Part shown: positions 1 through 64,000 of the stretch, piece by piece
Numbering within the stretch: the stretch's first letter is position 1
Layout: the number at the start of each line of letters is the position of its first letter
NCBI RefSeq assembly: GCF_025384765.1
Contig: NZ_VHLL01000006.1
Span: 1 to 64,000 of the forward strand
Length of the DNA: 64,000 nt
Direction: 5' to 3'
From: Methanoculleus formosensis
GTDB taxonomy: Archaea; Halobacteriota; Methanomicrobia; Methanomicrobiales; Methanoculleaceae
Translations under genes and position numbers: made by a program
The notes under the pieces: model-generated
Told to the model about the DNA's origin: nothing
The model's database searches: none
Seen by the model: the letters and a program-made list of their open reading frames with translations, nothing else

Positions 1-254
1 GAAGCGATCCGGGCATCGATGGGGATGGTGAAAGGAATTACGGTGTTACGGCAACGGGTTTAGAGAAAGGATGGTAGAACAAGGTCAAACAGAAGGAGAG
101 GTGAGGGAGATTTAGCGAAGTACTGAGTTTCCAGCCTGAATCTTTTCCACCGGCGGGTTGTTCGGGAGGTGACCGGGGCCGATGCTCCCACGGCGAACAA
201 TAGATTAAAGCAATCCGCGAGCGTAAGGGGACATACAGCAGGAGCGTTGCGCAC
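1..254. other. Leading stretch without a gene
   Basis: No convincing coding region is visible on either strand. The last 15 bases hold a GGAGCG-type ribosome site for the first gene. Short antisense frames here are rich in Arg, Ser and Pro and look like chance frames. Confidence 0.5.
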
Positions 255-548
255 ATGAAAACCCGCACCGAAGTCCTCGAGGTTCTTCGCTCCCTGAAGG
301 CCGAACTCAGAGAGCGCTATCACGTCGAGAGCATCGCCCTCTTCGGATCATATGCCCGTGAAGAACAGGGGGAGGGCAGCGACATCGACGTACTCGTCGA
401 GTTCGGTTCCGGTGCGGATCTCTTCGATTTTGTCGGGCTGTCACAGTACCTCGAAGAAAAACTCGGGTCCGGCGTGGACGTCGTGCCGAAGGCGGCACTT
501 CGCCCGGAGATCCGCAGGCAGGTCACCCGGGACCTCCTCGTCGCATGA
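255..548 (+). CDS. mntA: MntA-type minimal nucleotidyltransferase, antitoxin of a HepT/MntA pair
   Basis: A 97-residue minimal nucleotidyltransferase of the polymerase-beta fold. Gly31-Ser32 followed by Ser42-Asp43-Ile-Asp45 form the GSX(n)DXD metal and nucleotide site, and Asp75 in VDVV is the likely third acidic residue. In characterised pairs MntA acts as an antitoxin by adding AMP to a tyrosine of the HEPN partner HepT. The stop overlaps the next start by four bases (ATGA), so the two genes are translationally coupled in antitoxin-toxin order. The length is normal for the family. The assignment rests on the motif and the neighbour. Confidence 0.9.
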
Positions 549-889
549 GATCGCATACTCTCTATCTCTCGGACCTTGCTGCTGCGCTTGAGAGGATTGA
601 GGAGTTTACCGTTGGCATGACCTATGATCAGTTCCTGCATGACGACAGGACTCAGAGCGCTGTCATCAGGAAGTTCGAGGTCATCGGCGAAGCGGCAAAA
701 AAGATTCCGCTGCCCGTCCGGGAGAAGTATCCCGCCGTTCCCTGGCGTGAGATGGCGGGGATGCTGGACAAACTGATTCACACGTATTTCGGTGTCGACA
801 CGCAGCTTGTCTGGCGGACCGTCGTCAATCGCGTTCCGGAGCTCCGGCAGGAGATCCGCCGCATCCTCGAGCAGGAGCGCGGGCGGTAA
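545..889 (+). CDS. hepT: HepT-like HEPN domain protein, toxin partner of MntA
   Basis: A 114-residue all-helical HEPN protein coupled to MntA through an ATGA overlap. HepT toxins are ribonucleases whose active site is RX4HXY. Here the C-terminal part keeps His79-Thr-Tyr81 in the context LIHTYFGVD, so the tyrosine that MntA would modify is present. The position expected to hold the catalytic arginine is Leu74, and the next residue is Asp instead of Asn. The protein may therefore be a weak or inactive toxin. Family membership is clear from the context IGEAAKKIP and LIHTYFGVD; activity is not. Confidence 0.88.
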
Positions 890-1014
890 CTTCGGGATGG
901 CGCTGCCTGACACGCGAATGATGTGATACCCGTTCACCGCCGCATTCCGAACCCCGGGGCACTCCAATTGATAACCATATCAACCTCCCCCTCCATACTC
1001 GCTATGGAGATTCG

Positions 1015-2049
1015 ATGCCCGCGATACGAATAGGCGAAGGGAGCGAGCTGGCCCAGCAACCGGAACCCTTCAGGAACGAGTACGAACTGCAGGAGATCCT
1101 CGCCGAGCACCCGGTGCTCCTCGTCGACCGTGATGACTCCGCGCTCGTCACGATCAGCCGGGAGTTCCCGCTTGAGAGCGGGTTCGCCGATCTCTTCCTC
1201 ATCGACAGCAACGGGCTGCCGGTCATCGTCGAGGTGAACCTGGCCCGGAACGAAGAGTCGCGCGAGATCGTCGGCCGGTTATGCGACTACCTCTCGGCGA
1301 TGCAGAACCTCACACCTGATGAAGTGAACGCGAGGTCGGGAGGCCTGCTCGAAGAGACGTTCCGGTCCATGGCCGGTGCCGAGGGGGAAGAGAACCCCGA
1401 AGATCGGCTCGTCCAGGTGAAGAGCAATTTTGCCTCGCATATGAGGGCCGGGCAGATCCGGGGTATCATCGTCCTCGATGCTGCCCCGGACGACCTCATC
1501 CGGGAGTTCAGCTACCTCAACGAACACAGCGACCTCGATCTCCGGCTGCTGGTGGTCGAGCGCTACCGGCTCGGCAGGAACGAGTACTTCTACCACTCCC
1601 GCTTCCTGGTTTCGGGAGAGGCGGAGCCGGAGATGAAGAGGCAGAGGTTACGGCTCCGGTTGACCGTCGAGATCTTCTCAAAGATGAAGTTGCCCGTATT
1701 TTCGACGCGTGCGACCGAAAAGGAGAACGTCCGCGTATACCGTGAAGGGTGGCCGGGCGAAGTGCACTACGTGTTCAGCGACTGGCAGGATTCGATCAGC
1801 ATCGGGATACAGGTCAACCATAGACGGTATCCGAAGGTTGCCGGCTTCCTGCCCGAACTCCGCGAACACCTCTCCGCGATCATCTCGAAGACGCAGCGGG
1901 TCGATCTCGCCGCCGATCCGTCCGGATGGACAAGGCTCCAGTTATTCTTCGGGGAAGAGATTGACCCATACTGGATCGCACAATCGATGGTCCGTCTCTG
2001 CAAGACCGAGAGAGACGTCTCCACCCTGCTGCTGGAGGGGAGTGGCTAG
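1015..2049 (+). CDS. PD-(D/E)XK nuclease-like protein of unknown role
   Basis: A 344-residue soluble protein. Residues about 20-90 resemble the core of NucS/DUF91-like PD-(D/E)XK nucleases: a helix (NEYELQEILAEHP), then ADLFLID and VIVEVNLARN, followed by the helix REIVGRLCDYLSAM. In active enzymes the motif is usually D...E-X-K; here the lysine position is Asn (EVN). The rest has no domain I recognise. The ATG at 1015 is preceded by GGAG at a short spacing. It stands alone between the toxin-antitoxin pair and a sensor kinase. It may be a nuclease, an inactive relative, or a nucleic acid binder. Confidence 0.75.
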   Translation: MPAIRIGEGSELAQQPEPFRNEYELQEILAEHPVLLVDRDDSALVTISREFPLESGFADLFLIDSNGLPVIVEVNLARNEESREIVGRLCDYLSAMQNLTPDEVNARSGGLLEETFRSMAGAEGEENPEDRLVQVKSNFASHMRAGQIRGIIVLDAAPDDLIREFSYLNEHSDLDLRLLVVERYRLGRNEYFYHSRFLVSGEAEPEMKRQRLRLRLTVEIFSKMKLPVFSTRATEKENVRVYREGWPGEVHYVFSDWQDSISIGIQVNHRRYPKVAGFLPELREHLSAIISKTQRVDLAADPSGWTRLQLFFGEEIDPYWIAQSMVRLCKTERDVSTLLLEGSG

Positions 2050-2380
2050 AGGTCGAGATACCCCCTCCCTGACGCGGGCCCCGGCTTCTGGGACGTCGTC
2101 CAGGCCTGGATCGACCTTGCGGACTTCGAGACGGTCAACGGTGCAGATCGCCGGCCTCCCGAGAGGATCGAGACCGAGACGGTCACGAGTAACCGAAAAT
2201 GCCGCCCACCGGGCCGTGCTATCACACCGAGAGATTGCCCACCCTTGCTATGGGTACATCACCCTATTTTGAATAAAACTCCCAATTTAACCGGGTATAA
2301 ATCAATAATATTCTGTAATTGGCCGCTGCTTATACGAAATGTTTTATTACTTCTCCCCCCCTTTCTCAATAGGTACAACA
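2050..2380 (+). other. Gene-free stretch with a possible gene remnant and the kinase promoter
   Basis: From about 2063 to 2200 one frame reads a protein-like stretch (for example GFWDVVQAWIDLADFETVN) with no start codon, bounded upstream by a stop in the same frame. It looks like a decayed gene fragment, but I cannot name it. Near the right end TATAAAT at 2296-2302 and TTATAC at 2329-2334 are archaeal TATA-like elements for the kinase gene that follows. Confidence 0.3.
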
Positions 2381-5248
2381 GTGCATACCGTCACCAACCC
2401 CGACCACATCCTCTACGTCGACGATGAGGAGGCGCTGCTCGATATCGGCCGTGCTTTTCTTGAACGGACGGGCGGCATCGCCGTCGACGTCACTACAAGC
2501 CCCATCGAGGCGCTTCGCATGATCCTCTCCGGCCGGTATGCCGCGGTCGTCTCGGACTACCAGATGCCGGAGATGGACGGGATCGCTCTCTTGAAGCGGG
2601 TCCGGGAGGCAGGGTCCCGGGTGCCCTTCATCATCTTCACCGGCAGGGGGCGCGAAGAGGTGGCGATCGAGGCGCTGAACAACGGTGCCGACTTCTATAT
2701 CCAGAAAGGCGGTAATCCGACGGCGCAGTTCGCCGAACTGGCGAACGCCGTCCGGCAGCTCTCTGGGAGGCGAAAAGCCGAGATCGCGCTCCATCGGAGC
2801 GAAGAGATGCTGTATAGGGCGCAGAGCCTTGCGCACCTCGGCAGCTGGGAGTTCTATCACAGGACCGGAGACCTGATCTGGTCGGACGAGTCCTACCGCA
2901 TCTTCGGCCTTGACCGTGAAGAACCACTGACCTATGATGGGTTCCTTGCGGCGGTCCACCCGGACGACCGGGCACTGGTCGATACCGCGTATCGCAGTTC
3001 AATCGCGGACGGAAAGGACGGCTACGAGGTCGAGCACCGACTCCTTCGTAGCGATAGCGGGGAGGTCCGGTACGTCCTTGAACGGTGCGAGCACTATCGG
3101 AACGGAGCCGGGGAGGTCGTCCGCTCCGTCGGGATGGTACACGACATCACGGGGCGCAAACTCGCCGAGCTCGAACGGGTGGAGAGGCACGCGGAACTCC
3201 AGGCGGCATATGAGCAGCTCGCCGCTGTCGAGGAGGAACTCCGATCGAGTTTCGACGACCTTGCCAAGAACCAGCAGCGGCTCTTAGAGAGCGAACGCAA
3301 GCTTGCCGATATCATCGACTTCCTCCCGGACGCAACCTTCGTCATCGATACCAGCGGCCGCGTGATCGCCTGGAACCGTGCAATCGAGGAGATGCTCGGT
3401 GTTCCGAAAGCCGGGATGCTTGGCAAGGGCGATTACGCGTATGCGGTTCCGCTCTATGGCGAGGCGCGCCCGGTCCTGATCGACTACGTCCTCCGATCCG
3501 ATGGAGCATCGAGCGGCCCTTACCAGGCCATGGTGAGGAAGGGGGAGATCCTCGAAGGCGAGACCTATCTCCCCCGTCCTGACGGCAGCCAGTCCGTCAT
3601 CATGATCAGGGCATCGCCGCTCTATGACCGGGAGGGCAGGCGTGTCGGTGCTATCGAGACGATCCGGGATATCAGCCGGCAGAAGCAGGTGGATGCCGAA
3701 CTCCTGCGGAGACACGAAGAACTCCAGGGGACGTATGAACAGCTCGCCGCTGCCGAGGAGGAGCTCCGGTCGAGTTTCGACGACCTTGCCGAGAGCCAGC
3801 ATCGGCTCCAGGCGAGCGAAGAACGTTACCGGCGCATCTCCGAGAGCATCTCCGACGTCGTCTACTCCTGCGTCCTCGAAAGTTCGGGCGACTACACTAT
3901 CGACTGGATTGCCGGAGCGGTGCGCGAGATCACCGGGTATACCGGTGAGGAGATCCTTTCGATGCGTTGCTGGAAGGAGATCGTTTACCCGGACGATCTC
4001 GCCGTCTTTGAGCGCGAGATCTCCCGGCTCTCCCCCGGGATGTCGTCGCTCTTCGAGCTCCGGATCGTCAGCCGGGACGGTTCTATCCGGTGGCTCCGTA
4101 TCTCGGCCGACTGCAGCGATAGCGGGAGCAGAGGCGTGCGGCTGTACGGTGGGTGGCAGGACGTCACAGATCAGAAAGGGGCCGAAGAGGCGCTGCGGGA
4201 GACAGCGGCGAAGATGGAGAGCATCTTCCGCGCCGCCCCAACCGGCATCGGAATGGTTGTGAACCGTGTCTTTACGGAGGTCAACGGCAGGCTCTGCGAC
4301 ATCGTCGGCTACACCCGTGAAGAGCTCATCGGTCAGCCCGTGCGGCTGCTGTATCAGGACGACGCTGAGTATGAGTCTTTCCTGCAGGAGATGCACGCAC
4401 AGATCCGGGAGGTGGGAACATGTACCCGGGAGATCCGTTCCCGGCGCAAAGACGGCGCGATCATCGGTATCCTGCTCTCCATAACACCTCTCGACCCTGC
4501 GTCTCTCTCCCGGGGCCTGACGTTCACCGCCCAGGATATCACCGAGCGCAAGGCATTGGAGCAGGAGATCGAGTATCATGCCGTGGAGCTTGCCCGGCAG
4601 ACGAACAGCCTTGCGGTCGTGAACAGGAAGCTCAACCTGATGAGCAGCATCACCCGGCACGACATCCTGAACCAGCTGACGATCCTCCTCGGCAACCTCT
4701 CGTTTGCAGAGGAGGCCGTGCAGGAGCCCGAGGTCTCGAAGTACCTCACCCGGGTGCAGGGCGCCGCCGACCGGATACGCCGCCAGATCGAGTTCACCCG
4801 GGACTACACCGACCTCGGCATCAAATCACCGGAATGGCAGCGAGTCACCGACGCGATCCAGTCTGCGTCGCCTCAGGGGCTCCCGGTCGAGAACGAGGCC
4901 GGAGACCTTGTCATTTACGCGGACCCGATGCTTTCAACGGTCTTTGCCAACCTGATGGACAACACGCTCCGGCACGGCGAGTCGACGACACGGACCCGCG
5001 TCTGGTATCGCCCGGAGGAGAACGGAGATCTCACCCTCGTCTGGGAGGACAACGGCGTCGGCGTTCCTGCCGGGGAGAAGGAGCGGATCTTTCACCGGGG
5101 CGTCGGGAAGAACACGGGCCTTGGGCTCTTCCTGATCCGGGAGATTCTCGGGATCACCGGGATCAGCATCGCCGAAACGGGCGAGTTCGGGACGGGGGCA
5201 CGGTTCGAGATGCTTGTACCCTCCGGGGCATACCGGGTTCTGGAGTGA
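2381..5248 (+). CDS. Receiver-PAS hybrid histidine kinase
   Basis: About 955 residues from a GTG at 2381; an ATG at 2339 would add 14 residues, but family members usually begin a few residues before the receiver domain. Domains: receiver (about 8-120, phospho-acceptor Asp59 in VVSDYQMP), four PAS domains (about 137-262, 307-436, 482-600, 605-725), a kinase dimerisation segment with His760 in SITRHDILNQ, and a HATPase domain at the C-terminus (DNGVGVP, GLGLFLI). No membrane segment is seen, so it is a cytosolic sensor. Two near-identical coiled-coil linkers (EEELRSSFDDLA) separate the PAS units, pointing to an internal duplication. The N-terminal receiver suggests it takes phosphate from, or is tuned by, another kinase. 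The signal sensed is unknown. Confidence 0.9.
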   Translation: MHTVTNPDHILYVDDEEALLDIGRAFLERTGGIAVDVTTSPIEALRMILSGRYAAVVSDYQMPEMDGIALLKRVREAGSRVPFIIFTGRGREEVAIEALNNGADFYIQKGGNPTAQFAELANAVRQLSGRRKAEIALHRSEEMLYRAQSLAHLGSWEFYHRTGDLIWSDESYRIFGLDREEPLTYDGFLAAVHPDDRALVDTAYRSSIADGKDGYEVEHRLLRSDSGEVRYVLERCEHYRNGAGEVVRSVGMVHDITGRKLAELERVERHAELQAAYEQLAAVEEELRSSFDDLAKNQQRLLESERKLADIIDFLPDATFVIDTSGRVIAWNRAIEEMLGVPKAGMLGKGDYAYAVPLYGEARPVLIDYVLRSDGASSGPYQAMVRKGEILEGETYLPRPDGSQSVIMIRASPLYDREGRRVGAIETIRDISRQKQVDAELLRRHEELQGTYEQLAAAEEELRSSFDDLAESQHRLQASEERYRRISESISDVVYSCVLESSGDYTIDWIAGAVREITGYTGEEILSMRCWKEIVYPDDLAVFEREISRLSPGMSSLFELRIVSRDGSIRWLRISADCSDSGSRGVRLYGGWQDVTDQKGAEEALRETAAKMESIFRAAPTGIGMVVNRVFTEVNGRLCDIVGYTREELIGQPVRLLYQDDAEYESFLQEMHAQIREVGTCTREIRSRRKDGAIIGILLSITPLDPASLSRGLTFTAQDITERKALEQEIEYHAVELARQTNSLAVVNRKLNLMSSITRHDILNQLTILLGNLSFAEEAVQEPEVSKYLTRVQGAADRIRRQIEFTRDYTDLGIKSPEWQRVTDAIQSASPQGLPVENEAGDLVIYADPMLSTVFANLMDNTLRHGESTTRTRVWYRPEENGDLTLVWEDNGVGVPAGEKERIFHRGVGKNTGLGLFLIREILGITGISIAETGEFGTGARFEMLVPSGAYRVLE

Positions 5249-5368
5249 AACCGGTTGCATCTCAGTACCTATCCAGGTTTGATCTCCCTCCCTGACATCA
5301 CCTGTCGTACCGGGGTATTGACCTGCAGCGCCCCTCGATTGTCGGCGCCGGCGGCAGGGACAGCCCGC

Positions 5369-7309
5369 TCACTCTACTTCTTCCAGGGCCAGAGCCCCCA
5401 GGTATGCCATCGTCTGGAGGACATCCTTATTCTCCGGTGTAAGCACCTCCTCCGGGTCCCTGAATGCGAACGCCAGGACGCCGAACGTAACCGCAAACGC
5501 CTTCATCGGAACGTAGTGTCCTATCCCCATCGGGAGCGTTTCGGTGCCTCTCCCCGCTGCCCGGCCATTTTCGAAGGCCCACTGGGCGATGGTCCGCTCT
5601 TTTTGGGTGAGCGGATAATCGGGATCCCCGACGTTCACGAAGAGCCCCCCCGCACCCGGCGTGAGAACGGCAAATGCACCTTCGCCAAACTGCTTCATGT
5701 GGCGATAGAGCGTATCGAAGATCTCCTGGCGGTGCGCGACGTTCACCAGATCGCGGGAGAGGACGGCGACGGCCTCAACCTTTGCCTCGCTCCTCCGTAT
5801 CTGCGGGAGCAGGTAGCGGAGTCTTGTTGCGAGACCGCTGATGATGAACGCAATGACCACGTATCCCACAAAAGAGATGAAGTAATCCCAGTCATTGATC
5901 GTAAGCGTGTAGTAGGGAGCCACAAAAGCGAAGTCGAAGATCAGGATGCTTGCGATAGCGGTGATGATCGCCGTTCTCCGGCGGAATAAGAGCGCTGCCG
6001 CCACCACTGGAACCAACTGGATGATGAGCAGGTTTGACGAACTGATGACATTTCGCAGAAAGTAATTCACGATCGTCACAAGCGCGATGAGTATTGCGCT
6101 GATGATGAGGTTTGGACTCACAAATTGCGGCAGTTGCCTGTGGATAGGGATACTTACCGTCGCTTTCGGTTCGTAGAGGAAGATATCGATCCCCTTTGAC
6201 CGGACCATGGTGCGGTACACGGGAGAGTAGAAGATGTCCAGTCCGCGGGGTTTACCGAGCATGATCATGGTGACGTTGTGCTGCCGGGCATACCTGATCA
6301 GTTCCCCCGGAACGTCCCCTCCGCGGTAACGAACGATCCGTCCTCCGAGGCTCCTTGCCGTCTCCATCGCATCGTTGAGCCACCGCCGCTCCTGGTCCGT
6401 GAGGTTCTGCTCAGTCTCGGTCCCGATGGAGATCACGATCCAGTCCGCACGGAACCTGTCTGCAAGGCGGTACGCCGCACGGACCATCTGGTCCGCCGTC
6501 GGGCCGGGGCGTATCCCCACGAGGAGCCGTTCCCCGGCAGGCCATGGCCCCGGGATGGCCCTGGCCCGCATGCGGGTGAGCATCTGTCGATCGGTGACCT
6601 GCGCCATGAACCGGAGAGCGATCTGCCGGAGTGCCAGGAGATTTTCGACGCTGAAGAACCGCTGGACGGCCTGCTCGGCCATATCCCGCACATAGACCTT
6701 TCCGGCGCGGAGGCGGATCTGGAGTTCCTCCGGCGGGATGTCTATCAGGCGGATCTCGTCGGCATCGTAGAAGAACGTGTCCGGCACCGTCTCTGCGACG
6801 CGGATGCCCGTGATCTGGGCGACGATGTCGTTCTGGCTCTCGATGTGCTGGATATTGACGGTGGTGTAGACCGATATCCCCGCGTGAAGGATCTCCTCGA
6901 TGTCCTGGTGGCGTTTGGCGTGCCGGCTCCCCGGAGCATCGGTGTGCGCAAGCTCGTCGATGAGAACGATCTGCGGGCGTCGCCTGAGGATCGCGTCGAT
7001 ATCCGGCTCCCGCAGCGTGAGTCCCTGGTAATCGACGCAAATCGGGGGGATTGCCTCGAGCCTTGCGGTGAGTGCATCTGTCTCTGCCCTGCCGTGCGTC
7101 TCCACATACCCGATCACGATATCGAGCCCGTCGCTCCGGTGGCTGAGCGCGTCCTCCAGCATCGTGTAGGTCTTGCCGACGCCGGCGGCGTATCCCAGGT
7201 AGATCGTCAGCTGCCCCTTCCCGGCCCTCTGTTCCGCCTGCTCTGCAACGGCGAGCAGGTCTTCGGGCAGGGGGCGGCCTTCCTCGGCGGTCCTTTCTGC
7301 CGTATTCAG
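5369..7309 (-). CDS. kdpD: KdpD-type potassium sensor without histidine kinase domain, probable CTG start
   Basis: The frame encodes about 646 residues: a KdpD ATPase-like domain with Walker A GYAAGVGKT at residues 39-47 and IVLIDELAHTDAPG, a universal-stress-protein domain, four membrane helices (about 395-500) and a GAF-like domain ending at residue 646. Escherichia coli KdpD continues into HisKA and HATPase domains; these are absent, so it cannot phosphorylate KdpE. The first ATG in frame lies after the Walker A lysine and would destroy it. A stop lies upstream, and the only good start is CTG at 7309-7307, preceded by AGGAGG and overlapping the kdpC stop (CTGA). Last gene of kdpABCD. It may tune the pump directly, or work with a separate kinase. 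Confidence 0.85.
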   Translation of the reverse strand: MNTAERTAEEGRPLPEDLLAVAEQAEQRAGKGQLTIYLGYAAGVGKTYTMLEDALSHRSDGLDIVIGYVETHGRAETDALTARLEAIPPICVDYQGLTLREPDIDAILRRRPQIVLIDELAHTDAPGSRHAKRHQDIEEILHAGISVYTTVNIQHIESQNDIVAQITGIRVAETVPDTFFYDADEIRLIDIPPEELQIRLRAGKVYVRDMAEQAVQRFFSVENLLALRQIALRFMAQVTDRQMLTRMRARAIPGPWPAGERLLVGIRPGPTADQMVRAAYRLADRFRADWIVISIGTETEQNLTDQERRWLNDAMETARSLGGRIVRYRGGDVPGELIRYARQHNVTMIMLGKPRGLDIFYSPVYRTMVRSKGIDIFLYEPKATVSIPIHRQLPQFVSPNLIISAILIALVTIVNYFLRNVISSSNLLIIQLVPVVAAALLFRRRTAIITAIASILIFDFAFVAPYYTLTINDWDYFISFVGYVVIAFIISGLATRLRYLLPQIRRSEAKVEAVAVLSRDLVNVAHRQEIFDTLYRHMKQFGEGAFAVLTPGAGGLFVNVGDPDYPLTQKERTIAQWAFENGRAAGRGTETLPMGIGHYVPMKAFAVTFGVLAFAFRDPEEVLTPENKDVLQTMAYLGALALEEVE

Positions 7310-7890
7310 CCCCTCCTGTCCAGGCGATCCAGCTCACGGTTGAGCGAGAGGACATTGACGTAGGGTTCTACGAACGGAACCGGGAGGCTCTCCGCCCGGG
7401 CGAGAACGAGCGCACGGACCTCGTCCTCCGGAAGACCGCGCGCCTCTGCGACGGCGGGGACCTGCACCAGCGCGGCGTCCAGGCTGATCGCGGGGTCAAG
7501 ACCGCTCCCTGAAGCCATGACGAGATCGGACGGGAGTGGGCCCTGCACGCCGGCGTTCCGGAGAGCCCTCACCCGGTCCGCGATATGCTCGAGGAGCAGG
7601 GGGTTTCCGGGTGCAAGGTTCGACCCGCCGGAGGAAGACGCATTGTACGCGGTGATCGGCGTCTCCGAGGGGCGGCCCTGGAAGTAGAATGGTGCGCTGA
7701 AGCTCTGGCCGATCAGGTCCGAGCCGATCACCCGGTCCTGGCCGTCGACGATCAGGCTGCCGTGGGCCTGGTATGGAAATGCTGCCCCGGCGATGAGCGT
7801 TACCGCCAGGGGGTAGGCGAACCCCGTGATGATGAAGAGGACGAGGAAGAGGAGCAGACCGCTTTTTGCTGCCTGTCGTATCTCCGTCAT
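7306..7890 (-). CDS. kdpC: Potassium-transporting ATPase subunit C
   Basis: 194 residues, the usual KdpC length. One N-terminal membrane helix (about 10-32, LLLFLVLFIITGFAYPL) anchors a domain on the outside of the membrane with the family features GSDLIGQSF, PFYFQGRPS and ASGSGLDPAIS. KdpC stabilises the KdpFABC complex and supports ATP binding by KdpB. It lies 13 bases after kdpB and overlaps the presumed kdpD start. A valid kdpF was not seen. Confidence 0.96.
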   Translation of the reverse strand: MTEIRQAAKSGLLLFLVLFIITGFAYPLAVTLIAGAAFPYQAHGSLIVDGQDRVIGSDLIGQSFSAPFYFQGRPSETPITAYNASSSGGSNLAPGNPLLLEHIADRVRALRNAGVQGPLPSDLVMASGSGLDPAISLDAALVQVPAVAEARGLPEDEVRALVLARAESLPVPFVEPYVNVLSLNRELDRLDRRG

Positions 7891-7903
7891 GGGTGGTATA
7901 CCT

Positions 7904-9967
7904 CTACAGGACTCCGGCGATCAGGAGGTCGAGTGCTTTGATGCCGATGAACGGAGCGACGAGGCCCCCGAGGCCGAAGATGACCAGGTTGTAGGCAAAG
8001 AGCCTCGATGCCGGCATCGGTTTGAACCGCACTCCGGCAAGCGCGATCGGTATCAGGAGCGGGATGACCAGGGCATTGAAGATGACCGCGGAGAGGATGG
8101 CTGACTGCGGGGTGGCGAGGTCCATGATGTTCAGGATGGCAAGCTGTGGGTAGATCCCGACCAGCGCGGCCGGGATGATGGCGAAGTACTTGGCGATGTC
8201 ATTTGCTATGGAGAACGTGGTGAGGGCTCCGCGGGTCATCAGGATCTCTTTGCCGATCTCGACGATATCCAGCAGTTTGGTGGGATCGCTGTCAAGATCG
8301 ATGATATTGGCCGCCTCCCGCGCTGGCTGGGTCCCATTGTTCATGGCCACCGCCACGTCGGCCTGGGCAAGGGCGGGTGCATCGTTGGTCCCGTCGCCGG
8401 TCATGGCGACCATGTAGCCCTCGTCCTGCGTCTCGCGGATCAGCCTTAACTTGTCGTCCGGCTTCGCCTCGGCAAGGTAGTCGTCCACACCCGCTTCCGC
8501 TGCGATTGCAGCCGCGGTGAGCGGGTTGTCGCCCGTGATCATGACCGTCCGTATTCCGATCCGGCGAAGGTCGGCAAACCGTTCCCGGATCCCGGTCTTC
8601 AGGATATCCTTGAGGAAGATCACGCCGAGGATCGTCCTGTCGCGCGCCACTACGAGCGGCGTGCCTCCTGCCGATGCAATCCCGTTCACTTTCGTCGCCA
8701 GGTCCGGGGGTACCGCTCCTCCGCGCTCGGGGACGAGCCTCGTGATCGCGTCGGCGGCTCCCTTCAGGTACGACGTCCCGTCGCACTCGGCGCCGCTCAC
8801 GCGGGTTGCGGCCGAGAACGGGATGAACCGTGCACCCGGGGGGCATGCCGGCGCGACGCCGGTCTTCTCCCGGACAAGGGCAAGGATGCTCCTGCCCTCC
8901 GGCGTCTCATCGGCATACGAGGAGAGAAGGGAGGCCTGCATCAGTTCGTCCCGGGACTGCCCCTCCACCGGGACGAACTCCGCCGCCTGACGGTTTCCAA
9001 GGGTGATCGTCCCGGTCTTGTCGAGGAGCAGGACGTTGACGTCGCCTGCAGCCTCGATCGCCCGGCCGGAGAGCGCGACGATGTTGCGCTGGAAGAGCCG
9101 GTCCATGCCGGCGATCCCGATCGCCGGGAGGAGGGCCGCGATGGTCGTGGGGGCCAGACAGACGAAGAGCGCGACCAGCACCGTGAGGCTCGCAGGAGCA
9201 CCCGATCCGGTGAACGAGGCGCTGTAGGCGGATACCGGGTATATGTTGCCGACGACCGCCAGGAAGACGGCGGTCAGCGCCAGGAGCAGGATCTCGAGCG
9301 CGACCTCGTTGGGCGTCTTGCGCCGTTCGGCCCCCTCGACCATGGCGATCATGCGGTCGAGAAAGGTCCGGCCGGGCTCCGTGGTGACCCGGACGATGAT
9401 CTCGTTTGCTAACACCGTTGTTCCCCCCGTCACCGCGCTCCGGTCCCCGCCTGCCTCGCGCACGACCGGCGCGGACTCTCCGGTGATGGCGGCTTCGTTG
9501 ACGAGGGCGGCTCCCCTGATCACCTCCCCGTCGCCGGGAATGATCTCGCTCTCTTTTACTAGGACGAGGTCGCCCGGCCGGAGGTCGGAGGAGGCGACCT
9601 CGTTCGCCGGTGCATCGAATGCCTCTCTCGCGAGGCGGCGTGCGGGTACGCTGGTGCGGGACTGCCGGAGAGACGCTGCCCGCGCCTTTCCCCTCCCCTC
9701 GGAGAGGGATTCTGCGAAATTTGAGAAGAGCACCGTCAGCCAGAGCCAGAGGGAGACGAGGCCGGTGAATAACGACTGCTCTCCGGTGGCAGTCGAGAGG
9801 CCGACGAAGAACCCTGCCGTCGTGACGATCCCCCCGATCTCCACCGCCAGCATCACGGGGTTCTCGATCTGCCTGCGCGGGTCCAGTTTGAGGACGCTCC
9901 CGACGAGCGCTTCGTGGACGAGACCCGGTTCGAGGGCGCCGAACCGGGGATACCGTTTCCTGGCCAT
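7904..9967 (-). CDS. kdpB: Potassium-transporting P-type ATPase subunit B
   Basis: 687 residues, full length for this P1A-type ATPase. The phosphorylated aspartate is Asp316 in DKTGT, with the actuator motif TGESAP upstream and the hinge [20 protein letters not shown] downstream. It hydrolyses ATP to drive high-affinity potassium import through KdpA. It starts four bases after kdpA ends, so the genes are tightly coupled. Confidence 0.98.
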
Positions 9968-9971
9968 CGGG

Positions 9972-11678
9972 CTACCCGCCTCCGGACAACAACAGGTGGT
10001 CGACGATCGGCCCCATGGCGAAGAGGGGGAAGAACGTGAGCGCCCCGACGATCAGGATCACCAGGATCGTCCAGATGGTGAATGTTGCCGACGTGGTGGG
10101 CAGGGTCCCCGGTCCCGGTGGGACCGTCTTCTTCTGCGCTATCGACCCGGCGAGGGCAAGCATCGCAACCGCCGGGACGAACCGCCCGATGGTCATTGCC
10201 GCGGCGCCGGCAAGCGCATAAAAGATCCCTGAGGCGTCGAACCCGGCAAACGCGCTCCCGTTGTTGTTGGATTGTGAGGCAAACGTGTAGACGAGTTCGG
10301 AGAAGCCGTGCGGACCCGGGTTGTGCATCGCTCCGGCCGTGCCGGGAAGGAACAGCGCGACCCCTGTGAGGATGAGGACGAGGACGCCCGGCACCAGGAC
10401 CGTGAGAACGGCCATGCGTATCTCCTGAGCCTCGATCTTCTTTCCGAGGTACTCTGGAGTTCTCCCGATCATCAGCCCGGCGATGAAGACGGCGACCACG
10501 ATAAACCCGATAATAGTGTAAAACCCCGATCCCACCCCGCCGAAGGCGACCTCGCCGAGCAGGATCAGGAGCATCGGCACCATGCCTGCAATCGGCATGA
10601 AGGAGTCGAACATGGCGTTGACCGCCCCGCAGGACGTCGCGGTGGTGGAGGCGGCAAAGAGGGCGGTGCCGCCGAGCCCGAAGCGGACTTCTTTTCCTTC
10701 CATCGAGATCCCGGTCACGTCGAACTGCCCCGTGAGCGGGTTGCCGTCCAGCTCGGCAACGTAGAGCGCGCCGAGGGCGGGGAGGTAGATCGCGAGCATG
10801 ACGGTGTAGATGGCCCATCCCTGCCGCATGGACCCGGCCATCCGGCCGAAGACAAAGGGCAGCGAGACCGGGATCAGGAGGATCAGAAAGATCTCCACGA
10901 GGTTGGTGAACGGTGTCGGGTTCTCGTAGGGGTGGGCGGAGTTGGCGTTGAAGAACCCGCCCCCGTTCGTGCCGAACTCCTTGACGGCTTCCTGGGAGGC
11001 GACAGGCCCCATGGCGATCGTCTGCGGTCCGGCCGGGCCGTACCCTGCGGCATGCACGTAGGGGTCGACGTTCTGGATGACCCCCTGCGAGACGAGCAGG
11101 AGGGCGGCGAGAAATGCAACCGGGAGGAGGATGTAGAGGATGCACCGGGTCACGTCCACCCGGAAGTTGCCGATCCGGTCGGTCGACCGGCGGGTGACTC
11201 CCCGCATCACCGCAATGGCGATGCAGATCCCGGTGGCTGCCGAGAGGAAATTCTGGACCGTAAAGCCGGCCATCTGGGTCAGGTAACTCGCGGAGGCCTC
11301 TCCTGCATATATCTGGTAGTTGGTGTTGGTGACGAAGCTCGCCGCCGTATGGAGTGCCGTGCCGGGGTCGAATGCGCCGAAGCCTTCCGGATTCAGCGGC
11401 AGGTAACCCTGCAGCAGGAGAAGCGCGAGGAGTGCGATGAATCCGATGCCGTTGAAGATGAGCATCTCCCGTGCGTATCCCATCCAGTCCTCCTCCTCAC
11501 CGGCAGACGTGCCGATGAAGCGAAAAAGCCGGGCTTCCAGCGCCCCGGGGATGCCGTGGGAGTAGTCCCCGGAGAACACGTGCCCTATGTACCGGCCAAA
11601 GAGCATCCCCGTGATGGTGACTGCTGTGAAGAACGCGATGAAGAGTAACCCGTCGAGGAGCGGTGCAGGTTGTGCCAT
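9972..11678 (-). CDS. kdpA: Potassium-transporting ATPase subunit A
   Basis: 568 residues, about ten membrane helices, related to the KtrB/TrkH channel-like transporters. The first selectivity-filter segment is visible as [11 protein letters not shown], and later filter segments as [26 protein letters not shown] and [11 protein letters not shown]. It binds and conducts potassium for the KdpB pump. First gene of the operon; a TATA-like element and an inverted repeat lie just upstream. KdpF is not evident before it. Confidence 0.98.
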
Positions 11679-12003
11679 TGTGGATCGCCGATTTTTATCG
11701 ATCCTGGAAGATAATTTATGCCGCTATAAACTTAACTCATTCGTGCAACGGCATTCTCCGTGGCTAAATGGCTGGAGATGCTGGAGAGCAACACCGGGAT
11801 CCGGAGATCTCGCCCTCCCCCGCTCGGATCTGGAACATCCGGTGAAGTGGCCGAGACCTGCGCCCTGGCCCGTTCGAGCCGGTGGAAGATCCCGAACAGA
11901 GATCCCCTGTCGACAGTCTCTGCACCGCTCCGATAGCCGTTACGGTTCTCCCTCCCGGCAGTCCGACCCCTACATTCATCACCTGCCGGTTCGATATTTT
12001 ATC
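11679..12003. other. Intergenic stretch between divergent kdpA and lipoprotein gene
   Basis: Apart from the kdp promoter region at its left end, nothing coding is apparent. GC content is high and there are several short inverted repeats. No tRNA fold could be drawn. Confidence 0.5.
11682..11730 (-). promoter_or_regulatory. Putative kdp promoter with inverted repeat
   Basis: On the minus strand a TATA-like stretch (TTTATAGC and ATAAATTA, 11711-11728) precedes kdpA. Between it and the ATG, GGATCG (11682-11687) and CGATCC (11699-11704) form an inverted repeat with an 11-base spacer, close to where transcription should begin. This fits an operator for a repressor. No KdpE gene is present in the window. 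Confidence 0.35.
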
Positions 12004-12450
12004 ATGAGTCGTTCTCAGATTCCGCTCCTTGCCGCTCTCACGCTCCTCGCTGCAGTCTCCGTCTGCGGCTGCATGGGCCAGGAGACGGTGCTCTCCGGCG
12101 AGGAGGCGGCAGAGGTGTTTGCCTACGCGGACCCGATCGCCGACAACCTCATGCAGGGTTTCAATGACGGCAACTATACGGTATACTCCCGCGACTTCGG
12201 CCCGGAGATGCGGCAGGCCCTTGACGAGGCCGCGTTCGTGCAGAACCGTGAAGACGTCACATCGCGGATCGGGCTCTATGAGTCCAGGAGCGATCCCGTC
12301 GTCACGGAGATAGGCGAGTTCGTTGCCGTGACCTACCGGGCCGCGTTCGAGCAGGAGGACGGGGTTGCCCTCCGGTTAGTCTTCAAGAAGGGCGATGAAT
12401 CGCACCAGCTCTACGGGCTCTGGTTCAACTCGCCGAAGCTGCGCAGTTGA
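12004..12450 (+). CDS. Small secreted lipoprotein, DUF3887-like
   Basis: 148 residues. The N-terminus is a lipoprotein signal (hydrophobic residues 7-20, then VCGCMG with Cys23 as the likely lipidated residue), so the mature protein should sit on the outer face of the membrane. The body (GFNDGNYTVYSRDFGPEMRQAL, then VAVTYRAAFEQEDGVALRLVFKK) resembles DUF3887 proteins, which adopt a small NTF2-like or cystatin-like fold of unknown role. The frame is open further upstream, but the signal peptide fixes the start at 12004. No operon partner. Confidence 0.82.
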   Translation: MSRSQIPLLAALTLLAAVSVCGCMGQETVLSGEEAAEVFAYADPIADNLMQGFNDGNYTVYSRDFGPEMRQALDEAAFVQNREDVTSRIGLYESRSDPVVTEIGEFVAVTYRAAFEQEDGVALRLVFKKGDESHQLYGLWFNSPKLRS

Positions 12451-12499
12451 GGCGCATCGTTCAAGAGATCTGCCCGGCGGGGGCGTGTCGGCCGCCCCG

Positions 12500-13870
12500 T
12501 TACCGGGCTGTGCAAATCGCTTCGATATCCGTGAGATCATAGACGAGAAATCCCTCCTCACGAAGTCGATCTTTTCCTTCGATGCTGCCGGCGACAAGAC
12601 AGAAGCGCTCGCGGGGATAGTGGTCATGCCGGACATGCTCTGCCTTCTCTGCAAGGCGGGTGAGCACGCCGCGCCCCTCCCGTTCTTTCAGGTTTCCCCA
12701 TTTGCACTCCCCAAAGATGATGCTCTCATCGCTCTCACGGACGGCAACGAGATCGATCTCTTCGCCGCGATACCACCATCGCCCGACGGTATAGCCCGGC
12801 AGAACACTCCGGGCGAACTCGTTTCGCACAAAGATCTCGAACCGTTTGCCGAAGTAGGGGTTCATATCGACAGCATCGCTCGGAAGGCCCTCCGTCTCGA
12901 TCTCCTGCCGGTGTGAAAAGACGAAGTTGTACCAGAAGTCGAAGATGCAGTCCTTGATCCGGTACAGCCCCTGTCGCCGGCTGCCGAGGAGGGGCAGTTC
13001 CCTCTCGATGATCTCAAGCCGGATCATCGCTTCAAGATAAGGATAGAGATGGCGGGCGTCCATGCCGCAGAACTGAGCGATGGTGCCGGCGGTTGTGTTA
13101 CCGACGGCGACGGCATTGAGGATCGCCTGGTAGATCTTCAACTCCCGGAACTCTTGCGAGAGAAGGAAGTAGGGCTCCCGATAGAAGTAGCCGTACTTGC
13201 TGAAGAACTCCCGTTCGACAAAGGTGAGGTAGTCGGGATAGTCCCCGGCCTTGAGGAGGTACTCGGGAATGCCGCCGATGGTCAGGTGGGCCTTGAGAGC
13301 GTCCCGAAAGGAGAACAAAGGGAGTAGTCTTCGTGCATCAGGAAACCGGAGTGCTCCAAGGAGCATGTCGCGAGTCCGCCGCCCATAGAGGGGAGACGTG
13401 TAGGAGAGCGCACTATCGGTCATCAGCCCGAGCATCGACCCGGAGAGGAGGATGTACCAGTTCGTTCCGGCCAGGGCAGTATCCCATGTTTTCTGGAGCG
13501 CTGAGAGAACCGTCGGGTCGTTCTTGATCAGGTAGGTAAATTCGTCGATAACAAGGTAGCGGCGCTCAGCAAGGGGTATCCGGGCGAGGTAGGTGAAGAG
13601 TTGATCCCAGGTTGCGATCTCCAGCGTTGCAAGGAGCGGGTCGTCGAGGAACCGTGCAATCGCCTCCTGCAGTTGTCGGATCTGGATCTGCGGCGCGGTA
13701 TCCTCGGCAAAGTGAAGGATACCCTCCTTGTCGCGAACGAACTCGGTGATGAGCCGGGTCTTGCCGATCCGGCGCCGCCCGTAGAGGATGATCAATCGCC
13801 CGCCGTCTTTTTGCCACTCCTCCTCAAGGAGGGCGGACTCGGTCTCGCGATCGACAAATTCCCTAATCAT
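12500..13870 (-). CDS. Archaeal AAA ATPase with C-terminal DUF234-like nuclease-fold domain
   Basis: 456 residues. The N-terminal ATPase has Walker A GRRRIGKT at 31-38 and the Walker B region YLVIDEFTYL, typical of the expanded archaeal ATPase family. A winged-helix segment follows (NAVAVGNTTAGTIAQFCGM), then a C-terminal domain (about 325-456) with GRWWYRGEEIDLVAV and IIFGECKW, a PD-(D/E)XK-like E-X-K arrangement as in DUF234. Such proteins are common in archaea, often in mobile or defence regions, without a settled function. A palindrome lies directly before the start. Confidence 0.88.
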   Translation of the reverse strand: MIREFVDRETESALLEEEWQKDGGRLIILYGRRRIGKTRLITEFVRDKEGILHFAEDTAPQIQIRQLQEAIARFLDDPLLATLEIATWDQLFTYLARIPLAERRYLVIDEFTYLIKNDPTVLSALQKTWDTALAGTNWYILLSGSMLGLMTDSALSYTSPLYGRRTRDMLLGALRFPDARRLLPLFSFRDALKAHLTIGGIPEYLLKAGDYPDYLTFVEREFFSKYGYFYREPYFLLSQEFRELKIYQAILNAVAVGNTTAGTIAQFCGMDARHLYPYLEAMIRLEIIERELPLLGSRRQGLYRIKDCIFDFWYNFVFSHRQEIETEGLPSDAVDMNPYFGKRFEIFVRNEFARSVLPGYTVGRWWYRGEEIDLVAVRESDESIIFGECKWGNLKEREGRGVLTRLAEKAEHVRHDHYPRERFCLVAGSIEGKDRLREEGFLVYDLTDIEAICTAR

Positions 13871-13896
13871 GATTAGTACTAATCCAGATTAGTAAT
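13866..13896 (-). promoter_or_regulatory. AT-rich palindrome before the ATPase gene
   Basis: GATTAGTACTAATC (13871-13884) is a perfect 14-base palindrome directly upstream of the ATPase start, and GATTAGTAAT follows from 13887 as an extra half-site. It is AT-rich in a GC-rich neighbourhood and could be both promoter and operator, possibly for self-control by the winged-helix part of the ATPase. Confidence 0.4.
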
Positions 13897-14198
13897 AAGG
13901 ACTTCGTCTCCGGGCATACCGGATGCGTTCGTCGTCTCCACAACCGCCCGGTCGAAGGCGTGGCTTCCCGACATTCTCCAGTAGTCTCCACCAGTGGGCC
14001 CGTCTGTGTTTCGCGATTGTAACCGTCGCGGAGCGCACCAGGAGTGGTTTTCGCCAGGTACGATGGTTCCCCGACCGGGCTACCGCGCGGGCGTCCGTGC
14101 ATCGTGCAACCGCAGACTGCCGGTGCCGCTCTCTTACGCCGACCCGAAGGCAACGTGCAAAAGAGGTGGTTCGGGAGTGCGCCTTGCGCCATCCCGCC
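13871..14198. other. Gene-free stretch between the ATPase and catalase genes
   Basis: Beyond the palindrome at the left edge I see no gene. Short frames on the plus strand overlap the catalase 3-prime end and have no protein-like composition. Confidence 0.45.
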
Positions 14199-16322
14199 TC
14201 AGGCGGGCACCTGCTCCTTCTTCTCCCGGTCCCAGTGGCGGTGCCGCCCGATGGCCGTCTTGAACTCCTCGACGAACGAGTTCACGTTCCCCTGGCTCCC
14301 GCAGGTGACGACCCCCATCTCGGAGGCGGCCTCTCCCCCGGAGCCGGCATCGGCGAAGGCGACCCCTTTGATGTCCGATGCCTTCAGGAGGTCGATCCCC
14401 TCCCCAACCGCCCCGATCGGTTTGCAGTGCTTGAAGGCCTCGTTGACAAAGTGGATCGCGAAACCCTGGTTCTTCAGGGTCTCCACGTGCTTCCCGCCCG
14501 GGACGTAGACGGCGTCGTAGACGACGGAGGTGGTGGTGACGTAACTCTTATCGACCTCCATCTCCCTGCCGTCGGCGGACCTGACCTTACCGAGGTACTG
14601 CGAGATGACCTCCGGGTGAGCCCCGCCATCTTTGAGCGCCTGTGAGACCTGCATCGCCTCGTCGTGGTTGTAGCCCTCCATCGCGAGGATCGCGACCTTC
14701 CGGCTCTTGATGGTGTCCATGACGGTCGTCTCCTGGCTGAGGCTCGGGGACTTCTTCGTGCCGGAGGACGCGCCCTTCTTCGCCGGGGGCGGCACCCCGA
14801 TCCCTTCCGCGATCCGTATCGCGAGGTCGCCGTCGACGTTGTTGATGAGGTCCACCACGCGCCTCCGGACCCCGAGATCCCCGACCTTCCCGAGCTCGAA
14901 GTGGAAGGCCTTGACGATATGCTCCTTCTCCGCGTCCGACATGCTGTTCCAGAAGAGTTTCGCCTGGCTGAAGTGGTCGTTGAACTTCTCGCTTCGGGCG
15001 CGGATCTTTCTCGCGTCGATCTTCTCCTGGTAATGGGCGTAGCCACCCTCCTCCACCCGGGCCGGCCGGGGCTTATTCCCCCCGAGCGAGTTCGGGAAGT
15101 AACTCGCGACACCCTTATCGATCGTCATCCGGTGGTAGCCCTCCCGCTGGTTGTTTGCGACCGGCGCGAGCGGACGGTTGATCGGGATCTCCTGGAAGTT
15201 CGGGCCGCCGAGGCGTATCAACTGGGTATCCAGGTACGAGAAGAGCCGGCCCTGGAGGAGCGGGTCGTTTGAGAAGTCTATCCCCGGCACGATGTTTGCC
15301 GGGCAGAAGGCAACCTGTTCGGTCTCCGCGAAGAAGTTGTCCGGGTTTCTGTTCAGGGTCATCTTCCCGATCCACCGGATCGGCACCTCCTCCTCGGGCC
15401 ATATCTTCGTCGCGTCCAGGATATCGAAGTCGAAGTTGTGCTCGTCCGCCTCCTCGATCAGCTGTATCCCGAACTCGAACTCCGGGTAGTCTCCCATCTC
15501 GATCGCCTCCCAGAGGTCGCGGCGGTTGAAGTCCGGGTCCTTCCCGGCGATCTTCTGCGTCTCGTCCCAGGCGAGCGAGTGGATGCCGAGCAGCGGCCGC
15601 CAGTGGAACTTGACGAACCGCGCCTTCCCCTCGGCGTTGATGAACCGGAAGGTGTTGACCCCGAACCCCTCCATCATGCGGTAGCTCCGCGGGAGCGCAC
15701 GGTCCGACATGACCCACATGATCATGTGGGTGATCTCCGGCAGGTTCCCCACAAAGTCCCAGAAGGTGTCGTGGGCGGCGGAGGCCTGCGGCATCTGGTG
15801 GTGCTGCTCCGGTTTGATCGCGTGGACGAGGTCAGGGAACTTGATGGCGTCGATGATGAAGAAGATCGGCATGTTGTTGCCGACAAGGTCGTAGTTCCCC
15901 TCTTCCGTGTAGAACTTCGTCGCAAACCCCCGGACGTCCCTGACCGTGTCGGCGGAGCCCCGAAAGCCGACGACGGTCGAGAACCGGACGAAGACCGGCG
16001 TCAACTTCTGAGGATCCTGAAGGAACGCCGCTCGCGTGTATTCGGTCATCGGTTCGTAGACCTGGAAATACCCGTGCGCCCCCGAGCCCCGGGCGTGGAC
16101 TGCCCGCTCGGGGATCCGCTCGTGGTCGAAGTGCGTCAGTTTCTCGCGGAAGTGAAAGTCCTCTAGAAGCGTCGGCCCCCGCTCGCCCGCCTTCAGCGAG
16201 TCATCGGTATGGCTCACCCGGACTCCCTGGTTCGTCGTCAGGTACTCCTGCTCCGGGTCTGCCCGGAACTCGTCAAGCTGCTCCTGCTTGCTCTTCCCGT
16301 CTATCTTTCTCCTCGCATCCAT
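14199..16322 (-). CDS. katE: Large-subunit catalase (HPII type) with GATase1-like C-terminal domain
   Basis: 707 residues, matching large clade-2 catalases. It breaks hydrogen peroxide into water and oxygen with heme. The distal histidine is in ERAVHARGSGAHG, the heme pocket continues with VGFRGSADTVRDVRGFATKF, and the proximal tyrosine lies in LFSYLDTQLIRLGG. Residues about 535-700 form the flavodoxin or class-I glutamine amidotransferase-like domain seen in HPII (KVAILAMEGYNHDEAM, VYVPGGKHVETL). A GGTGA ribosome site precedes the ATG. It stands alone; a small-subunit catalase lies at 33.7 kb. Confidence 0.97.
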   Translation of the reverse strand: MDARRKIDGKSKQEQLDEFRADPEQEYLTTNQGVRVSHTDDSLKAGERGPTLLEDFHFREKLTHFDHERIPERAVHARGSGAHGYFQVYEPMTEYTRAAFLQDPQKLTPVFVRFSTVVGFRGSADTVRDVRGFATKFYTEEGNYDLVGNNMPIFFIIDAIKFPDLVHAIKPEQHHQMPQASAAHDTFWDFVGNLPEITHMIMWVMSDRALPRSYRMMEGFGVNTFRFINAEGKARFVKFHWRPLLGIHSLAWDETQKIAGKDPDFNRRDLWEAIEMGDYPEFEFGIQLIEEADEHNFDFDILDATKIWPEEEVPIRWIGKMTLNRNPDNFFAETEQVAFCPANIVPGIDFSNDPLLQGRLFSYLDTQLIRLGGPNFQEIPINRPLAPVANNQREGYHRMTIDKGVASYFPNSLGGNKPRPARVEEGGYAHYQEKIDARKIRARSEKFNDHFSQAKLFWNSMSDAEKEHIVKAFHFELGKVGDLGVRRRVVDLINNVDGDLAIRIAEGIGVPPPAKKGASSGTKKSPSLSQETTVMDTIKSRKVAILAMEGYNHDEAMQVSQALKDGGAHPEVISQYLGKVRSADGREMEVDKSYVTTTSVVYDAVYVPGGKHVETLKNQGFAIHFVNEAFKHCKPIGAVGEGIDLLKASDIKGVAFADAGSGGEAASEMGVVTCGSQGNVNSFVEEFKTAIGRHRHWDREKKEQVPA

Positions 16323-16537
16323 ACGTCTTCACCTACAACCCTCTTGCTCCGGCCAGGCGTACGCAATCAATGCCCCGGCGAGCGTGCCCCCACATCCAGG
16401 GCAGCCATCATAAAAGTAACTGTGCACCGGAGATAGACGTACAGGGAGGTTGCACCGGTAGGTGACGGCATATGCGAGCGGGTTCGCTTCGCCGGAACGG
16501 TTAACCCTCCCGCCGATCTCGTGGGCGTGGACGACGT

Positions 16538-17803
16538 ATGGCAAAGACTCCGCCCGACGGCATCTGGCCGAGCAGGCTCTCGCGAAGACTGACTGCGGGG
16601 GACGCCGTCGTCATCGGGCTCGGGTCGATGATCGGGGCCGGGATCTTCACGGCGCTTGCACCGGCGGCAGCCGCGGCCGGGGCCGGGCTGCTCTTCGGCC
16701 TCGTGATTGCGGCCGCTGTTGCGTACTGCAACGCCAGTTCCTCTGCACAGCTCGCCCGCCTCTACCCGGCGTCAGGCGGCACCTACGTATACGCGAGGGA
16801 ACGGTTGGGCGAGTTCTGGGCCTGGGTCGCGGGCTGGGGGTTTGTGGTCGGCAAACTCGCCAGCTGCTCTGCGATCGCGCTCACCTTCGGCTACTACCTC
16901 GCCCCGGAGTATGCACGGCTCCTTGCCGCTGGGGCGGTGATCGCGTTCACGGTGCTGAACTACCATGGGGTCGAGAAGACCGCCAGTGCGACGAAGGTCA
17001 TCGTCGCGGCGGTCCTGCTCTCCCTCACCTTGATCGTCGCTCTCATCTTCGTCGGTGAGCCGGATCCCGGCAACCTCCGCCCGCTCCTCGGGCCGAACGG
17101 CATCTACGGGGTTCTGCAGTCAGCAGGGATCTGGTTCTTTGCGTTTGCGGGGTACTCGAGGATCGCGACCCTGGGCGAAGAGGTCGAAGACCCCGAGACG
17201 GCTATTCCCCGGGCTATCGTGCTCGGTCTTTCCATCACGCTCTTCGTCTACGCCGTCGTCGTCGTCTCGGCGCTCCTGCTCGTCGGCCCTGCTCCGCTCG
17301 CGGAGTCCGACGCCCCCCTGGTGACGGCGCTCGTCGGGGCAGGCTTCGGGGAGTGGCAGTGGATCGTCAGGATCGGTTCGACGTTTGCGACGCTCGGGGT
17401 GCTGCTCTCCCTGATGACGGGGATAAGCCGGATGCTCTTTGCTATGGCGCGGGACCGCAGGATGCCCACATCTCTTGCCCGGGTTCACCCGGTGCACCGG
17501 GTCCCGTACCTCGCCGGACTGACGGTCGGTGTAATCCTGGTCGCGGTGGTGCTGCTCGCTGACCTTCGTGCGGCGATAGAGTTCAGTTCTTTCACCGTGC
17601 TGCTGTATTACGCGGTCACGAACATCTCCGCATATACCCTGACGGAGCAGGAGAGGCTGTACGGAAGATACCTCGCGGTCCTGGGTCTTTCAGGCTGCCT
17701 CGTGCTTGCTTTCACGCTGCCGGCCGCGGCCGTCGGTATCGGAAGCGCGGTCATGCTGGCGGGCATACTGGTATACCTTGGACAGAGGCGGCGCAGTACG
17801 TGA
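16538..17803 (+). CDS. APC-family amino acid permease
   Basis: 421 residues with about twelve membrane helices. The N-terminal signature GLGSMIGAGIFTAL and the later SAGIWFFAFAGYSRIATLGEEVEDPETAIPRAI are typical of the amino acid-polyamine-organocation superfamily. It probably imports an amino acid by proton or sodium symport, or exchanges one; the substrate cannot be read from sequence. It diverges from the large catalase, with 215 bases between them. Confidence 0.9.
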   Translation: MAKTPPDGIWPSRLSRRLTAGDAVVIGLGSMIGAGIFTALAPAAAAAGAGLLFGLVIAAAVAYCNASSSAQLARLYPASGGTYVYARERLGEFWAWVAGWGFVVGKLASCSAIALTFGYYLAPEYARLLAAGAVIAFTVLNYHGVEKTASATKVIVAAVLLSLTLIVALIFVGEPDPGNLRPLLGPNGIYGVLQSAGIWFFAFAGYSRIATLGEEVEDPETAIPRAIVLGLSITLFVYAVVVVSALLLVGPAPLAESDAPLVTALVGAGFGEWQWIVRIGSTFATLGVLLSLMTGISRMLFAMARDRRMPTSLARVHPVHRVPYLAGLTVGVILVAVVLLADLRAAIEFSSFTVLLYYAVTNISAYTLTEQERLYGRYLAVLGLSGCLVLAFTLPAAAVGIGSAVMLAGILVYLGQRRRST

Positions 17804-18159
17804 CAGGGTCGTCAGCCCCGGACCGGGTCGTCGCCGAACCGGTTCATCCAGTAGTCGGCGGGGCTCTGTGCGAAGTCTCTTTCGAGGTCATCGAGCGAGA
17901 GGGCGGGGTTGCCCAAAAATACTCGCACGAGAGAGGTGAACACAGGTTTCTCTCCTGTGCCCGTCTTATTCATCGGAGGAAGTCTGCGGACTCCTCGGAT
18001 GCACCGTATTTCGTGTTGCAGAGGTCGACTCAAGGGCAGGGCTCTCAGTCATCGCCGCGCGGAAAGACTGGCGGATTCCTGCGCCTCAAAGAAGGATTCA
18101 TGGCGACCTCAACTTTTATGGCGTCATGTGATCACTACCCGGCCGAAAGGAGAGAGAAC
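17804..18159 (+). other. Intergenic stretch with the alcohol dehydrogenase promoter
   Basis: Besides the possible minus-strand peptide, a TATA-like ACTTTTATG lies at 18112-18120 and the ribosome site AAAGGAG at 18146-18152. CACAGG (17941-17946) and CCTGTG (17954-17959) form a small hairpin of unclear role. Confidence 0.4.
17812..17973 (-). CDS. Possible small protein or gene remnant
   Basis: 53 residues on the minus strand. The C-terminal half (ALSLDDLERDFAQSPADYW) is protein-like in composition, with synonymous GC-rich third positions. No ribosome site precedes the ATG, and I know of no family. It may be the tail of a decayed gene. Confidence 0.25.
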   Translation of the reverse strand: MNKTGTGEKPVFTSLVRVFLGNPALSLDDLERDFAQSPADYWMNRFGDDPVRG

Positions 18160-19233
18160 ATGAAAGGCCTGGCAATGTTAAAGATCGGGGAGATCGGCTG
18201 GATTGAGAAGGACAGACCTGCTTGCGGCCCGAGAGACGCCATCGTCAAACCGCTGGCGCTCGCGCCGTGCACGTCTGACGTCCACACCGTCTGGGAAGGA
18301 GCGATCGGGGACCGGCACAACCTCATCCTGGGGCACGAAGCGCTCGGGATCGTGGACGAAGTGGGCAGCGAGGTGAAAGATTTCAAGCCCGGCGACCGGG
18401 TCATCGTCCCGGCCATCACCCCGGACTGGGAGACGGAAGCCGCACAGCGCGGGTTCCCGTCGCAGACCGGCGGGCCTCTCGGGGGCTGGAAGTTCTCGAA
18501 CTTCAAGGACGGCGTATTCGGTGATTGCTTCCACGTCAATCTGGCCGACTACAACCTTGCGCACCTGCCGGAGGGGATGTCGCTTGAGGCCGGGGTCATG
18601 CTCCCGGATATGCTCAGCACCGGGTTTATGGGCGCCGAGAACGCCAACATCCAGATCGGGTCGACAGTCGCGGTCCTCGGGATCGGGCCGGTCGGGCTGT
18701 GCGGTGTCGCCGGCGCACGGCTGCGGGGCGCCGGGAGGATATTCGCCGTCGGAACCCGGCCTGCTTCCGTCAGGGTAGCGAAAGAGTACGGTGCAACGGA
18801 CATCATCAGTTACAAGGACGGGAACACCGCCGACCAGATCCTTGACAGGACCGGCGGGGCGGGCGTCGACGCCGTGATCATCGCCGGAGGCGGCCCTGAT
18901 ATCATGATGGACGCGATCAACGTGGCGAAACCCGGATCGGTGATCTCAAACATCAACTACTTCGGTTCGGGCCTGGGCGACCAGGACGTCATACCCCTTC
19001 CCCGCGTGGGCTGGGGGTTCGGGATGGCGGACAAGAACATCATGACCGGACTCTGCCCCGGCGGGAGGGTGCGGATGGAGCGGCTGGCCGAAGTCGTGAT
19101 GCACGGGCGCATGGACCCCGCGCTCATGGCGACGCATGTCTTCAAGGGGTTCGATAAACTCGAGGAGGCGCTTCTCCTGATGAAAGATAAGCCGAAGGAC
19201 CTGATCAAACCGGTCGTCATCGTAGAGCAGTAG
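18160..19233 (+). CDS. adh: NADP-dependent secondary alcohol dehydrogenase (zinc, medium-chain)
   Basis: 357 residues, closely resembling the Thermoanaerobacter brockii type secondary alcohol dehydrogenase along its whole length. Catalytic zinc ligands are Cys37, His59 and Asp150 (LPDMLSTGF). The Rossmann motif GIGPVG is followed by Gly198-Thr199-Arg200, the pattern that gives NADP preference. It oxidises secondary alcohols such as 2-propanol to ketones, which some Methanomicrobiales use as hydrogen donors for methane formation. The frame is open upstream, but the family N-terminus MKGLAML and an AAAGGAG site fix the ATG at 18160. Monocistronic. Confidence 0.95.
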   Translation: MKGLAMLKIGEIGWIEKDRPACGPRDAIVKPLALAPCTSDVHTVWEGAIGDRHNLILGHEALGIVDEVGSEVKDFKPGDRVIVPAITPDWETEAAQRGFPSQTGGPLGGWKFSNFKDGVFGDCFHVNLADYNLAHLPEGMSLEAGVMLPDMLSTGFMGAENANIQIGSTVAVLGIGPVGLCGVAGARLRGAGRIFAVGTRPASVRVAKEYGATDIISYKDGNTADQILDRTGGAGVDAVIIAGGGPDIMMDAINVAKPGSVISNINYFGSGLGDQDVIPLPRVGWGFGMADKNIMTGLCPGGRVRMERLAEVVMHGRMDPALMATHVFKGFDKLEEALLLMKDKPKDLIKPVVIVEQ

Positions 19234-19418
19234 AGGGGCCGGGTATCCCGTGCTATGGGTGCCGGCTCCCCGTTGTCATGGTGATCCGGTCGAGGAAGTA
19301 CCGAGAAAAACGATCTGTCTCCCCGGATACGGCTTTCCATCGGCTATCGTGATGACTGCCCCCGCCCCTGCAGGATGGGGGAGGAGGCCGAAGGCGCAGA
19401 GCAGGGCGAGGGAACCCC

Positions 19419-19928
19419 CTACTCCCCCAAGGCCTTCGCAATCACGCCGTCCAGGTGCCGGCGGTAGAGTTCCTGCGGGTCGAGTTCCCCGAGCCCTTCC
19501 GGTATCCTGACGACCACCCTGTCGATGCCGGCATTCACGAGCATCTTCGAGCACATCAGGCAGGGCGGGTCGTAAGACGGTGCTCCCGTCAGGCGCTCGA
19601 ACCCTGCCAGGTAGAGCGTACATCCGACCGCAGCCCGGCCCGCCTGCAGGAGCGCGTTCATCTCCGCGTGCACCGATCGGCAGAACTCGTAGCGCTCGCC
19701 GGAGGGGATGTTGTACTGCTTCCTTATGCAGGTGTTCAGTTCATCGCAGTGGGCCTCCCCACGCGGAGCCCCGTTGTGCCCGGTCGAGACGATCTCCCCT
19801 GCCGGGTTCACCACGACCGCCCCGTAACACCGCCGGATACAGGTGGATCGTCGGGCGGTCTCGACCGCGATGGCCATATACCACTCCGTCCGCGAGGCCC
19901 GGGGCGGTACGGGAGGTCGATCCATCAT
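19419..19928 (-). CDS. Deoxycytidylate (dCMP) deaminase family protein
   Basis: 169 residues. The zinc site is HAEMNAL with PPCLMCSKML, the C-H-E and P-C-x-x-C pattern of cytidine/deoxycytidylate deaminases of the ComEB type. STGHNGAPRGEAHCDE is typical of the dCMP subgroup. It converts dCMP to dUMP for thymidylate synthesis. The gene starts 70 bases downstream of the methyltransferase gene on the same strand, so they may be cotranscribed. Confidence 0.93.
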   Translation of the reverse strand: MMDRPPVPPRASRTEWYMAIAVETARRSTCIRRCYGAVVVNPAGEIVSTGHNGAPRGEAHCDELNTCIRKQYNIPSGERYEFCRSVHAEMNALLQAGRAAVGCTLYLAGFERLTGAPSYDPPCLMCSKMLVNAGIDRVVVRIPEGLGELDPQELYRRHLDGVIAKALGE

Positions 19929-19997
19929 GACCGCTCCTCCTTTGACCGCCTGCGCCCGCTCAGGTTTTCGCTCATGATAGATCTTCTGCCGCGCGGG

Positions 19998-20906
19998 TTA
20001 AAAAGAGGCGTTCTTCTGCTCGTGGGGTGACGCCCTGACCTCTCCGCTCTCTGGCTTCTCGAAGCAGAAGAAGCGATGCCTGCACCAGACGAGACCCCGG
20101 TCGGCCAGGACCTGCATCAGCCCTGTTGTCAGCCCCTCGGCCGCAAGGCTCACGGAGACGGCCGACGGGGCCAGGCGCGAGAGCGGGTCAGGGAGGTTCC
20201 GGCGTCGTGCAGCGTCGCGAACCGCGACGAACGGCCAGTAGAGGGGCGATGCGCTCGAGACCGTGCTCTCCTTCAGTATCATGCCGCATCCCTCGAAGAG
20301 CGACCGGTAATCTCCACCTCTCCGGTACACCGCCGCCCCGCTGAACTCCCCCTCGTGCTCCTTGAACTCCGGCTCCCTCCTCGCAAGCATCTCGATGAAG
20401 GTGAGATGCCCCCCCGGCCGGGTCACCCGGCAGAGTTCGCCGACGGTGCGGGCAAGTTCATCGTCGTCGGTGATGTAGCGCAGGGCCCAGACGGCGTTGA
20501 CGACATCGAACGCGCTGTCCTCAAACGGGAGCGGCAATCCGTCGATGACGGCGTGTTCGGCGTTGCGGATGCCCGTCGCATCCGCCGCCTGTCGTGCCGC
20601 CTCGACCATCCCCGGCGAGATATCCACCCCGACGACGTGCTTCACCTGCCGGGCGAACCAGAGCGTCCACCGGCCGACGCCGCACCCGTAATCGAGCACC
20701 GAAAAATGCGGTTCCAGTCTGACTGCCCTTGAGACGAGACGTTTCTGGCTGCCGTCGATGTAGGCGTTGTTCAGGTCGTCGGCGCCAATCACCGCCCTGA
20801 GCGGGTGATGGGGGTGTTGTCCGGCCATCTCATCCCAGGTCTCGCGTTGATCGTGCGTATCCTCACCCCGTTTGGTTGGAATGAGGTGCCGGTGAGTATT
20901 TAGCAT
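19998..20906 (-). CDS. Class I SAM-dependent methyltransferase
   Basis: 302 residues. The SAM-binding motif is VLDYGCGVGRWTLWFAR, with VVGVDISPGMVEAAR and FDVVNAVWALRYI behind it, a Methyltransf_11/25 pattern. The substrate is unknown. The N-terminal 40 residues are poorly defined, and an internal ATG (MAGQHPH) is possible. The dCMP deaminase follows on the same strand. Confidence 0.88.
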   Translation of the reverse strand: MLNTHRHLIPTKRGEDTHDQRETWDEMAGQHPHHPLRAVIGADDLNNAYIDGSQKRLVSRAVRLEPHFSVLDYGCGVGRWTLWFARQVKHVVGVDISPGMVEAARQAADATGIRNAEHAVIDGLPLPFEDSAFDVVNAVWALRYITDDDELARTVGELCRVTRPGGHLTFIEMLARREPEFKEHEGEFSGAAVYRRGGDYRSLFEGCGMILKESTVSSASPLYWPFVAVRDAARRRNLPDPLSRLAPSAVSVSLAAEGLTTGLMQVLADRGLVWCRHRFFCFEKPESGEVRASPHEQKNASF

Positions 20907-20946
20907 TTTCCACAGTATGGTGCATGGAAATGAGACTCGTTGAGGA

Positions 20947-21825
20947 TCAGTAAACTCCCTCGCCGGTTACGAGGATGCCCTTCACCGGATAGGTGCCGTT
21001 GCACGGACCCGTGAACTCGTGGCGCACACTCTCGCGGTACGAGTTCGACTGCCAGCCGAGAATCCACCACTGGTTTATCCCCTGGAAGTCGGTCGAGACG
21101 GCGAGGACGTTATCGTCCCCGGCGTCGAAGGAGAGGATGAACGGCACCTCGACGACGTAGCCGGACGACCCCGGGCTCACGTAGTAGTCGTCGACGGGCC
21201 CGCCGGAGGCGGTGAGGTTGCCGACGATCCGGTACGGCGCAAAGAGGGGCTCGGTTCCCACCGGTATCTTGGTGTCTATCTCGTGGCCGGGATTGGCATC
21301 AAACATAGAGAGTTCCATCTCGATGAGCACCGGCGTCTCTTCCGAAGATCGGTTGGAGTAGATATGGGTCGGTTTCGGGAGATCCGACTCGTTCTGCCCC
21401 GGCATAATCCCGATCGGTTTGATGCGGTTCTTGTAGACGGGATCGATCCGGTCGGCCGAGACCTTCAGCATGGGAACCCCACTAACGTCCTCGATGCGTA
21501 TCGAGATGTTGTCCCGGTCGAAATTGGTGAGGCTGGCGCGGGAGAGATCAAAGGGGGTCACGTTTGTTCCGGTATCCGGGTTGTAGCGGGATGGAAGGGG
21601 GATCAGGAGGACTACGTTCTCAATGGGGCCCGTCGTGGAGATCGTCAATCCGTAGTGATATGAGGATTCAAAGTTCTCGGATGCGGAGTAACACAGGACC
21701 CCTATGGTCAATACCATGAATATGAGTGAGAATACTACCAGAGCCGCGATTGCGATGGATACCTTCCTGATGAGGCCCAATCTATCCCTCCGTTCCCGAT
21801 CAAGCCATAGGGGAACTGCCCTCAT
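20947..21825 (-). CDS. Membrane-anchored extracellular protein of unknown function
   Basis: About 292 residues from the ATG at 21825 (MRAVPLWLDRE); an open frame reaches further upstream without a better start. One membrane helix near the N-terminus (about 16-42, IAIAALVVFSLIFMVLTIGV) is followed by a roughly 250-residue, beta-rich, Asn/Asp-rich exterior domain (YHYGLTISTTGPIENVVLLIPLP). It resembles other methanogen surface proteins of unknown role. It sits divergent to the hydrolase gene. Confidence 0.75.
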   Translation of the reverse strand: MRAVPLWLDRERRDRLGLIRKVSIAIAALVVFSLIFMVLTIGVLCYSASENFESSYHYGLTISTTGPIENVVLLIPLPSRYNPDTGTNVTPFDLSRASLTNFDRDNISIRIEDVSGVPMLKVSADRIDPVYKNRIKPIGIMPGQNESDLPKPTHIYSNRSSEETPVLIEMELSMFDANPGHEIDTKIPVGTEPLFAPYRIVGNLTASGGPVDDYYVSPGSSGYVVEVPFILSFDAGDDNVLAVSTDFQGINQWWILGWQSNSYRESVRHEFTGPCNGTYPVKGILVTGEGVY

Positions 21826-21959
21826 AAGTCTTCTCTCTTCAAAAATCCTTTTTCCGGTGGACCCGGACGGTCTAATTCCTTCGATCCCGGGCGAGCCCTT
21901 CCCGTGCCGTACCATTATATAGTATGGCCAGTCTCGGAACCCCGCAGAGGAGGTATTCC

Positions 21960-22829
21960 ATGCCTTACATCACCGTCGGAAAAGAAAACTCGGGTCCAAT
22001 CGACCTCTACTACGAAGATCATGGCACAGGCAAGCCGGTCGTCCTGGTCCACGGCTGGCCGCTCTCAAGCAAGTCCTGGGAGAAGCAGGTGCCGGCGCTG
22101 ATCGACGCGGGCTACCGCGTCGTCGCCTACGACCGCAGGGGGTTTGGCAACTCCGCCAAACCGACCCTCGGCTACGACTACGATACCCTGGCCGAAGACC
22201 TGCACACGCTCATGACGGAGCTCGACCTCGCCGGGGCAACGCTCGTCGGGTTCTCGATGGGCGGCGGCGAGGTCGCCCGCTACCTCGGCACCTACGGGAA
22301 CAACCGCGTGGAGCGCGCCGTCTTCATATCCGCGATCCCCCCGTTCCTGCTCAAAACCGCTGACAACCTCGAAGGCGTCAAGGGGAGCGCTTTTGACGGC
22401 TTCATGGAGAGCATCGCCGCCGACCGTCCGGCATTCCTCACCGGGTTCTTCCAGGACTTCTACAACGTCGACGTCTATGGGGGCGACCGGATCAGCGACG
22501 AGGTCCTCCGCCTCAGCTGGAACATCGCGGCCGCCGCCTCCCCGCGGGGCACGCTCGACTGCGTCCCGGCGTGGCTGACCGACTTTCGGGGCGACCTTGC
22601 GAAGATCGACGTGCCGGTTCTGGTGATCCACGGCGACGTCGACCGGATCGTGCCCTTCCCCGCCTCGGGCAAGCGCATCCACGATGCGGTCGAGGGGAGC
22701 CGTCTCGTGGTGATCGAGGGCGGGCCGCACGGGATCACCTGGACCCACGCCGGGGAGGTCAACCGGGAGTTGCTGGGCTTCCTTGAAGAGCAGGTCGAGC
22801 CGATGCAGCCGGTTGCCGGGCTCTCCTGA
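21960..22829 (+). CDS. Alpha/beta hydrolase, arylesterase or non-heme haloperoxidase type
   Basis: 289 residues. The nucleophile is Ser99 in GFSMGGGE, with the oxyanion strand LVHGWPLSSKSW and AYDRRGFGNSAKP before it; the acid and histidine follow in HGDVDRIVPF and GGPHGI. This pattern matches the chloroperoxidase or esterase subgroup of the superfamily. The natural substrate is unknown. GAGGAGG lies just before the ATG, which excludes the longer open frame. Confidence 0.92.
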   Translation: MPYITVGKENSGPIDLYYEDHGTGKPVVLVHGWPLSSKSWEKQVPALIDAGYRVVAYDRRGFGNSAKPTLGYDYDTLAEDLHTLMTELDLAGATLVGFSMGGGEVARYLGTYGNNRVERAVFISAIPPFLLKTADNLEGVKGSAFDGFMESIAADRPAFLTGFFQDFYNVDVYGGDRISDEVLRLSWNIAAAASPRGTLDCVPAWLTDFRGDLAKIDVPVLVIHGDVDRIVPFPASGKRIHDAVEGSRLVVIEGGPHGITWTHAGEVNRELLGFLEEQVEPMQPVAGLS

Positions 22830-22847
22830 GCGTGGGGGAGCCGCCTC

Positions 22848-24047
22848 TCAGTACACTGGAATGAGTCCGGCGTTCGCCCCGGTGATGCACCGGCCGCCCC
22901 CGCGGGAGACCACGAAGGTGTTCTCGATCCCGACCATCCCGACACCCGCGATCCCCTTCTTGGGTTCGAGTGAGATCACCATCCCCTCTTCGAGCGGCTC
23001 GTCGAAACCCCGGGCGATCACCGGCATCTCGTCCACCTGCAGGCCGACGCCGTGGCCCAGGAACTGCACCCGCCGCTCCCCGAACCCCATGAAGTTCTCG
23101 AGGAACGCCGGCTCAAGGCCGCCGAGTATCGTCTCGTAGATCTCTGCCGGGACCATCCCCGGCCGCAGCATCGATGCCGTCTCGTCCTGGACCTCCACGC
23201 ACCGGTGATGCGCCTCGTTCGCCTCTTCGGGGAGCGGCCGCCCGAACATATACGTCACCGTCTTGTCGGTGTGGTAGCCCTGCACCCCGCACCCGCAGTC
23301 GACGAAGACTAAATCTCCCGATCTAAGCTTCCGGTCATGGTTGCCGAGCACCGGCGCGCCGGGAGCCGCTCCGCGACACCCGCCCGGCCCGTCGAAGCTG
23401 GTCGGGTAGAGAGAGTTCTCTCCGAAACCGAGCTGTCCGAGCACCATCTCCGTCCCGAACATCCCGAACCGGGTTATCCCCTGGTGCCCCTCCCGGACCA
23501 TGCGGGAGAAGATCTCGCCGCCGAGTTCGGCCTCGCTCATCCCTTCGGTGAGCATACCGGGGACGCAGTCTTCGAGCACATGAGAGTGAATCCTCCCCGC
23601 CCGCTCCATGAGAGAGAGTTCGTAGGCGCTCTTCTTCGATCTGACCTTTGCCGCCTGTGCGTCGAGCGGCTTTACCTCGCGGAACGGGAAGTGTTTCCGG
23701 AAGCGTTCGAGCAGTGCGAGGGGCACCACCTCCGTCTCGAGATGGATCGTCTCCGGGCATGTCCCCATCCCGGCCGCGGCGTCCCGGTAACTCTTCATCG
23801 GCTGGATATCGGGGAAGAACGACTCGTCGAGCGCCCTCTCGTAACTCCGGCGCACCCAGAGGACGGCCTCGTCGCTACGGGGAACCAGGAGGACAGCGTC
23901 CTGCATCGTCCCGGTGAAGTAGAACTCGTTCACCCTCCCGAAGATGGCGGCAGCCTCCCACGACGGGTTCTCCGCATCCATGCGGAGCCGGAACCGCTCC
24001 ATGCGATCGCGGAGTTCGGAGGCGGGGGTTCTCTGGTCCATACGCAT
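22848..24047 (-). CDS. Xaa-Pro aminopeptidase family (M24) protein
   Basis: 399 residues with an N-terminal creatinase-like domain and a C-terminal pita-bread metallopeptidase domain. Metal ligands are visible in [21 protein letters not shown] (two Asp), the histidine in [12 protein letters not shown] and the Glu residues in ISLEPKK and [11 protein letters not shown]. It would cleave N-terminal residues before proline, or act as a related hydrolase. The start could also be the ATG two codons in. Convergent with the hydrolase gene, 18 bases apart. Confidence 0.92.
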
Positions 24048-24147
24048 GATTGGGCGGCGATGGTATTTGGCTCTGGCGGGATTTCTGGCGACAGTCGGAG
24101 ACCGTTCCGACCACAGGGGTTATAGAGCCGCACCGTGCACTACTCTC

Positions 24148-24897
24148 ATGGACACCCCTTTTGTCTTTACCCTGCACGAGAACCTGCCCCGCCAGGGGCC
24201 GGGGAGCAACGCATGCACCCGGAAGGCCTTCTCGATGCTCGCCGGTCTCCCGCCCCAACCCGAGATCCTGGATATCGGGTGCGGGTCCGGGATGCAGACG
24301 GTCGAACTTGCCCGGATCTGCCCGGGCTGTCACCTCACCGCCACGGATATCTACCAGCCGTTCCTCGACGACCTCGCCCGGAGTGCGGCGTCGGCCGGGG
24401 TGGGCGACCGGATCGCCGCCGTCCGGGCCTCGATGGACGACCTGCCGTTCCCTGACGGATCGTTCGACGTCCTCTGGGCGGAGGGTTCGATCTTCATCGT
24501 GGGATTCCGAGAGGGGCTCGCCTCATGGAAGCGCCTCCTCCGGCCGGGGGGCTACCTCTGCCTCACCGAGGCCGCCTGGTTCACCGATACCCCCTCGCCG
24601 GAGGCAGCGACGTTCTGGAACGAGTGCTACCCGGCGATAACGACGGTCCGGAAGAACCGCGCGATCGCCGAGAGTGCCGGCTACGAGGTCGTCGCGACCT
24701 TTCCGCTGCCTGCGTCCGCATGGTGGGAGAATTACTATCTGCATGTCCTCAAGCGGATAGAAGACCTGCGGCCGAACTTCGCCGGTAATCCCGATGCGGA
24801 GGCGCAGATCGAGTTCGCCGAGCACGAGATCGCCGTCTACCGGGAGCATGCCGACGAGTACGGCTACGAGTTCTTCATCCTCCGGAAGGGAGTTTAG
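24148..24897 (+). CDS. SAM-dependent methyltransferase
   Basis: 249 residues from the ATG at 24148 (MDTPFVF). Motif I is ILDIGCGSGMQTVELAR and the motif II/III region is LPFPDGSFDVLWAEGSIF. WKRLLRPGGYLCLTEAAWF matches the Methyltransf_11/25 fold. The C-terminal third is helical. The substrate is not known. It is convergent with rsgA. Confidence 0.9.
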   Translation: MDTPFVFTLHENLPRQGPGSNACTRKAFSMLAGLPPQPEILDIGCGSGMQTVELARICPGCHLTATDIYQPFLDDLARSAASAGVGDRIAAVRASMDDLPFPDGSFDVLWAEGSIFIVGFREGLASWKRLLRPGGYLCLTEAAWFTDTPSPEAATFWNECYPAITTVRKNRAIAESAGYEVVATFPLPASAWWENYYLHVLKRIEDLRPNFAGNPDAEAQIEFAEHEIAVYREHADEYGYEFFILRKGV

Positions 24898-24906
24898 GGG
24901 AGGCCG

Positions 24907-26001
24907 TCACCTTCCTTTTGTCTTCCCGATATCCCTCTGGATCTTGCCGATCGCTTTCCAGCGTTTCTTCTCAAGCCTTACAAGCCCGATCTCCGCTTTA
25001 TCCTGTTCGAACGCGAGTTCCTGCACGAGCCTCTGAAAACTCTCCAGCCGTACCGCAGGGAGGGTTCCGGCCGCGACGGCCGCCCGCACCGCACAGCCCG
25101 GCTCTTCCTCGTGCCGGCAGTCCGAGAACCTGCAGCCTTCGGCGAGCGCGAGGATGTCGGGGAATGTCCCGGCGATGCCGGTGGATGCCGTACCGATGCC
25201 GACCTCACGCAGGCCGGGGTTGTCTATCATGAGCGCCCCGCCGGCGAGGATGAAGAGCTGGCGGACGGTCGTGGTGTGCCGCCCTTTCTCATCGTAGTCC
25301 CGGGTGTCCGAAGTGTCCTGCACCGGGCGGCCCATGAGCCGGTTGATCAGGGTGGACTTGCCGACGCCCGACGAGCCGATGAGGGCGATCGTCGTTCGCG
25401 GCGCGAGGTAGGGGTCGAGACGGTCGACGCCCTCCCCGCTCACGGCGCTGATGGGGATGACCGGTATGCCGGGGGAGACGGCGGCGAGTTCACCGGCGAG
25501 CGTTGCGGGATCGTCCGCGAGATCGGACTTGTTGATGACAATGACCGGGCGGGCGCCTGAAGCATGTGCTATCGCAAGATAACGTTCTATCCGGCGGGCG
25601 TTGAGGTCATGGCCGGCGGCCGTGACGATAAAGACCGTATCGATATTCGCCGCGATGACCTGGTCGGCGCCTTCGCGCCCCGGTGTCCCCCGCGCAAAGA
25701 GGGTCTTCTGCGGGAGGATATCGACGATCGTCGAGGTGCCGGCTTCCGGCTGGTCAAGGAGCACGACAAAGTCCCCGACGGCGGGAAAGCGGCCGAGTCT
25801 CCGCAGAGCCCCAGAGACCCCGGCCGTGACGGACCCGCCGTCGACGAGCACGTCCCACACGGTCTTCTGCCGGCAGGCCACCCGGCCGGCGAGATACGGA
25901 CCGGTGTATTTCGAGAATGCCGCATCGTGTTCCTCTGTCCAGCCGAGGTCTTTGAGCGTACAGGGATGCTGTTCTCCGCATCGGGGATTGGATTGGCTCA
26001 T
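24907..26001 (-). CDS. rsgA: Small-ribosomal-subunit-dependent GTPase A
   Basis: 364 residues with the circularly permuted GTPase order: VINKSDLA (G4) comes before GSSGVGKSTLINRLMG (G1), then DTSDTRD (G2) and DNPGLRE (G3). The C-terminal zinc site is CRFSDCRHEEEPGC. An OB-fold region (about 40-110) precedes the GTPase domain. In bacteria RsgA helps 30S maturation; in archaea its presence suggests acquisition from bacteria, with an uncertain target. Confidence 0.95.
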   Translation of the reverse strand: MSQSNPRCGEQHPCTLKDLGWTEEHDAAFSKYTGPYLAGRVACRQKTVWDVLVDGGSVTAGVSGALRRLGRFPAVGDFVVLLDQPEAGTSTIVDILPQKTLFARGTPGREGADQVIAANIDTVFIVTAAGHDLNARRIERYLAIAHASGARPVIVINKSDLADDPATLAGELAAVSPGIPVIPISAVSGEGVDRLDPYLAPRTTIALIGSSGVGKSTLINRLMGRPVQDTSDTRDYDEKGRHTTTVRQLFILAGGALMIDNPGLREVGIGTASTGIAGTFPDILALAEGCRFSDCRHEEEPGCAVRAAVAAGTLPAVRLESFQRLVQELAFEQDKAEIGLVRLEKKRWKAIGKIQRDIGKTKGR

Positions 26002-26136
26002 TGAAATGACCTTTCCTCTCTAAAATGTGTGGCATTCAAGGTGCCAAGTGCTTTGCGGTCGCGGTTATCGGCTGCATGCCGAAAGACCCCTCAGTTAGAG
26101 TACAGGGCGATGCCAGAAATGTGGCAGCCCGGGCAT

Positions 26137-27294
26137 CTACTTCATGGCCATCGTCTGCAGGACCGCCATGATCCCCGGTTTTGCCCTCCGTCCGAACGGC
26201 GATCCAAACCCGCCCATCTCGTCATCACCTGAGCCGAACATCTCGTCGTTCAGCCGTTCGGTGATCTCGTCGAGTATCCGTTTGTACGCAACGCAGTGGG
26301 GGTCGACCCCCTGGATCTCGCCGGCTGTCGGCGCAATCGCGTTGTAGGGGCACCCGCCCCGGCAGTATCTGGTATGGGAGCACTCTTTACAGGCGCCGTC
26401 GACGTAGTCCTTGAATGCGTGCATCAGTCTCCAGGCGTCCGATTGGGCGAGGTCTTCCTCCGCGGGGCGGTCGTAGACGTTCCCCATCGCATACTCCGGC
26501 ATCCCGACAAACCGGTAGCAGGGGTAGATGCTCCCGTCCGGCCCGAAGGCAAGGGTGCTTCCCATGCAGTCCACGAACGTGCAGACGGTGCCGTGCCGGA
26601 CGAAGACGCCCTTGCAGAGGTCGTTGATGTTCATGATCTCGATCTTGCCCAGGTTCTCCAGGTAGGTGTCGAGGAGGTAGACCAGCAGTTCCCCGTACTC
26701 CTCCGGTTCGAGCGCCCACTCCTTCGGGTCGTCGCTCCGAAGCGACGGCAGTGCAGGGTGGAGTTTGAGGGGGAAGCCGCTCGTGAGGAAGAAGTCGACG
26801 ATCTCCTCTTTGCGCCGGACCGACTGGTTGGTGAACGTGCAGATGAACCGGACATCAAGCCCGTTCTCCCGTGCAATCCCGTAGCCCCGCATCGTCTTTG
26901 CAAAGTAGCCCGTCCCCCTCTGCATGTCGGTGATCTCCTCGGGGCCGTCGATGCTCGAGCCGATGGGGATACGGTATTCCGCGAGGATCTTCGCCAGTTC
27001 CGGGGTGAGCAGCCAGAGGTTGCTCTGCAGGGCGAACGTCGGTTCAAGGTGGGCGAGTTCCTCCGAGAGGATGGGGAGCGCCTCGCGGTAGAAGTCTGCG
27101 CCGGCAAGGAGCGGTTCGCCCCCGTGGAAGGTGATGGTGACCTGATCGGACCGGTAGTCCTTGAGCCACGCCGCTATCTCCCGTACGGTCTCGATGCTCA
27201 TTTTTGGAGAACTTTCATCGGAACTCCAGCAGTAGTGGCACTTCGATGGGCAACCGAGGGTCGGGATGATCATGACGTGAAACGGGCTCTTCAT
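26137..27294 (-). CDS. Radical SAM/SPASM protein, probable peptide-modifying enzyme
   Basis: 385 residues. Cys15, Cys19 and Cys22 (CPSKCHYC) bind the radical SAM cluster and TFHGGEPLLAG is the GGE motif. The C-terminal SPASM region has GSIYPCYRF and CKECSHTRYCRGGCPYN for auxiliary clusters. This layout matches sulfatase maturases and peptide-modifying enzymes; I think it belongs to a methanogen family annotated as putative peptide-modifying. The C-terminal tail is Gly, Met and Phe rich (MGGFGSPFGRR). No precursor peptide gene was recognised within 150 bases on either side. Confidence 0.88.
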   Translation of the reverse strand: MKSPFHVMIIPTLGCPSKCHYCWSSDESSPKMSIETVREIAAWLKDYRSDQVTITFHGGEPLLAGADFYREALPILSEELAHLEPTFALQSNLWLLTPELAKILAEYRIPIGSSIDGPEEITDMQRGTGYFAKTMRGYGIARENGLDVRFICTFTNQSVRRKEEIVDFFLTSGFPLKLHPALPSLRSDDPKEWALEPEEYGELLVYLLDTYLENLGKIEIMNINDLCKGVFVRHGTVCTFVDCMGSTLAFGPDGSIYPCYRFVGMPEYAMGNVYDRPAEEDLAQSDAWRLMHAFKDYVDGACKECSHTRYCRGGCPYNAIAPTAGEIQGVDPHCVAYKRILDEITERLNDEMFGSGDDEMGGFGSPFGRRAKPGIMAVLQTMAMK

Positions 27295-27457
27295 CGTACC
27301 GAGTTCACTCTGAAGACTTTAATACCTATTTATACGGGCGCCGGGACCGCAGATACGGGCGGAGACTGACCCGGGAGGTATTCCCGTCCGGTTCCGCCCG
27401 AGGGTTCCCCGGAAACATTTTTTATTTCCTCTCCGTATGGATGTGCGAGGAAGGAAA

Positions 27458-27886
27458 ATGGAATTTTCCGAATGCGTGAAATTCGCGAACGAAAACCCCG
27501 TGACCTACATCGCGACGATGGACGGCGATCAGCCCCGGGTTCGGGCGTTTGCCATGTGGTTTGCCGATGCGACCGGGTTCTACTACCACACCGGGACGCC
27601 GAAGGCCGTCTGGCAGCAACTCATTAGAAACCCGAAGGTCGAGCTCTGCTTCTATGAGCCCGGCGAAGCGGGGAAGATGATGCGGGTCGCAGGCGCGGTC
27701 GAGTTCCTCGACGATCCGGCCTTGAAAGAGCGGCTTGTCGGGGACCGGCCGTGGCTCCTCCAGATCGGTCTCTCCGGCCCCGCCGACCCGAAACTCGCCG
27801 TCTTCCGCGTGGCCCACGGCGAGGCGTACTTCTGGACGATGGAGAACAACATGCGGGAAGCGGAGGCGCCGCGGGTCGGGTTCTGA
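27458..27886 (+). CDS. Pyridoxamine 5-phosphate oxidase-like flavin-binding protein
   Basis: 142 residues of the split-barrel PNPOx-like fold: YIATMDGDQPRVRAFAMWF, then FYYHTGTPKAVWQQLIRNPKVELCFYEPG and VAGAVEFLDDPALKERL. Members bind FMN, F420 or heme and reduce small molecules; the substrate is unknown. The GAGGAAGG site fixes the ATG at 27458 instead of the one 21 bases earlier. A second family member lies at 59401. Confidence 0.9.
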   Translation: MEFSECVKFANENPVTYIATMDGDQPRVRAFAMWFADATGFYYHTGTPKAVWQQLIRNPKVELCFYEPGEAGKMMRVAGAVEFLDDPALKERLVGDRPWLLQIGLSGPADPKLAVFRVAHGEAYFWTMENNMREAEAPRVGF

Positions 27887-27935
27887 GCCACCCTGCGCCT
27901 TTGCATGAAGTGAAGTACAGGGATAGCGATAGAAC

Positions 27936-28017
27936 CTCACGCGAAGAGCGCGAAGCCGCGAAATGGCTTACAAGTATCCATCTACCTGCCTTCGCGTCCT
28001 TCGCGACTTCGCGTGAG
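27936..28017. repeat. Large imperfect hairpin of GCGAAG repeats
   Basis: The left arm (27936-27962) begins CTCACGCGAAG and the right arm (27991-28017) ends CTTCGCGTGAG; both are built from repeated GCGAAG/CTTCGC units and pair over about 27 bases around a 28-base loop. It lies between two convergent genes. Such CTTCGCG palindromes occur as dispersed repeats in many microbial genomes. It could end transcription from both sides. Confidence 0.7.
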
Positions 28018-28019
28018 AC

Positions 28020-28733
28020 TTACCAGTCCTTCTTCATCGCTTCGGCCTTCAGGTCTTTCGGCATCAGCTCGATGGCATACCGGAGCGCCGTCCGGGGCAT
28101 CTCCCGCTTGTTTGCCATGACGTAGGAGAAGACCCTGTCCGTGTGCTTCCGGCTCGCCTCCTTGAGGAGCCAGCCGTAGCCTTTCTGCACCATGTCGTCT
28201 GTGTCAGTCAGAAGCAGCCCGGCGATCTTGAAGACCTCATTGAGGAACTCCCCGCGCCGCGCCGGCACGACCAGCGAGACCGCCGCCGCCCTCCGCATCC
28301 AGCGATTCGTTGACTGCGTCCAGCGCTTCAGCTCATCGACCGCTTCCGGGTAACGGACGATGTAGTCCCCGACGGCGTGGTTGCAGAGGCCGTCGCAGGT
28401 GGCCCAGTTCGTGATGTAGGTCTCGATCCAGTGCCGGAATACGGCGATGTCGCCAGATTCGTAGCGGTCGGCGAGTAACGGGGCCCAGGCAGAGACCACG
28501 AACGCCTCCTCCATCATCCCCGACGAATAGAGTTCCTCGCAGAGTCCGAAGACCTCCTGCTTCTCACGGGATTTGACCTCTTTCCAGTACTCCTTTGCAA
28601 TCGAGACCGCGGTTGCGGTCTTCATCCCGTAGCACCGGACCTCCTCCTTGAAGAACCGCTGGCCTCTCTCCTGGAGTTCGGGGTCCGCGTGTGCCGCGAA
28701 CTCCTGCCGTATCGCCTCGACGACCGGATCCAT
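28020..28733 (-). CDS. DNA alkylation repair protein (AlkD-like)
   Basis: 237 residues built of HEAT-like helical repeats, the AlkD fold. Recognisable stretches are YGMKTATAVSIAKEYWK near the N-terminus and MRRAAAVSLVVPARRGEFL and MVQKGYGWLLKEASRKH later, which are typical of the family. AlkD enzymes remove positively charged alkylated bases such as 3- and 7-methylpurines. The frame is open upstream, but MDPVVEAIRQEF is the natural start. Confidence 0.92.
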   Translation of the reverse strand: MDPVVEAIRQEFAAHADPELQERGQRFFKEEVRCYGMKTATAVSIAKEYWKEVKSREKQEVFGLCEELYSSGMMEEAFVVSAWAPLLADRYESGDIAVFRHWIETYITNWATCDGLCNHAVGDYIVRYPEAVDELKRWTQSTNRWMRRAAAVSLVVPARRGEFLNEVFKIAGLLLTDTDDMVQKGYGWLLKEASRKHTDRVFSYVMANKREMPRTALRYAIELMPKDLKAEAMKKDW

Positions 28734-28920
28734 ATGCAGGTATACGGAGAGTAGTGGGATAAACAATGCGGCGCTCAGAGCCATCTGCCGCCCGATCCGG
28801 GTGTGAGGCATGCTCGATGGCGGCATGCGACCTTTCGTCGGACTTTGTGCCCCCGGTGCTCCTCCGGGCGGATAAAAATGCGGGATTTATCGGAAGATCA
28901 CGGCTGTCGGCCGGGGGATC

Positions 28921-29427
28921 TCACGTCTCCGGTCGTCGGTGGGGTGCATTCCCTCGCACCTGTTCGAGCACCGTCCGGCGGGGGTAGAACCCGAACTTCC
29001 GGTAGAACGGGAAGGCCTCCTCGTTTCCTTCCGCGACCGCCACCCGGTTTTCAACCGAGCCGTTCTCGTCCAGCCACGTGAGCGCCCGGGTCATGAGGGC
29101 CGTCCCGATGCCCTGCGAGCGGTAGGCCTCGTCGACGTAGAGAGACTCGATCTCCCCGATATGGTCTGCCGAGAGCGAGGTTACGCAGTAAGCGACACAC
29201 CGGCCCGTTGCCGGGTCGGAGGCGAGGTCGACCCGGATGTCTCCCGTCTCTGCACACCGGACAAAGTACGCCTTGCGGTCGTCGAAGGTCGTGTGCTCGA
29301 AGAAGGCCCGGAACGTCCGCGCACGGATGCGGTGGTGCTCGCAGATCCGGTTCCAGAGCGGGCGGATAACCTCGATGCCGGCGATGTCCGTGGTGCGGTA
29401 CTCGATGGGGGGCGCCGTTACGGTCAT
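28921..29427 (-). CDS. GNAT-family N-acetyltransferase
   Basis: 168 residues. The acetyl-CoA site is IESLYVDEAYRSQGIGTALM (motif A, R-x-x-G-I-G), followed by ENRVAVAEGNEEAFPFYRKFGFYP. The substrate is unknown. GGGGAGAGGT just upstream fixes the start at 29427. A Cys-rich stretch encoded in frame before it is not part of the protein if this start is right. Confidence 0.9.
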   Translation of the reverse strand: MTVTAPPIEYRTTDIAGIEVIRPLWNRICEHHRIRARTFRAFFEHTTFDDRKAYFVRCAETGDIRVDLASDPATGRCVAYCVTSLSADHIGEIESLYVDEAYRSQGIGTALMTRALTWLDENGSVENRVAVAEGNEEAFPFYRKFGFYPRRTVLEQVRGNAPHRRPET

Positions 29428-29584
29428 ACCTCTCCCCTTTTCGCCTTCGCCGGGCATCCCCGCCTGTAGGGCGCAGTTTCGGCAGGACAGTGGGAGATTC
29501 CAGCGCTCTTTATGGAGATCATGGTCGCACTGTTGAGAGCAGTGTTGCCGGTATACGCATATCTTCGTGCCGGTGCGCCCGGCA

Positions 29585-30433
29585 TCAACGGTGCCCCCTC
29601 TTCCCGAGATACCGCTCGATGTGCGTCTTCCTGATCCCCATCCCGAGCAGGCGCAAAAAGACCTCATCCCGCCCTTCTGTCGCAACATCTTGCCGTGCCC
29701 GCCGCAGCGCCTCGGCCTCGTCTCGGAAGGGGAGCGGTCCCCGCCCGGTCGTGAGATCCCGGAGGAGTGCCGGGTCGCATTCCGTCGCGGTGATCTCCTC
29801 TCCGGGGCGCATAACAATCCGGCACGGTCCGGCAACGTACTCGATCCTTCCTGGCTCGATCACCGCATACGAGGCTGGCGAACAGTCGAGGGCGATATAC
29901 GCCTTCCCGGCGACTACGGAGACCATCATGCCGTAGTGGCCGGTGACGATGCACGGCGCTGGAAGGTCGAAGAGCCAGATCCGGTCGGCAAGAGGGGCGT
30001 GGGCGACAACGATGTCGGCCGGCCCTTCGGCCGAGCGGGCCATCCTCTTCTCCTTCCCGGTGGGGACGCCGAGGAAGCGGATGCCGCAGGCGGTCTCCGC
30101 CTTTCCCGATATCTCGTGAAGGAAAGGGCTCGCCTCCGCCGCCTCCCGGACGCGGGCGTAGGTGCCCATCTTATCGTCGTTGTTCCCTTCGACGATGACG
30201 CAGTGCCTTCCCGCCGATGTAATCTCGTGGAGGAGGCCGAGGAAGAGTTCCGTCTCATCGAGACCCGAGCGGGAGCATCGGTCGTAGGCACCGTCGCCGG
30301 CGAAGACGACGAGTGCCGGGTTGATCTCCCCGACCAGGCGGAGGAACGAGTCGGTATCGACCTTCTTCCCGCCGGGTGCGCCCCGTTCCCTCGTCCCCCA
30401 CGTGAGATCGCTGAACGCGAGGATCCTCGTCAT
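29585..30433 (-). CDS. Metallophosphoesterase family protein
   Basis: 282 residues of the calcineurin-like fold: FSDLTWG (motif I), VVFAGDGAYD, VEGNNDDKMG, VAHAP and VTGHYG. Motif I normally reads D-x-H; here the histidine position is Thr (SDLTW), so one metal ligand may differ. The substrate is unknown. It diverges from the heme operon, with 71 bases between the genes. Confidence 0.85.
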   Translation of the reverse strand: MTRILAFSDLTWGTRERGAPGGKKVDTDSFLRLVGEINPALVVFAGDGAYDRCSRSGLDETELFLGLLHEITSAGRHCVIVEGNNDDKMGTYARVREAAEASPFLHEISGKAETACGIRFLGVPTGKEKRMARSAEGPADIVVAHAPLADRIWLFDLPAPCIVTGHYGMMVSVVAGKAYIALDCSPASYAVIEPGRIEYVAGPCRIVMRPGEEITATECDPALLRDLTTGRGPLPFRDEAEALRRARQDVATEGRDEVFLRLLGMGIRKTHIERYLGKRGHR

Positions 30434-30504
30434 GGCCCGGGGTTGGGCCCCGGGGGTGATAGGCCTCCCGGTCGTCCAAAGGTTGATGTCGAAAGCAACC
30501 AGAG

Positions 30505-32058
30505 ATGTGGAGAATGCAGCGCACGACGGGCCCCGCCCTGATCTCCTGGAACGTCACCCTCCGCTGTCCGCTGAAATGCCCCCACTGCTACGCAGACGCC
30601 GGCGAGCACGAAGCGGAAGGGGTCCTCTCGACCGCCGAAGCGTTCTCGGTCATCGACCAGCTCGCGAGCACCGGAAAGCCCATCGTCGTCCTCTCCGGGG
30701 GAGAGCCCCTGATGCGGGAGGACATCTTCGATATCGCCCGATACGGGACCGAACGGGGGCTCGTGATGGCGATGGGCACGAGCGGGTATCTCCTCGATAA
30801 AGCGACGGCAGAGCGGCTCGCCGCGGCGGGCGTCCGGTCGGTGGCGGTCAGCCTCGACTCCGCTGACCCGGATACCCACGACGCGTTCCGCGGCGTCCCT
30901 GGCGTATGGGGGCGGGCGGTCACGGCGATCAAGCACTGCCGCGATGCGGGGCTCGGCGTCCGGATCAACATGACGGTCACCCGCCCCATCCTCGCCGATG
31001 TGGAGGGGGTGCTTGCCCTGGGCGAATCCCTCGGCGTCCGCGACTACCAGGTCTTCTTCCCGGTGGAGACGGGGAGGGGAAGCGAACCCGGGCAGGGCAA
31101 TTCTCGCGAGTACGAGGACTTGATCCGGGAAGTCCTCCTCCGCTACCGGGAGAGCGGTCTCCGTGTCCGGCCGACATGCGCCCCCCAGTTTCGCCGGATC
31201 GCCGACGAGGCCGGGATCGAGAACCCCGGATGGGGCCGGGGCTGCATGGCCGGTATCAGTTACTGCCGGATCTACGCGACCGGGGAGGTGACCCCCTGCC
31301 CCTACCTGCCGGTGAGCGCCGGCAACCTCCGCACCACGCCGTTTGCTGATATCTGGGAGAACTCGCCCCTCTTCGCAGCCCTCCGCGACCCGGACCAGCT
31401 CACCGGAAAGTGCGGGCGGTGCGACTATAAGGGGGCCTGCGGCGGGTGCCGGGCGCGGGCCTGCCGCGGCGCCGACTCCGTCCCTGCCCGGTGGTGCGAC
31501 GGCCTCATGCGGCCCGACGACCCCTGCGGGGAGGTCACCCGCGAGGACCCGTGGTGCCCCTACGAGCCCGGCACCGCCGACCGCACAGACCTCGCGATCC
31601 TGGACACCCTCCAGGACGACCTCCCCCTGGTCTCCCGCCCGTGGGCCGGTATCGCGGCGAGGCTCGGGATCGCGGAGGACGACCTCCTCGTAAGGATGCG
31701 GCGGCTCGCTGCGGCGGGCGTTCTCCGCAACGTCTCGCCGGTCTTTGAGTCCCGCAGGTTCGGGCTTGCCGCCGCGACCCTGGTCGCCCTCCGCGTCCCA
31801 CAAGACCGGGTGCGCGAGGTGGCGGAGGTCGTCAGTACCTACCCGGAGGTCTCGCACAACTTCCGGCGGGACCATGCCTACTCCCTCTGGTTCACCCTCG
31901 CCGCCCCGACAGAAGAGCGGCTCTCCGCGGTGCTCTCGGATATCCTGGCCCGGACCGGCATCCTGGAGGAGGATGCGCTCGACCTTTCCACCGTCCGGGC
32001 CTATAAGATCGACGTGCGGTTCCCGCTCTCGAAGGAGGGGTCGGATGGATCCGATTGA
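30505..32058 (+). CDS. ahbD: AhbD-type heme b synthase fused to a siroheme decarboxylase domain
   Basis: 517 residues. Residues 1-345 are a radical SAM/SPASM enzyme: cluster cysteines 21, 25 and 28 (CPLKCPHC), LSGGEPL, then GRGCMAGISYCRIYATGEVTP and CGRCDYKGACGGCRARA, the pattern of AhbD, which converts Fe-coproporphyrin III to heme b by oxidative decarboxylation. Residues about 360-517 are an Lrp-like winged helix plus ferredoxin-fold domain (ILDTLQDDLPLVSRPW, GVLRNVSPVFESRRFG) of the AhbA/AhbB type, which removes two carboxyl groups from siroheme. The last 14 bases overlap the next gene. I infer a fusion of the first and last steps of the pathway. Confidence 0.88.
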   Translation: MWRMQRTTGPALISWNVTLRCPLKCPHCYADAGEHEAEGVLSTAEAFSVIDQLASTGKPIVVLSGGEPLMREDIFDIARYGTERGLVMAMGTSGYLLDKATAERLAAAGVRSVAVSLDSADPDTHDAFRGVPGVWGRAVTAIKHCRDAGLGVRINMTVTRPILADVEGVLALGESLGVRDYQVFFPVETGRGSEPGQGNSREYEDLIREVLLRYRESGLRVRPTCAPQFRRIADEAGIENPGWGRGCMAGISYCRIYATGEVTPCPYLPVSAGNLRTTPFADIWENSPLFAALRDPDQLTGKCGRCDYKGACGGCRARACRGADSVPARWCDGLMRPDDPCGEVTREDPWCPYEPGTADRTDLAILDTLQDDLPLVSRPWAGIAARLGIAEDDLLVRMRRLAAAGVLRNVSPVFESRRFGLAAATLVALRVPQDRVREVAEVVSTYPEVSHNFRRDHAYSLWFTLAAPTEERLSAVLSDILARTGILEEDALDLSTVRAYKIDVRFPLSKEGSDGSD

Positions 32059-32533
32059 CGTCCGTCTTCTCGCAGAACTCGAGAAGGGGATTCCCATGGT
32101 CGAGGAGCCGTTTATCGAGATCGGGCGACGGCTCGGGGTCCCGGAGGCGGAGGTGCTCCGCCGGGCGCAACGCCTCCGCGACGAGGGGGTGATCCGGAAG
32201 ATCCGGGCGCGGATAAACCAGCGGCTCCTCGGGATCACGGCAAATGCCCTCGTCGCCTGGCGGCCGCCCGCGGGGTGGGACGAGGAGGCCTTCTCCCGGT
32301 TCGCCGCCTCTCCGGGGATCTCCCACTGCTACCTGCGCCGACCGGTGCCCGGGAGGTGGGAGTACACCCTGTACACCGTGCACCACGGGAGGAGCCGGGA
32401 GGCTGTGCTCGCTGCAATCGAGGAGATGGCCCGGACGACAGAGTGCAGCGATTATATCGTGCTCTTCAGCACCGAGGAGTACAAGAGGGTGCCGAACGTG
32501 CGCATCAGCGAGAACGGAGGCGAACTACGGTGA
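32045..32533 (+). CDS. ahbA: Siroheme decarboxylase subunit (AhbA/AhbB-like)
   Basis: 162 residues with an N-terminal winged helix (DVRLLAELEKGIPMVEEPF, GVIRKIRARINQRLLG) and a C-terminal ferredoxin-fold domain (ISHCYLRRPVPGRWEYTLYTVHH). AhbA and AhbB form a heterodimer that turns siroheme into 12,18-didecarboxysiroheme; here the partner is probably the domain fused to AhbD. I cannot tell A from B with certainty. It overlaps the upstream gene by 14 bases and the downstream GTG by four (GTGA), so all three genes are coupled. Confidence 0.87.
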   Translation: MDPIDVRLLAELEKGIPMVEEPFIEIGRRLGVPEAEVLRRAQRLRDEGVIRKIRARINQRLLGITANALVAWRPPAGWDEEAFSRFAASPGISHCYLRRPVPGRWEYTLYTVHHGRSREAVLAAIEEMARTTECSDYIVLFSTEEYKRVPNVRISENGGELR

Positions 32534-33711
32534 ACAGGATTACACAGTGCATGCATGGGCGGGGAACAGTCAGCGGCGTTATGCGCCACCAGAACAGGCC
32601 TCTTACCGAGGTGCCGGGGAAGTACCTTGCGTTCATGCAGGACTACCGGCCGGTCGTCTTCTGGAACCTCACCGACCGGTGCAACCTCGGCTGCGCCCAC
32701 TGCTATAGCCGGTCCGGGCCGGGCTCGATGACGGACGAGGAACTCTCGACAAAAGAAGCCCTCGCGCTCATCGATGACCTCGCCGCAGCGGGCGTCCCGC
32801 TCATCCTCTTCTCCGGCGGCGAACCCCTCCTCCGCGAGGACCTGCCGGAGCTCGCGCGGGCGGCGGCGGAGAGCGGGATCAAGACCGCGCTCAGCACGAA
32901 CGGTACCCTGATCACCCCTGATGCCGCCCGGATGATCAAGGACTCAGGGATAGGCTACGCCGGGATATCGCTCGACGGCGCGGGGCCGGAGACCCACGAT
33001 GCGTTCAGGGGAACCCGGGGTGCGTTTGCGAAGGCTGTCGAGGGGTTTGCCCGGTGCCGGGAGGCCGGCCTCCGGACCGGCCTCCGGGTCACCCTGACCA
33101 GGGAGAACATGGGTGAACTCGAGGCCCTCATCGACCTTGCGGGGACGCTCGGCGCCTCGCGGTTCTGCCTCTACTGGCTTGTGCCGAGCGGGCGGGGGGG
33201 CGAGGCCTACGATCGGCTCCAGGTGGGGCCAAAGGAGGTAGATGAGGCACTCACCCTCCTCTACCGGAGGGCATCGGAGACCGATCCCGGGGCCATGGAG
33301 TTCCTCACCGTCGACGCCCCGCAGGACTGCATCCACCTCCTCCGTGCGATGGAGCGGGACGGGTCGCCCGACGCGGCCGGGGCAGAAGCGCTGGTGCGAT
33401 CCCTGAACGGCGGGTGCAGCGCGGGGAAGCGGGTGGCAAACATCGACCCGAAAGGAAACGTCTACCCCTGCCAGTTCGCCCGGTCGCCCGAGTTTCTCGT
33501 CGGAAACGTCCGGGACCAGCTGTTCTCCCGGATATGGCAGGACGCGGAGAACCCCGTCCTCACCCGGTTCAGGGCGGAACCCCGTGACCTCTCCGGGAAG
33601 TGCGGGCGGTGCGGCTCCCGCGACCTCTGCGGGGGTGGCTGCCGGGTGCGGGCGTATGCGGCAGGCGGCGACCTCGCTGCAGAAGACCCGTTCTGTTTCG
33701 TCGAGCGGTAA
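32530..33711 (+). CDS. ahbC: AhbC-type radical SAM enzyme (didecarboxysiroheme deacetylase)
   Basis: 393 residues from a GTG that overlaps the previous stop. The family-like N-terminus (TQCMHGRGTVSGVMRHQ) leads to VVFWNLTDRCNLGCAHCYS with Cys51, 55 and 58, then LFSGGEPLLRE and a SPASM region GNVYPCQFARSPEFLVGN, CGRCGSRDLCGGGCRVRA. AhbC removes acetate side chains from 12,18-didecarboxysiroheme to give Fe-coproporphyrin III. It completes the set for siroheme-to-heme conversion. NirJ of heme d1 synthesis is a close relative, but the operon argues for heme b. Confidence 0.88.
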   Translation: MNRITQCMHGRGTVSGVMRHQNRPLTEVPGKYLAFMQDYRPVVFWNLTDRCNLGCAHCYSRSGPGSMTDEELSTKEALALIDDLAAAGVPLILFSGGEPLLREDLPELARAAAESGIKTALSTNGTLITPDAARMIKDSGIGYAGISLDGAGPETHDAFRGTRGAFAKAVEGFARCREAGLRTGLRVTLTRENMGELEALIDLAGTLGASRFCLYWLVPSGRGGEAYDRLQVGPKEVDEALTLLYRRASETDPGAMEFLTVDAPQDCIHLLRAMERDGSPDAAGAEALVRSLNGGCSAGKRVANIDPKGNVYPCQFARSPEFLVGNVRDQLFSRIWQDAENPVLTRFRAEPRDLSGKCGRCGSRDLCGGGCRVRAYAAGGDLAAEDPFCFVER

Positions 33712-33735
33712 AAAAAGGAGGTGGCGGTTCCGCCG
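33710..33735 (-). terminator. Terminator of the catalase gene, between convergent genes
   Basis: GGCGGTTCCGCC (33723-33734) is a perfect hairpin directly after the catalase stop on the minus strand, followed on that strand by seven T (plus-strand A run 33710-33716). The T run overlaps the ahbC stop codon. Confidence 0.6.
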
Positions 33736-35193
33736 CTACTTCACGTTTGCGAGCGAAATGCCGAGGGCGTTCGCGACACCCTTCCCGTAGGCCGGGTCGG
33801 CCTTTGAGCAGTTCTCGATGTGGCGGGCCTTGATGAAGTCGGGGGCATCCCCCATGGCGCGAGCGGTGTTCTCGAAGAGGACCTGCTGCTGTTCTGGGCT
33901 CATCAGGCGGAAGAGTTTGCCCGGCTGGGTGTAGTAGTCGTCGTCGTCCTCGCGGAAGTTCCAGGCTCCCGCCGCACCGGAGAGTTCTAGGAACGGGTCC
34001 TTATACTCGGGCTGCTCCTGCCACTCGCCGAAACTGTTCGGCTCGTAGCCGACGGCGGAACCTGCGTTGCCGTTCACCCGCATCTGGCCGTCGCGGTGCG
34101 AGGGGTTCGCGTAACATTTCGGGCGGTTGACCGGGAGCTGGTGGTGGTTGACACCCAGGCGGTAGCGCTGTGCGTCCCCGTAGGCGAAGAGACGCCCCTG
34201 CAGCATCCTGTCGGGCGAGAAACTGATCCCCGGCACCACGGCGGCGGGGTTGAACGCCGCCTGCTCCACGTCCTGGAAGTAGTTTTCGGGGTTCCGGTTC
34301 AGTTCGAGGACACCCACCTCGATCAGGGGGAACTCCCCCTTGTACCAGACCTTGGTGAGGTCGAAGGGGTTGTAAGGCATCTGCTTCGCCTGGTCCTCGG
34401 TCATCACCTGGATATACATCGTCCAGCGGGGGAAGTCGCCCCGCTCGATGCTCTCAAGGAGGTCGCGCTGGTGGCTCTCGCGGTCTTTCGCGACGATCGC
34501 CTCGGCCTCCTCGTCGGTCAGGTTCTTGATGCCCTGCTGCGTGTGAAGGTGGAACTTGACCCAGACACGCTCGCCTTTCGCGTTGATCATGCTGTATGCA
34601 TGGCTGCCGAACCCGTGCATGTGGCGGTAGGAGTAGGGGATCCCGCGGTCGCTCATGGTGATCGTCACCTGGTGGAGCGACTCAGGAAGGGATGTCCAGA
34701 AGTCCCAGTTGTTCTTTGCCGACCGCATGTTCGTCTTCGGGTCGCGCTTGACGGCGCGATTGAGGTCCGGGAACTTGTGGGGGTCGCGCAGAAAGAAGAC
34801 GGGGGTGTTGTTGCCGACCAGGTCCCAGTTCCCTTCTTCGGTGTAGAACTTCATGGCAAAGCCGCGGATGTCGCGTTCCGCGTCGGCCGCACCCCGTTCG
34901 CCCGCGACAGTCGAGAAGCGGACGAAGGCCTCGGTCTTCTTGCCCACTTCGGAGAAGATCTTCGCTTTCGTGAACCGGGTGATGTCATGGGTGACGGTGA
35001 ACGTGCCGAACGCCCCTGACCCCTTGGCGTGCATCCGCCGCTCCGGGATAACCTCCCGGTTGAAGTGCGCGAGTTTCTCCTGGTACCAGACGTCCTGCAT
35101 CAGCATGGGGCCGCGGGGGCCGGCGGTCATGGCGTTCTGGTTGTCCGGCACGGGTGCGCCGGCAGCGGTGGTTAATTTCTTCTTGTTCTCCAT
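33736..35193 (-). CDS. katA: Small-subunit monofunctional catalase
   Basis: 485 residues, typical of clade-3 or clade-1 heme catalases. Distal His in [13 protein letters not shown], heme-pocket [31 protein letters not shown] split around residue 110, Asn in [13 protein letters not shown], and the proximal Tyr in [14 protein letters not shown]. It has no C-terminal amidotransferase-like domain. AAGGAGG precedes the ATG at 35193; a longer open frame upstream lacks a site. Its heme can be supplied by the convergent ahb operon. Confidence 0.97.
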
Positions 35194-35599
35194 AGTTGCC
35201 TCCTTATCTCTCCTTAGGGGCAGTAGAGTGATTGGATTAAAAGCGACTGATGTAGATTCTCTTCGAGTCAATTTAAATGTTGCCTGACGTCGGCGTTCGA
35301 TCTCATCTCTCTTCTGACGAGACCACAGGGCATATCGGCACGTCCGGTCCCTGCTCCGGGGCGCCGCAGGCGTGAACCTTCCCGCTATGGCCCGGAGTCC
35401 AGGTTGTCCCGGTATTCCCGGCAGCGGTCTGTGCAGCTGATACATGAGTAAGAACAGCGATTATCAGACCGGCAGGGCGAGCCGGCGGCGCTCACGCATC
35501 AGGGGTGCTCCGGCAGTCCAGTATCATTGTCCGCGACGGTTGCACCCGAGGGATGCCCAGACCACCTGCATCGCCGAGTTGAACGCCTGCATCATCGTC
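35194..35599. other. Gene-free stretch upstream of the catalase
   Basis: A TATA-like TTTAAAT (about 35270-35276, read on the minus strand as ATTTAAA) probably starts the catalase transcript with a leader of some 50 bases. The remainder, to the end of the condensation-domain gene, shows nothing coding. Confidence 0.4.
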
Positions 35600-36916
35600 T
35601 CACGGAAGATACCCGTCCACGTACCCGAGGAACCGCTCCACGACGGCCGTCGAGTATGGCCCTTCCTCGTAGGCTGTCGCGAGGGTCAGGCGGTCGCGGA
35701 AGGTGGAGGCGATCATCAAAAACCCGTACGGCCAGCAGACGCAGGGGAGATACTGGATATCCCGGAGATCGAGCATCCTGCCGTCCTTCCCCGGGACCGG
35801 GAGATAATCGCCGGGATTGAAGATGCCGAGGTTCGAGAAGACCGGGTTTTTGTGGCCGGACGCCCCATACCGCTCGATCATCCCGTCGAAGAACGCCCGC
35901 ACCGCCGGCATCCCGCCCGCCATGATCTCCTCGTAGAAGAGGATGGTCGCGAGGCCGAGGCTCCCTGATTTTTTGCGAGCCGTTATCGACGTCACCTGGC
36001 CGACGATATCCGGGAGCCGTGCCCCTTCCCCGGCAGAGAGGGTGGCCTCGTAGGCGATGGAGAGGTTCGCGAGCAGAGCGTCGTCGTAGAGGCCGGGATA
36101 CTTCCTCCGCAGATCGGCCGAGGTCAGGAGCGACCGGGGCGCTCCCCGGTCGGAGGGGTCATGCCGGATCTTTGCAAGGGCGAGGAAGTATGCAGCGATC
36201 AGGACGTCGTTCACCGTAGCCCCGTGCTCTCTCCCGAACGCCTTTATCCGGCCGAGCCGTTCCGGCGCGAGCGTCCGGCGGGCGACACGGGGCGTCCCCC
36301 TCCCGGTCCGCTCGACCGGAAAGCGCCACCGGTCGACGAACGGCTCCTCCTCCGCGAGCGCCTGCCGCTGCTCTTCCTCCGGGTAGAGCGCAAGGACTCT
36401 CTTCGTGCTCCGCTCATAAGGGGCGCGGGACGGCGTTCGGAAGTCCGGGTCGTCCATGATCCCCCGGTAGACGGCAAAGACCTCCCGGGCAAGGGTGAGG
36501 GCGCCGGCCGCGTCGCAGAAGCCGTGGTGGCAGGTGACGGCGACGACATCCCCCGCCGCTCTCCGGTAGAGGTTGACCCGCACCTGCGGGCCGGAACGGA
36601 CGTCGAGCGGCGGGGGTGGCGTCGTGAGAGGCTCGTCGGCGCCGCCCCGGGTGAGGACGAACGCTCGTTCCCATTCACTCTCCGGGACCTCCTCCCAGAC
36701 CGGCCGGTCGTCAGCCTCCGCGTAGCGGGACCGGATGTAGGGATCGGACGCAACGAGCCTCATCGTCGCCTCCCGCAGGGCGCCGGCGTCAATCTCACCG
36801 CTGAACGTGAATACGACGTGCATCGAGGGGTCGTAGACCCGCTCGAAGTAGACGTTGAAGACGTCGAACGCGGGTGCGGGATAGCGGGCCGGCGGGGGAG
36901 ACATTACCATAACCAT
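35600..36916 (-). CDS. Stand-alone condensation-domain / acyltransferase-like protein
   Basis: 438 residues of the chloramphenicol acetyltransferase-like fold shared by condensation domains and alcohol acetyltransferases. The catalytic HHxxxD motif is His130-His131-Gly-Phe-Cys-Asp135. The C-terminal lobe has VNDVLIAAYFLAL and SNLGIFNP, as in PapA- and AATase-like proteins. It should transfer an acyl group to an alcohol or amine, or condense two thioester-bound units. No carrier protein or adenylation gene is nearby, so the substrate is unknown. Confidence 0.85.
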   Translation of the reverse strand: MVMVMSPPPARYPAPAFDVFNVYFERVYDPSMHVVFTFSGEIDAGALREATMRLVASDPYIRSRYAEADDRPVWEEVPESEWERAFVLTRGGADEPLTTPPPPLDVRSGPQVRVNLYRRAAGDVVAVTCHHGFCDAAGALTLAREVFAVYRGIMDDPDFRTPSRAPYERSTKRVLALYPEEEQRQALAEEEPFVDRWRFPVERTGRGTPRVARRTLAPERLGRIKAFGREHGATVNDVLIAAYFLALAKIRHDPSDRGAPRSLLTSADLRRKYPGLYDDALLANLSIAYEATLSAGEGARLPDIVGQVTSITARKKSGSLGLATILFYEEIMAGGMPAVRAFFDGMIERYGASGHKNPVFSNLGIFNPGDYLPVPGKDGRMLDLRDIQYLPCVCWPYGFLMIASTFRDRLTLATAYEEGPYSTAVVERFLGYVDGYLP

Positions 36917-36998
36917 CGTTTTGTTCTGGGATAACTGCTTTCGTGCGATACCTAGTTAAGAAACGGCGTCAAGGATACTGAACGGAACCTTTACGGGG

Positions 36999-37877
36999 AT
37001 GTCTGCCATGAAGCGAAAGATCATCGAGATCGACGAGGAGAAATGCACCGGGTGCGGGCTCTGCATACCGGACTGCCCGGAAGGAGCGCTCCAGATCATC
37101 GACGGGAAGGCACGGCTCGTGAGCGACCTCTTCTGCGACGGTCTCGGCGCCTGCATCGGGACATGCCCGGAGGGGGCGATCTCCGTCATCGAGCGGGAGG
37201 CCGAACCCTATAGCGAGGAGGCGGTGATGGAGAAGATTGTCCCGCAGGGGATGGGTGTCATCAAGGCGCACCTGGAGCATCTCCTCGGCCACGGGGAGAA
37301 GGCCCTCTACCGCCGGGCGATCGATTACCTGAACGCCAACGAGATCCCGGTCCCCCCGCACGAGACCCCCGCCGCCCCCGCAGCATGTCCGGGCACCGTG
37401 GCAAGGAGCCTTCAGCGGGAAGAGGCCAGAAGTGCGGAACAGGCCGCACGGATCGAGTCGGAACTCCGGCAGTGGCCGGTTCAGCTGACGCTCGTCAACC
37501 CCGCTGCGTCCTACTTCGACTATGCGGATCTTCTCGTCTCCGGCGACTGCGTCCCCTTCGCCTACCCCGAGTTTCACCGGGACTTCCTGCAGGGGAAGAT
37601 CTTGCTCATCTTCTGCCCGAAACTGGATGCGGATATCGAGGGATACATCACGAAACTCGCCGATATCTTCTCGCGGCACACGGTCCGGTCGATCACCGTC
37701 CTGCACATGGAGGTGCCCTGCTGCAGCGGGGTGCGCTACATCGTGGACGAGGCCCTGAAACGCGCAAAGAAAGAGATCCCGGTGGCCGAGAAGACGATAA
37801 CGCTGCAGGGCGAGGCAGTGGAAGGGAGCATCGTCCGGCGCCGGGGCCCCGGCACGGGTCACCGCCGCGAGATGTAA
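36999..37877 (+). CDS. Ferredoxin-type iron-sulfur protein
   Basis: 292 residues. The first 60 hold two 4Fe-4S motifs: CTGCGLCIPDCPEGAL and CDGLGACIGTCPEGAI, the second with the altered spacing common in this family. Residues about 60-160 are helical, and the C-terminal part (about 165-270) has VNPAASYFDYADLLVSGDCVP and MEVPCCSGVRYIVDEAL with further cysteines. It likely carries electrons, but the partner is unknown. The 3-prime end overlaps the convergent glycosylase gene by 19 bases. ATG 37008 is an alternative start. Confidence 0.88.
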   Translation: MSAMKRKIIEIDEEKCTGCGLCIPDCPEGALQIIDGKARLVSDLFCDGLGACIGTCPEGAISVIEREAEPYSEEAVMEKIVPQGMGVIKAHLEHLLGHGEKALYRRAIDYLNANEIPVPPHETPAAPAACPGTVARSLQREEARSAEQAARIESELRQWPVQLTLVNPAASYFDYADLLVSGDCVPFAYPEFHRDFLQGKILLIFCPKLDADIEGYITKLADIFSRHTVRSITVLHMEVPCCSGVRYIVDEALKRAKKEIPVAEKTITLQGEAVEGSIVRRRGPGTGHRREM

Positions 37878-38449
37878 CGGCTCCCTTTGAGGTAGAACCG
37901 GAGCGGGAGGTCTGCCGCCTTCGTGATCCCTACGCGGGTCGTCTGCACGATCTCCCCGCCCGCTCCCTCCGCCCGGCGGCCGGAGAGGCTCCCGGGCGAC
38001 CAGACCTGCAGGGGTCCCCCGGAGAGCGAGGTCCCGTCGAGATCCATCGTGATCCCGAGCGCCTGCGTCAGTTTGCCCGGCCCGCTCGTGAGCGCGAACG
38101 GGTCGTCCGTTCCCCGCCGCGCCTGCATGAGATCGGTCCCGCCGGCCGGCTCGAGCGCCCGGACGAGAACCGCCTCTCCCGTCCCCTCGGGGCCGGTCAC
38201 GACGTTGAAGCAGGTGTGCAGGCCGTAGACCCGGTAGACGTAGGCATGGCCCGCCGGCCCGAACATCGCCCGGTTCCGCGGCGTCTCTCCCCGGTACGAG
38301 TGGGCTGCCGGGTCGTCCCGGAGGTAGGCTTCGACCTCGACGATCCACCCCATCGTCGCTGCCTCTTCCCGGTGCACGAGCAGGCACCCCAGCAGATCTT
38401 TTGCGACGGTCACCGTGTCGCGTTCGTAAAATGATGGTGGAAGGATCAT
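37859..38449 (-). CDS. 3-methyladenine DNA glycosylase (Mpg/Aag family)
   Basis: 196 residues, the normal size. Motifs LLGCLLVH, IVEVEAYLRDDPAAHSYRGETPRNRAMFG and YVYRVYGLHTCFNVV mark the AAG fold; the catalytic Glu is in VEVEAY. LTSGPGKLTQALGI is the conserved core helix. It removes alkylated purines from DNA. Overlaps the iron-sulfur protein gene tail to tail. Confidence 0.95.
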   Translation of the reverse strand: MILPPSFYERDTVTVAKDLLGCLLVHREEAATMGWIVEVEAYLRDDPAAHSYRGETPRNRAMFGPAGHAYVYRVYGLHTCFNVVTGPEGTGEAVLVRALEPAGGTDLMQARRGTDDPFALTSGPGKLTQALGITMDLDGTSLSGGPLQVWSPGSLSGRRAEGAGGEIVQTTRVGITKAADLPLRFYLKGSRYISRR

Positions 38450-38752
38450 GCGTGTTCTCCGGTCGTATCCTGAAAGATCTCCGCCGCCTGCCCATCAAGG
38501 TTCCGGGCGGCGGCGAGGCGGCACCGAAGTCTCTTATCACCCGCTCTCCCCGACCATGGGAACTCCGGGCCCCGGCCGCTGAATATCGTTCCGGCTGTAT
38601 AGGTCGCTCTAACTGCCCGGCGCAGCCGCCACAGGTTTTATTCGGAGTTCAAGAGACCTGAAACGGGCTAATGTTTAATAGAAGTGGCGGCATAATGGAA
38701 TATTGTTATCACCCACAACAAAAACAAACCTGCTTATATGGAGGTTCTGAAT
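38450..38752. other. Divergent promoter region between glycosylase and cupin genes
   Basis: GTTTAATA (38673-38680) and CTTATAT (38733-38739) are TATA-like. GGAGG at 38740-38744 is the cupin ribosome site. I see no gene; a short frame from 38401 is not convincing. Confidence 0.4.
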
Positions 38753-39154
38753 ATGAAGAAAGGATTTGCAACCGATATCGAGACTGAAACTGTAAAGAAC
38801 ACCGAATTCCGCAGAGTTCTCTACACGAGCAAATTCAGCCAGCTCGTGCTGATGAGCCTGAAGCCCGGCGAGGAGATCGGCGAGGAGGTTCACGACGACG
38901 TCGACCAGTTCTTCCGGTTCGAAGAAGGGGAGGGGAAGGTCGTCATCGACAACACCGAGTACAAGGTGAAGGACGGCAGCGCCGTGGTCGTGCCGAACAG
39001 TGCCAAGCACAACGTGATCAACACCTCAAAGACCGCCGACCTCAAGCTCTACACGATCTACTCGCCGCCGGAGCACCGTGATGCGGTCGTGCACAAGACC
39101 CGCGAAGCGGCCATGGCGGACGACGAGCACTTCGACGGGAAGACGACCGAGTGA
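38753..39154 (+). CDS. Cupin-domain protein
   Basis: 133 residues forming one cupin barrel. Metal-ligand motif 1 is EEVHDDVDQFFRFEEGEG and motif 2 is VVVPNSAKHNVIN. The preceding segment LVLMSLKPGEEIG is typical of small archaeal cupins. The role is unknown, possibly metal-dependent binding or epimerase-like. GGAGG eight bases before the ATG sets the start here, not 15 bases earlier. Confidence 0.92.
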   Translation: MKKGFATDIETETVKNTEFRRVLYTSKFSQLVLMSLKPGEEIGEEVHDDVDQFFRFEEGEGKVVIDNTEYKVKDGSAVVVPNSAKHNVINTSKTADLKLYTIYSPPEHRDAVVHKTREAAMADDEHFDGKTTE

Positions 39155-39193
39155 TCCTTTCCGGATCACTCTAAAATCAGATCACTTTTTTTT
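39151..39193 (+). terminator. Hairpin and T run after the cupin gene
   Basis: GTGATCC (39151-39157) pairs with GGATCAC (39163-39169), and eight T follow at 39186-39193. The hairpin overlaps the stop codon. Confidence 0.6.
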
Positions 39194-39220
39194 GTAGTTA
39201 CGGTAAGTGCCGGGCCGTTC

Positions 39221-39490
39221 TCAGTCCCGCTCAATCTCGCCGCCTGCCTCCCTGATCGTCGTCTCGATCCGTTCCAGCAGATCGGGGTCGTGGATGGCGA
39301 AGTCGAGCATCGGAAATCCCGCCACGAGGGGGATGGGTTTGAATATCGCAAGCGGCGCTGTTCCGTCTTTCCTTGGGCTTTCGCCCGGGGCGATGATGGA
39401 GGTCGTCCCATCCGCCCAGACGGCGAGGTTCCCATAACCCTGTGCGTCCCAGATCGCTTTGATGATTGCATGTGTATGTAGCATGCTCAC
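39221..39490 (-). CDS. Small hypothetical protein
   Basis: 89 residues (or 87 from the second ATG, MLHTHAI). Protein-like composition with ILW-rich stretches: AIIKAIWDAQGYGNLAVWADGTTSIIAPG. No domain is recognised. It follows the permease gene by 50 bases on the same strand and may be cotranscribed with it. Confidence 0.6.
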   Translation of the reverse strand: MSMLHTHAIIKAIWDAQGYGNLAVWADGTTSIIAPGESPRKDGTAPLAIFKPIPLVAGFPMLDFAIHDPDLLERIETTIREAGGEIERD

Positions 39491-39540
39491 TCCTCAGAAG
39501 AGGAGGGTGCGAAGAGGGTATCAACCTTCCCCATGCCGGT

Positions 39541-40626
39541 TTACCTCGCCGGTGGCGCCTCGGCCTCCCGCGTCTCCGCCGGGAGAGTCGGCTCTCCCGT
39601 AAAGAGGTGGTCGACACCGAGGATCGTGTTCACCCAGGCCCAGTCCTCGCTCGATTGAGCGACCATAAGGACGATGAGGGTGAGCGGGACGGCGAAGATC
39701 ATCCCGGCAACACCGAGCGCCCATCCCCAGAAGATGACCGAGAGGACGACGACGAGGGCGGGGATCTCGAAGCGCCTCGATGCGAAGTGCGCGAAGATCG
39801 GGTTCTCCACGAGCGCGTTCAGGATCGCGACGACCACGATCACCGCGATCGCGCCCCCTATCCCGAACTGCAGCCAGGCAAAGAAGATCGCCGGGAGCGC
39901 CGCGATGACCAGCCCGATGTAGGGGATGTACGAGAGCAGGAACGTCATCACCCCCCAGAGGACGGCCGCGTGCACCCCCATGACCCAGAGGAACGTACCG
40001 AAGAGGAAGCCGTGGATGAGGTTTACCTCGGTCCTGACGATGACAAAGTTGGCCAGGAATCCGCTCATGCGGGAGAACGACTCGACGGCCTCGTCGTTCT
40101 TCATCACCTTCCTCACCCGTTCGGGCATCCGCGGCGCCTCAAAGAGCATGAAGATCGTCGTCACCGCTATGAAGAAGAGGTAGAGAAGGAGATCCGCGAT
40201 ACTGATGGCCGATGAGGAGAGAATTCCCACGAATCCCTGCAGGTTTATCGAAGACGGTGAGAGCGAACCCGTTTCAATCCCATATCTGTCCAGGAGGGTA
40301 AGGATCTCCGATAACCTGGCGGTCAACTCCCGCTGGTAAAGAGGAAGATCTGCGACCAGCGTCTCGAACGAGAAGAAGACGAAATAGCAGATCAGCAGAA
40401 CGGCAAGGCAGGCGACGGCGGCGACCACGCCGACGGCGACGCTCTCAGGGAGTCCCCTCGTTCGAAGGGCTTTCGTTGGGGGATATATGATCATGGCGAG
40501 GATCACCGATACGGCGATGATGGTGACGAGGTATCCGATCGCCTCGATTCCGATAATGAGGAACACCAGTGCCGTCAACAGGAGTATGGTGCTCACGCGC
40601 CTTGGGAAGATCGGGGTTTCTGTCAT
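39541..40626 (-). CDS. AI-2E family transporter
   Basis: 361 residues with about eight membrane helices, a paired N-terminal set and a C-terminal set separated by an amphipathic region (residues about 85-130). VNLIHGFLFGTFLWVMGV, LLSYIPYIGLVIAALPA and VENPIFAHFASRRFEIPALVVVLSVIFWGWALG are hallmark stretches of PF01594. Members have been linked to AI-2 export and to sodium/proton exchange; here the role is open. Confidence 0.93.
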   Translation of the reverse strand: MTETPIFPRRVSTILLLTALVFLIIGIEAIGYLVTIIAVSVILAMIIYPPTKALRTRGLPESVAVGVVAAVACLAVLLICYFVFFSFETLVADLPLYQRELTARLSEILTLLDRYGIETGSLSPSSINLQGFVGILSSSAISIADLLLYLFFIAVTTIFMLFEAPRMPERVRKVMKNDEAVESFSRMSGFLANFVIVRTEVNLIHGFLFGTFLWVMGVHAAVLWGVMTFLLSYIPYIGLVIAALPAIFFAWLQFGIGGAIAVIVVVAILNALVENPIFAHFASRRFEIPALVVVLSVIFWGWALGVAGMIFAVPLTLIVLMVAQSSEDWAWVNTILGVDHLFTGEPTLPAETREAEAPPAR

Positions 40627-40834
40627 CCTGACTGAGATCTTCTTACGGATACTATATCAACCCCGCGATACGCCGCGGAACCGACGAGGCCGAGAGATCT
40701 GTTCGGCGCGCCCGGCCCCCTCGCTCCGGTCTCGATGGGCTTTGGGGTTCTGCCGGGTGCCGATGATCGCGAAACGATCGGCGCCGGGTTGGTATCCGCC
40801 CGGAGGACTATCCGATCGAAAGAGTGGGTAGGCA

Positions 40835-40870
40835 ATTTTTAAGCAGAGTACCCGCGAATAATATCCATAA
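40835..40870 (+). promoter_or_regulatory. Promoter of a probably leaderless antiporter transcript
   Basis: TTTTTAAG near 40836-40843 is about 30 bases before the ATG at 40871, and no purine-rich ribosome site lies between. This spacing fits a transcript that begins at or next to the start codon. Confidence 0.35.
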
Positions 40871-42721
40871 ATGGTCCTCACCCTCGAACTCGTATTTATC
40901 GGAATAGCGGTGCTCTTTCTGATAAGCATCATAGCAAATAAGTTCTCGGAGAGGCTCGGTGTTCCTGCGCTCCTCATCTTCCTCATCGTCGGGATGCTCG
41001 CAGGCTCGGAGGGGCCGGGCGGTATCCCGTTCGACGACCCCACGCTTGCGCAGCTCATCGGGATTATAGCACTTGCATATATCCTCTTCTCGGGCGGTCT
41101 TGATACCCGGTGGGAAGAGATCCAGCCTGTTCTCTGGCAGGGGATCGCCCTCTCCACGATCGGCGTCGTCCTGACCGCAGTCCTGCTCGGCGCGTTCGCC
41201 GTCCTGGTCCTCGGATTCTCTCCGCTCACGGGCCTACTCCTTGGCGCGGTCGTCTCGTCCACCGATGCGGCGGCAGTCTTCTCGATCCTCCGAACGGCAC
41301 GGGCCCGCCTGAAGGGAAATCTGCGACCGTTCCTCGAGTTTGAGTCGGGGAGCAACGACCCCATGGCGGTCCTGCTCACCACCGGCATCATCGGCCTGAT
41401 CCTTACCCCGGGTTCGTCGATCTTCAGCCTCGTCCCGACGTTCGCGCAGCAGATGGCGGTCGGCGGCCTCATGGGTTACGCGCTCGGCAAGTTCACGGTC
41501 TGGTTCATCAACCGTATCAAACTGGAGACCGAGGGGCTGTACCCGGTGCTCACCCTCGCGATGGTGCTGCTGGTCTACGGGCTGACCACCGTCATCGGCG
41601 GAAACGGGTTCATCGCTGTCTACCTCGCCGGTCTTATCATTGGTAACAGCGTCATCATTCACAAAAAGAGTCTGATCCGGTTCTACGACGGAATTGCGTG
41701 GTTGATGCAGATCGTGATGTTCCTTGCGCTCGGGCTGCTCGTCTTCCCCTCGCAGCTTGCATCGGCGTTCGTCCCCGGCCTTCTCGCCGCCCTCTTCCTG
41801 ATATTCATCGCGCGGCCGGTCTCCGTCCTGCTCACACTGCTCCCCTGGAAGATGCCGATGAACGAGAAGGCCCTGGTGTCGTGGGTGGGGCTCCGGGGCG
41901 CCGTCCCGATCATCCTCGCGACCTACCCCCTTGTCGCAGGGGTGTCTGATGCGGATGCGATATTCAACATCGTCTTCTTCATCGTCATCTTCTCGGCGCT
42001 CGTGCACGGGACATCGATCCCCTCAGTCGCCCGCTGGCTCGGTCTCGCCGGCCCGCTCGAGGAGACGGGCAAACTCTCCCGGGAGTTCGATGTGGACCCC
42101 GATACCCCGAGCGAATTGCTCGAACTGGTCATCCCTCCGGACGCCTCGGCGGTGGGCAAGCAGGTCGTCGACCTCGGGTTGCCGAAGGGCACACTCATCA
42201 TCCTGATGCAGAAGGGAGACGAACGCTTCGTTCCGGTCGGCAGCACAGTCATCGGGGCCAGAGATACGCTCCTCCTCCTGACGACGGACGAGATGACGGA
42301 GTCCGTCCGCGCCTGTCTCCTCAACTGCGAAGAACCGTGCAATGTCGCCGGCTCGCCGCCTCTCCCGGAGACCTTCTCCTGTACGGCGATAGTCGAGAAA
42401 GACCCCGAACAGGTCGAACCGGATCAGCCGGTCGTCTTCGGGGGCTCGGCTACGGTCTCCGGGGACTGCACCGCAACCGTCTCGGAGATGGCCTGGGACT
42501 TCGGCGACGGGACGACCGGCAAGGGCGAGACCGTCAGCCATGTCTACGCCACGGCTGGAACTTACACGGTCACGCTGGCCGTGACACTCAGCGACGGCAT
42601 CGTCTGCCGGGCAACGACGGATGTTACGGTGGTCGATCCCCGGGAGCCCGGCTCTTCTCCGGCAGGCATCACGGCGAGCGGGAACCTGGTTCCCGGTGGC
42701 GTCGATACGCTGGACGACTGA
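40871..42721 (+). CDS. CPA-type cation/proton antiporter with RCK-C and PKD domains
   Basis: 616 residues. Residues 1-390 form about twelve membrane helices of the NhaP2/CvrA potassium/proton antiporter type (ESGSNDPMAVLL holds the conserved Asn-Asp pair). Residues about 405-485 are a cytosolic RCK-C (TrkA-C) domain (ELVIPPDASAVGKQVVDLGL). Residues about 503-592 are a PKD domain (WDFGDGTTGKGETVSHVYATAGTY is its core), a fold normally found outside cells. No membrane helix separates it from the RCK-C domain. The protein should exchange potassium or sodium for protons. Confidence 0.92.
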   Translation: MVLTLELVFIGIAVLFLISIIANKFSERLGVPALLIFLIVGMLAGSEGPGGIPFDDPTLAQLIGIIALAYILFSGGLDTRWEEIQPVLWQGIALSTIGVVLTAVLLGAFAVLVLGFSPLTGLLLGAVVSSTDAAAVFSILRTARARLKGNLRPFLEFESGSNDPMAVLLTTGIIGLILTPGSSIFSLVPTFAQQMAVGGLMGYALGKFTVWFINRIKLETEGLYPVLTLAMVLLVYGLTTVIGGNGFIAVYLAGLIIGNSVIIHKKSLIRFYDGIAWLMQIVMFLALGLLVFPSQLASAFVPGLLAALFLIFIARPVSVLLTLLPWKMPMNEKALVSWVGLRGAVPIILATYPLVAGVSDADAIFNIVFFIVIFSALVHGTSIPSVARWLGLAGPLEETGKLSREFDVDPDTPSELLELVIPPDASAVGKQVVDLGLPKGTLIILMQKGDERFVPVGSTVIGARDTLLLLTTDEMTESVRACLLNCEEPCNVAGSPPLPETFSCTAIVEKDPEQVEPDQPVVFGGSATVSGDCTATVSEMAWDFGDGTTGKGETVSHVYATAGTYTVTLAVTLSDGIVCRATTDVTVVDPREPGSSPAGITASGNLVPGGVDTLDD

Positions 42722-42966
42722 TACGGATCGGGCGGGCCCGGGACTTCGGTGATGAGGAGAAGGGCAGCCATGACCGCGGCACCTTCGACAGCCGCATACT
42801 TCTCCCGCCGAGCGGAAGCAGGGCGGCGACGTTGCGGCTGCCCCGGCTGTTGCCGCCCCTGTGAGCGGTATGAGGAAAAAAGAAGCCGGTGGCGACTGTT
42901 TTTATGTGTCGGATGTCGCCGGCGGGAGCGATTACGATCTCTCTACAGGGCAGCGCGCCGTTATCG

Positions 42967-45483
42967 TTACGAACCAAAATCCCGATCCCGGTTCGCCGGC
43001 TTGAGCGTGAACCTGAATGCCGCTCCTCCCTCCGGGCGCCCCTGCATGCGGTCCTCGATCCAGATCCTTCCCCCATAGCGCTCGACGAGTGTCCTGCAGA
43101 TGAAGAGCCCGAGCCCGTCGCCCCTCCCCCGGGCTTTACCGCGCTCGAACCGGTGGAAGAGTTTTCCCTTCACGTCGTCGGGCACGCCGGGCCCGTTGTC
43201 TTCCACTGAGACCAGCACCTCCCCGTCCTGTTCCTCCGCCCGGACGACGATCTCCACCTCCGGCCCGCCGAACTTGACGCTGTTGCCGATGAGGTTCATG
43301 AAGATCGTGGCGAGGAGGTTGTCCGCCAGGACCTCGAGCGGTGGAACCACCTGGCGTATCGATGCTCCCCGGAAGTTTCTGGCCTCCTCGCTGACGACCG
43401 CGCTGAGGTCGACCGGTGAAAACTCTGCCGAATCGGTGTGAATGCGCCTGATCGTCGAGACGTTCATGAGGATCTCGGTGCTCCGCGCTATGCTGTCGTG
43501 GAGTTTTCGGGCGTAGGCCCTTTCGGTGCCGTCGAGGAGTTCGATCATGAGGTCGGCGTAGATGCTCGAGACGTTGTTTGCATTCCTGATGTCGTGAGTG
43601 ATGATGTCGAGGTAGAGGTTCGCCTCCCGGTGCGCCTCCTCCAGACTGGCGAGCAGCCTGTTTCGCTCTTCTTCGGCATGGTTCCGGTCGGTGACGTCAC
43701 GTGCGTTCATGATGAATTGCCGGTCGCTCCCCTCCCGGATCAGGCTCGTGCCCGTAACGTCGAGGAAAATCCATCGGCCGGCAGAACTCCTGATTCTGAC
43801 CTGGAACGTGAGCCTCGCAGACGGCAGGGCTATTCCGGCCCTCACGGTTTCTACTGCTGCCCGGGCGTCTTCGGGGTGTATGAGGTCGAGTACGTCCGTG
43901 CCGATGAGACTCTCGGGATCATAACCCCCGATCAGTCGTACCGAAGGGCTTGCGTAGGTGATGTGTCTCTGCATATCGAGGAGAAGGATGATATCGGATG
44001 CGTTCTCGATGAGGGAACGGAAGTGCTCCTCGCTCTCTTCGAGGACCCGGTTGAGAAGCGCCAGTTCTTCGGTCTTCTCCTGCAACTGCTCGGTGGTGCT
44101 CTGCAGTTCTTCGTTCTGAACCTCCATCTCTTCGGCGAACTGCTGCACCTGCTCCAGGAACTCCTGCTTCTGCGCTTCCGCCTGTTTCAGCTCAGTGATC
44201 TCTGTGCCGACGGCGATGGCTCCGGTGACCGCTCCCCGGGCATCCCGCATGGGCGTCCTGGTAATATAGAAAGTCCGATCGCCGATCGTCTCCTCGAAGG
44301 CCTCGGTGGTCCCGGTCTCGATCACGTACCGATCATTGGCCATAACAGGGCCGCCGATCTCCGGGCCGAGGAGTTCGATCGGCGTCCTGCCGAGTACTTC
44401 AGTGGTCGGTCTGCCGATTATCCCGGGCACGGCAGGGTTGCAGAGCACACACCGGCCTTCGCGATCGGTGACGCATATGGGTGCCGGAGTATTCTCGGTG
44501 ATGGCGTTGAGAAGGGCGTTGGCCTTCGCGAGTTCGTCCGCACGCTCGACCACACGCTCTTCAAGCGTCTCGTTTAACCCCCGTAGCGCCTCCTCGGCCC
44601 GCTTGCGCTTGGTGATGTCGATACCGACCTCGAGGATGTTGAGGGAGCCGTCCGCATCGGTGAAGGGGAAGTCGAAGATATCGTAATCGTGGTTGTCCGG
44701 CCCGGTCCACTCCCAGCGATGCGGCGCTCCCGTCTTCATGACGTTGTAGGACTCGCAGTTCTCGCAGGGCTCCGATCGCGAGAAGAGGTACTCGTAGCAA
44801 CGTCGCCCGTCGGACGCGCCGAACCGCTCCCGGAAGAAGCAGTTTGCGAAGGGCACGCGATAGTCAGGCGAAAGCAGTATCACGTATACCGGCAGCGTCT
44901 CCAGGACGTCGTAGAGGCGTTTTTGCCCGGCCTTCACCGCCTCTTCAGCCCTGATGCGTTCGGCAACCTCGGCCTGCAGGGCTTCGTTCGCCTCCCGGAG
45001 TTCTAAGGTGCGTTCCAGAACGCGCCTCTCCAGTTCGTCATGCGCCCTCTTGAGCGCCTCTTCGGCCTGTTTGCGCTCGGTGATGTCCTGTCCCTGCGCG
45101 ATGACCGAGGAGATCGCTTCCCCATCGCTCTCGTACACCGCGGCGGAGTTCCAGAGGACCGTCCTGATCCTGCCTCCCGCCGTGAGTATGGGGATCTCGA
45201 CGGTCTCCCATCGCTCCCCGGCCGTCGTCTCCCGGATGAGACCCATCAGTTCCTCACGCCGGGTTTCGGGGAAGAGGATCTCCGGCGACCGGCCGACGAC
45301 CTCGCCTGCGGCCCGCCCCGTCAGCCGCTCGAAGGCGCTGTTGAACCTGGTGATCCTGAGATCCGCGTCCCAGACGATGATGGGGGCGTTGGCATATCTG
45401 ACCAGGTTCTCCAGGTACTGGGTCGTTTCAGATCCCTTCTCGGGTGTTTCGTGCTCGTGTATCAAAAATCGTTCCTCCTCCAT
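42967..45483 (-). CDS. PAS-domain sensor histidine kinase
   Basis: 838 residues, cytosolic. Four PAS domains (about 25-135, 190-310, 335-440, 495-610) are joined by long coiled coils, then a dimerisation segment with His630 in DIITHDIRNANN and a HATPase domain (NLIGNSVKFGG, DNGPGVP, GDGLGLFICR). The second PAS contains CFFRERFG, CYEYLFSRSEPCENCESY, with several cysteines that might bind a metal or sense redox. No response regulator gene adjoins. Typical of methanogen signalling kinases. Confidence 0.92.
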   Translation of the reverse strand: MEEERFLIHEHETPEKGSETTQYLENLVRYANAPIIVWDADLRITRFNSAFERLTGRAAGEVVGRSPEILFPETRREELMGLIRETTAGERWETVEIPILTAGGRIRTVLWNSAAVYESDGEAISSVIAQGQDITERKQAEEALKRAHDELERRVLERTLELREANEALQAEVAERIRAEEAVKAGQKRLYDVLETLPVYVILLSPDYRVPFANCFFRERFGASDGRRCYEYLFSRSEPCENCESYNVMKTGAPHRWEWTGPDNHDYDIFDFPFTDADGSLNILEVGIDITKRKRAEEALRGLNETLEERVVERADELAKANALLNAITENTPAPICVTDREGRCVLCNPAVPGIIGRPTTEVLGRTPIELLGPEIGGPVMANDRYVIETGTTEAFEETIGDRTFYITRTPMRDARGAVTGAIAVGTEITELKQAEAQKQEFLEQVQQFAEEMEVQNEELQSTTEQLQEKTEELALLNRVLEESEEHFRSLIENASDIILLLDMQRHITYASPSVRLIGGYDPESLIGTDVLDLIHPEDARAAVETVRAGIALPSARLTFQVRIRSSAGRWIFLDVTGTSLIREGSDRQFIMNARDVTDRNHAEEERNRLLASLEEAHREANLYLDIITHDIRNANNVSSIYADLMIELLDGTERAYARKLHDSIARSTEILMNVSTIRRIHTDSAEFSPVDLSAVVSEEARNFRGASIRQVVPPLEVLADNLLATIFMNLIGNSVKFGGPEVEIVVRAEEQDGEVLVSVEDNGPGVPDDVKGKLFHRFERGKARGRGDGLGLFICRTLVERYGGRIWIEDRMQGRPEGGAAFRFTLKPANRDRDFGS

Positions 45484-45913
45484 AAGGCACGCCGTCGAGC
45501 GAACCGATAGTGTTGGGGTTTTATCACCGGCGGCTTGGAGCAGATTGCCCTCTCGATCGCTCCCGGCACCGGGCTTTATTGTGGGCTCTCCGGCGACGTT
45601 CCGGGTAGAGCACTTGAATGGAATCGGACCCCTATCCGTGAAGTGGTTTTAGGATACATTTGCAATTAACGTTTGGTATTGAGTTCCCGCAAAGCCGCAA
45701 GAAGGACGAACTACATTCCTTTTGGTCTACTGATGTTCTTCATCAGTTCCCGTATCCTCGTAAACTGCCGGCAGGAACCGTCGGACCGGGAGCAGGCGCC
45801 CTGAGGGTTGTGCGTGAATAACGGTGAATGAGAGGGAACATTTTTCGAGAAAATGGCATCGGATACGGCGATAAATCTGCTATGCTTATCTACCCGGGCT
45901 GCCTTTTTTCTTT
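45484..45913. other. Divergent intergenic region upstream of kinase and C69 peptidase genes
   Basis: No gene is visible. TTATCT at 45886-45891 lies about 28 bases before the peptidase ATG, which has no ribosome site, so its mRNA may be leaderless. Around 45690-45712, CCCGCAAAGCCGCAAGAAGG resembles a degraded copy of the GCGAAG repeat type seen at 27.9 kb. Confidence 0.4.
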
Positions 45914-47731
45914 ATGGGTAAACGTACCGGTACGACTCATCTTCTTCAACATTGTCTCTGTCTCTTCGCCGTGCTTCTGATGGTCGCGAATGCAGCGGCA
46001 TGCACCGTCTTTGCGATAACGCCCGGTGCTTCCGAAGACAGGTCGATGTACGTCGGGCATACGAACGACGGCGTCGGGAAAGACTGGAGGAACGTCGACG
46101 ACATAAGTCTGTCTTTCGTCCCCGCGGCCGACCATGCGCCCGGAGAGAAGAGAGCGGTCTTCTTCGACCCCGACAGCGGTTCTGATGCGGCGGGAGGCGC
46201 GAGCGGCGGTGATTCGCGCCTGGTTCTTGGGTATATCGACCAGGTGCCGCACACCTACGCCTACTACACCGGCTCATACGGCATGATGAACGAACACCAG
46301 CTCCTCTCCGCCGAGTGCACCGACTACGCGAAGGTCGAGCTCGGTGCAGCCGAAGGGAAGCGGATCTTCTACTCCTCGGAGCTCTCGAACGTGGCGCTCG
46401 AGCGGTGCACGGAGGCGCGGGAGGCGGTCGAGGTGGTCGGCGGCCTGATCGACACCTACGGCTACTACGGGACCGGCGAGACGCTTATCTTCGCCGATCC
46501 ACAGGAGGCGTGGGTCATCGAGATCTGCTCGAGCCTCGATGAGGCGGACGGCGGGGGCCTCTGGGTCGCGCAGAAGATCCCTGATGGAGAGGTCTTTGTC
46601 GCGGCAAACGAGTTCAGGATCCGCGAGGTCGCTCCCGGAAACCCCGACCAGATCTACTCGGCCGATCTCTTCACGAAACTCGAAGAAGCGGGCGTTTGGT
46701 CTCCCGCGGACGGCACCCTCGACTGGCTCGAAACCGTCAGTTACGGCGAGTACTCGCACCCCTACTACTCGGTGATGCGGGTCTGGCGGATACAGGACCT
46801 GCTCGCCCCGTCGCTCAACCTGAGTCCGTACGTCGAGGACTCGTACACGAAGGCGTACCCGTTCACCATCGCGCCCGACGAGAAGGTCAACCTCACCGGA
46901 GCGTTCTCGCTCTTCCGGGACCACTACGAGGGAACCGGATTCGACCTTTCTACCGGCGAAGCCGCAGGGCCGTTCGGGAACCCGTACCGGTACCTGGGAC
47001 CCGACGACGCCCACACGAATTTCCAGAACGGGTCGTACATAGAGGTCCGTGCCGGGGCGAACCCGCGGGCGATCTCGGAGATCTTCTGCAGTTACAGTTA
47101 CGTCGCTCAGGCGCGGTCGTCCCTCCCCGACCCGGTGGGAGGCGTGCTCTGGTTCGGTCCCGCGGTCGCGTACGAGACGGTCTACGCGCCGATCTACGCG
47201 GGTTCAACGAACGTATCCTCCGCGTACGCGACCGGCGACCGGTTTGAATACGATCCAGACGCCGCCTACTGGACGTTTGATTTTGTAACGAATTGGGCCA
47301 TGCTTCGCTACGACGCGATGATCGGTACCATCACTGCAAAGCAGGTCGAGCTCGAGGCCGAATCGATTGCCCTTGTGCAGCAGACCGATAGAGAGGCGGC
47401 CGAACTCATCGCTGCCGGCGATGGTGAAGGGGCGGCACGTCTCCTCACGAACGTCACAGTCATGCGGGGTGACGAGATCGTCGACGAATGGCACGGCCTC
47501 GCGGGCACGCTGATCGTTACGTACTCGAACGGCCGCATAACCGACCCGGCGACGGAGGCTGTCGAGGAGCCCGGGTACCCGGCATGGTGGCTGAACGAGA
47601 CCGGGTACCAGTACGGGCCGCGGGTCTACGAACTCGACGAACTCCGCGCGACCGGCGGGCTGAACTACACCGAGAGCAGCGTCTGGGTCCCGAAGAACGC
47701 GACGTTTGCGGATATCCGGGAACTCATCTGA
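45914..47731 (+). CDS. Secreted C69-family (PepD-like) dipeptidase
   Basis: 605 residues. A signal peptide (hydrophobic 17-25) ends in ANAAA, directly before Cys30 in CTVFAITPGASEDRSMYVGHTND. In C69 peptidases an N-terminal cysteine set free by processing is the nucleophile, so signal cleavage alone would activate the enzyme. Later conserved parts are NEHQLLSAECTD, EAWVIEICSS and VAANEFRIREV. It probably cleaves small peptides outside the membrane. Confidence 0.9.
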   Translation: MGKRTGTTHLLQHCLCLFAVLLMVANAAACTVFAITPGASEDRSMYVGHTNDGVGKDWRNVDDISLSFVPAADHAPGEKRAVFFDPDSGSDAAGGASGGDSRLVLGYIDQVPHTYAYYTGSYGMMNEHQLLSAECTDYAKVELGAAEGKRIFYSSELSNVALERCTEAREAVEVVGGLIDTYGYYGTGETLIFADPQEAWVIEICSSLDEADGGGLWVAQKIPDGEVFVAANEFRIREVAPGNPDQIYSADLFTKLEEAGVWSPADGTLDWLETVSYGEYSHPYYSVMRVWRIQDLLAPSLNLSPYVEDSYTKAYPFTIAPDEKVNLTGAFSLFRDHYEGTGFDLSTGEAAGPFGNPYRYLGPDDAHTNFQNGSYIEVRAGANPRAISEIFCSYSYVAQARSSLPDPVGGVLWFGPAVAYETVYAPIYAGSTNVSSAYATGDRFEYDPDAAYWTFDFVTNWAMLRYDAMIGTITAKQVELEAESIALVQQTDREAAELIAAGDGEGAARLLTNVTVMRGDEIVDEWHGLAGTLIVTYSNGRITDPATEAVEEPGYPAWWLNETGYQYGPRVYELDELRATGGLNYTESSVWVPKNATFADIRELI

Positions 47732-47735
47732 CCAC

Positions 47736-47743
47736 TTTTTTTT
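47736..47743 (+). terminator. T run after the C69 peptidase gene
   Basis: Eight T follow the stop codon by four bases, the usual form of an archaeal terminator. Confidence 0.5.
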
Positions 47744-47812
47744 GCCGAACGGGCGGCACCGTTATATGACGCGAGCAGGATGGGGGTGCACCCTGGGACG
47801 GGGGGGTAACCT

Positions 47813-48574
47813 ATGAGAAGTATGATCCTGCTTGCAGCGGCCGTATCCCTGCTCCTTCTCGTCGGCAGTGTAGGCGCCGTCGACGTTGGGACTGCCGGGA
47901 TGCGGAACGGAACGACGGTGAACATCCAGAGCGACGGCCAGAGTTATCCGGCCTACATCACGACGCCCGAAGGCGATGGGCCGTCCCCGGCCGTGGTGCT
48001 AATCCACTCCTTCAACGGCCTGGAGCCCGGATACCGGGTTATGGCCGACCGCCTGGCCACGGATGGGTTCGTCGTCATCGCCCCCGAGTGGCAGACCTAC
48101 GGCCAGGCGCCACAGGACAACGTGACGGAGGCGCTGATCCGGGATACGGTCGCGTATCTCGGGACCCGGCCCGAGGTGAACGCGAGCAGCATCGGGCTCG
48201 CGGGGTTCTGCGCGGGCGGGCGCTACACGATGCTCTTCCTGCCCCGGATCGAGGAGTTCAGTGCGGGTGTCGCCTGGTACGGCTTCCCCTACTCCGGCGG
48301 GCAGGCGAACGGGACGGCGCCGGCGAGCCAGATCGGCAACATCACCGACCCGATGCTGATCATCCACGGCACGGCGGACGAGGCGAGCCCGGTGGCCGAT
48401 ATCTACCGGTATGCGACCGACCTCGATGCGGCCGGGAAGTACTTCGAGCTCAAGGTCTACCAGGGCGAGCCGCACGGGTTCATGATCGGCGAGGACGGGG
48501 AGCTCGTGGAGACGCCCCTCACAGAGAGCGCATATCAGGAGATGGTGGGGTTCTTCAACCGGACGCTCGGTTGA
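47813..48574 (+). CDS. Secreted dienelactone hydrolase family protein
   Basis: 253 residues with a signal peptide (about 1-22). The nucleophile is Cys133 in GLAGFCAGGRYTM, with Asp189 (HGTADE) and His221 (GEPHGF), the Cys-Asp-His triad of dienelactone hydrolases. IHSFNGLEPGYRVMADRLA holds the oxyanion region. The substrate is unknown; the export signal places it outside. Confidence 0.92.
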   Translation: MRSMILLAAAVSLLLLVGSVGAVDVGTAGMRNGTTVNIQSDGQSYPAYITTPEGDGPSPAVVLIHSFNGLEPGYRVMADRLATDGFVVIAPEWQTYGQAPQDNVTEALIRDTVAYLGTRPEVNASSIGLAGFCAGGRYTMLFLPRIEEFSAGVAWYGFPYSGGQANGTAPASQIGNITDPMLIIHGTADEASPVADIYRYATDLDAAGKYFELKVYQGEPHGFMIGEDGELVETPLTESAYQEMVGFFNRTLG

Positions 48575-48587
48575 ATCCCCCGTCCGC

Positions 48588-49364
48588 TCATTTTTGGGGC
48601 GAATGGAGGCTATTGCTCCGGTCTATCTTCTTCATCACCTTCTCCCAGGACTCCGTGATGAGGAAACTCTCCTCCATATAGCCGATGACCCTCTCGAACT
48701 TCTTCATGGGAAATGCCATCGTCAGGACATCCAGCGGGACGCAGGGCCGTGCCGAGGGATCGAAGATCCCGAGCACCGCCCGCGGGTTCTCGTTCTGCTG
48801 CTCGAGCCAGGGGAAGGAGAAGACCGAGCTGCACCCGGCGCCAAAGGGAGCGATGACGCCGTTCGGGTCTGACCGGTCGAAGTTTGCGAGCGTAAAAAGG
48901 CCGGAGAGCACCTCGGGCCGCGCGAAGAAGACGACGGCGTCCGGGTTGTCCGCCTCCGTGAGGTTGTCCCAGCGCTTGAAGACGATGCTCCTTCCCTCTG
49001 TCGGTATCCGTGCGGTTCCCCGGTCGAGTTCGTCGACGATCTCCGGCGTCCGCTTGTAGCGCTCCCCCTCCATCTCGCCGGGTTTTCCGTAGGAGAGGAA
49101 GTAGCGGAAGTCGGGGAACCGCTCGGCCTCGTAGCCGAGGTAGAACCTTCCCCCGCGGCACCCGATAGATTCTTCAGAGAAGACAAGGCTCTTGCCATTT
49201 CGCACTTTCGTGAGATCGCAGACGAAGCACCTCCAGCCCTTCGGGGCGGGGGCCTCCTCCACCCCATCGATCGGGCCCCCGACCTCGAAGGCGATCGGGA
49301 GTTCCGCCCCCGGGAAGTACTTCTCGTGAAGCCGCGTGTAGGCGTCGCGCAGTGCTGTGTCCAT
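48588..49364 (-). CDS. DUF169 family protein
   Basis: 258 residues. CFVCDLTKVRNGKSLVFSEESIGCRGGRFYLGY near residues 45-78 and PFGAGCSSVFSFP later carry the conserved cysteines of DUF169 (COG2043), a family frequent in methanogens and anaerobes with no settled role; a metal or cluster may be bound. It is convergent with the dienelactone hydrolase gene. Confidence 0.88.
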   Translation of the reverse strand: MDTALRDAYTRLHEKYFPGAELPIAFEVGGPIDGVEEAPAPKGWRCFVCDLTKVRNGKSLVFSEESIGCRGGRFYLGYEAERFPDFRYFLSYGKPGEMEGERYKRTPEIVDELDRGTARIPTEGRSIVFKRWDNLTEADNPDAVVFFARPEVLSGLFTLANFDRSDPNGVIAPFGAGCSSVFSFPWLEQQNENPRAVLGIFDPSARPCVPLDVLTMAFPMKKFERVIGYMEESFLITESWEKVMKKIDRSNSLHSPQK

Positions 49365-49412
49365 ATGGGTTTGTCCGGGGCAGCGGGGATTAATTTTCTG
49401 ATCCGTGCCGCT

Positions 49413-50654
49413 TCAGACTTTCCTCATCGTGTTCCAGCGCATGAGCCTGAGGGCGTACTCCGTCACGCTCCCGATGAGCCGGACGCCGATGCTCTCGTAA
49501 TCCTTCGCGACCTTGCTAAGGTGCTCCGGGATCGGGAGGTGTTGCGGGCATACCTTCACGCACTTGCCGCAGTCCCTGCACAGCGACGCATACGCCGGTT
49601 CCGCACCGTCCATCTTCCCCCCGATGCGGAGTTGGTACATCACCTTCGACTGGAGCGTCCCGCTCTCGGTGTTGTAGGCCTCGAAGCATCCGGGGATGTT
49701 CACGCCCGCCGGACAGGGCATGCAGTACCGGCACCCGGTGCAGCCCACCCTGTTCAGGCTGCGGTAAGCCTCCGCCGCCCGGCCGACGATCTCGAGTTCC
49801 TTCTCGGTAAGTGAGTTCGGGTGGGCTTCGCCGGCGATCCGGATGTTCTCCTCGATATGCTGCTCGTCGTTCATCCCCGAGAGGACCACCGTGACCTCCG
49901 GGTGGTTCCAGACCCACCGGAGCCCCCACTCGGCCGGAGTCCTCTTCACGTCGGCCTCGTCCCAGACGGCCTGCACCTCGGCCGGCGGGTCCCTCGCAAG
50001 GTAGCCGCCCCGGAGCGGCTCCATGATGACGACGCCGAGCCCCTTTGAAGCCGCATACATGAGCCCCTCGGTCCCCGCCTGGTTCATCTCGTCGAGGTAG
50101 TTGTACTGGATCTGGCAGAAGTCCCAGCCGTAGCCGTCGACGATCCCCTTGAATGCCTCGATGCCGCAATGCGATGAGAAGCCTGCGTTCACGATCCGGC
50201 CGTCCGCCTTCGCCGTATCGAGGAACTCAGCGACCCCGAGATTCTTCATCTTCCGCCAGCCTTCACCGCTTGAGAGGCTGTGGATCAGGTAGTAGTCGAT
50301 ATGGTCCGTCTTTAAGGTCCTGAGCTGGAGGTCGAGCATCCTGTCCATATCCTCGCGGGACGTAACGAGCATATGCGGCAGTTTCGTCGCCAGTTTGACC
50401 TTCTCCCGGTAGCCGTCGGCGAGCGCCCGGCCGAGGAGTTGTTCGCTCCCCGGGTATAGCAGCGCGGTGTCGAGGTAGTTCACCCCGTGGTCGACGGCGT
50501 ACCGGATCTGCCGTATCGCCCGTTCTTCATCGATGCCCATACCCTTCGTCGGCAGCCTCATGCAGCCGAAGCCCAGTACCGAGAGTTCGTCGCCGGTCTT
50601 CTCCATCTTCCGATATAGCATGGTCAGTGTCTCCTCTTCCGCACTCTCCGTCAT
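49413..50654 (-). CDS. Aldo/keto reductase with C-terminal ferredoxin-type clusters
   Basis: 413 residues. The barrel carries the catalytic set Asp62, Tyr67, Lys91 and the motif LIHSLSS. The C-terminus adds CTGCRYCMPCPAGVNIP and CRDCGKCVKVCPQ, two iron-sulfur motifs, as in the archaeal/clostridial YgjR-like group. It probably reduces a carbonyl using electrons passed through the clusters. The ATG at 50654 overlaps the stop of the upstream TetR gene (ATGA), so regulator and enzyme are one unit. Confidence 0.93.
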   Translation of the reverse strand: MTESAEEETLTMLYRKMEKTGDELSVLGFGCMRLPTKGMGIDEERAIRQIRYAVDHGVNYLDTALLYPGSEQLLGRALADGYREKVKLATKLPHMLVTSREDMDRMLDLQLRTLKTDHIDYYLIHSLSSGEGWRKMKNLGVAEFLDTAKADGRIVNAGFSSHCGIEAFKGIVDGYGWDFCQIQYNYLDEMNQAGTEGLMYAASKGLGVVIMEPLRGGYLARDPPAEVQAVWDEADVKRTPAEWGLRWVWNHPEVTVVLSGMNDEQHIEENIRIAGEAHPNSLTEKELEIVGRAAEAYRSLNRVGCTGCRYCMPCPAGVNIPGCFEAYNTESGTLQSKVMYQLRIGGKMDGAEPAYASLCRDCGKCVKVCPQHLPIPEHLSKVAKDYESIGVRLIGSVTEYALRLMRWNTMRKV

Positions 50655-51229
50655 TCTTCCGTCAACCCCCTCCATACAATCTCGAACGAAGCGGCGATCA
50701 GCCGGTCTGCGTCGAGATCTCCCCCCGATTCGATGAGCGACCTGACGACGGCGTCGATTGGTGAGGTTATGACGGAAAAGGCGACCTCGACCGGCATGCC
50801 CTTGAGGCAGGTCGTCCCGAGGGTTTCGGTAAGCGCCTCGTAGACGGCGGGAGCGTCCTTCAGGAACTCCTCCGGGGGCAGTCTTCTGACGAACGGGGAC
50901 GAGCAGAACTGCTGGACGAACATATATTCGTCGGGGTGGTCGACCCCCCAGAGAACTGCGCTCCGCCACAATCTCCGCATCCTCTCCCGGTTCGTCCGCT
51001 CCGCGTCGCCTCCCCTGCCGATCTCCTCCGCCATCCGGCTCTTGATCTCGTAGTAGGTGGAGTTAATGAGTTCTTCCTTCGTCGGGAAGTAGTGAAAGAG
51101 CGTCCCGTTCGAGACGCCTGCTTCGCGCGCTATGAGCGATGTGGGGGTGCCGTGAAATCCCCTCTCCGTGAAGAGCCTGACCGCCGTGGCGGCGATGGCT
51201 GCTTTCTTCTCGTTCCTCTCCCCGGTCAT
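50651..51229 (-). CDS. TetR-family transcriptional repressor
   Basis: 192 residues. The N-terminal HTH is clear (AIAATAVRLFTERGFHGTPT then EAGVSNGTLFHYF). The ligand-binding domain is helical and unassigned. It is cotranslated with the aldo/keto reductase, and two overlapping palindromes lie 16-53 bases before its start, so it most likely represses its own operon until an inducer, perhaps an aldehyde, binds. Confidence 0.95.
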   Translation of the reverse strand: MTGERNEKKAAIAATAVRLFTERGFHGTPTSLIAREAGVSNGTLFHYFPTKEELINSTYYEIKSRMAEEIGRGGDAERTNRERMRRLWRSAVLWGVDHPDEYMFVQQFCSSPFVRRLPPEEFLKDAPAVYEALTETLGTTCLKGMPVEVAFSVITSPIDAVVRSLIESGGDLDADRLIAASFEIVWRGLTEE

Positions 51230-51244
51230 ACGGATCCCATCTCT

Positions 51245-51282
51245 TAGAGCGACCGGTCACTCTAGAGTGACCAATCACTCTA
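51245..51282. promoter_or_regulatory. Tandem TetR operator
   Basis: Two near-perfect 20-base palindromes, TAGAGCGACCGGTCACTCTA (51245-51264) and TAGAGTGACCAATCACTCTA (51263-51282), share two central bases (together CTCTAGAG in the middle). They sit directly upstream of the TetR gene and fit one dimer each. Confidence 0.7.
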
Positions 51283-51432
51283 ATGATCTCCGGGTGGTTA
51301 AGGCTTGTGTTTTGTGCGGCGGTATGTGCGATTAGAAGGATATTTACAAGCAGAAACCGGTGTGGGTGAAGTATCGGTCTCCCCCGGCACGCGGAGGAGT
51401 TCAGCGGTGAGTTCGATGAGGGACAAACCGAA

Positions 51433-51463
51433 TTATTTATAATGTCAACCTGTGTATGTTGAC
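51433..51463 (+). promoter_or_regulatory. TATA box and inverted repeat of the GWCPN array
   Basis: TTATTTATAAT (51433-51443) is a strong TATA element whose centre is about 28 bases from the ATG of the first gene, which fits a leaderless transcript. GTCAAC (51444-51449) and GTTGAC (51458-51463) form a perfect inverted repeat with an 8-base spacer between TATA box and ATG, where a repressor would block transcription. Confidence 0.6.
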
Positions 51464-51465
51464 GA

Positions 51466-51912
51466 ATGCCACTCTCCCTGGATGACAGGCAGTTCGCGTT
51501 CTGGAACCTCCGGCGGAGCGGTCTTCCCAACATCCAGATCGCGGACCGCTTCAAGATATCCCGCCAGGCGGTCTCGAAGGCGCTGCTTGCCATGGACCGG
51601 AAGGTCGAGGAGACGCTTATCAATATGGCGCAGGCGAACCAGATCGAGGTCGAGCGCATGAACGCGGAGGTTGGCGTCCTCTTTGGCCGCTCCGTCCCGT
51701 TTGACGCTGCGGCCATCGTCTTCGTCTCGGCGGACCGCGGGGTGCAGGTCTGGTACGAGCACGAGGGCGACTGCGGCGCGTGCCAGCGGTACACCCAATG
51801 CATCGAGCTCCTCTGGGGCTATGCGGACGAACTGGGGATAACACTGACGAAGACTGACGACCCGACCCGTATGGCCGACGAACTCTTTGCAAAACTCCGG
51901 GAGATGGTGTGA
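51466..51912 (+). CDS. Helix-turn-helix regulator heading the GWCPN array
   Basis: 148 residues. Residues 5-45 form a sigma-region-4-like HTH (FWNLRRSGLPNIQIADRFK, ISRQAVSKAL). A helical linker follows, and the C-terminal half has Cys103-x2-Cys106-x5-Cys112 (CGACQRYTQC), a possible metal or cluster site that could sense redox. It ends one base before the TTG start of the first membrane protein. It likely controls the six genes behind it and itself through the inverted repeat at 51.45 kb. The protein family is unnamed to me. Confidence 0.85.
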   Translation: MPLSLDDRQFAFWNLRRSGLPNIQIADRFKISRQAVSKALLAMDRKVEETLINMAQANQIEVERMNAEVGVLFGRSVPFDAAAIVFVSADRGVQVWYEHEGDCGACQRYTQCIELLWGYADELGITLTKTDDPTRMADELFAKLREMV

Positions 51913-51932
51913 TTGTCCCTCTTAAAGACGAT
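51889..51932 (+). repeat. Direct repeat, copy 1
   Basis: Identical over 44 bases to 52775-52818. It spans the last codons of the regulator gene, its stop and the TTG start with the first codons of member 1. Confidence 0.9.
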
Positions 51933-52671
51933 CCGGGCCTACCTCGGGTGGTGTCCTATAGAGGGGCAGGCGCACCGGCAGATGCAGCCGGGGTCCGCCA
52001 TGCGCGGGGATACTCCGCATGGCGGCCGACGGCGCGTCGGCGGTATAAGTATGAAGATCGATTCAATCGCCAAAGAGGAATTCTGGCGCTCAACTGCAGT
52101 CTTCGGAATCTTGGTCGTCATCACTGCTTTCGTCATTACGGCTGGTTATCTCCCAATACCGGCATTTCTGTTGTTTCCCCTGCCACTGGCGATCACTGCA
52201 GTAGTCTTCTGCATCGTGGTGTGGTATAGGCGAAAAGAGCATCTGACCGATCCCAATCCTGTGAGCATCCTCCATCACGCTCTCGGGTTAAGAAACAGAG
52301 AGAAGAAAACGAAGCGAAGGGGAACTGCCATCGAAAAAGCGTTCGATGCTATCCTTCTCGCTATAGTCTTCCTAATCTACCTTTACGCATCCCTTGCGTA
52401 CTCTATCAGCCAGATCTACTGGCTTCCCGTCCTTATCGTCATCGGCCTGCTCCTGGCCCGCATTGTCTTCACCGATGGTGATGTTCAACGCGTCACCGTT
52501 GCGCGATCAGTTGTCTTCTATCTCATAGTAGCCATGATCTTTCTTCTGCGCCACCTGGCACTGGGGCATCCCGTTCTTCCCCTCCTCCAGGCATTCGTGC
52601 TTATTGGCATCGTTTCTTTCCCCATCCTCTATATCTGGGAGCGACGACGCGCACCGGAGGGAACAGATTGA
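51913..52671 (+). CDS. Membrane protein 1 of the GWCPN array
   Basis: 252 residues from a TTG that directly follows the regulator stop. The N-terminus is an amphipathic helix and signature, LLKTIRAYLGWCP. After a polar linker (20-55) come about six membrane helices in three groups (near 60-105, 155-195, 215-245). The body is unlike that of members 3, 5 and 6; only the N-terminal signature is shared. A later ATG (MKIDSIAKEEF, residue 47) could start a shorter protein without the signature, so the TTG rests on the parallel with member 2. Confidence 0.7.
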   Translation: MSLLKTIRAYLGWCPIEGQAHRQMQPGSAMRGDTPHGGRRRVGGISMKIDSIAKEEFWRSTAVFGILVVITAFVITAGYLPIPAFLLFPLPLAITAVVFCIVVWYRRKEHLTDPNPVSILHHALGLRNREKKTKRRGTAIEKAFDAILLAIVFLIYLYASLAYSISQIYWLPVLIVIGLLLARIVFTDGDVQRVTVARSVVFYLIVAMIFLLRHLALGHPVLPLLQAFVLIGIVSFPILYIWERRRAPEGTD

Positions 52672-52774
52672 TGGTAACCCATGGAACGATGGCTCTGCTC
52701 TGCACGCCCGTCCGGGATATATTTGGAGTAGAGATCCGCAACAAACCCACTTTGGGAGGAATGACGACGAATAG

Positions 52775-52818
52775 GCAAAACTCCGGGAGATGGTGTGATT
52801 GTCCCTCTTAAAGACGAT
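52775..52818 (+). repeat. Direct repeat, copy 2
   Basis: Exact 44-base copy of 51889-51932, placed before member 2. It carries the tail of the regulator gene (sense LREMV and stop) without the rest, so it is the scar of a duplication or recombination. Confidence 0.9.
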
Positions 52819-53407
52819 ACAGGCATATCTTGGGTGGTGCCCCATGGCAGGGTCGGTGCGGATGGATCGCGTGGCGCGGGCGGCGACGGTCGCGGCACCG
52901 GGCGGGCAGGATGGGGGCACTCCTGAGTTTGGGTGGTGGAACCGCTATCATAATCAGCTGCTGGTCGCGGCTCTGACCGCATCGGTAGCGACAGTGGCGG
53001 CCTTTCTCCTGGTCGGGGATACCGCCTCATGGTATCCGGCTATCTTCCTCGGGGTTGGCCTCGGGGTGGGGCTGGCCATCGGCTTCCTGCTCGGTTCAGG
53101 GAAGCAGTACGCGCAGATCGATGCCGGAAAGTTCATCCGGGCCAACATGAGCCGGCGGCTGCGCATCACGCAGGATCTGAGCCTGCCGGCGGCAATCATC
53201 CTCCTTGCCATTGTCATAGTGTATTACATCCATGCGGGGTGGTTTGACCGGCTTCCTGCGCTCATGCTGGCCCTCGGTATCGCCTTCTGGGCGCAGTATG
53301 GCATCACGATCCTCTGGGAGCGGCGGCACCGCACAACCCTGATCGCGAAGAAGGGGTCGATGTATACCCTGGATACGAACGCGGAGGGTGAACCCATATG
53401 GCAATAA
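52799..53407 (+). CDS. Membrane protein 2 of the GWCPN array
   Basis: 202 residues from TTG. N-terminal signature LLKTIQAYLGWCP, then a polar linker and four membrane helices (about 48-68, 75-95, 122-142, 148-168), with a short cytosolic tail ending MYTLDTNAEGEP. The start context is the duplicated copy of the regulator 3-prime end. Its last ten bases overlap member 3. Confidence 0.75.
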   Translation: MSLLKTIQAYLGWCPMAGSVRMDRVARAATVAAPGGQDGGTPEFGWWNRYHNQLLVAALTASVATVAAFLLVGDTASWYPAIFLGVGLGVGLAIGFLLGSGKQYAQIDAGKFIRANMSRRLRITQDLSLPAAIILLAIVIVYYIHAGWFDRLPALMLALGIAFWAQYGITILWERRHRTTLIAKKGSMYTLDTNAEGEPIWQ

Positions 53408-54129
53408 GGTTCTCCGAGACGATACGAAGGCTGATGGGCTGGTGCCCGAATGCGGCAATGGCCGGCAGGCGATATGCCGCGCTTGATGTCGAGGTCGAGA
53501 CGGCGGCGGGCGGCGGCCGGGAGGCGGTGGAGGGTGTACTGGTAGACTACGGCCCGATCGGCACCCCGGGAAGGCTTTTCCTGCTGCTGCTTGGCGTCGC
53601 CGGTATCATCGGATGTCTCTACGCCACGGCTCCGGCAACCCTCGTTACGGTTCCGATAACCTCCGTCATGCCTCCGGCGGGGGGCCTTCTTCTGCTGGCC
53701 GTCATCGTGGGATACTCCGTTCTAGAACTCTACGGAGCCCTGCGAAGATCCCGCATCGATATCGCCCGCGATACCGTCACTATCAGTCGGCCGCTCTTCC
53801 GACCGATCGTCATCCCAAAGGATGCCGTCGTGACGGCAGAGGTGAAGGAGAACAAACTCCCCGTCTCCCTCCGGCTTCTCACGATAGCGATCTCGGTGCT
53901 TCTCGTGTTGGCGGCCGGCAACGTATACGCCGGGTTCGAAAACCCGGCTTCCATGCAGTTTATCTTCGGGCTTGCCGCCGCGATCCTCTTTCCGGTGCTC
54001 TTCTACCGTACCTATCTGCGGACCCGTTACCCGCAGGCCCTGGTGATAACGACTGCGGAAAAGAAGATCGCCGCGATCTACACCGATGATCCGGGGCGGA
54101 TAGCCCGGGCGCTGGAGATGCCGTCATGA
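53398..54129 (+). CDS. Membrane protein 3 of the GWCPN array
   Basis: 243 residues. Signature ETIRRLMGWCPN at 7-18, a linker REAVEGVLVDYG, two membrane helices (about 60-115), a beta-rich segment (RIDIARDTVTISRPLFRP) that could be a small PH-like fold, two more helices (about 160-205) and a C-terminal tail IYTDDPGRIARALE. The same plan as members 5 and 6, but strongly diverged. Overlaps member 2 by 10 bases and member 4 by four (ATGA). Confidence 0.8.
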   Translation: MAIRFSETIRRLMGWCPNAAMAGRRYAALDVEVETAAGGGREAVEGVLVDYGPIGTPGRLFLLLLGVAGIIGCLYATAPATLVTVPITSVMPPAGGLLLLAVIVGYSVLELYGALRRSRIDIARDTVTISRPLFRPIVIPKDAVVTAEVKENKLPVSLRLLTIAISVLLVLAAGNVYAGFENPASMQFIFGLAAAILFPVLFYRTYLRTRYPQALVITTAEKKIAAIYTDDPGRIARALEMPS

Positions 54130-54605
54130 CGATCTCCATGGAGTATATCAGGAAGAAACTCGGCTGGTGCCCGAACGCCGGCGCCGTCAAACCCGTCCGG
54201 CATACGAGCGCACAAGCGGGCTACGGGGATGCGTGGCAGGGGAAGAAACCGGAGTCCAACCCCGGCCCGGAGCCGGCCGGCACTGCAGGCGGCGATCGGG
54301 GCGGCTACCAGGACAACATGCTGCTGATCCTCCTTGCCCTGGCCTGGCTTCTTCCGGTCGTGTACGACCGTGAGTTCCTCCCGATCCTCATCCTCCTCTC
54401 CGCCGTCGCGGTATATTACGACGCGCAGGGCATCCGTGCCGGGGAGAGATTCGAGAAGGAGACACTCTTCGGCGATATCGTCACCTGGCAGCCGCTGACC
54501 TGGGGGGCGGCGACGCTTGTGGGCGGGATCATCATCATGGCGATCTACCTCTTTCACCGCAAAGAGATCTACCGTGCAAACCACCGCGGGGAAGCGTCCG
54601 CATGA
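54126..54605 (+). CDS. Membrane protein 4 of the GWCPN array
   Basis: 159 residues. Signature MEYIRKKLGWCPN, a long polar Gly/Pro-rich linker (20-63), then about three membrane helices (64-85, 87-103, 127-145) and a short basic tail. It lacks the beta segment and the IYTDDP tail of members 3, 5 and 6. Coupled by ATGA overlaps on both sides. Confidence 0.78.
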   Translation: MTISMEYIRKKLGWCPNAGAVKPVRHTSAQAGYGDAWQGKKPESNPGPEPAGTAGGDRGGYQDNMLLILLALAWLLPVVYDREFLPILILLSAVAVYYDAQGIRAGERFEKETLFGDIVTWQPLTWGAATLVGGIIIMAIYLFHRKEIYRANHRGEASA

Positions 54606-55333
54606 TGCTGAAGTTCGCTGAAGCGATACGCCGGTGGATGGGCTGGTGCCCGAACGCGACCGGCACCGTTCGGCGGCGGTATGTCGCACCGGACGGCGAG
54701 ATCGGGATGGGGGCGGTTGCGGACGGCAAGCGGGAGGCGGTGGAGGGTGTATTCGTGGATTACACCAGCCCCCGTTTCCTGCCGGCGTTGATCCTTGTCG
54801 TCGGTGTGTTCTTCGTGCTCCTCGTGGTGGGCTTCCTGATCCCATCCCTGCGTCCCGGATTCTATGTTTTCACAGGCCTCTTCTTTATGGCATATGCCGT
54901 GGTGCGTCTCTATCTCGATAAAAAAAAGGCTGAAATAGAGTCGTTCGGAGATTCGGTCGTTGTCCGGAGATCGCGTACTCGCCCCCTCGTCTTTAGAAAG
55001 GATGCCGTCAGATCGGTCGAGGTGAAACAGCCCTACCTGCCCATACCCCGCTGGGTGTCCGCGTTGCTCTTGGTTCTCATGTATGCGGGGGTATTCTACG
55101 GCATGGTGTGGATCGGGGCGATGCGGTATCCGGGCAGCCCGGCCGACCCCGATTTTATCTTCCACGCCTTCTATCTGGTCGGCTTCATGGTGTATATGCT
55201 GGAGTTGCTCTGTCGCTCCCTGGTCAGCCTGCGGTATCCCGGCCACGTCAGGGTGAAGCTGGAGCCCGCCGGGTTCCTCCACATCTACACCGATGACCCC
55301 GAACGGATAGCCCGGGTACTGGAGGTTTCCTGA
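54602..55333 (+). CDS. Membrane protein 5 of the GWCPN array
   Basis: 243 residues. Signature EAIRRWMGWCPN, linker REAVEGVFVDYTSPRF, two membrane helices (about 60-102), a beta segment (IESFGDSVVVRRSRTRPLVF), VRSVEVKQPYLPIPRW, two further helices and the tail EPAGFLHIYTDDPERIARVLE. Very close to member 6 at both protein and DNA level, so a recent duplicate. Its stop overlaps the ATG of member 6 by one base. Confidence 0.85.
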   Translation: MMLKFAEAIRRWMGWCPNATGTVRRRYVAPDGEIGMGAVADGKREAVEGVFVDYTSPRFLPALILVVGVFFVLLVVGFLIPSLRPGFYVFTGLFFMAYAVVRLYLDKKKAEIESFGDSVVVRRSRTRPLVFRKDAVRSVEVKQPYLPIPRWVSALLLVLMYAGVFYGMVWIGAMRYPGSPADPDFIFHAFYLVGFMVYMLELLCRSLVSLRYPGHVRVKLEPAGFLHIYTDDPERIARVLEVS

Positions 55334-56076
55334 TGATGGTATTTCTAGAGTATATCCGGAAGAAGCTCGGCTGGTGCCCGAACGCGGCGGCTACCGGCAC
55401 CAGCAGGCGCCGGTATGCCGCGCCAGACGGCGTGGTCGGGCTTGAAGCCGCGAGGGAAGGCAGCCGGGAGGTGGTGGAGGGCGTGTTCGTGGAGTACACC
55501 AGTCCTCGCTTCTTTGTGCTGATGCCGTTCTCCGTCCTCACCTTCCTCTCCCTCTTCGTGATATCCGTCCTGATCCCCTCCCTGTGGCCCGCTCTCTCCT
55601 TTACCTTCCTGGCCGTCTCCCTTCTGGCGTGGGTTGCATGGCGCATCTACTTCAATCCGTACAGGACCGCGATCGAGTTCTCCGGGAACTCCGTCACCAT
55701 CCAGAGATCGCATACCGGGCCGCTCGTCTTCGGAAAGGATACGGTAAGGTCGGTCGAGGTGAAACGACCCTACCTGCCCATACCCCGCTGGGCGTCCGTG
55801 CTCCTCCTGATAATCATGGCTGCAGTGATGTTCTTTGCTGGCGTAGGGAACGGGTTGATGCGCTACCCGGGAGGCCTGTCCGCCGGCCCCTATTTCGGCT
55901 TTCAGGTTCTCCTGGCGGTCGGCTGGACGGCATTTATACTGGAGCTGCTCTACCGCGCCCTGGTCAGCCTGCGGTATCCCGGCCACGTCAGGGTGAGGCT
56001 CGAGCCCGCCGGGTTCCTCCAGATCTATGCGGAAGACCCGGAGAGGGTTGCCGAACTGCTCGGTTCCCCACGATGA
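55333..56076 (+). CDS. Membrane protein 6 of the GWCPN array
   Basis: 247 residues with the same plan as member 5: LEYIRKKLGWCPN, REVVEGVFVEYTSPRF, paired helices, IEFSGNSVTIQRSHTGPLVF, VRSVEVKRPYLPIPRW, a second helix pair and EPAGFLQIYAEDPERVAELL. The N-terminal signature is closer to member 4 and the rest to member 5, which suggests mosaic exchange in the array. Last gene of the unit. The family may correspond to DUF1673; not verified. Confidence 0.85.
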   Translation: MMVFLEYIRKKLGWCPNAAATGTSRRRYAAPDGVVGLEAAREGSREVVEGVFVEYTSPRFFVLMPFSVLTFLSLFVISVLIPSLWPALSFTFLAVSLLAWVAWRIYFNPYRTAIEFSGNSVTIQRSHTGPLVFGKDTVRSVEVKRPYLPIPRWASVLLLIIMAAVMFFAGVGNGLMRYPGGLSAGPYFGFQVLLAVGWTAFILELLYRALVSLRYPGHVRVRLEPAGFLQIYAEDPERVAELLGSPR

Positions 56077-56168
56077 CGGGGCATACCTTTTGACGGGAAC
56101 CGTCCAATATACAGAGCGACATCCCATGAAACTCCTGTACCGCATCCCCACCCGGCGGAGCAACCGGC

Positions 56169-56978
56169 ATGACCGATAACACTCACTCCTCTCCCCCGGC
56201 GCTCGTCGAGTTCCAAAACGTCAGCGTCGTCCGGGACGGCCACAGGCTCCTCGACTCCGTCTCGCTCACGATCCGCGAGGGAGAGCATATCGCCATCCTC
56301 GGCCCGAACGGGGCGGGGAAGTCGTCGCTCATCCGGGCGATCACCCGCGAGTACTACCCCTCTGCCGGGGGGGCCGGCGTCGTCTTCCGGTTCCGGGGAC
56401 GGGATACCTGGGACGCCTTCGATCTCCGGTCGCACCTCGGGGTCGTCTCTAGCGACCTCCAGCACACCTTCACCCGCGGCATATCGGGCCGCGAGGTTGT
56501 CCTCTCGGGGTTCTTCTCAAGCATCGGGCTCTTCCTCTCTCACGAGGTGACCCCCGCTATGGAGCGGAGGACCGATGAGATACTCGAGTTCCTGGAGGTC
56601 GCCCACCTTGCCGACCGCCCGATGACCGAACTCTCCTCGGGCGAGGCCCGCCGGTTCCTGATCGGACGGGCGCTCGTCCACGACCCGAGCACGCTCCTCC
56701 TCGACGAGCCCACAAACAGCCTCGACCTCGCCGCGCTTCACACCTTTAGGAAAACCCTCCGAAAGATTGCACAGTCCGGCACCGGGATCATCCTCGTGAC
56801 CCACAACCTCCACGACATCATCCCCGAGATCTCCCGTGTCGTCCTGATGCGGGACGGCGCCGTCCAGAAAGACGGCCCGAAGGCCGATGTCCTGACCAGT
56901 GAAGCCATCGCCGACCTCTTCCGCGTCCCGGTCCGCGTCCGGGAAGAGGACGGGTATTACTACGCGACGGGGTACTAA
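56169..56978 (+). CDS. Stand-alone ABC transporter ATP-binding protein (ModF-like)
   Basis: 269 residues. Walker A GPNGAGKS at 45-52, signature ELSSGEARR, Walker B TLLLDEPTNSLD and the switch histidine in LVTHNLHD. No permease or binding protein is near. The single-domain form resembles COG1119 (ModF/PhrA-like) proteins, whose role is unclear. It follows the array by 92 bases on the same strand; cotranscription cannot be excluded. Confidence 0.9.
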   Translation: MTDNTHSSPPALVEFQNVSVVRDGHRLLDSVSLTIREGEHIAILGPNGAGKSSLIRAITREYYPSAGGAGVVFRFRGRDTWDAFDLRSHLGVVSSDLQHTFTRGISGREVVLSGFFSSIGLFLSHEVTPAMERRTDEILEFLEVAHLADRPMTELSSGEARRFLIGRALVHDPSTLLLDEPTNSLDLAALHTFRKTLRKIAQSGTGIILVTHNLHDIIPEISRVVLMRDGAVQKDGPKADVLTSEAIADLFRVPVRVREEDGYYYATGY

Positions 56979-57091
56979 CCCCGAGCTCGTTATTTTTCCC
57001 CCGTCATAACGTTTAAGCCCGGTGACGTTCTCCCCCGCTGCTCATACCCGTGGCACCTCCGTGCACATGGGACGAGGAAAGGAGGAAAAGC

Positions 57092-58108
57092 ATGGTCGAG
57101 ATAGGCTACAAACTCTTCACCGAGTCGCACAGTGCACCCGAACTGGTGAAGAACGCACGGCTTGCCGAGGACGCCGGGTTCTCGTTTCTGAGCATCAGCG
57201 ATCACTACCTCCCGTGGATCCCGAACCACGGGCGTGCCGGGTTTGCCTGGTGCACCATCGGTGCGGTATCGCAGGCCACCTCGCGGGCCCGGGTCTCCAC
57301 CGGCGTGACCTGCCCGCTGATACGCTACCACCCGGCGATCATCGCACAGGCCGCGGCGACCGCGGCAAACCTGATGCCCGGACGGTTCGAACTCGGCCTC
57401 GGGACCGGCGAGAACTTGAATGAGCACGTCACCGGGGGAATCTTTCCCACATCCGAGCCGTTGCGGCTCGGTATGCTCCGCGAGGCGGTGAAGATCATCC
57501 GGACGCTCTGGAAGGGCGGCACGCAGGACTACTACGGCGCCTACTACACCGTCGACAACGCGCAGATCTTTGAACTCCCGGAGGTTCTCCCACCGATCCG
57601 CATATCGGCCCAGGGGCCGATGGCGGCAGAGGTTGCCGGTGAGATCGGCGACGCGCTCATCCACTTCGAGCAGAAACCGGAAGAGGTCGTCGAGACGTTC
57701 CGCGCATCCGGCGGCGAGGGCAAATCGTGCATGATCGAGACCGTGGTCTGCTACGCCGGAAGCGAGGAAGAGGCGAAGCGCACTGCGTACGAGTGGTTCC
57801 CCATGGCGGCAAACAAGGGAGAGTTGAACTGGGTCGTTCCTACGCCGGCACACTTTGAGCAGTTGCAGCAGATGGTGACGCCGGAGGATGTCGCAAAGAA
57901 CGTCCTCTGCGGACCCGATCCGCAGAAGATCATCGAGAAGGTGGGAAAACTCGTCGATATGGGGTACGACAGTGTTCTGTTGCACCAGGTCGGCCCGGAG
58001 CAGGAGAGGTTCATCAACCTCGCCCACGACGTCATCCTGCCGGAGTTCGGGATCAAGCCTCCGCGGCCCGAGTCCGGGGGGCGGATGGTCATCGGGCCGG
58101 CACGGTGA
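57092..58108 (+). CDS. LLM-class F420-dependent oxidoreductase, glucose-6-phosphate dehydrogenase-like family
   Basis: 338 residues of the luciferase-like TIM barrel: FSFLSISDHYLPWIPNHG, STGVTCPLIRYHPAIIAQ, GRFELGLGTGENLNEHV and PIRISAQGP mark the F420-binding group related to Fgd and to Adf, the F420-dependent secondary alcohol dehydrogenase. It moves hydride between an alcohol or sugar substrate and F420; the substrate is uncertain. GGAAAGGAGG before the ATG sets the start. A glycosidase-fold protein follows 22 bases later. Confidence 0.9.
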   Translation: MVEIGYKLFTESHSAPELVKNARLAEDAGFSFLSISDHYLPWIPNHGRAGFAWCTIGAVSQATSRARVSTGVTCPLIRYHPAIIAQAAATAANLMPGRFELGLGTGENLNEHVTGGIFPTSEPLRLGMLREAVKIIRTLWKGGTQDYYGAYYTVDNAQIFELPEVLPPIRISAQGPMAAEVAGEIGDALIHFEQKPEEVVETFRASGGEGKSCMIETVVCYAGSEEEAKRTAYEWFPMAANKGELNWVVPTPAHFEQLQQMVTPEDVAKNVLCGPDPQKIIEKVGKLVDMGYDSVLLHQVGPEQERFINLAHDVILPEFGIKPPRPESGGRMVIGPAR

Positions 58109-58130
58109 GCATGACCCCGGTGAAGGAGAG

Positions 58131-59279
58131 ATGGCGAAGAGCGTGACCACCACAACCGTCCGCGACCTCATGGCGGAGTTCGCCAGCCTGACCGGGCTCG
58201 ACCCGCCCTACGACCACCCGCGGCGCTACCTCTGGACGGACGCCTACGCGGTCTGCAACTACCTCGAACTCTTCCGCCGGACGGGTGACGCGGCCTACCG
58301 CGACCTTGCCCTCCGCCTCGTCGACCAGGTGCACCACACCCTCGGCCGGCACCGCGACGACGATCCGCGGACCGGGTGGATCAGCGGTCTCCCCGACGAG
58401 GAGGGGGAGGCGCACCCGACCCGGGGCGGTCTCCGGATAGGTAAACCGCTTCCCGAACGCCGGCCTGGTGAGCCGTTCGACGAGCGACTGGAGTGGAAAC
58501 AGGACGGGCAGTACTACCACTACCTGACAAAGTGGATGCACGCGCTCAACCGGGTGAGCAGGACGACCGGAGACCCGGCCTATACCCGGTGGGCGGTGGA
58601 GCTTGCAGGGGTCGCCCACGCCGCGTTCACCTATACCCTCCCCTCCGACGGCAGGAGGATGTACTGGAAGATGAGCACCGACCTCTCCCGGCCGCTCGTC
58701 CCGGCGATGGGGCAGCACGACCCGCTCGACGGGTTCGTCACCTACAGCGAGTTTCAGGCGGCAGGGGGAACCGGTCTCTCGGTCGAGATTGCCGATATGG
58801 CCCGGATCTGCCGCAGCGAGCCCCTCTCCACGGACGACCCGCTCGGCATAGGCGGCCTTCTCTACGATGCCGGGAGGATCTCGCAACTCGCGGGCCGGGA
58901 AGGGTTTGCATACGAAGATCTGTTGCCGTCAGTTCTCGATGCGGCCCTCTCCGGTCTCAGGCGCTTCACCCGGGGTGGGACGCTCCGCTACCCCGCTGAT
59001 CACCGCCTCGCCTTCCGGGAGCTCGGGCTCTCGATCGGCCTGTCGGGTGTTGGGCCTCTCCTGGAACGGGTCAGGGATAACCCGGTCCTTTTCGGGCGGG
59101 ATGGGAACGTGCAGCAGCGAGCGGAGGCTCTCATGGAGTACGTGCCGCTCACCGATGCGATCGAGCGCTTCTGGATGGACGGTACCAACCAGAAAGCCGG
59201 CACCTGGGCGCAACACCGGGAGATCAACATGGTGATGCTCGCCACCAGCCTCGCTCCCGGGGAGTTCCTGGGGGTCTAA
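58131..59279 (+). CDS. Six-hairpin glycosidase-fold protein of unknown function
   Basis: 382 residues, no signal peptide. Repeated helix pairs (NYLELFRRTGDAAYRDLALRLVDQVHHTLG, LTKWMHALNRVSRTTGDPAYTRWAVELA) indicate an alpha/alpha toroid as in many glycoside hydrolases and epimerases. Catalytic residues cannot be assigned. It follows the F420 oxidoreductase with its own GGAG site and is likely cotranscribed with it, hinting at a sugar-linked reaction. Confidence 0.8.
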   Translation: MAKSVTTTTVRDLMAEFASLTGLDPPYDHPRRYLWTDAYAVCNYLELFRRTGDAAYRDLALRLVDQVHHTLGRHRDDDPRTGWISGLPDEEGEAHPTRGGLRIGKPLPERRPGEPFDERLEWKQDGQYYHYLTKWMHALNRVSRTTGDPAYTRWAVELAGVAHAAFTYTLPSDGRRMYWKMSTDLSRPLVPAMGQHDPLDGFVTYSEFQAAGGTGLSVEIADMARICRSEPLSTDDPLGIGGLLYDAGRISQLAGREGFAYEDLLPSVLDAALSGLRRFTRGGTLRYPADHRLAFRELGLSIGLSGVGPLLERVRDNPVLFGRDGNVQQRAEALMEYVPLTDAIERFWMDGTNQKAGTWAQHREINMVMLATSLAPGEFLGV

Positions 59280-59347
59280 CTCGGGTGGATGCGATCCCTG
59301 CCAGACAAGACCGTCCGGCGGCCCAGGGGGGGCGTGAAGCCCTGACC

Positions 59348-59400
59348 CATATCTATTTAGGAAGGGACGATTAGTTCTGATTCGAAGGAGGTATGTACCT
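59348..59400 (+). promoter_or_regulatory. Promoter and ribosome site of the split-barrel protein gene
   Basis: CATATCTATTTAGG (59348-59361) is a TATA-like element about 45 bases before the ATG, and AAGGAGGT (59385-59392) is a full Shine-Dalgarno with an 8-base spacer. Confidence 0.5.
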
Positions 59401-59820
59401 ATGGTATCTAAACTGATGGACTACTTCAACAAACAACCGAGACTCGGGGTGCTCAGCACCGCGAACAAAGAAGGCAAGATCGATGCGGCGGTCTTCGGGT
59501 CGCCGATGATGGTCGACGAGAAGACCGTCGTGATGGGGCTCGGGAATAACCGCACGTTTGCCTACCTGCAGGATAATCCCAATGCCGTCTTCACGATCAT
59601 GGAGCAGGGGGCGACGCTTGCGGACTGGAAGGGGCTCCGGGTCTACCTGAAGATGAAGAACTACGCGACCTCCGGAGAGACGCTCGATGCTTACCGGCAA
59701 AAGGTCGCTGAGGCCGCGGGTGAGGATGCGGCGGCGATGATCCATGCCTCGGTGACGTTCGAGGTCGGCGAGGTGCGACCCCTCATCGATATGGGCCAGG
59801 GCTGGGAGAAGTCTGTCTAA
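59401..59820 (+). CDS. Pyridoxamine 5-phosphate oxidase-like protein
   Basis: 139 residues of the split-barrel fold: LGVLSTANKEGKIDAAVFGSP, VVMGLGNNRTFAYLQDNPNAVFTIME and GLRVYLKMKNYATSG. It probably binds FMN or F420. It has its own strong promoter and ribosome site, so it is monocistronic. Distantly related to the protein at 27458. Confidence 0.92.
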   Translation: MVSKLMDYFNKQPRLGVLSTANKEGKIDAAVFGSPMMVDEKTVVMGLGNNRTFAYLQDNPNAVFTIMEQGATLADWKGLRVYLKMKNYATSGETLDAYRQKVAEAAGEDAAAMIHASVTFEVGEVRPLIDMGQGWEKSV

Positions 59821-60730
59821 CTCTTTTTTCCTTCGATCCCGGCGCTCCGGCTCCTTTATTACCTATCGCTATGGTTGTTCTTCCAGAACGGCAGGGACGG
59901 CATGCTGCGATGAGAGCCTGCCGTGCCGTCATGGGGCGCGCACCGAGAGATGCCAGGACCGGGAGTGATCTGCGATCGAATCCCTGGTCTCCCCTCTGGG
60001 TGAATGCCGTCCGCAAGCATGGTTATGCATCTCATTCTCTGGGGCCCGGCAGCTGGACGGTGCCCGAAAACGCCCCCTGCTCCCCCTCACCCCTCTCTTC
60101 GGCAGCAGTGCAGCAGTCCGGCCAGCGCTTTGCCATCCTGAACGGTGTACGATCTTATAGAGCCAGATGGTGCGCTTAAAAAAGAACTCATCGCTCCAAC
60201 TGAGTGCCGGATAACCGGTATGCCTGCAGACCGCGCAATTATCCGGTATCCCCTCTCATTCCGGCTACCTTTATTGAATTTGCGGAAGATGCGGTTTTTT
60301 TGGCAGCGCGGCAACATTTAAGGATCATGAAGGATAGTTACCAACTAGAGGTCGTCATAAAACACCCTATCGGGAAGAGAGATACCTCTCCCGATATTCC
60401 AACTCGAAACCTCTGGGATTTTTGAATCCCTGCCGTCTGATAGCCGCGAATCGCGTGCATCCCGGACTCGATAGACGGCTGCCATCCCGGCGGATGCCGG
60501 CTGGTCTGCGTGGTAAGGTAGAGTAGACGAATACACCCTGCCGGGCGGGTGCACGGGCTGGACCCCGCGCCCGGCGACGGCAGGGGCGGCCAGCATCTTC
60601 GCTTGAACCCGGCCGCTGGGGAAACGTCATGGGATGACCGGATATCTGGGCGGGATTGTGATTGTAGGTGCTGGATCGCGAGATTGCACGTCCGAAGAGG
60701 ATGTGCAGTTGAAACCAGGAGAGTATTAGC
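59821..60730. other. Long gene-free stretch with possible gene remnants
   Basis: No reliable gene in 910 bases. A T run at 59824-59829 may end the preceding transcript. A plus-strand frame of 73 codons (60204-60425) and minus-strand frames across 60340-60730 have fragments with protein-like composition but many rare residues and no family. Composition is less GC-rich around 60170-60420, so a decayed mobile element is possible. TATA-like CTTATAG lies near 60154-60160. Confidence 0.4.
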
Positions 60731-61690
60731 ATGATGAAAGGATGGGAATTTACCTACACCCATAAACCGCTGAGACTTGTTGAAAAACCTGATCCGGTTG
60801 CGAAACCCGGTTACGTAGCGCTCGATGTGAAGGCCTGCGGGCTCTGCCATTCGGATGTCGGCGCACTGGAGGATGAGAAGTGGTTGGCGCTGATGAAGTA
60901 CCCGCTCATCATCGGTCACGAATACGCCGGCGTCATCACGGAGGTCGGCGAAGGCGTCACCGGATATAACGTGGGAGATCGAGTCGGCGTCTGCCCCATG
61001 CCTACCAAAGACGGGTACGGCGGGGGATACGGCCGGGACGGCGGATACGCCACGAAATCGACCGCTCCGGCGGAGATGCTGGTCCCGGTTCCCGATAACG
61101 TCTCATTTACCTATGCTGCGGCCGCTACGGATGCGGGGATGACCTCCCACCATGCGGTGGCCGTGGCGGGGGGTGCCGGGCCCGGCATCAACATGGGCAT
61201 CATCGGCATCGGTGGCCTGGGCCAGATCGGCACCCGGGTCGCCGTCCTCAAGGGCGCCAATGTATACGCGGCTTCCAGGAACCCCGCAGCACGGGAAGAA
61301 GCCATGAAACTCGGATGCAAGGCCGCATACCCGTCGATCAGCGAGGTCGCCGAGCACCATGATCTGGATGTCATCGTCGATTTTGCCGGGGCCGGCAAGA
61401 CAACCGCGGACGCCCTGGAAGCGGTCGGGGTCAATGGCCGTGTGGTCCTGGTCGGCATGGCAAAACTGGAGACCACCCTCAACACGATGCCCCTGATCAC
61501 GAAAGAGGTTACCATAGTCGGCAGCCAGGGCGGCAACGTCGACGATATCGCCAGCGTCTACAAGATGATGGCATCAGGCGACCTCAAACCGGACGTCATC
61601 GAGATCGGATTCGATGATATCCCGGCGGGCCTCGAAAAACTCAAACAGGGCGGGGTAAGAGGGAGACTGGTTGCCGTCATGGACAGATGA
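60731..61690 (+). CDS. Zinc-type medium-chain alcohol dehydrogenase without structural zinc lobe
   Basis: 319 residues. The catalytic zinc region is intact: Cys39 (CGLCHSD), His63-Glu64 (GHEYAGVI). The lobe that normally carries four cysteines for structural zinc is replaced by a short Gly/Tyr-rich loop (DGYGGGYGRDGGYA), making the protein about 20-30 residues shorter than usual. The Rossmann motif is GIGGLG with YAASRNP after it, suggesting NADP. Substrate unknown. AGGAGAG precedes ATGATG; either ATG could serve. Confidence 0.92.
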   Translation: MMKGWEFTYTHKPLRLVEKPDPVAKPGYVALDVKACGLCHSDVGALEDEKWLALMKYPLIIGHEYAGVITEVGEGVTGYNVGDRVGVCPMPTKDGYGGGYGRDGGYATKSTAPAEMLVPVPDNVSFTYAAAATDAGMTSHHAVAVAGGAGPGINMGIIGIGGLGQIGTRVAVLKGANVYAASRNPAAREEAMKLGCKAAYPSISEVAEHHDLDVIVDFAGAGKTTADALEAVGVNGRVVLVGMAKLETTLNTMPLITKEVTIVGSQGGNVDDIASVYKMMASGDLKPDVIEIGFDDIPAGLEKLKQGGVRGRLVAVMDR

Positions 61691-61754
61691 GGTCCACGCG
61701 ACATCGCGGAATGCATCCGCGTCATTCACCCGGGTAGCTTCCAACGCCCTACCC

Positions 61755-61760
61755 TTTTTT
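61755..61760 (+). terminator. T run between convergent dehydrogenase and pfkA genes
   Basis: Six T lie 65 bases beyond the dehydrogenase stop; no strong hairpin is seen. Confidence 0.3.
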
Positions 61761-61794
61761 GGTGGGAGAGGGAACTTCCGGCCCCGTACCCCGC

Positions 61795-62766
61795 CTATTC
61801 CGAGAGGAACGGGAATATCCGCACTAAGTCCTCGTTGAGCGGTTTCTTCTTCTGCCAGGTCTCTTCAAGCGGAGTGCATCGAAGGTTGCCGCCTACCTCT
61901 CCCACCATGCATTCGCGCTGGCCCTCGAGCAGTGCCTCGACGGAGGCAACACCGAGGAGGCTCCCGAGCACCCGGTCGCGCAGCGTCGGCGGCCCGCCCC
62001 GCTGGAGGTGACCGAGGACGACGACCCTTGAATCGAAGTTGAGGCGCTCGCCGACCTCCCGGGCGATCTCAAACGAGACGCCCGGCGTCTTCCCCTCCGC
62101 CACTACCACGATCGCGCTCTTCTTCCCCGTGATGAACCCCGCCCGTATGCGCTCGCTGATCCGGGCGATCGAGACCTCTTCTTCCGGGATGACCAGTTCC
62201 TCGGCGCCGCCGGCGATACCGCTCTCGAGCGCCAGGAACCCGGCCGTCCGCCCCATCACCTCGATGAAGAAGAGTCGTTCGTGAGAGCGGGCGGTGTCGC
62301 GGATCCGGTCGATCGCCTCGACCGCGCAGTTTGCGGCCGTATCGAACCCGATGCAGTAGTCGGTCCCGTAGACGTCGTTGTCGATGCTCCCCGGCACCCC
62401 CACGAGCGGTGCCGTATCTGCATCGGCGGCGAGCAGGCTCGCGCCATGAAACGTCCCCTCACCCCCGATCAGGATGATACCGTCAAGCCCCAACCGTTCG
62501 ATGGCCTCCGCCGCTTTGAGCCGCCCCTCCCGGGTGTAAAAGTCCGGGCTCCGCGAAGTTTCCAGGATGGTGCCGCCCATGTGGATCGTGTTCCGGATAG
62601 CCCTCCGGTCGAGCGGCACCCCATCACCGGCGATGAGCCCGGTATATCCCCGGCGTATCCCGACGACGGCAAGGTCGTTCGCGAGCCCGGTCCGCACCGC
62701 CGCCCGGATGCAGGCGTTCATTCCGGGCGCGTCGCCCCCGCTCGTCAGGATGCCGATCCGCTTCAC
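61795..62766 (-). CDS. pfkA: 6-phosphofructokinase, bacterial ATP type
   Basis: 323 residues, matching bacterial PfkA. GILTSGGDAPGMN at the N-terminus, GGEGT at 101-105 and PGSIDND at 125-131. Glycines at the positions equivalent to 104 and 124 of the Escherichia coli enzyme point to ATP rather than pyrophosphate as donor; the residue at 103 is Glu instead of the usual Asp. It phosphorylates fructose 6-phosphate. Most euryarchaea use an unrelated ADP-dependent enzyme. It overlaps the pgk stop by four bases. Confidence 0.93.
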   Translation of the reverse strand: MKRIGILTSGGDAPGMNACIRAAVRTGLANDLAVVGIRRGYTGLIAGDGVPLDRRAIRNTIHMGGTILETSRSPDFYTREGRLKAAEAIERLGLDGIILIGGEGTFHGASLLAADADTAPLVGVPGSIDNDVYGTDYCIGFDTAANCAVEAIDRIRDTARSHERLFFIEVMGRTAGFLALESGIAGGAEELVIPEEEVSIARISERIRAGFITGKKSAIVVVAEGKTPGVSFEIAREVGERLNFDSRVVVLGHLQRGGPPTLRDRVLGSLLGVASVEALLEGQRECMVGEVGGNLRCTPLEETWQKKKPLNEDLVRIFPFLSE

Positions 62767-63974
62767 GGCCCCTCCGCATCGTCGAGCGCCTCAACGCCCG
62801 GGAGCGGCTTTCCCGCGAGCATGGCGAGGGCTGCACCGCCGCCCGTCGAGACATGGGTCATCTCGTCGGCAAGCCCGAACCGTTGTACCGCATCCGTGGT
62901 CGAACCCCCGCCGATGACCGTTGTGCCGTCGAGATTGGCAAGGGTCGCGGCGATCCGGCGCGTCCCTTCTGCGAACTCCGGGATCTCGAAGACCCCCACC
63001 GGGCCGTTCCAGGCGACGGTCCGCACCGCCCGAAGCTCCCGGGAGAACTCATCGACGGCCGCAGGCCCGATGTCGGCGATGATCTGGCCGTCCGGGACCT
63101 CCGTCGCGGGCACAACCCGGTTCGGGACGCCCGCTTCCAGCCTCTCCGCGACGATGACGTCTGAGGGCAGAAGGAGACGGACGCCGCGTCGTTCCGCATT
63201 CTTCTCGACCCTCCTGACTTCGTCCAGGCGGTCGGTCTCGACCTGCGACGCACCGGTCCGGTAGCCCCGGCTCGCAAAGAACGTCGCCGCCATGCCGCCC
63301 CCGATGAGGAGGAGGTCCACCCGGGAGATGACGTTATCGAGGAGTTCCAGTTTGTCGCTCACCTTGGCGCCACCGATCACCACGGCAAACGGCCTCTCGG
63401 GGTTCTGCAGGATGCGCGTAAACGCGTTGACCTCTCTCTCCAGGAGGAGCCCGGCCACCGCCGGCAGGTAGTTCGGGACGCCCACGATCGAGGCGTGGGC
63501 CCGGTGGGAGGCCCCGAAGGCGTCGTTGACGTAGATCTCGGCGAGACTGGCGAGTCCCTCTGCAAAGGCAGGATCGTCCTTTTTCTCTTCCGGGTGGAAC
63601 CGGAGGTTCTCGAGGAGAACGATATCACCGTCGTTCATCGCCGCGACCGCGCTCTCCACCTCCGGCCCGATGCAGTCATGGAGTGCGGCGACCGGCCGGT
63701 CGAGGAGGAGAGAGAGCCGGTTCGCCACGAGGGCGAGGCGCAGCCGTCCCTCGACCCTGCCCTGCGGCCGGCCCAGGTGAGAGCAGAGGATCACCCGCGC
63801 CCCCCGCTCGCAGAGATACTGTATCGTCGGCAGGCTGGCCCGAATACGGGTGTCGTCGGTGATGGCGCCGGCTTCGTCGAGCGGTACGTTGAAGTCGGTG
63901 CGAACGAGCACCCTTTTGCTCGTCACGTCGATCTCCCGGACAGTCTTCTTCCGTCTTGGTATCACGTTCTGCAT
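62763..63974 (-). CDS. pgk: Phosphoglycerate kinase, bacterial type
   Basis: 403 residues. VLVRTDFNVPLD, SHLGRPQGRVEGRLRL, LLENLRFHPEEKKDD, GGAKVSDKLELLDN, WNGPVGVFE and GGGSTTDAV are all standard motifs, and the overall pattern is that of bacterial enzymes. It moves phosphate between 1,3-bisphosphoglycerate and ADP. The ATGA overlap with pfkA shows that both glycolytic kinases are made together. Confidence 0.95.
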   Translation of the reverse strand: MQNVIPRRKKTVREIDVTSKRVLVRTDFNVPLDEAGAITDDTRIRASLPTIQYLCERGARVILCSHLGRPQGRVEGRLRLALVANRLSLLLDRPVAALHDCIGPEVESAVAAMNDGDIVLLENLRFHPEEKKDDPAFAEGLASLAEIYVNDAFGASHRAHASIVGVPNYLPAVAGLLLEREVNAFTRILQNPERPFAVVIGGAKVSDKLELLDNVISRVDLLLIGGGMAATFFASRGYRTGASQVETDRLDEVRRVEKNAERRGVRLLLPSDVIVAERLEAGVPNRVVPATEVPDGQIIADIGPAAVDEFSRELRAVRTVAWNGPVGVFEIPEFAEGTRRIAATLANLDGTTVIGGGSTTDAVQRFGLADEMTHVSTGGGAALAMLAGKPLPGVEALDDAEGP

Positions 63975-64000
63975 ACCGATGTACCCCCGGAGCAGCGGAG

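Follow-up and report, generated by a model that had tools for sequence, protein, structure and literature searches.

In a 64,000-nt window of the Methanoculleus formosensis genome (the whole stretch of DNA that was analysed), six successive genes encode membrane proteins that open in the same way, and the locus raises the question of what this common N-terminal tag is for. The first-pass annotation had described an HTH protein with a three-Cys site at the head of the array, followed by six genes whose products share an amphipathic N-terminal helix that ends in GWCP, and both the cysteines (residues 103, 106 and 112) and all six open reading frames were confirmed. On the forward strand, the HTH gene (51466..51912) encodes a regulator of 148 aa with an N-terminal LuxR/sigma-4/Tfx-like HTH, a beta domain and a C-terminal CxxC-x5-C loop with helices. 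The tagged genes are m1 (51913..52671; 252 aa, 6 predicted TM segments), with a TTG start immediately 3′ of the HTH stop codon, m2 (52799..53407; a DUF1673 protein of 202 aa with 4 predicted TM segments, also starting with TTG), m3 (53398..54129; 243 aa, a split PH domain of the family common to m5 and m6), m4 (54126..54605; 159 aa, 2 predicted TM segments), and the split-PH membrane proteins m5 (54602..55333; 243 aa) and m6 (55333..56076; 247 aa), again all on the forward strand. Their tags are, in order, MSLLKTIRAYLGWCPIE, MSLLKTIQAYLGWCPMA, MAIRFSETIRRLMGWCPNA, MTISMEYIRKKLGWCPNA, MMLKFAEAIRRWMGWCPNA and MMVFLEYIRKKLGWCPNA. From the HTH gene to m6 the junctions measured 0, +127, -10, -4, -4 and -1 nt, so that five of the six abut or overlap, as had been claimed. 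The tag side of the window proteins was predicted to be cytoplasmic because positive charges surround the predicted TM segments in the manner of positive-inside loops.

The membrane bodies had been called unlike, which held only in part: they fall into four families (m1; m2; m4; m3, m5 and m6) rather than six, as m3, m5 and m6 belong together by homology, with 55% identity between m5 and m6 and 30% between m3 and m6. Likewise, the tag cysteine was said to be the single conserved one, and it is the sole cysteine in m2, m4 and m6, but m1, m3 and m5 each have one more. The suggestion that the family might be DUF1673 applied to m2 (37.1 bits) and m6 (31.2 bits), which passed the PF07895 cut-off of 30.4 bits, but m3 (29.9 bits), m4 and m5 stayed below it and m1 gave no match; the N-terminal (M/L)GWCP motif of DUF1673 was present in all six window genes. 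An AlphaFold2 model of m6 (pLDDT 76.9) showed a PH-like beta sandwich with two TM hairpins breaking it up. It met the test for a PH-like superfold, having a seven-strand sandwich with a C-terminal helix as in solved PH/PTB domains, and PH/PTB-like folds made up the overwhelming majority of the top 50 solved structures, with Z-scores of up to 10.8 and, for most, matches over 80-100 residues; by Foldseek alone the matches had E > 0.1. Across all loci, the tagged bodies formed 17 multi-member families and 24 singletons, and their kinds include SdpI-type, split-PH, DUF6159-like and DUF1673 proteins. True SdpI bodies (PF13630 at about 1e-17, PF07853 at about 1e-16) were found tagged and behind the HTH gene. 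The SdpI body with DUF1648 occurs in the related loci L088, L095 and L106, in the last of these as the first gene after the HTH gene, and the domain search found no SdpI/DUF1648 body in the window.

One possible origin of such a common start is duplication, and the window contains a local instance. An 85-nt direct repeat with 85% identity, consisting of HTH tail and tag, flanks m1: copy 1 (51889..51973, forward strand) spans the 3′ end of the HTH gene and the m1 tag, and copy 2 (52775..52859, forward strand) spans what remains of the HTH 3′ end in the spacer, together with the m2 tag. The second copy points to insertion or duplication of m1 between the HTH gene and m2. The 127-nt spacer is also present in relatives that carry m1, and G+C is lower in the stretch that contains m1; together with the repeat, this fits an insertion early in the genus. 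The repeat around m1 could be taken to mean that the tag is nothing more than a passive remnant, spread by duplication and recombination at conserved 5′ ends and without function at the protein level. We find this scarcely credible. Among 311 distinct tags, W and C were invariant, P nearly so and G present in 97%, while codon usage at the G, C and P positions varied freely, so selection acts on the protein; the same synonymous variation contradicts the passive-remnant explanation and rules out conservation of the tag at the DNA level. Furthermore, the tag core remained invariant where bodies of the same family dropped to 12-20% identity, and an alignment of 58 split-PH sequences had no invariant columns other than W, C and P of the tag.

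The tag and the regulator were then compared across genomes. Among 150 genomes of the order Methanomicrobiales, 58 had the HTH and 47 had DUF1673, and almost all DUF1673 matches lay directly behind the HTH gene. The loci in this order have 1 to 7 GWCP genes after an HTH gene of 149 codons, with offsets such as -4, -1, +2 and +8. In Methanosarcina, Methanolobus, Methanoperedens and ANME-2, the same HTH gene with an identical or slightly varied operator precedes up to about a dozen GWCP genes. The array is thus seen both in Methanomicrobiales and in Methanosarcinales with their relatives. A profile search of 393 genomes drawn from the phylum found HTH and tag together in 64, the HTH alone in seven, the tag alone in six and neither in 316 (Fisher p 4e-58). 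A signature that was widespread on lone genes would have refuted the idea of a system, and this was not what we saw, since 149 of the 150 tag matches listed at phylum scale lay within 8.7 kb of an HTH gene. Among the seven profile-level cases of an HTH without a tag, two loci missed by the tag profile (L266 and L267) have a GWCP sequence behind the HTH gene nonetheless, genome G025 has a GWCP gene below threshold (L097), and genome G133 has only the second HTH type that is described below. G069 showed no intact HTH gene, and at L268 and L272 the HTH is a more distant one and GWCP is absent. On the other side, genome G442 is a fragmented assembly with four GWCP genes in which the HTH was not found, and the other five tag-only matches had E-values of 0.006-0.02, as expected by chance over 393 genomes.

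The tagged protein family has been listed among the families of archaeal dark-matter islands (PMC4158269), and this, with the variable copy number, allows the array to be seen as an antiviral or abortive-infection membrane system whose HTH protein senses infection. We consider this very unlikely, given that the HTH and the array are kept together across two orders, that the tagged bodies examined include no effector-like enzyme and that no relative of the HTH turned up in phages or plasmids. A mobile or viral origin was likewise rejected: phage and plasmid records held no HTH relatives, and viral contigs gave one partial match.

The region upstream of the HTH gene has the layout of a regulated archaeal promoter. 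A TATA-box-like sequence, TTATTTATAA (51433..51442, forward strand; at the same position in most relatives), is centred about 28 nt 5′ of the HTH start codon, a spacing that fits a leaderless or near-leaderless mRNA. Scans for bacterial promoters and terminators found none above shuffles, as expected for an archaeon. Between the TATA box and the HTH start codon lies the operator GTCAACCTGTGTATGTTGAC (51444..51463, forward strand), which has the form GTCAAC-N8-GTTGAC, and this is the sole exact site in the genome. The operator was present in 50 of the 150 order genomes, usually in one copy, and all of these except G113 have the HTH. Nearly every HTH gene was preceded by the operator or a close variant 2-3 bases 5′ of its start codon and just after the TATA box; the site was conserved in Methanomicrobiales and varied slightly in Methanosarcinales. 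In archaeal promoters, a site between the TATA box and the transcription start suits a repressor. An SdpRI-type pair would repress itself through an operator at its own promoter; the HTH promoter has a conserved site in that place, and repression is inferred from its position alone. In one family, a few sites lie elsewhere. One GWCP gene far from the main array (L146) has its own copy of the operator, a further operator precedes a gene inside the G085 array (L088), and several genomes have additional sites at an operon for Yip1 and a secreted protein. In Methanosarcinales, the array has as its neighbours genes for a MacB-type ABC transporter, for Yip1 and for a CARDB-like secreted protein. Proteins of these three kinds either have the operator in common with the array or lie next to it. 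Yip1, SdpI-type and PH-type membrane proteins and MacB-type transporters are known from envelope-stress or bacteriocin-immunity settings in bacteria.

In an alignment with 77 rows of relatives, the three cysteines of the regulator were invariant and a nearly invariant His stood immediately before the Cys loop. The AlphaFold2 model was confident save for part of the Cys loop and the appended tag. Its N-terminal half resembled LuxR/sigma-4-type HTH domains and an archaeal factor (8hno), and Foldseek gave no confident match with the whole model. The HTH did not match the ArsR family but LuxR/sigma-4/Tfx-like HTH domains, and it scored 18.6 bits against Tfx (TIGR00721), under the NCBIfam cut-off of 60.25.

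A second set of tag, regulator and operator offered the most direct view of how tag and regulator relate. Some genomes have an HTH paralogue with the recognition helix TRQGVSQ instead of SRQAVS. The TRQGVS-type gene is preceded by a different operator, GTAAAT-N8-ATTTAC, and the genes behind it carry a tag ending in GLC(R/P)K, in which the cysteine is retained. The tag type agreed with the HTH type in each of the 442 gene records, which comprise 369 distinct bodies and come from two locus sets that overlap in genomes, with 414 WC tags behind the SRQAVS type and 28 GLC-type tags behind the TRQGVS type. The Cys loop differed accordingly, reading C..CxRY with GWCP tags and C..C(D/N/G)E(F/Y) with GLCRK tags, and opposite the altered loop the GLC-type tag gained K and often R. 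One body family (50 rows, about 340 residues) bears both tags, and its tree required four tag changes, at least three of them forced by well-supported branches. Because the matching of tag and HTH holds through these switches, the tag appears, as far as alignments and trees can tell, to belong functionally with the regulator rather than the body. The two HTH types may derive from a single duplication, in which case the charge swap in the Cys loop would count as one event and the tag switches as several.

These switches also bear on the strongest competing explanation, that the HTH protein merely controls the operon while the tag serves some other need common to the membrane proteins, be it quality control, insertion into the membrane or a partner protein, itself different in the two systems. 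Targeting to the membrane surface is plausible for an amphipathic helix such as the tag, and no docking was seen in structure prediction. When AlphaFold2 was run on a natural in-frame HTH-W-tag stretch (with a TGA-TTG junction), the tag prolonged the C-terminal helix and was undocked, at low confidence (pLDDT about 40 at the tag end); the linker was one residue long and the tag had no alignment, so that this model speaks neither for docking nor against it. However, one would expect a targeting signal to go with the body or with the cell, whereas one body family switched its tag together with the regulator type at least three times, and GWCP and GLC-type tags coexist in the cells of G085, G093 and G140. 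We therefore regard operon control alone as unlikely, although it cannot be put aside lightly. The array had earlier been offered three readings, namely a common docking site, a common modification of the cysteine, or assembly into one complex. The last is without support because array size varies from one to about a dozen genes. The docking site is favoured, in the absence of binding data, because through independent switches the type of tag stayed matched to that of the HTH.

The conserved cysteines could also be read as the device itself. The tag cysteine and the three of the regulator would then form a metal or thiol redox device (a four-ligand site, a Cys-Pro heme or a disulfide) that senses oxygen, metals or electrophiles instead of toxins. 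The invariant W-C core of the tag, the invariant cysteines of the regulator and the cysteine kept in the GLC-type tag all agree with this, and the hosts are anaerobes. On the other hand, the nearly invariant His before the Cys loop could complete a site inside the regulator, and such a device is compatible with docking and does not exclude it. AlphaFold2 models no metals. We rate this as rather improbable.

Sequence comparison has established the gene array, the operator, the co-occurrence, the matching of tag and regulator and the diversity of bodies. To explain them we propose, with slightly more confidence than doubt, a chromosomal array of autorepressor and membrane receptors in which a cytoplasmic tag docks the repressor to sensor or immunity proteins; docking, repression and the signal are all inferred. 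The HTH protein would repress its own operon, an inference from the overlap of the operator with the site of RNA polymerase loading. The GWCP tag would be the docking motif for the regulator, probably at its Cys-loop domain. A membrane body may sense envelope damage or a toxin, whereupon its tag would capture the repressor at the membrane and the operon would be induced, probably upon attack on the cell envelope. The SdpI-SdpR pair of Bacillus is a precedent for membrane capture of a repressor (PMC1626106). The variable bodies could then act as interchangeable sensor or immunity modules, wired to one regulator through one tag. A bolder version, which we hold only tentatively and would not ourselves expect to be right, is a plug-in signalling bus: unrelated sensors become wired to one autorepressor by gaining one tag, the three regulator cysteines and the tag cysteine form a single intermolecular site, and some cells contain two orthogonal buses, GWCP and GLCRK, with their own operators.

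The docking model gives a testable role to a large uncharacterised family of membrane proteins in methanogens and anaerobic methane oxidisers, and suggests that many different membrane sensors can be attached in modular fashion to one repressor. It also offers an archaeal regulator that has just one well-defined operator and hardly any further targets, and the two sets of tag, regulator and operator amount to a natural specificity experiment.

Compared to known systems, the array has several partial likenesses. The MGWCP motif is common to the array and DUF1673/arCOG06827, of which m2 and m6 are members by the Pfam cut-off; arCOG06827 (SC.00027) is recorded as a 'membrane protein expansion in Methanosarcina, MGWCP motif' (PMC4158269; PMC4390880). 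The array had been thought undescribed, and in the literature found this held for the coupling of regulator, operator and tag but not for the tagged protein family (PMC4158269). Literature searches yielded no text on the family beyond these two papers, and they cover the proteins only: neither the regulator and its operator, nor how tag and regulator are coupled, nor the occurrence of the tag on unrelated bodies (SdpI, DUF6159-like), nor the second tag/regulator pair is described there. New here are the order-wide operator, the co-occurrence of tag and HTH, the tag on at least 17 body families and the second set of HTH, operator and tag. The Tfx family (TIGR00721) and PDB 8hno/8hnp have a similar N-terminal HTH by weak sequence and weak structural matches, but the window HTH is below the family cut-off and carries a CxxC-x5-C domain. 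Bacterial PH membrane proteins of the YdbS/YdbT kind, as far as the partly available sources describe them, also combine a PH-like domain with TM helices and are linked to bacteriocin transport and the sigma-W regulon, whereas in the window two TM hairpins break up the PH fold and the protein is GWCP-tagged. A further likeness is to SdpR-SdpI of Bacillus subtilis, where an autorepressor gene is followed by that of a polytopic membrane protein, the logic proposed for the array, and in relatives the tagged body is a true SdpI. The array differs in having no known toxin, and no toxin gene was found for it. In contrast to SdpR-SdpI, the regulator belongs to another HTH family and not to the ArsR type, the membrane proteins carry a defined N-terminal tag, one array can combine many unlike bodies, and the system is archaeal.

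The HTH gene that heads the array has its 3′ end repeated in the spacer before m2, the second of the GWCP-tagged membrane protein genes (repeat copies at 51889-51973 and 52775-52859 of the window). The G+C content dips across m1, the first of these genes, and together with the repeat this was taken as a sign that m1 was inserted. Upstream of the array lies a divergent gene for a TetR regulator (50651-51229, minus strand). In front of this gene, an inverted repeat centred on CGGTCACTCTAGAGTGACC (about 51250-51285) may be the TetR regulator's own operator. An ABC transporter ATPase gene (56169-56978, plus strand) follows 92 bases downstream of the array, and its top NCBIfam match was ModF-like, with a score under the family cut-off.

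Operons encoding Yip1 and a secreted CARDB-like protein were noted among loci L138-L142 and L209, and in one family the GTCAAC operator was also found on them. In Methanosarcinales, such operons, with a MacB-type ABC transporter, adjoin the GWCP array.

At six loci (L088, L098, L100, L102, L130 and L131), the second HTH paralogue heads membrane proteins that carry a GLC(R/P)K tag, and the operator is GTAAAT-N8-ATTTAC. Secreted proteins with a 'TYLFITGPN' motif adjoin this system among these loci, and the same operator appears to precede the start of some of them as well. More distant HTH relatives, followed by membrane proteins without the GWCP tag, were found at L268 and L272, and the variant operator GTAAAC-N8-GTTTAC lies 5′ of the intact distant HTH gene at L268. 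These two loci possibly represent a third tag and regulator pair.
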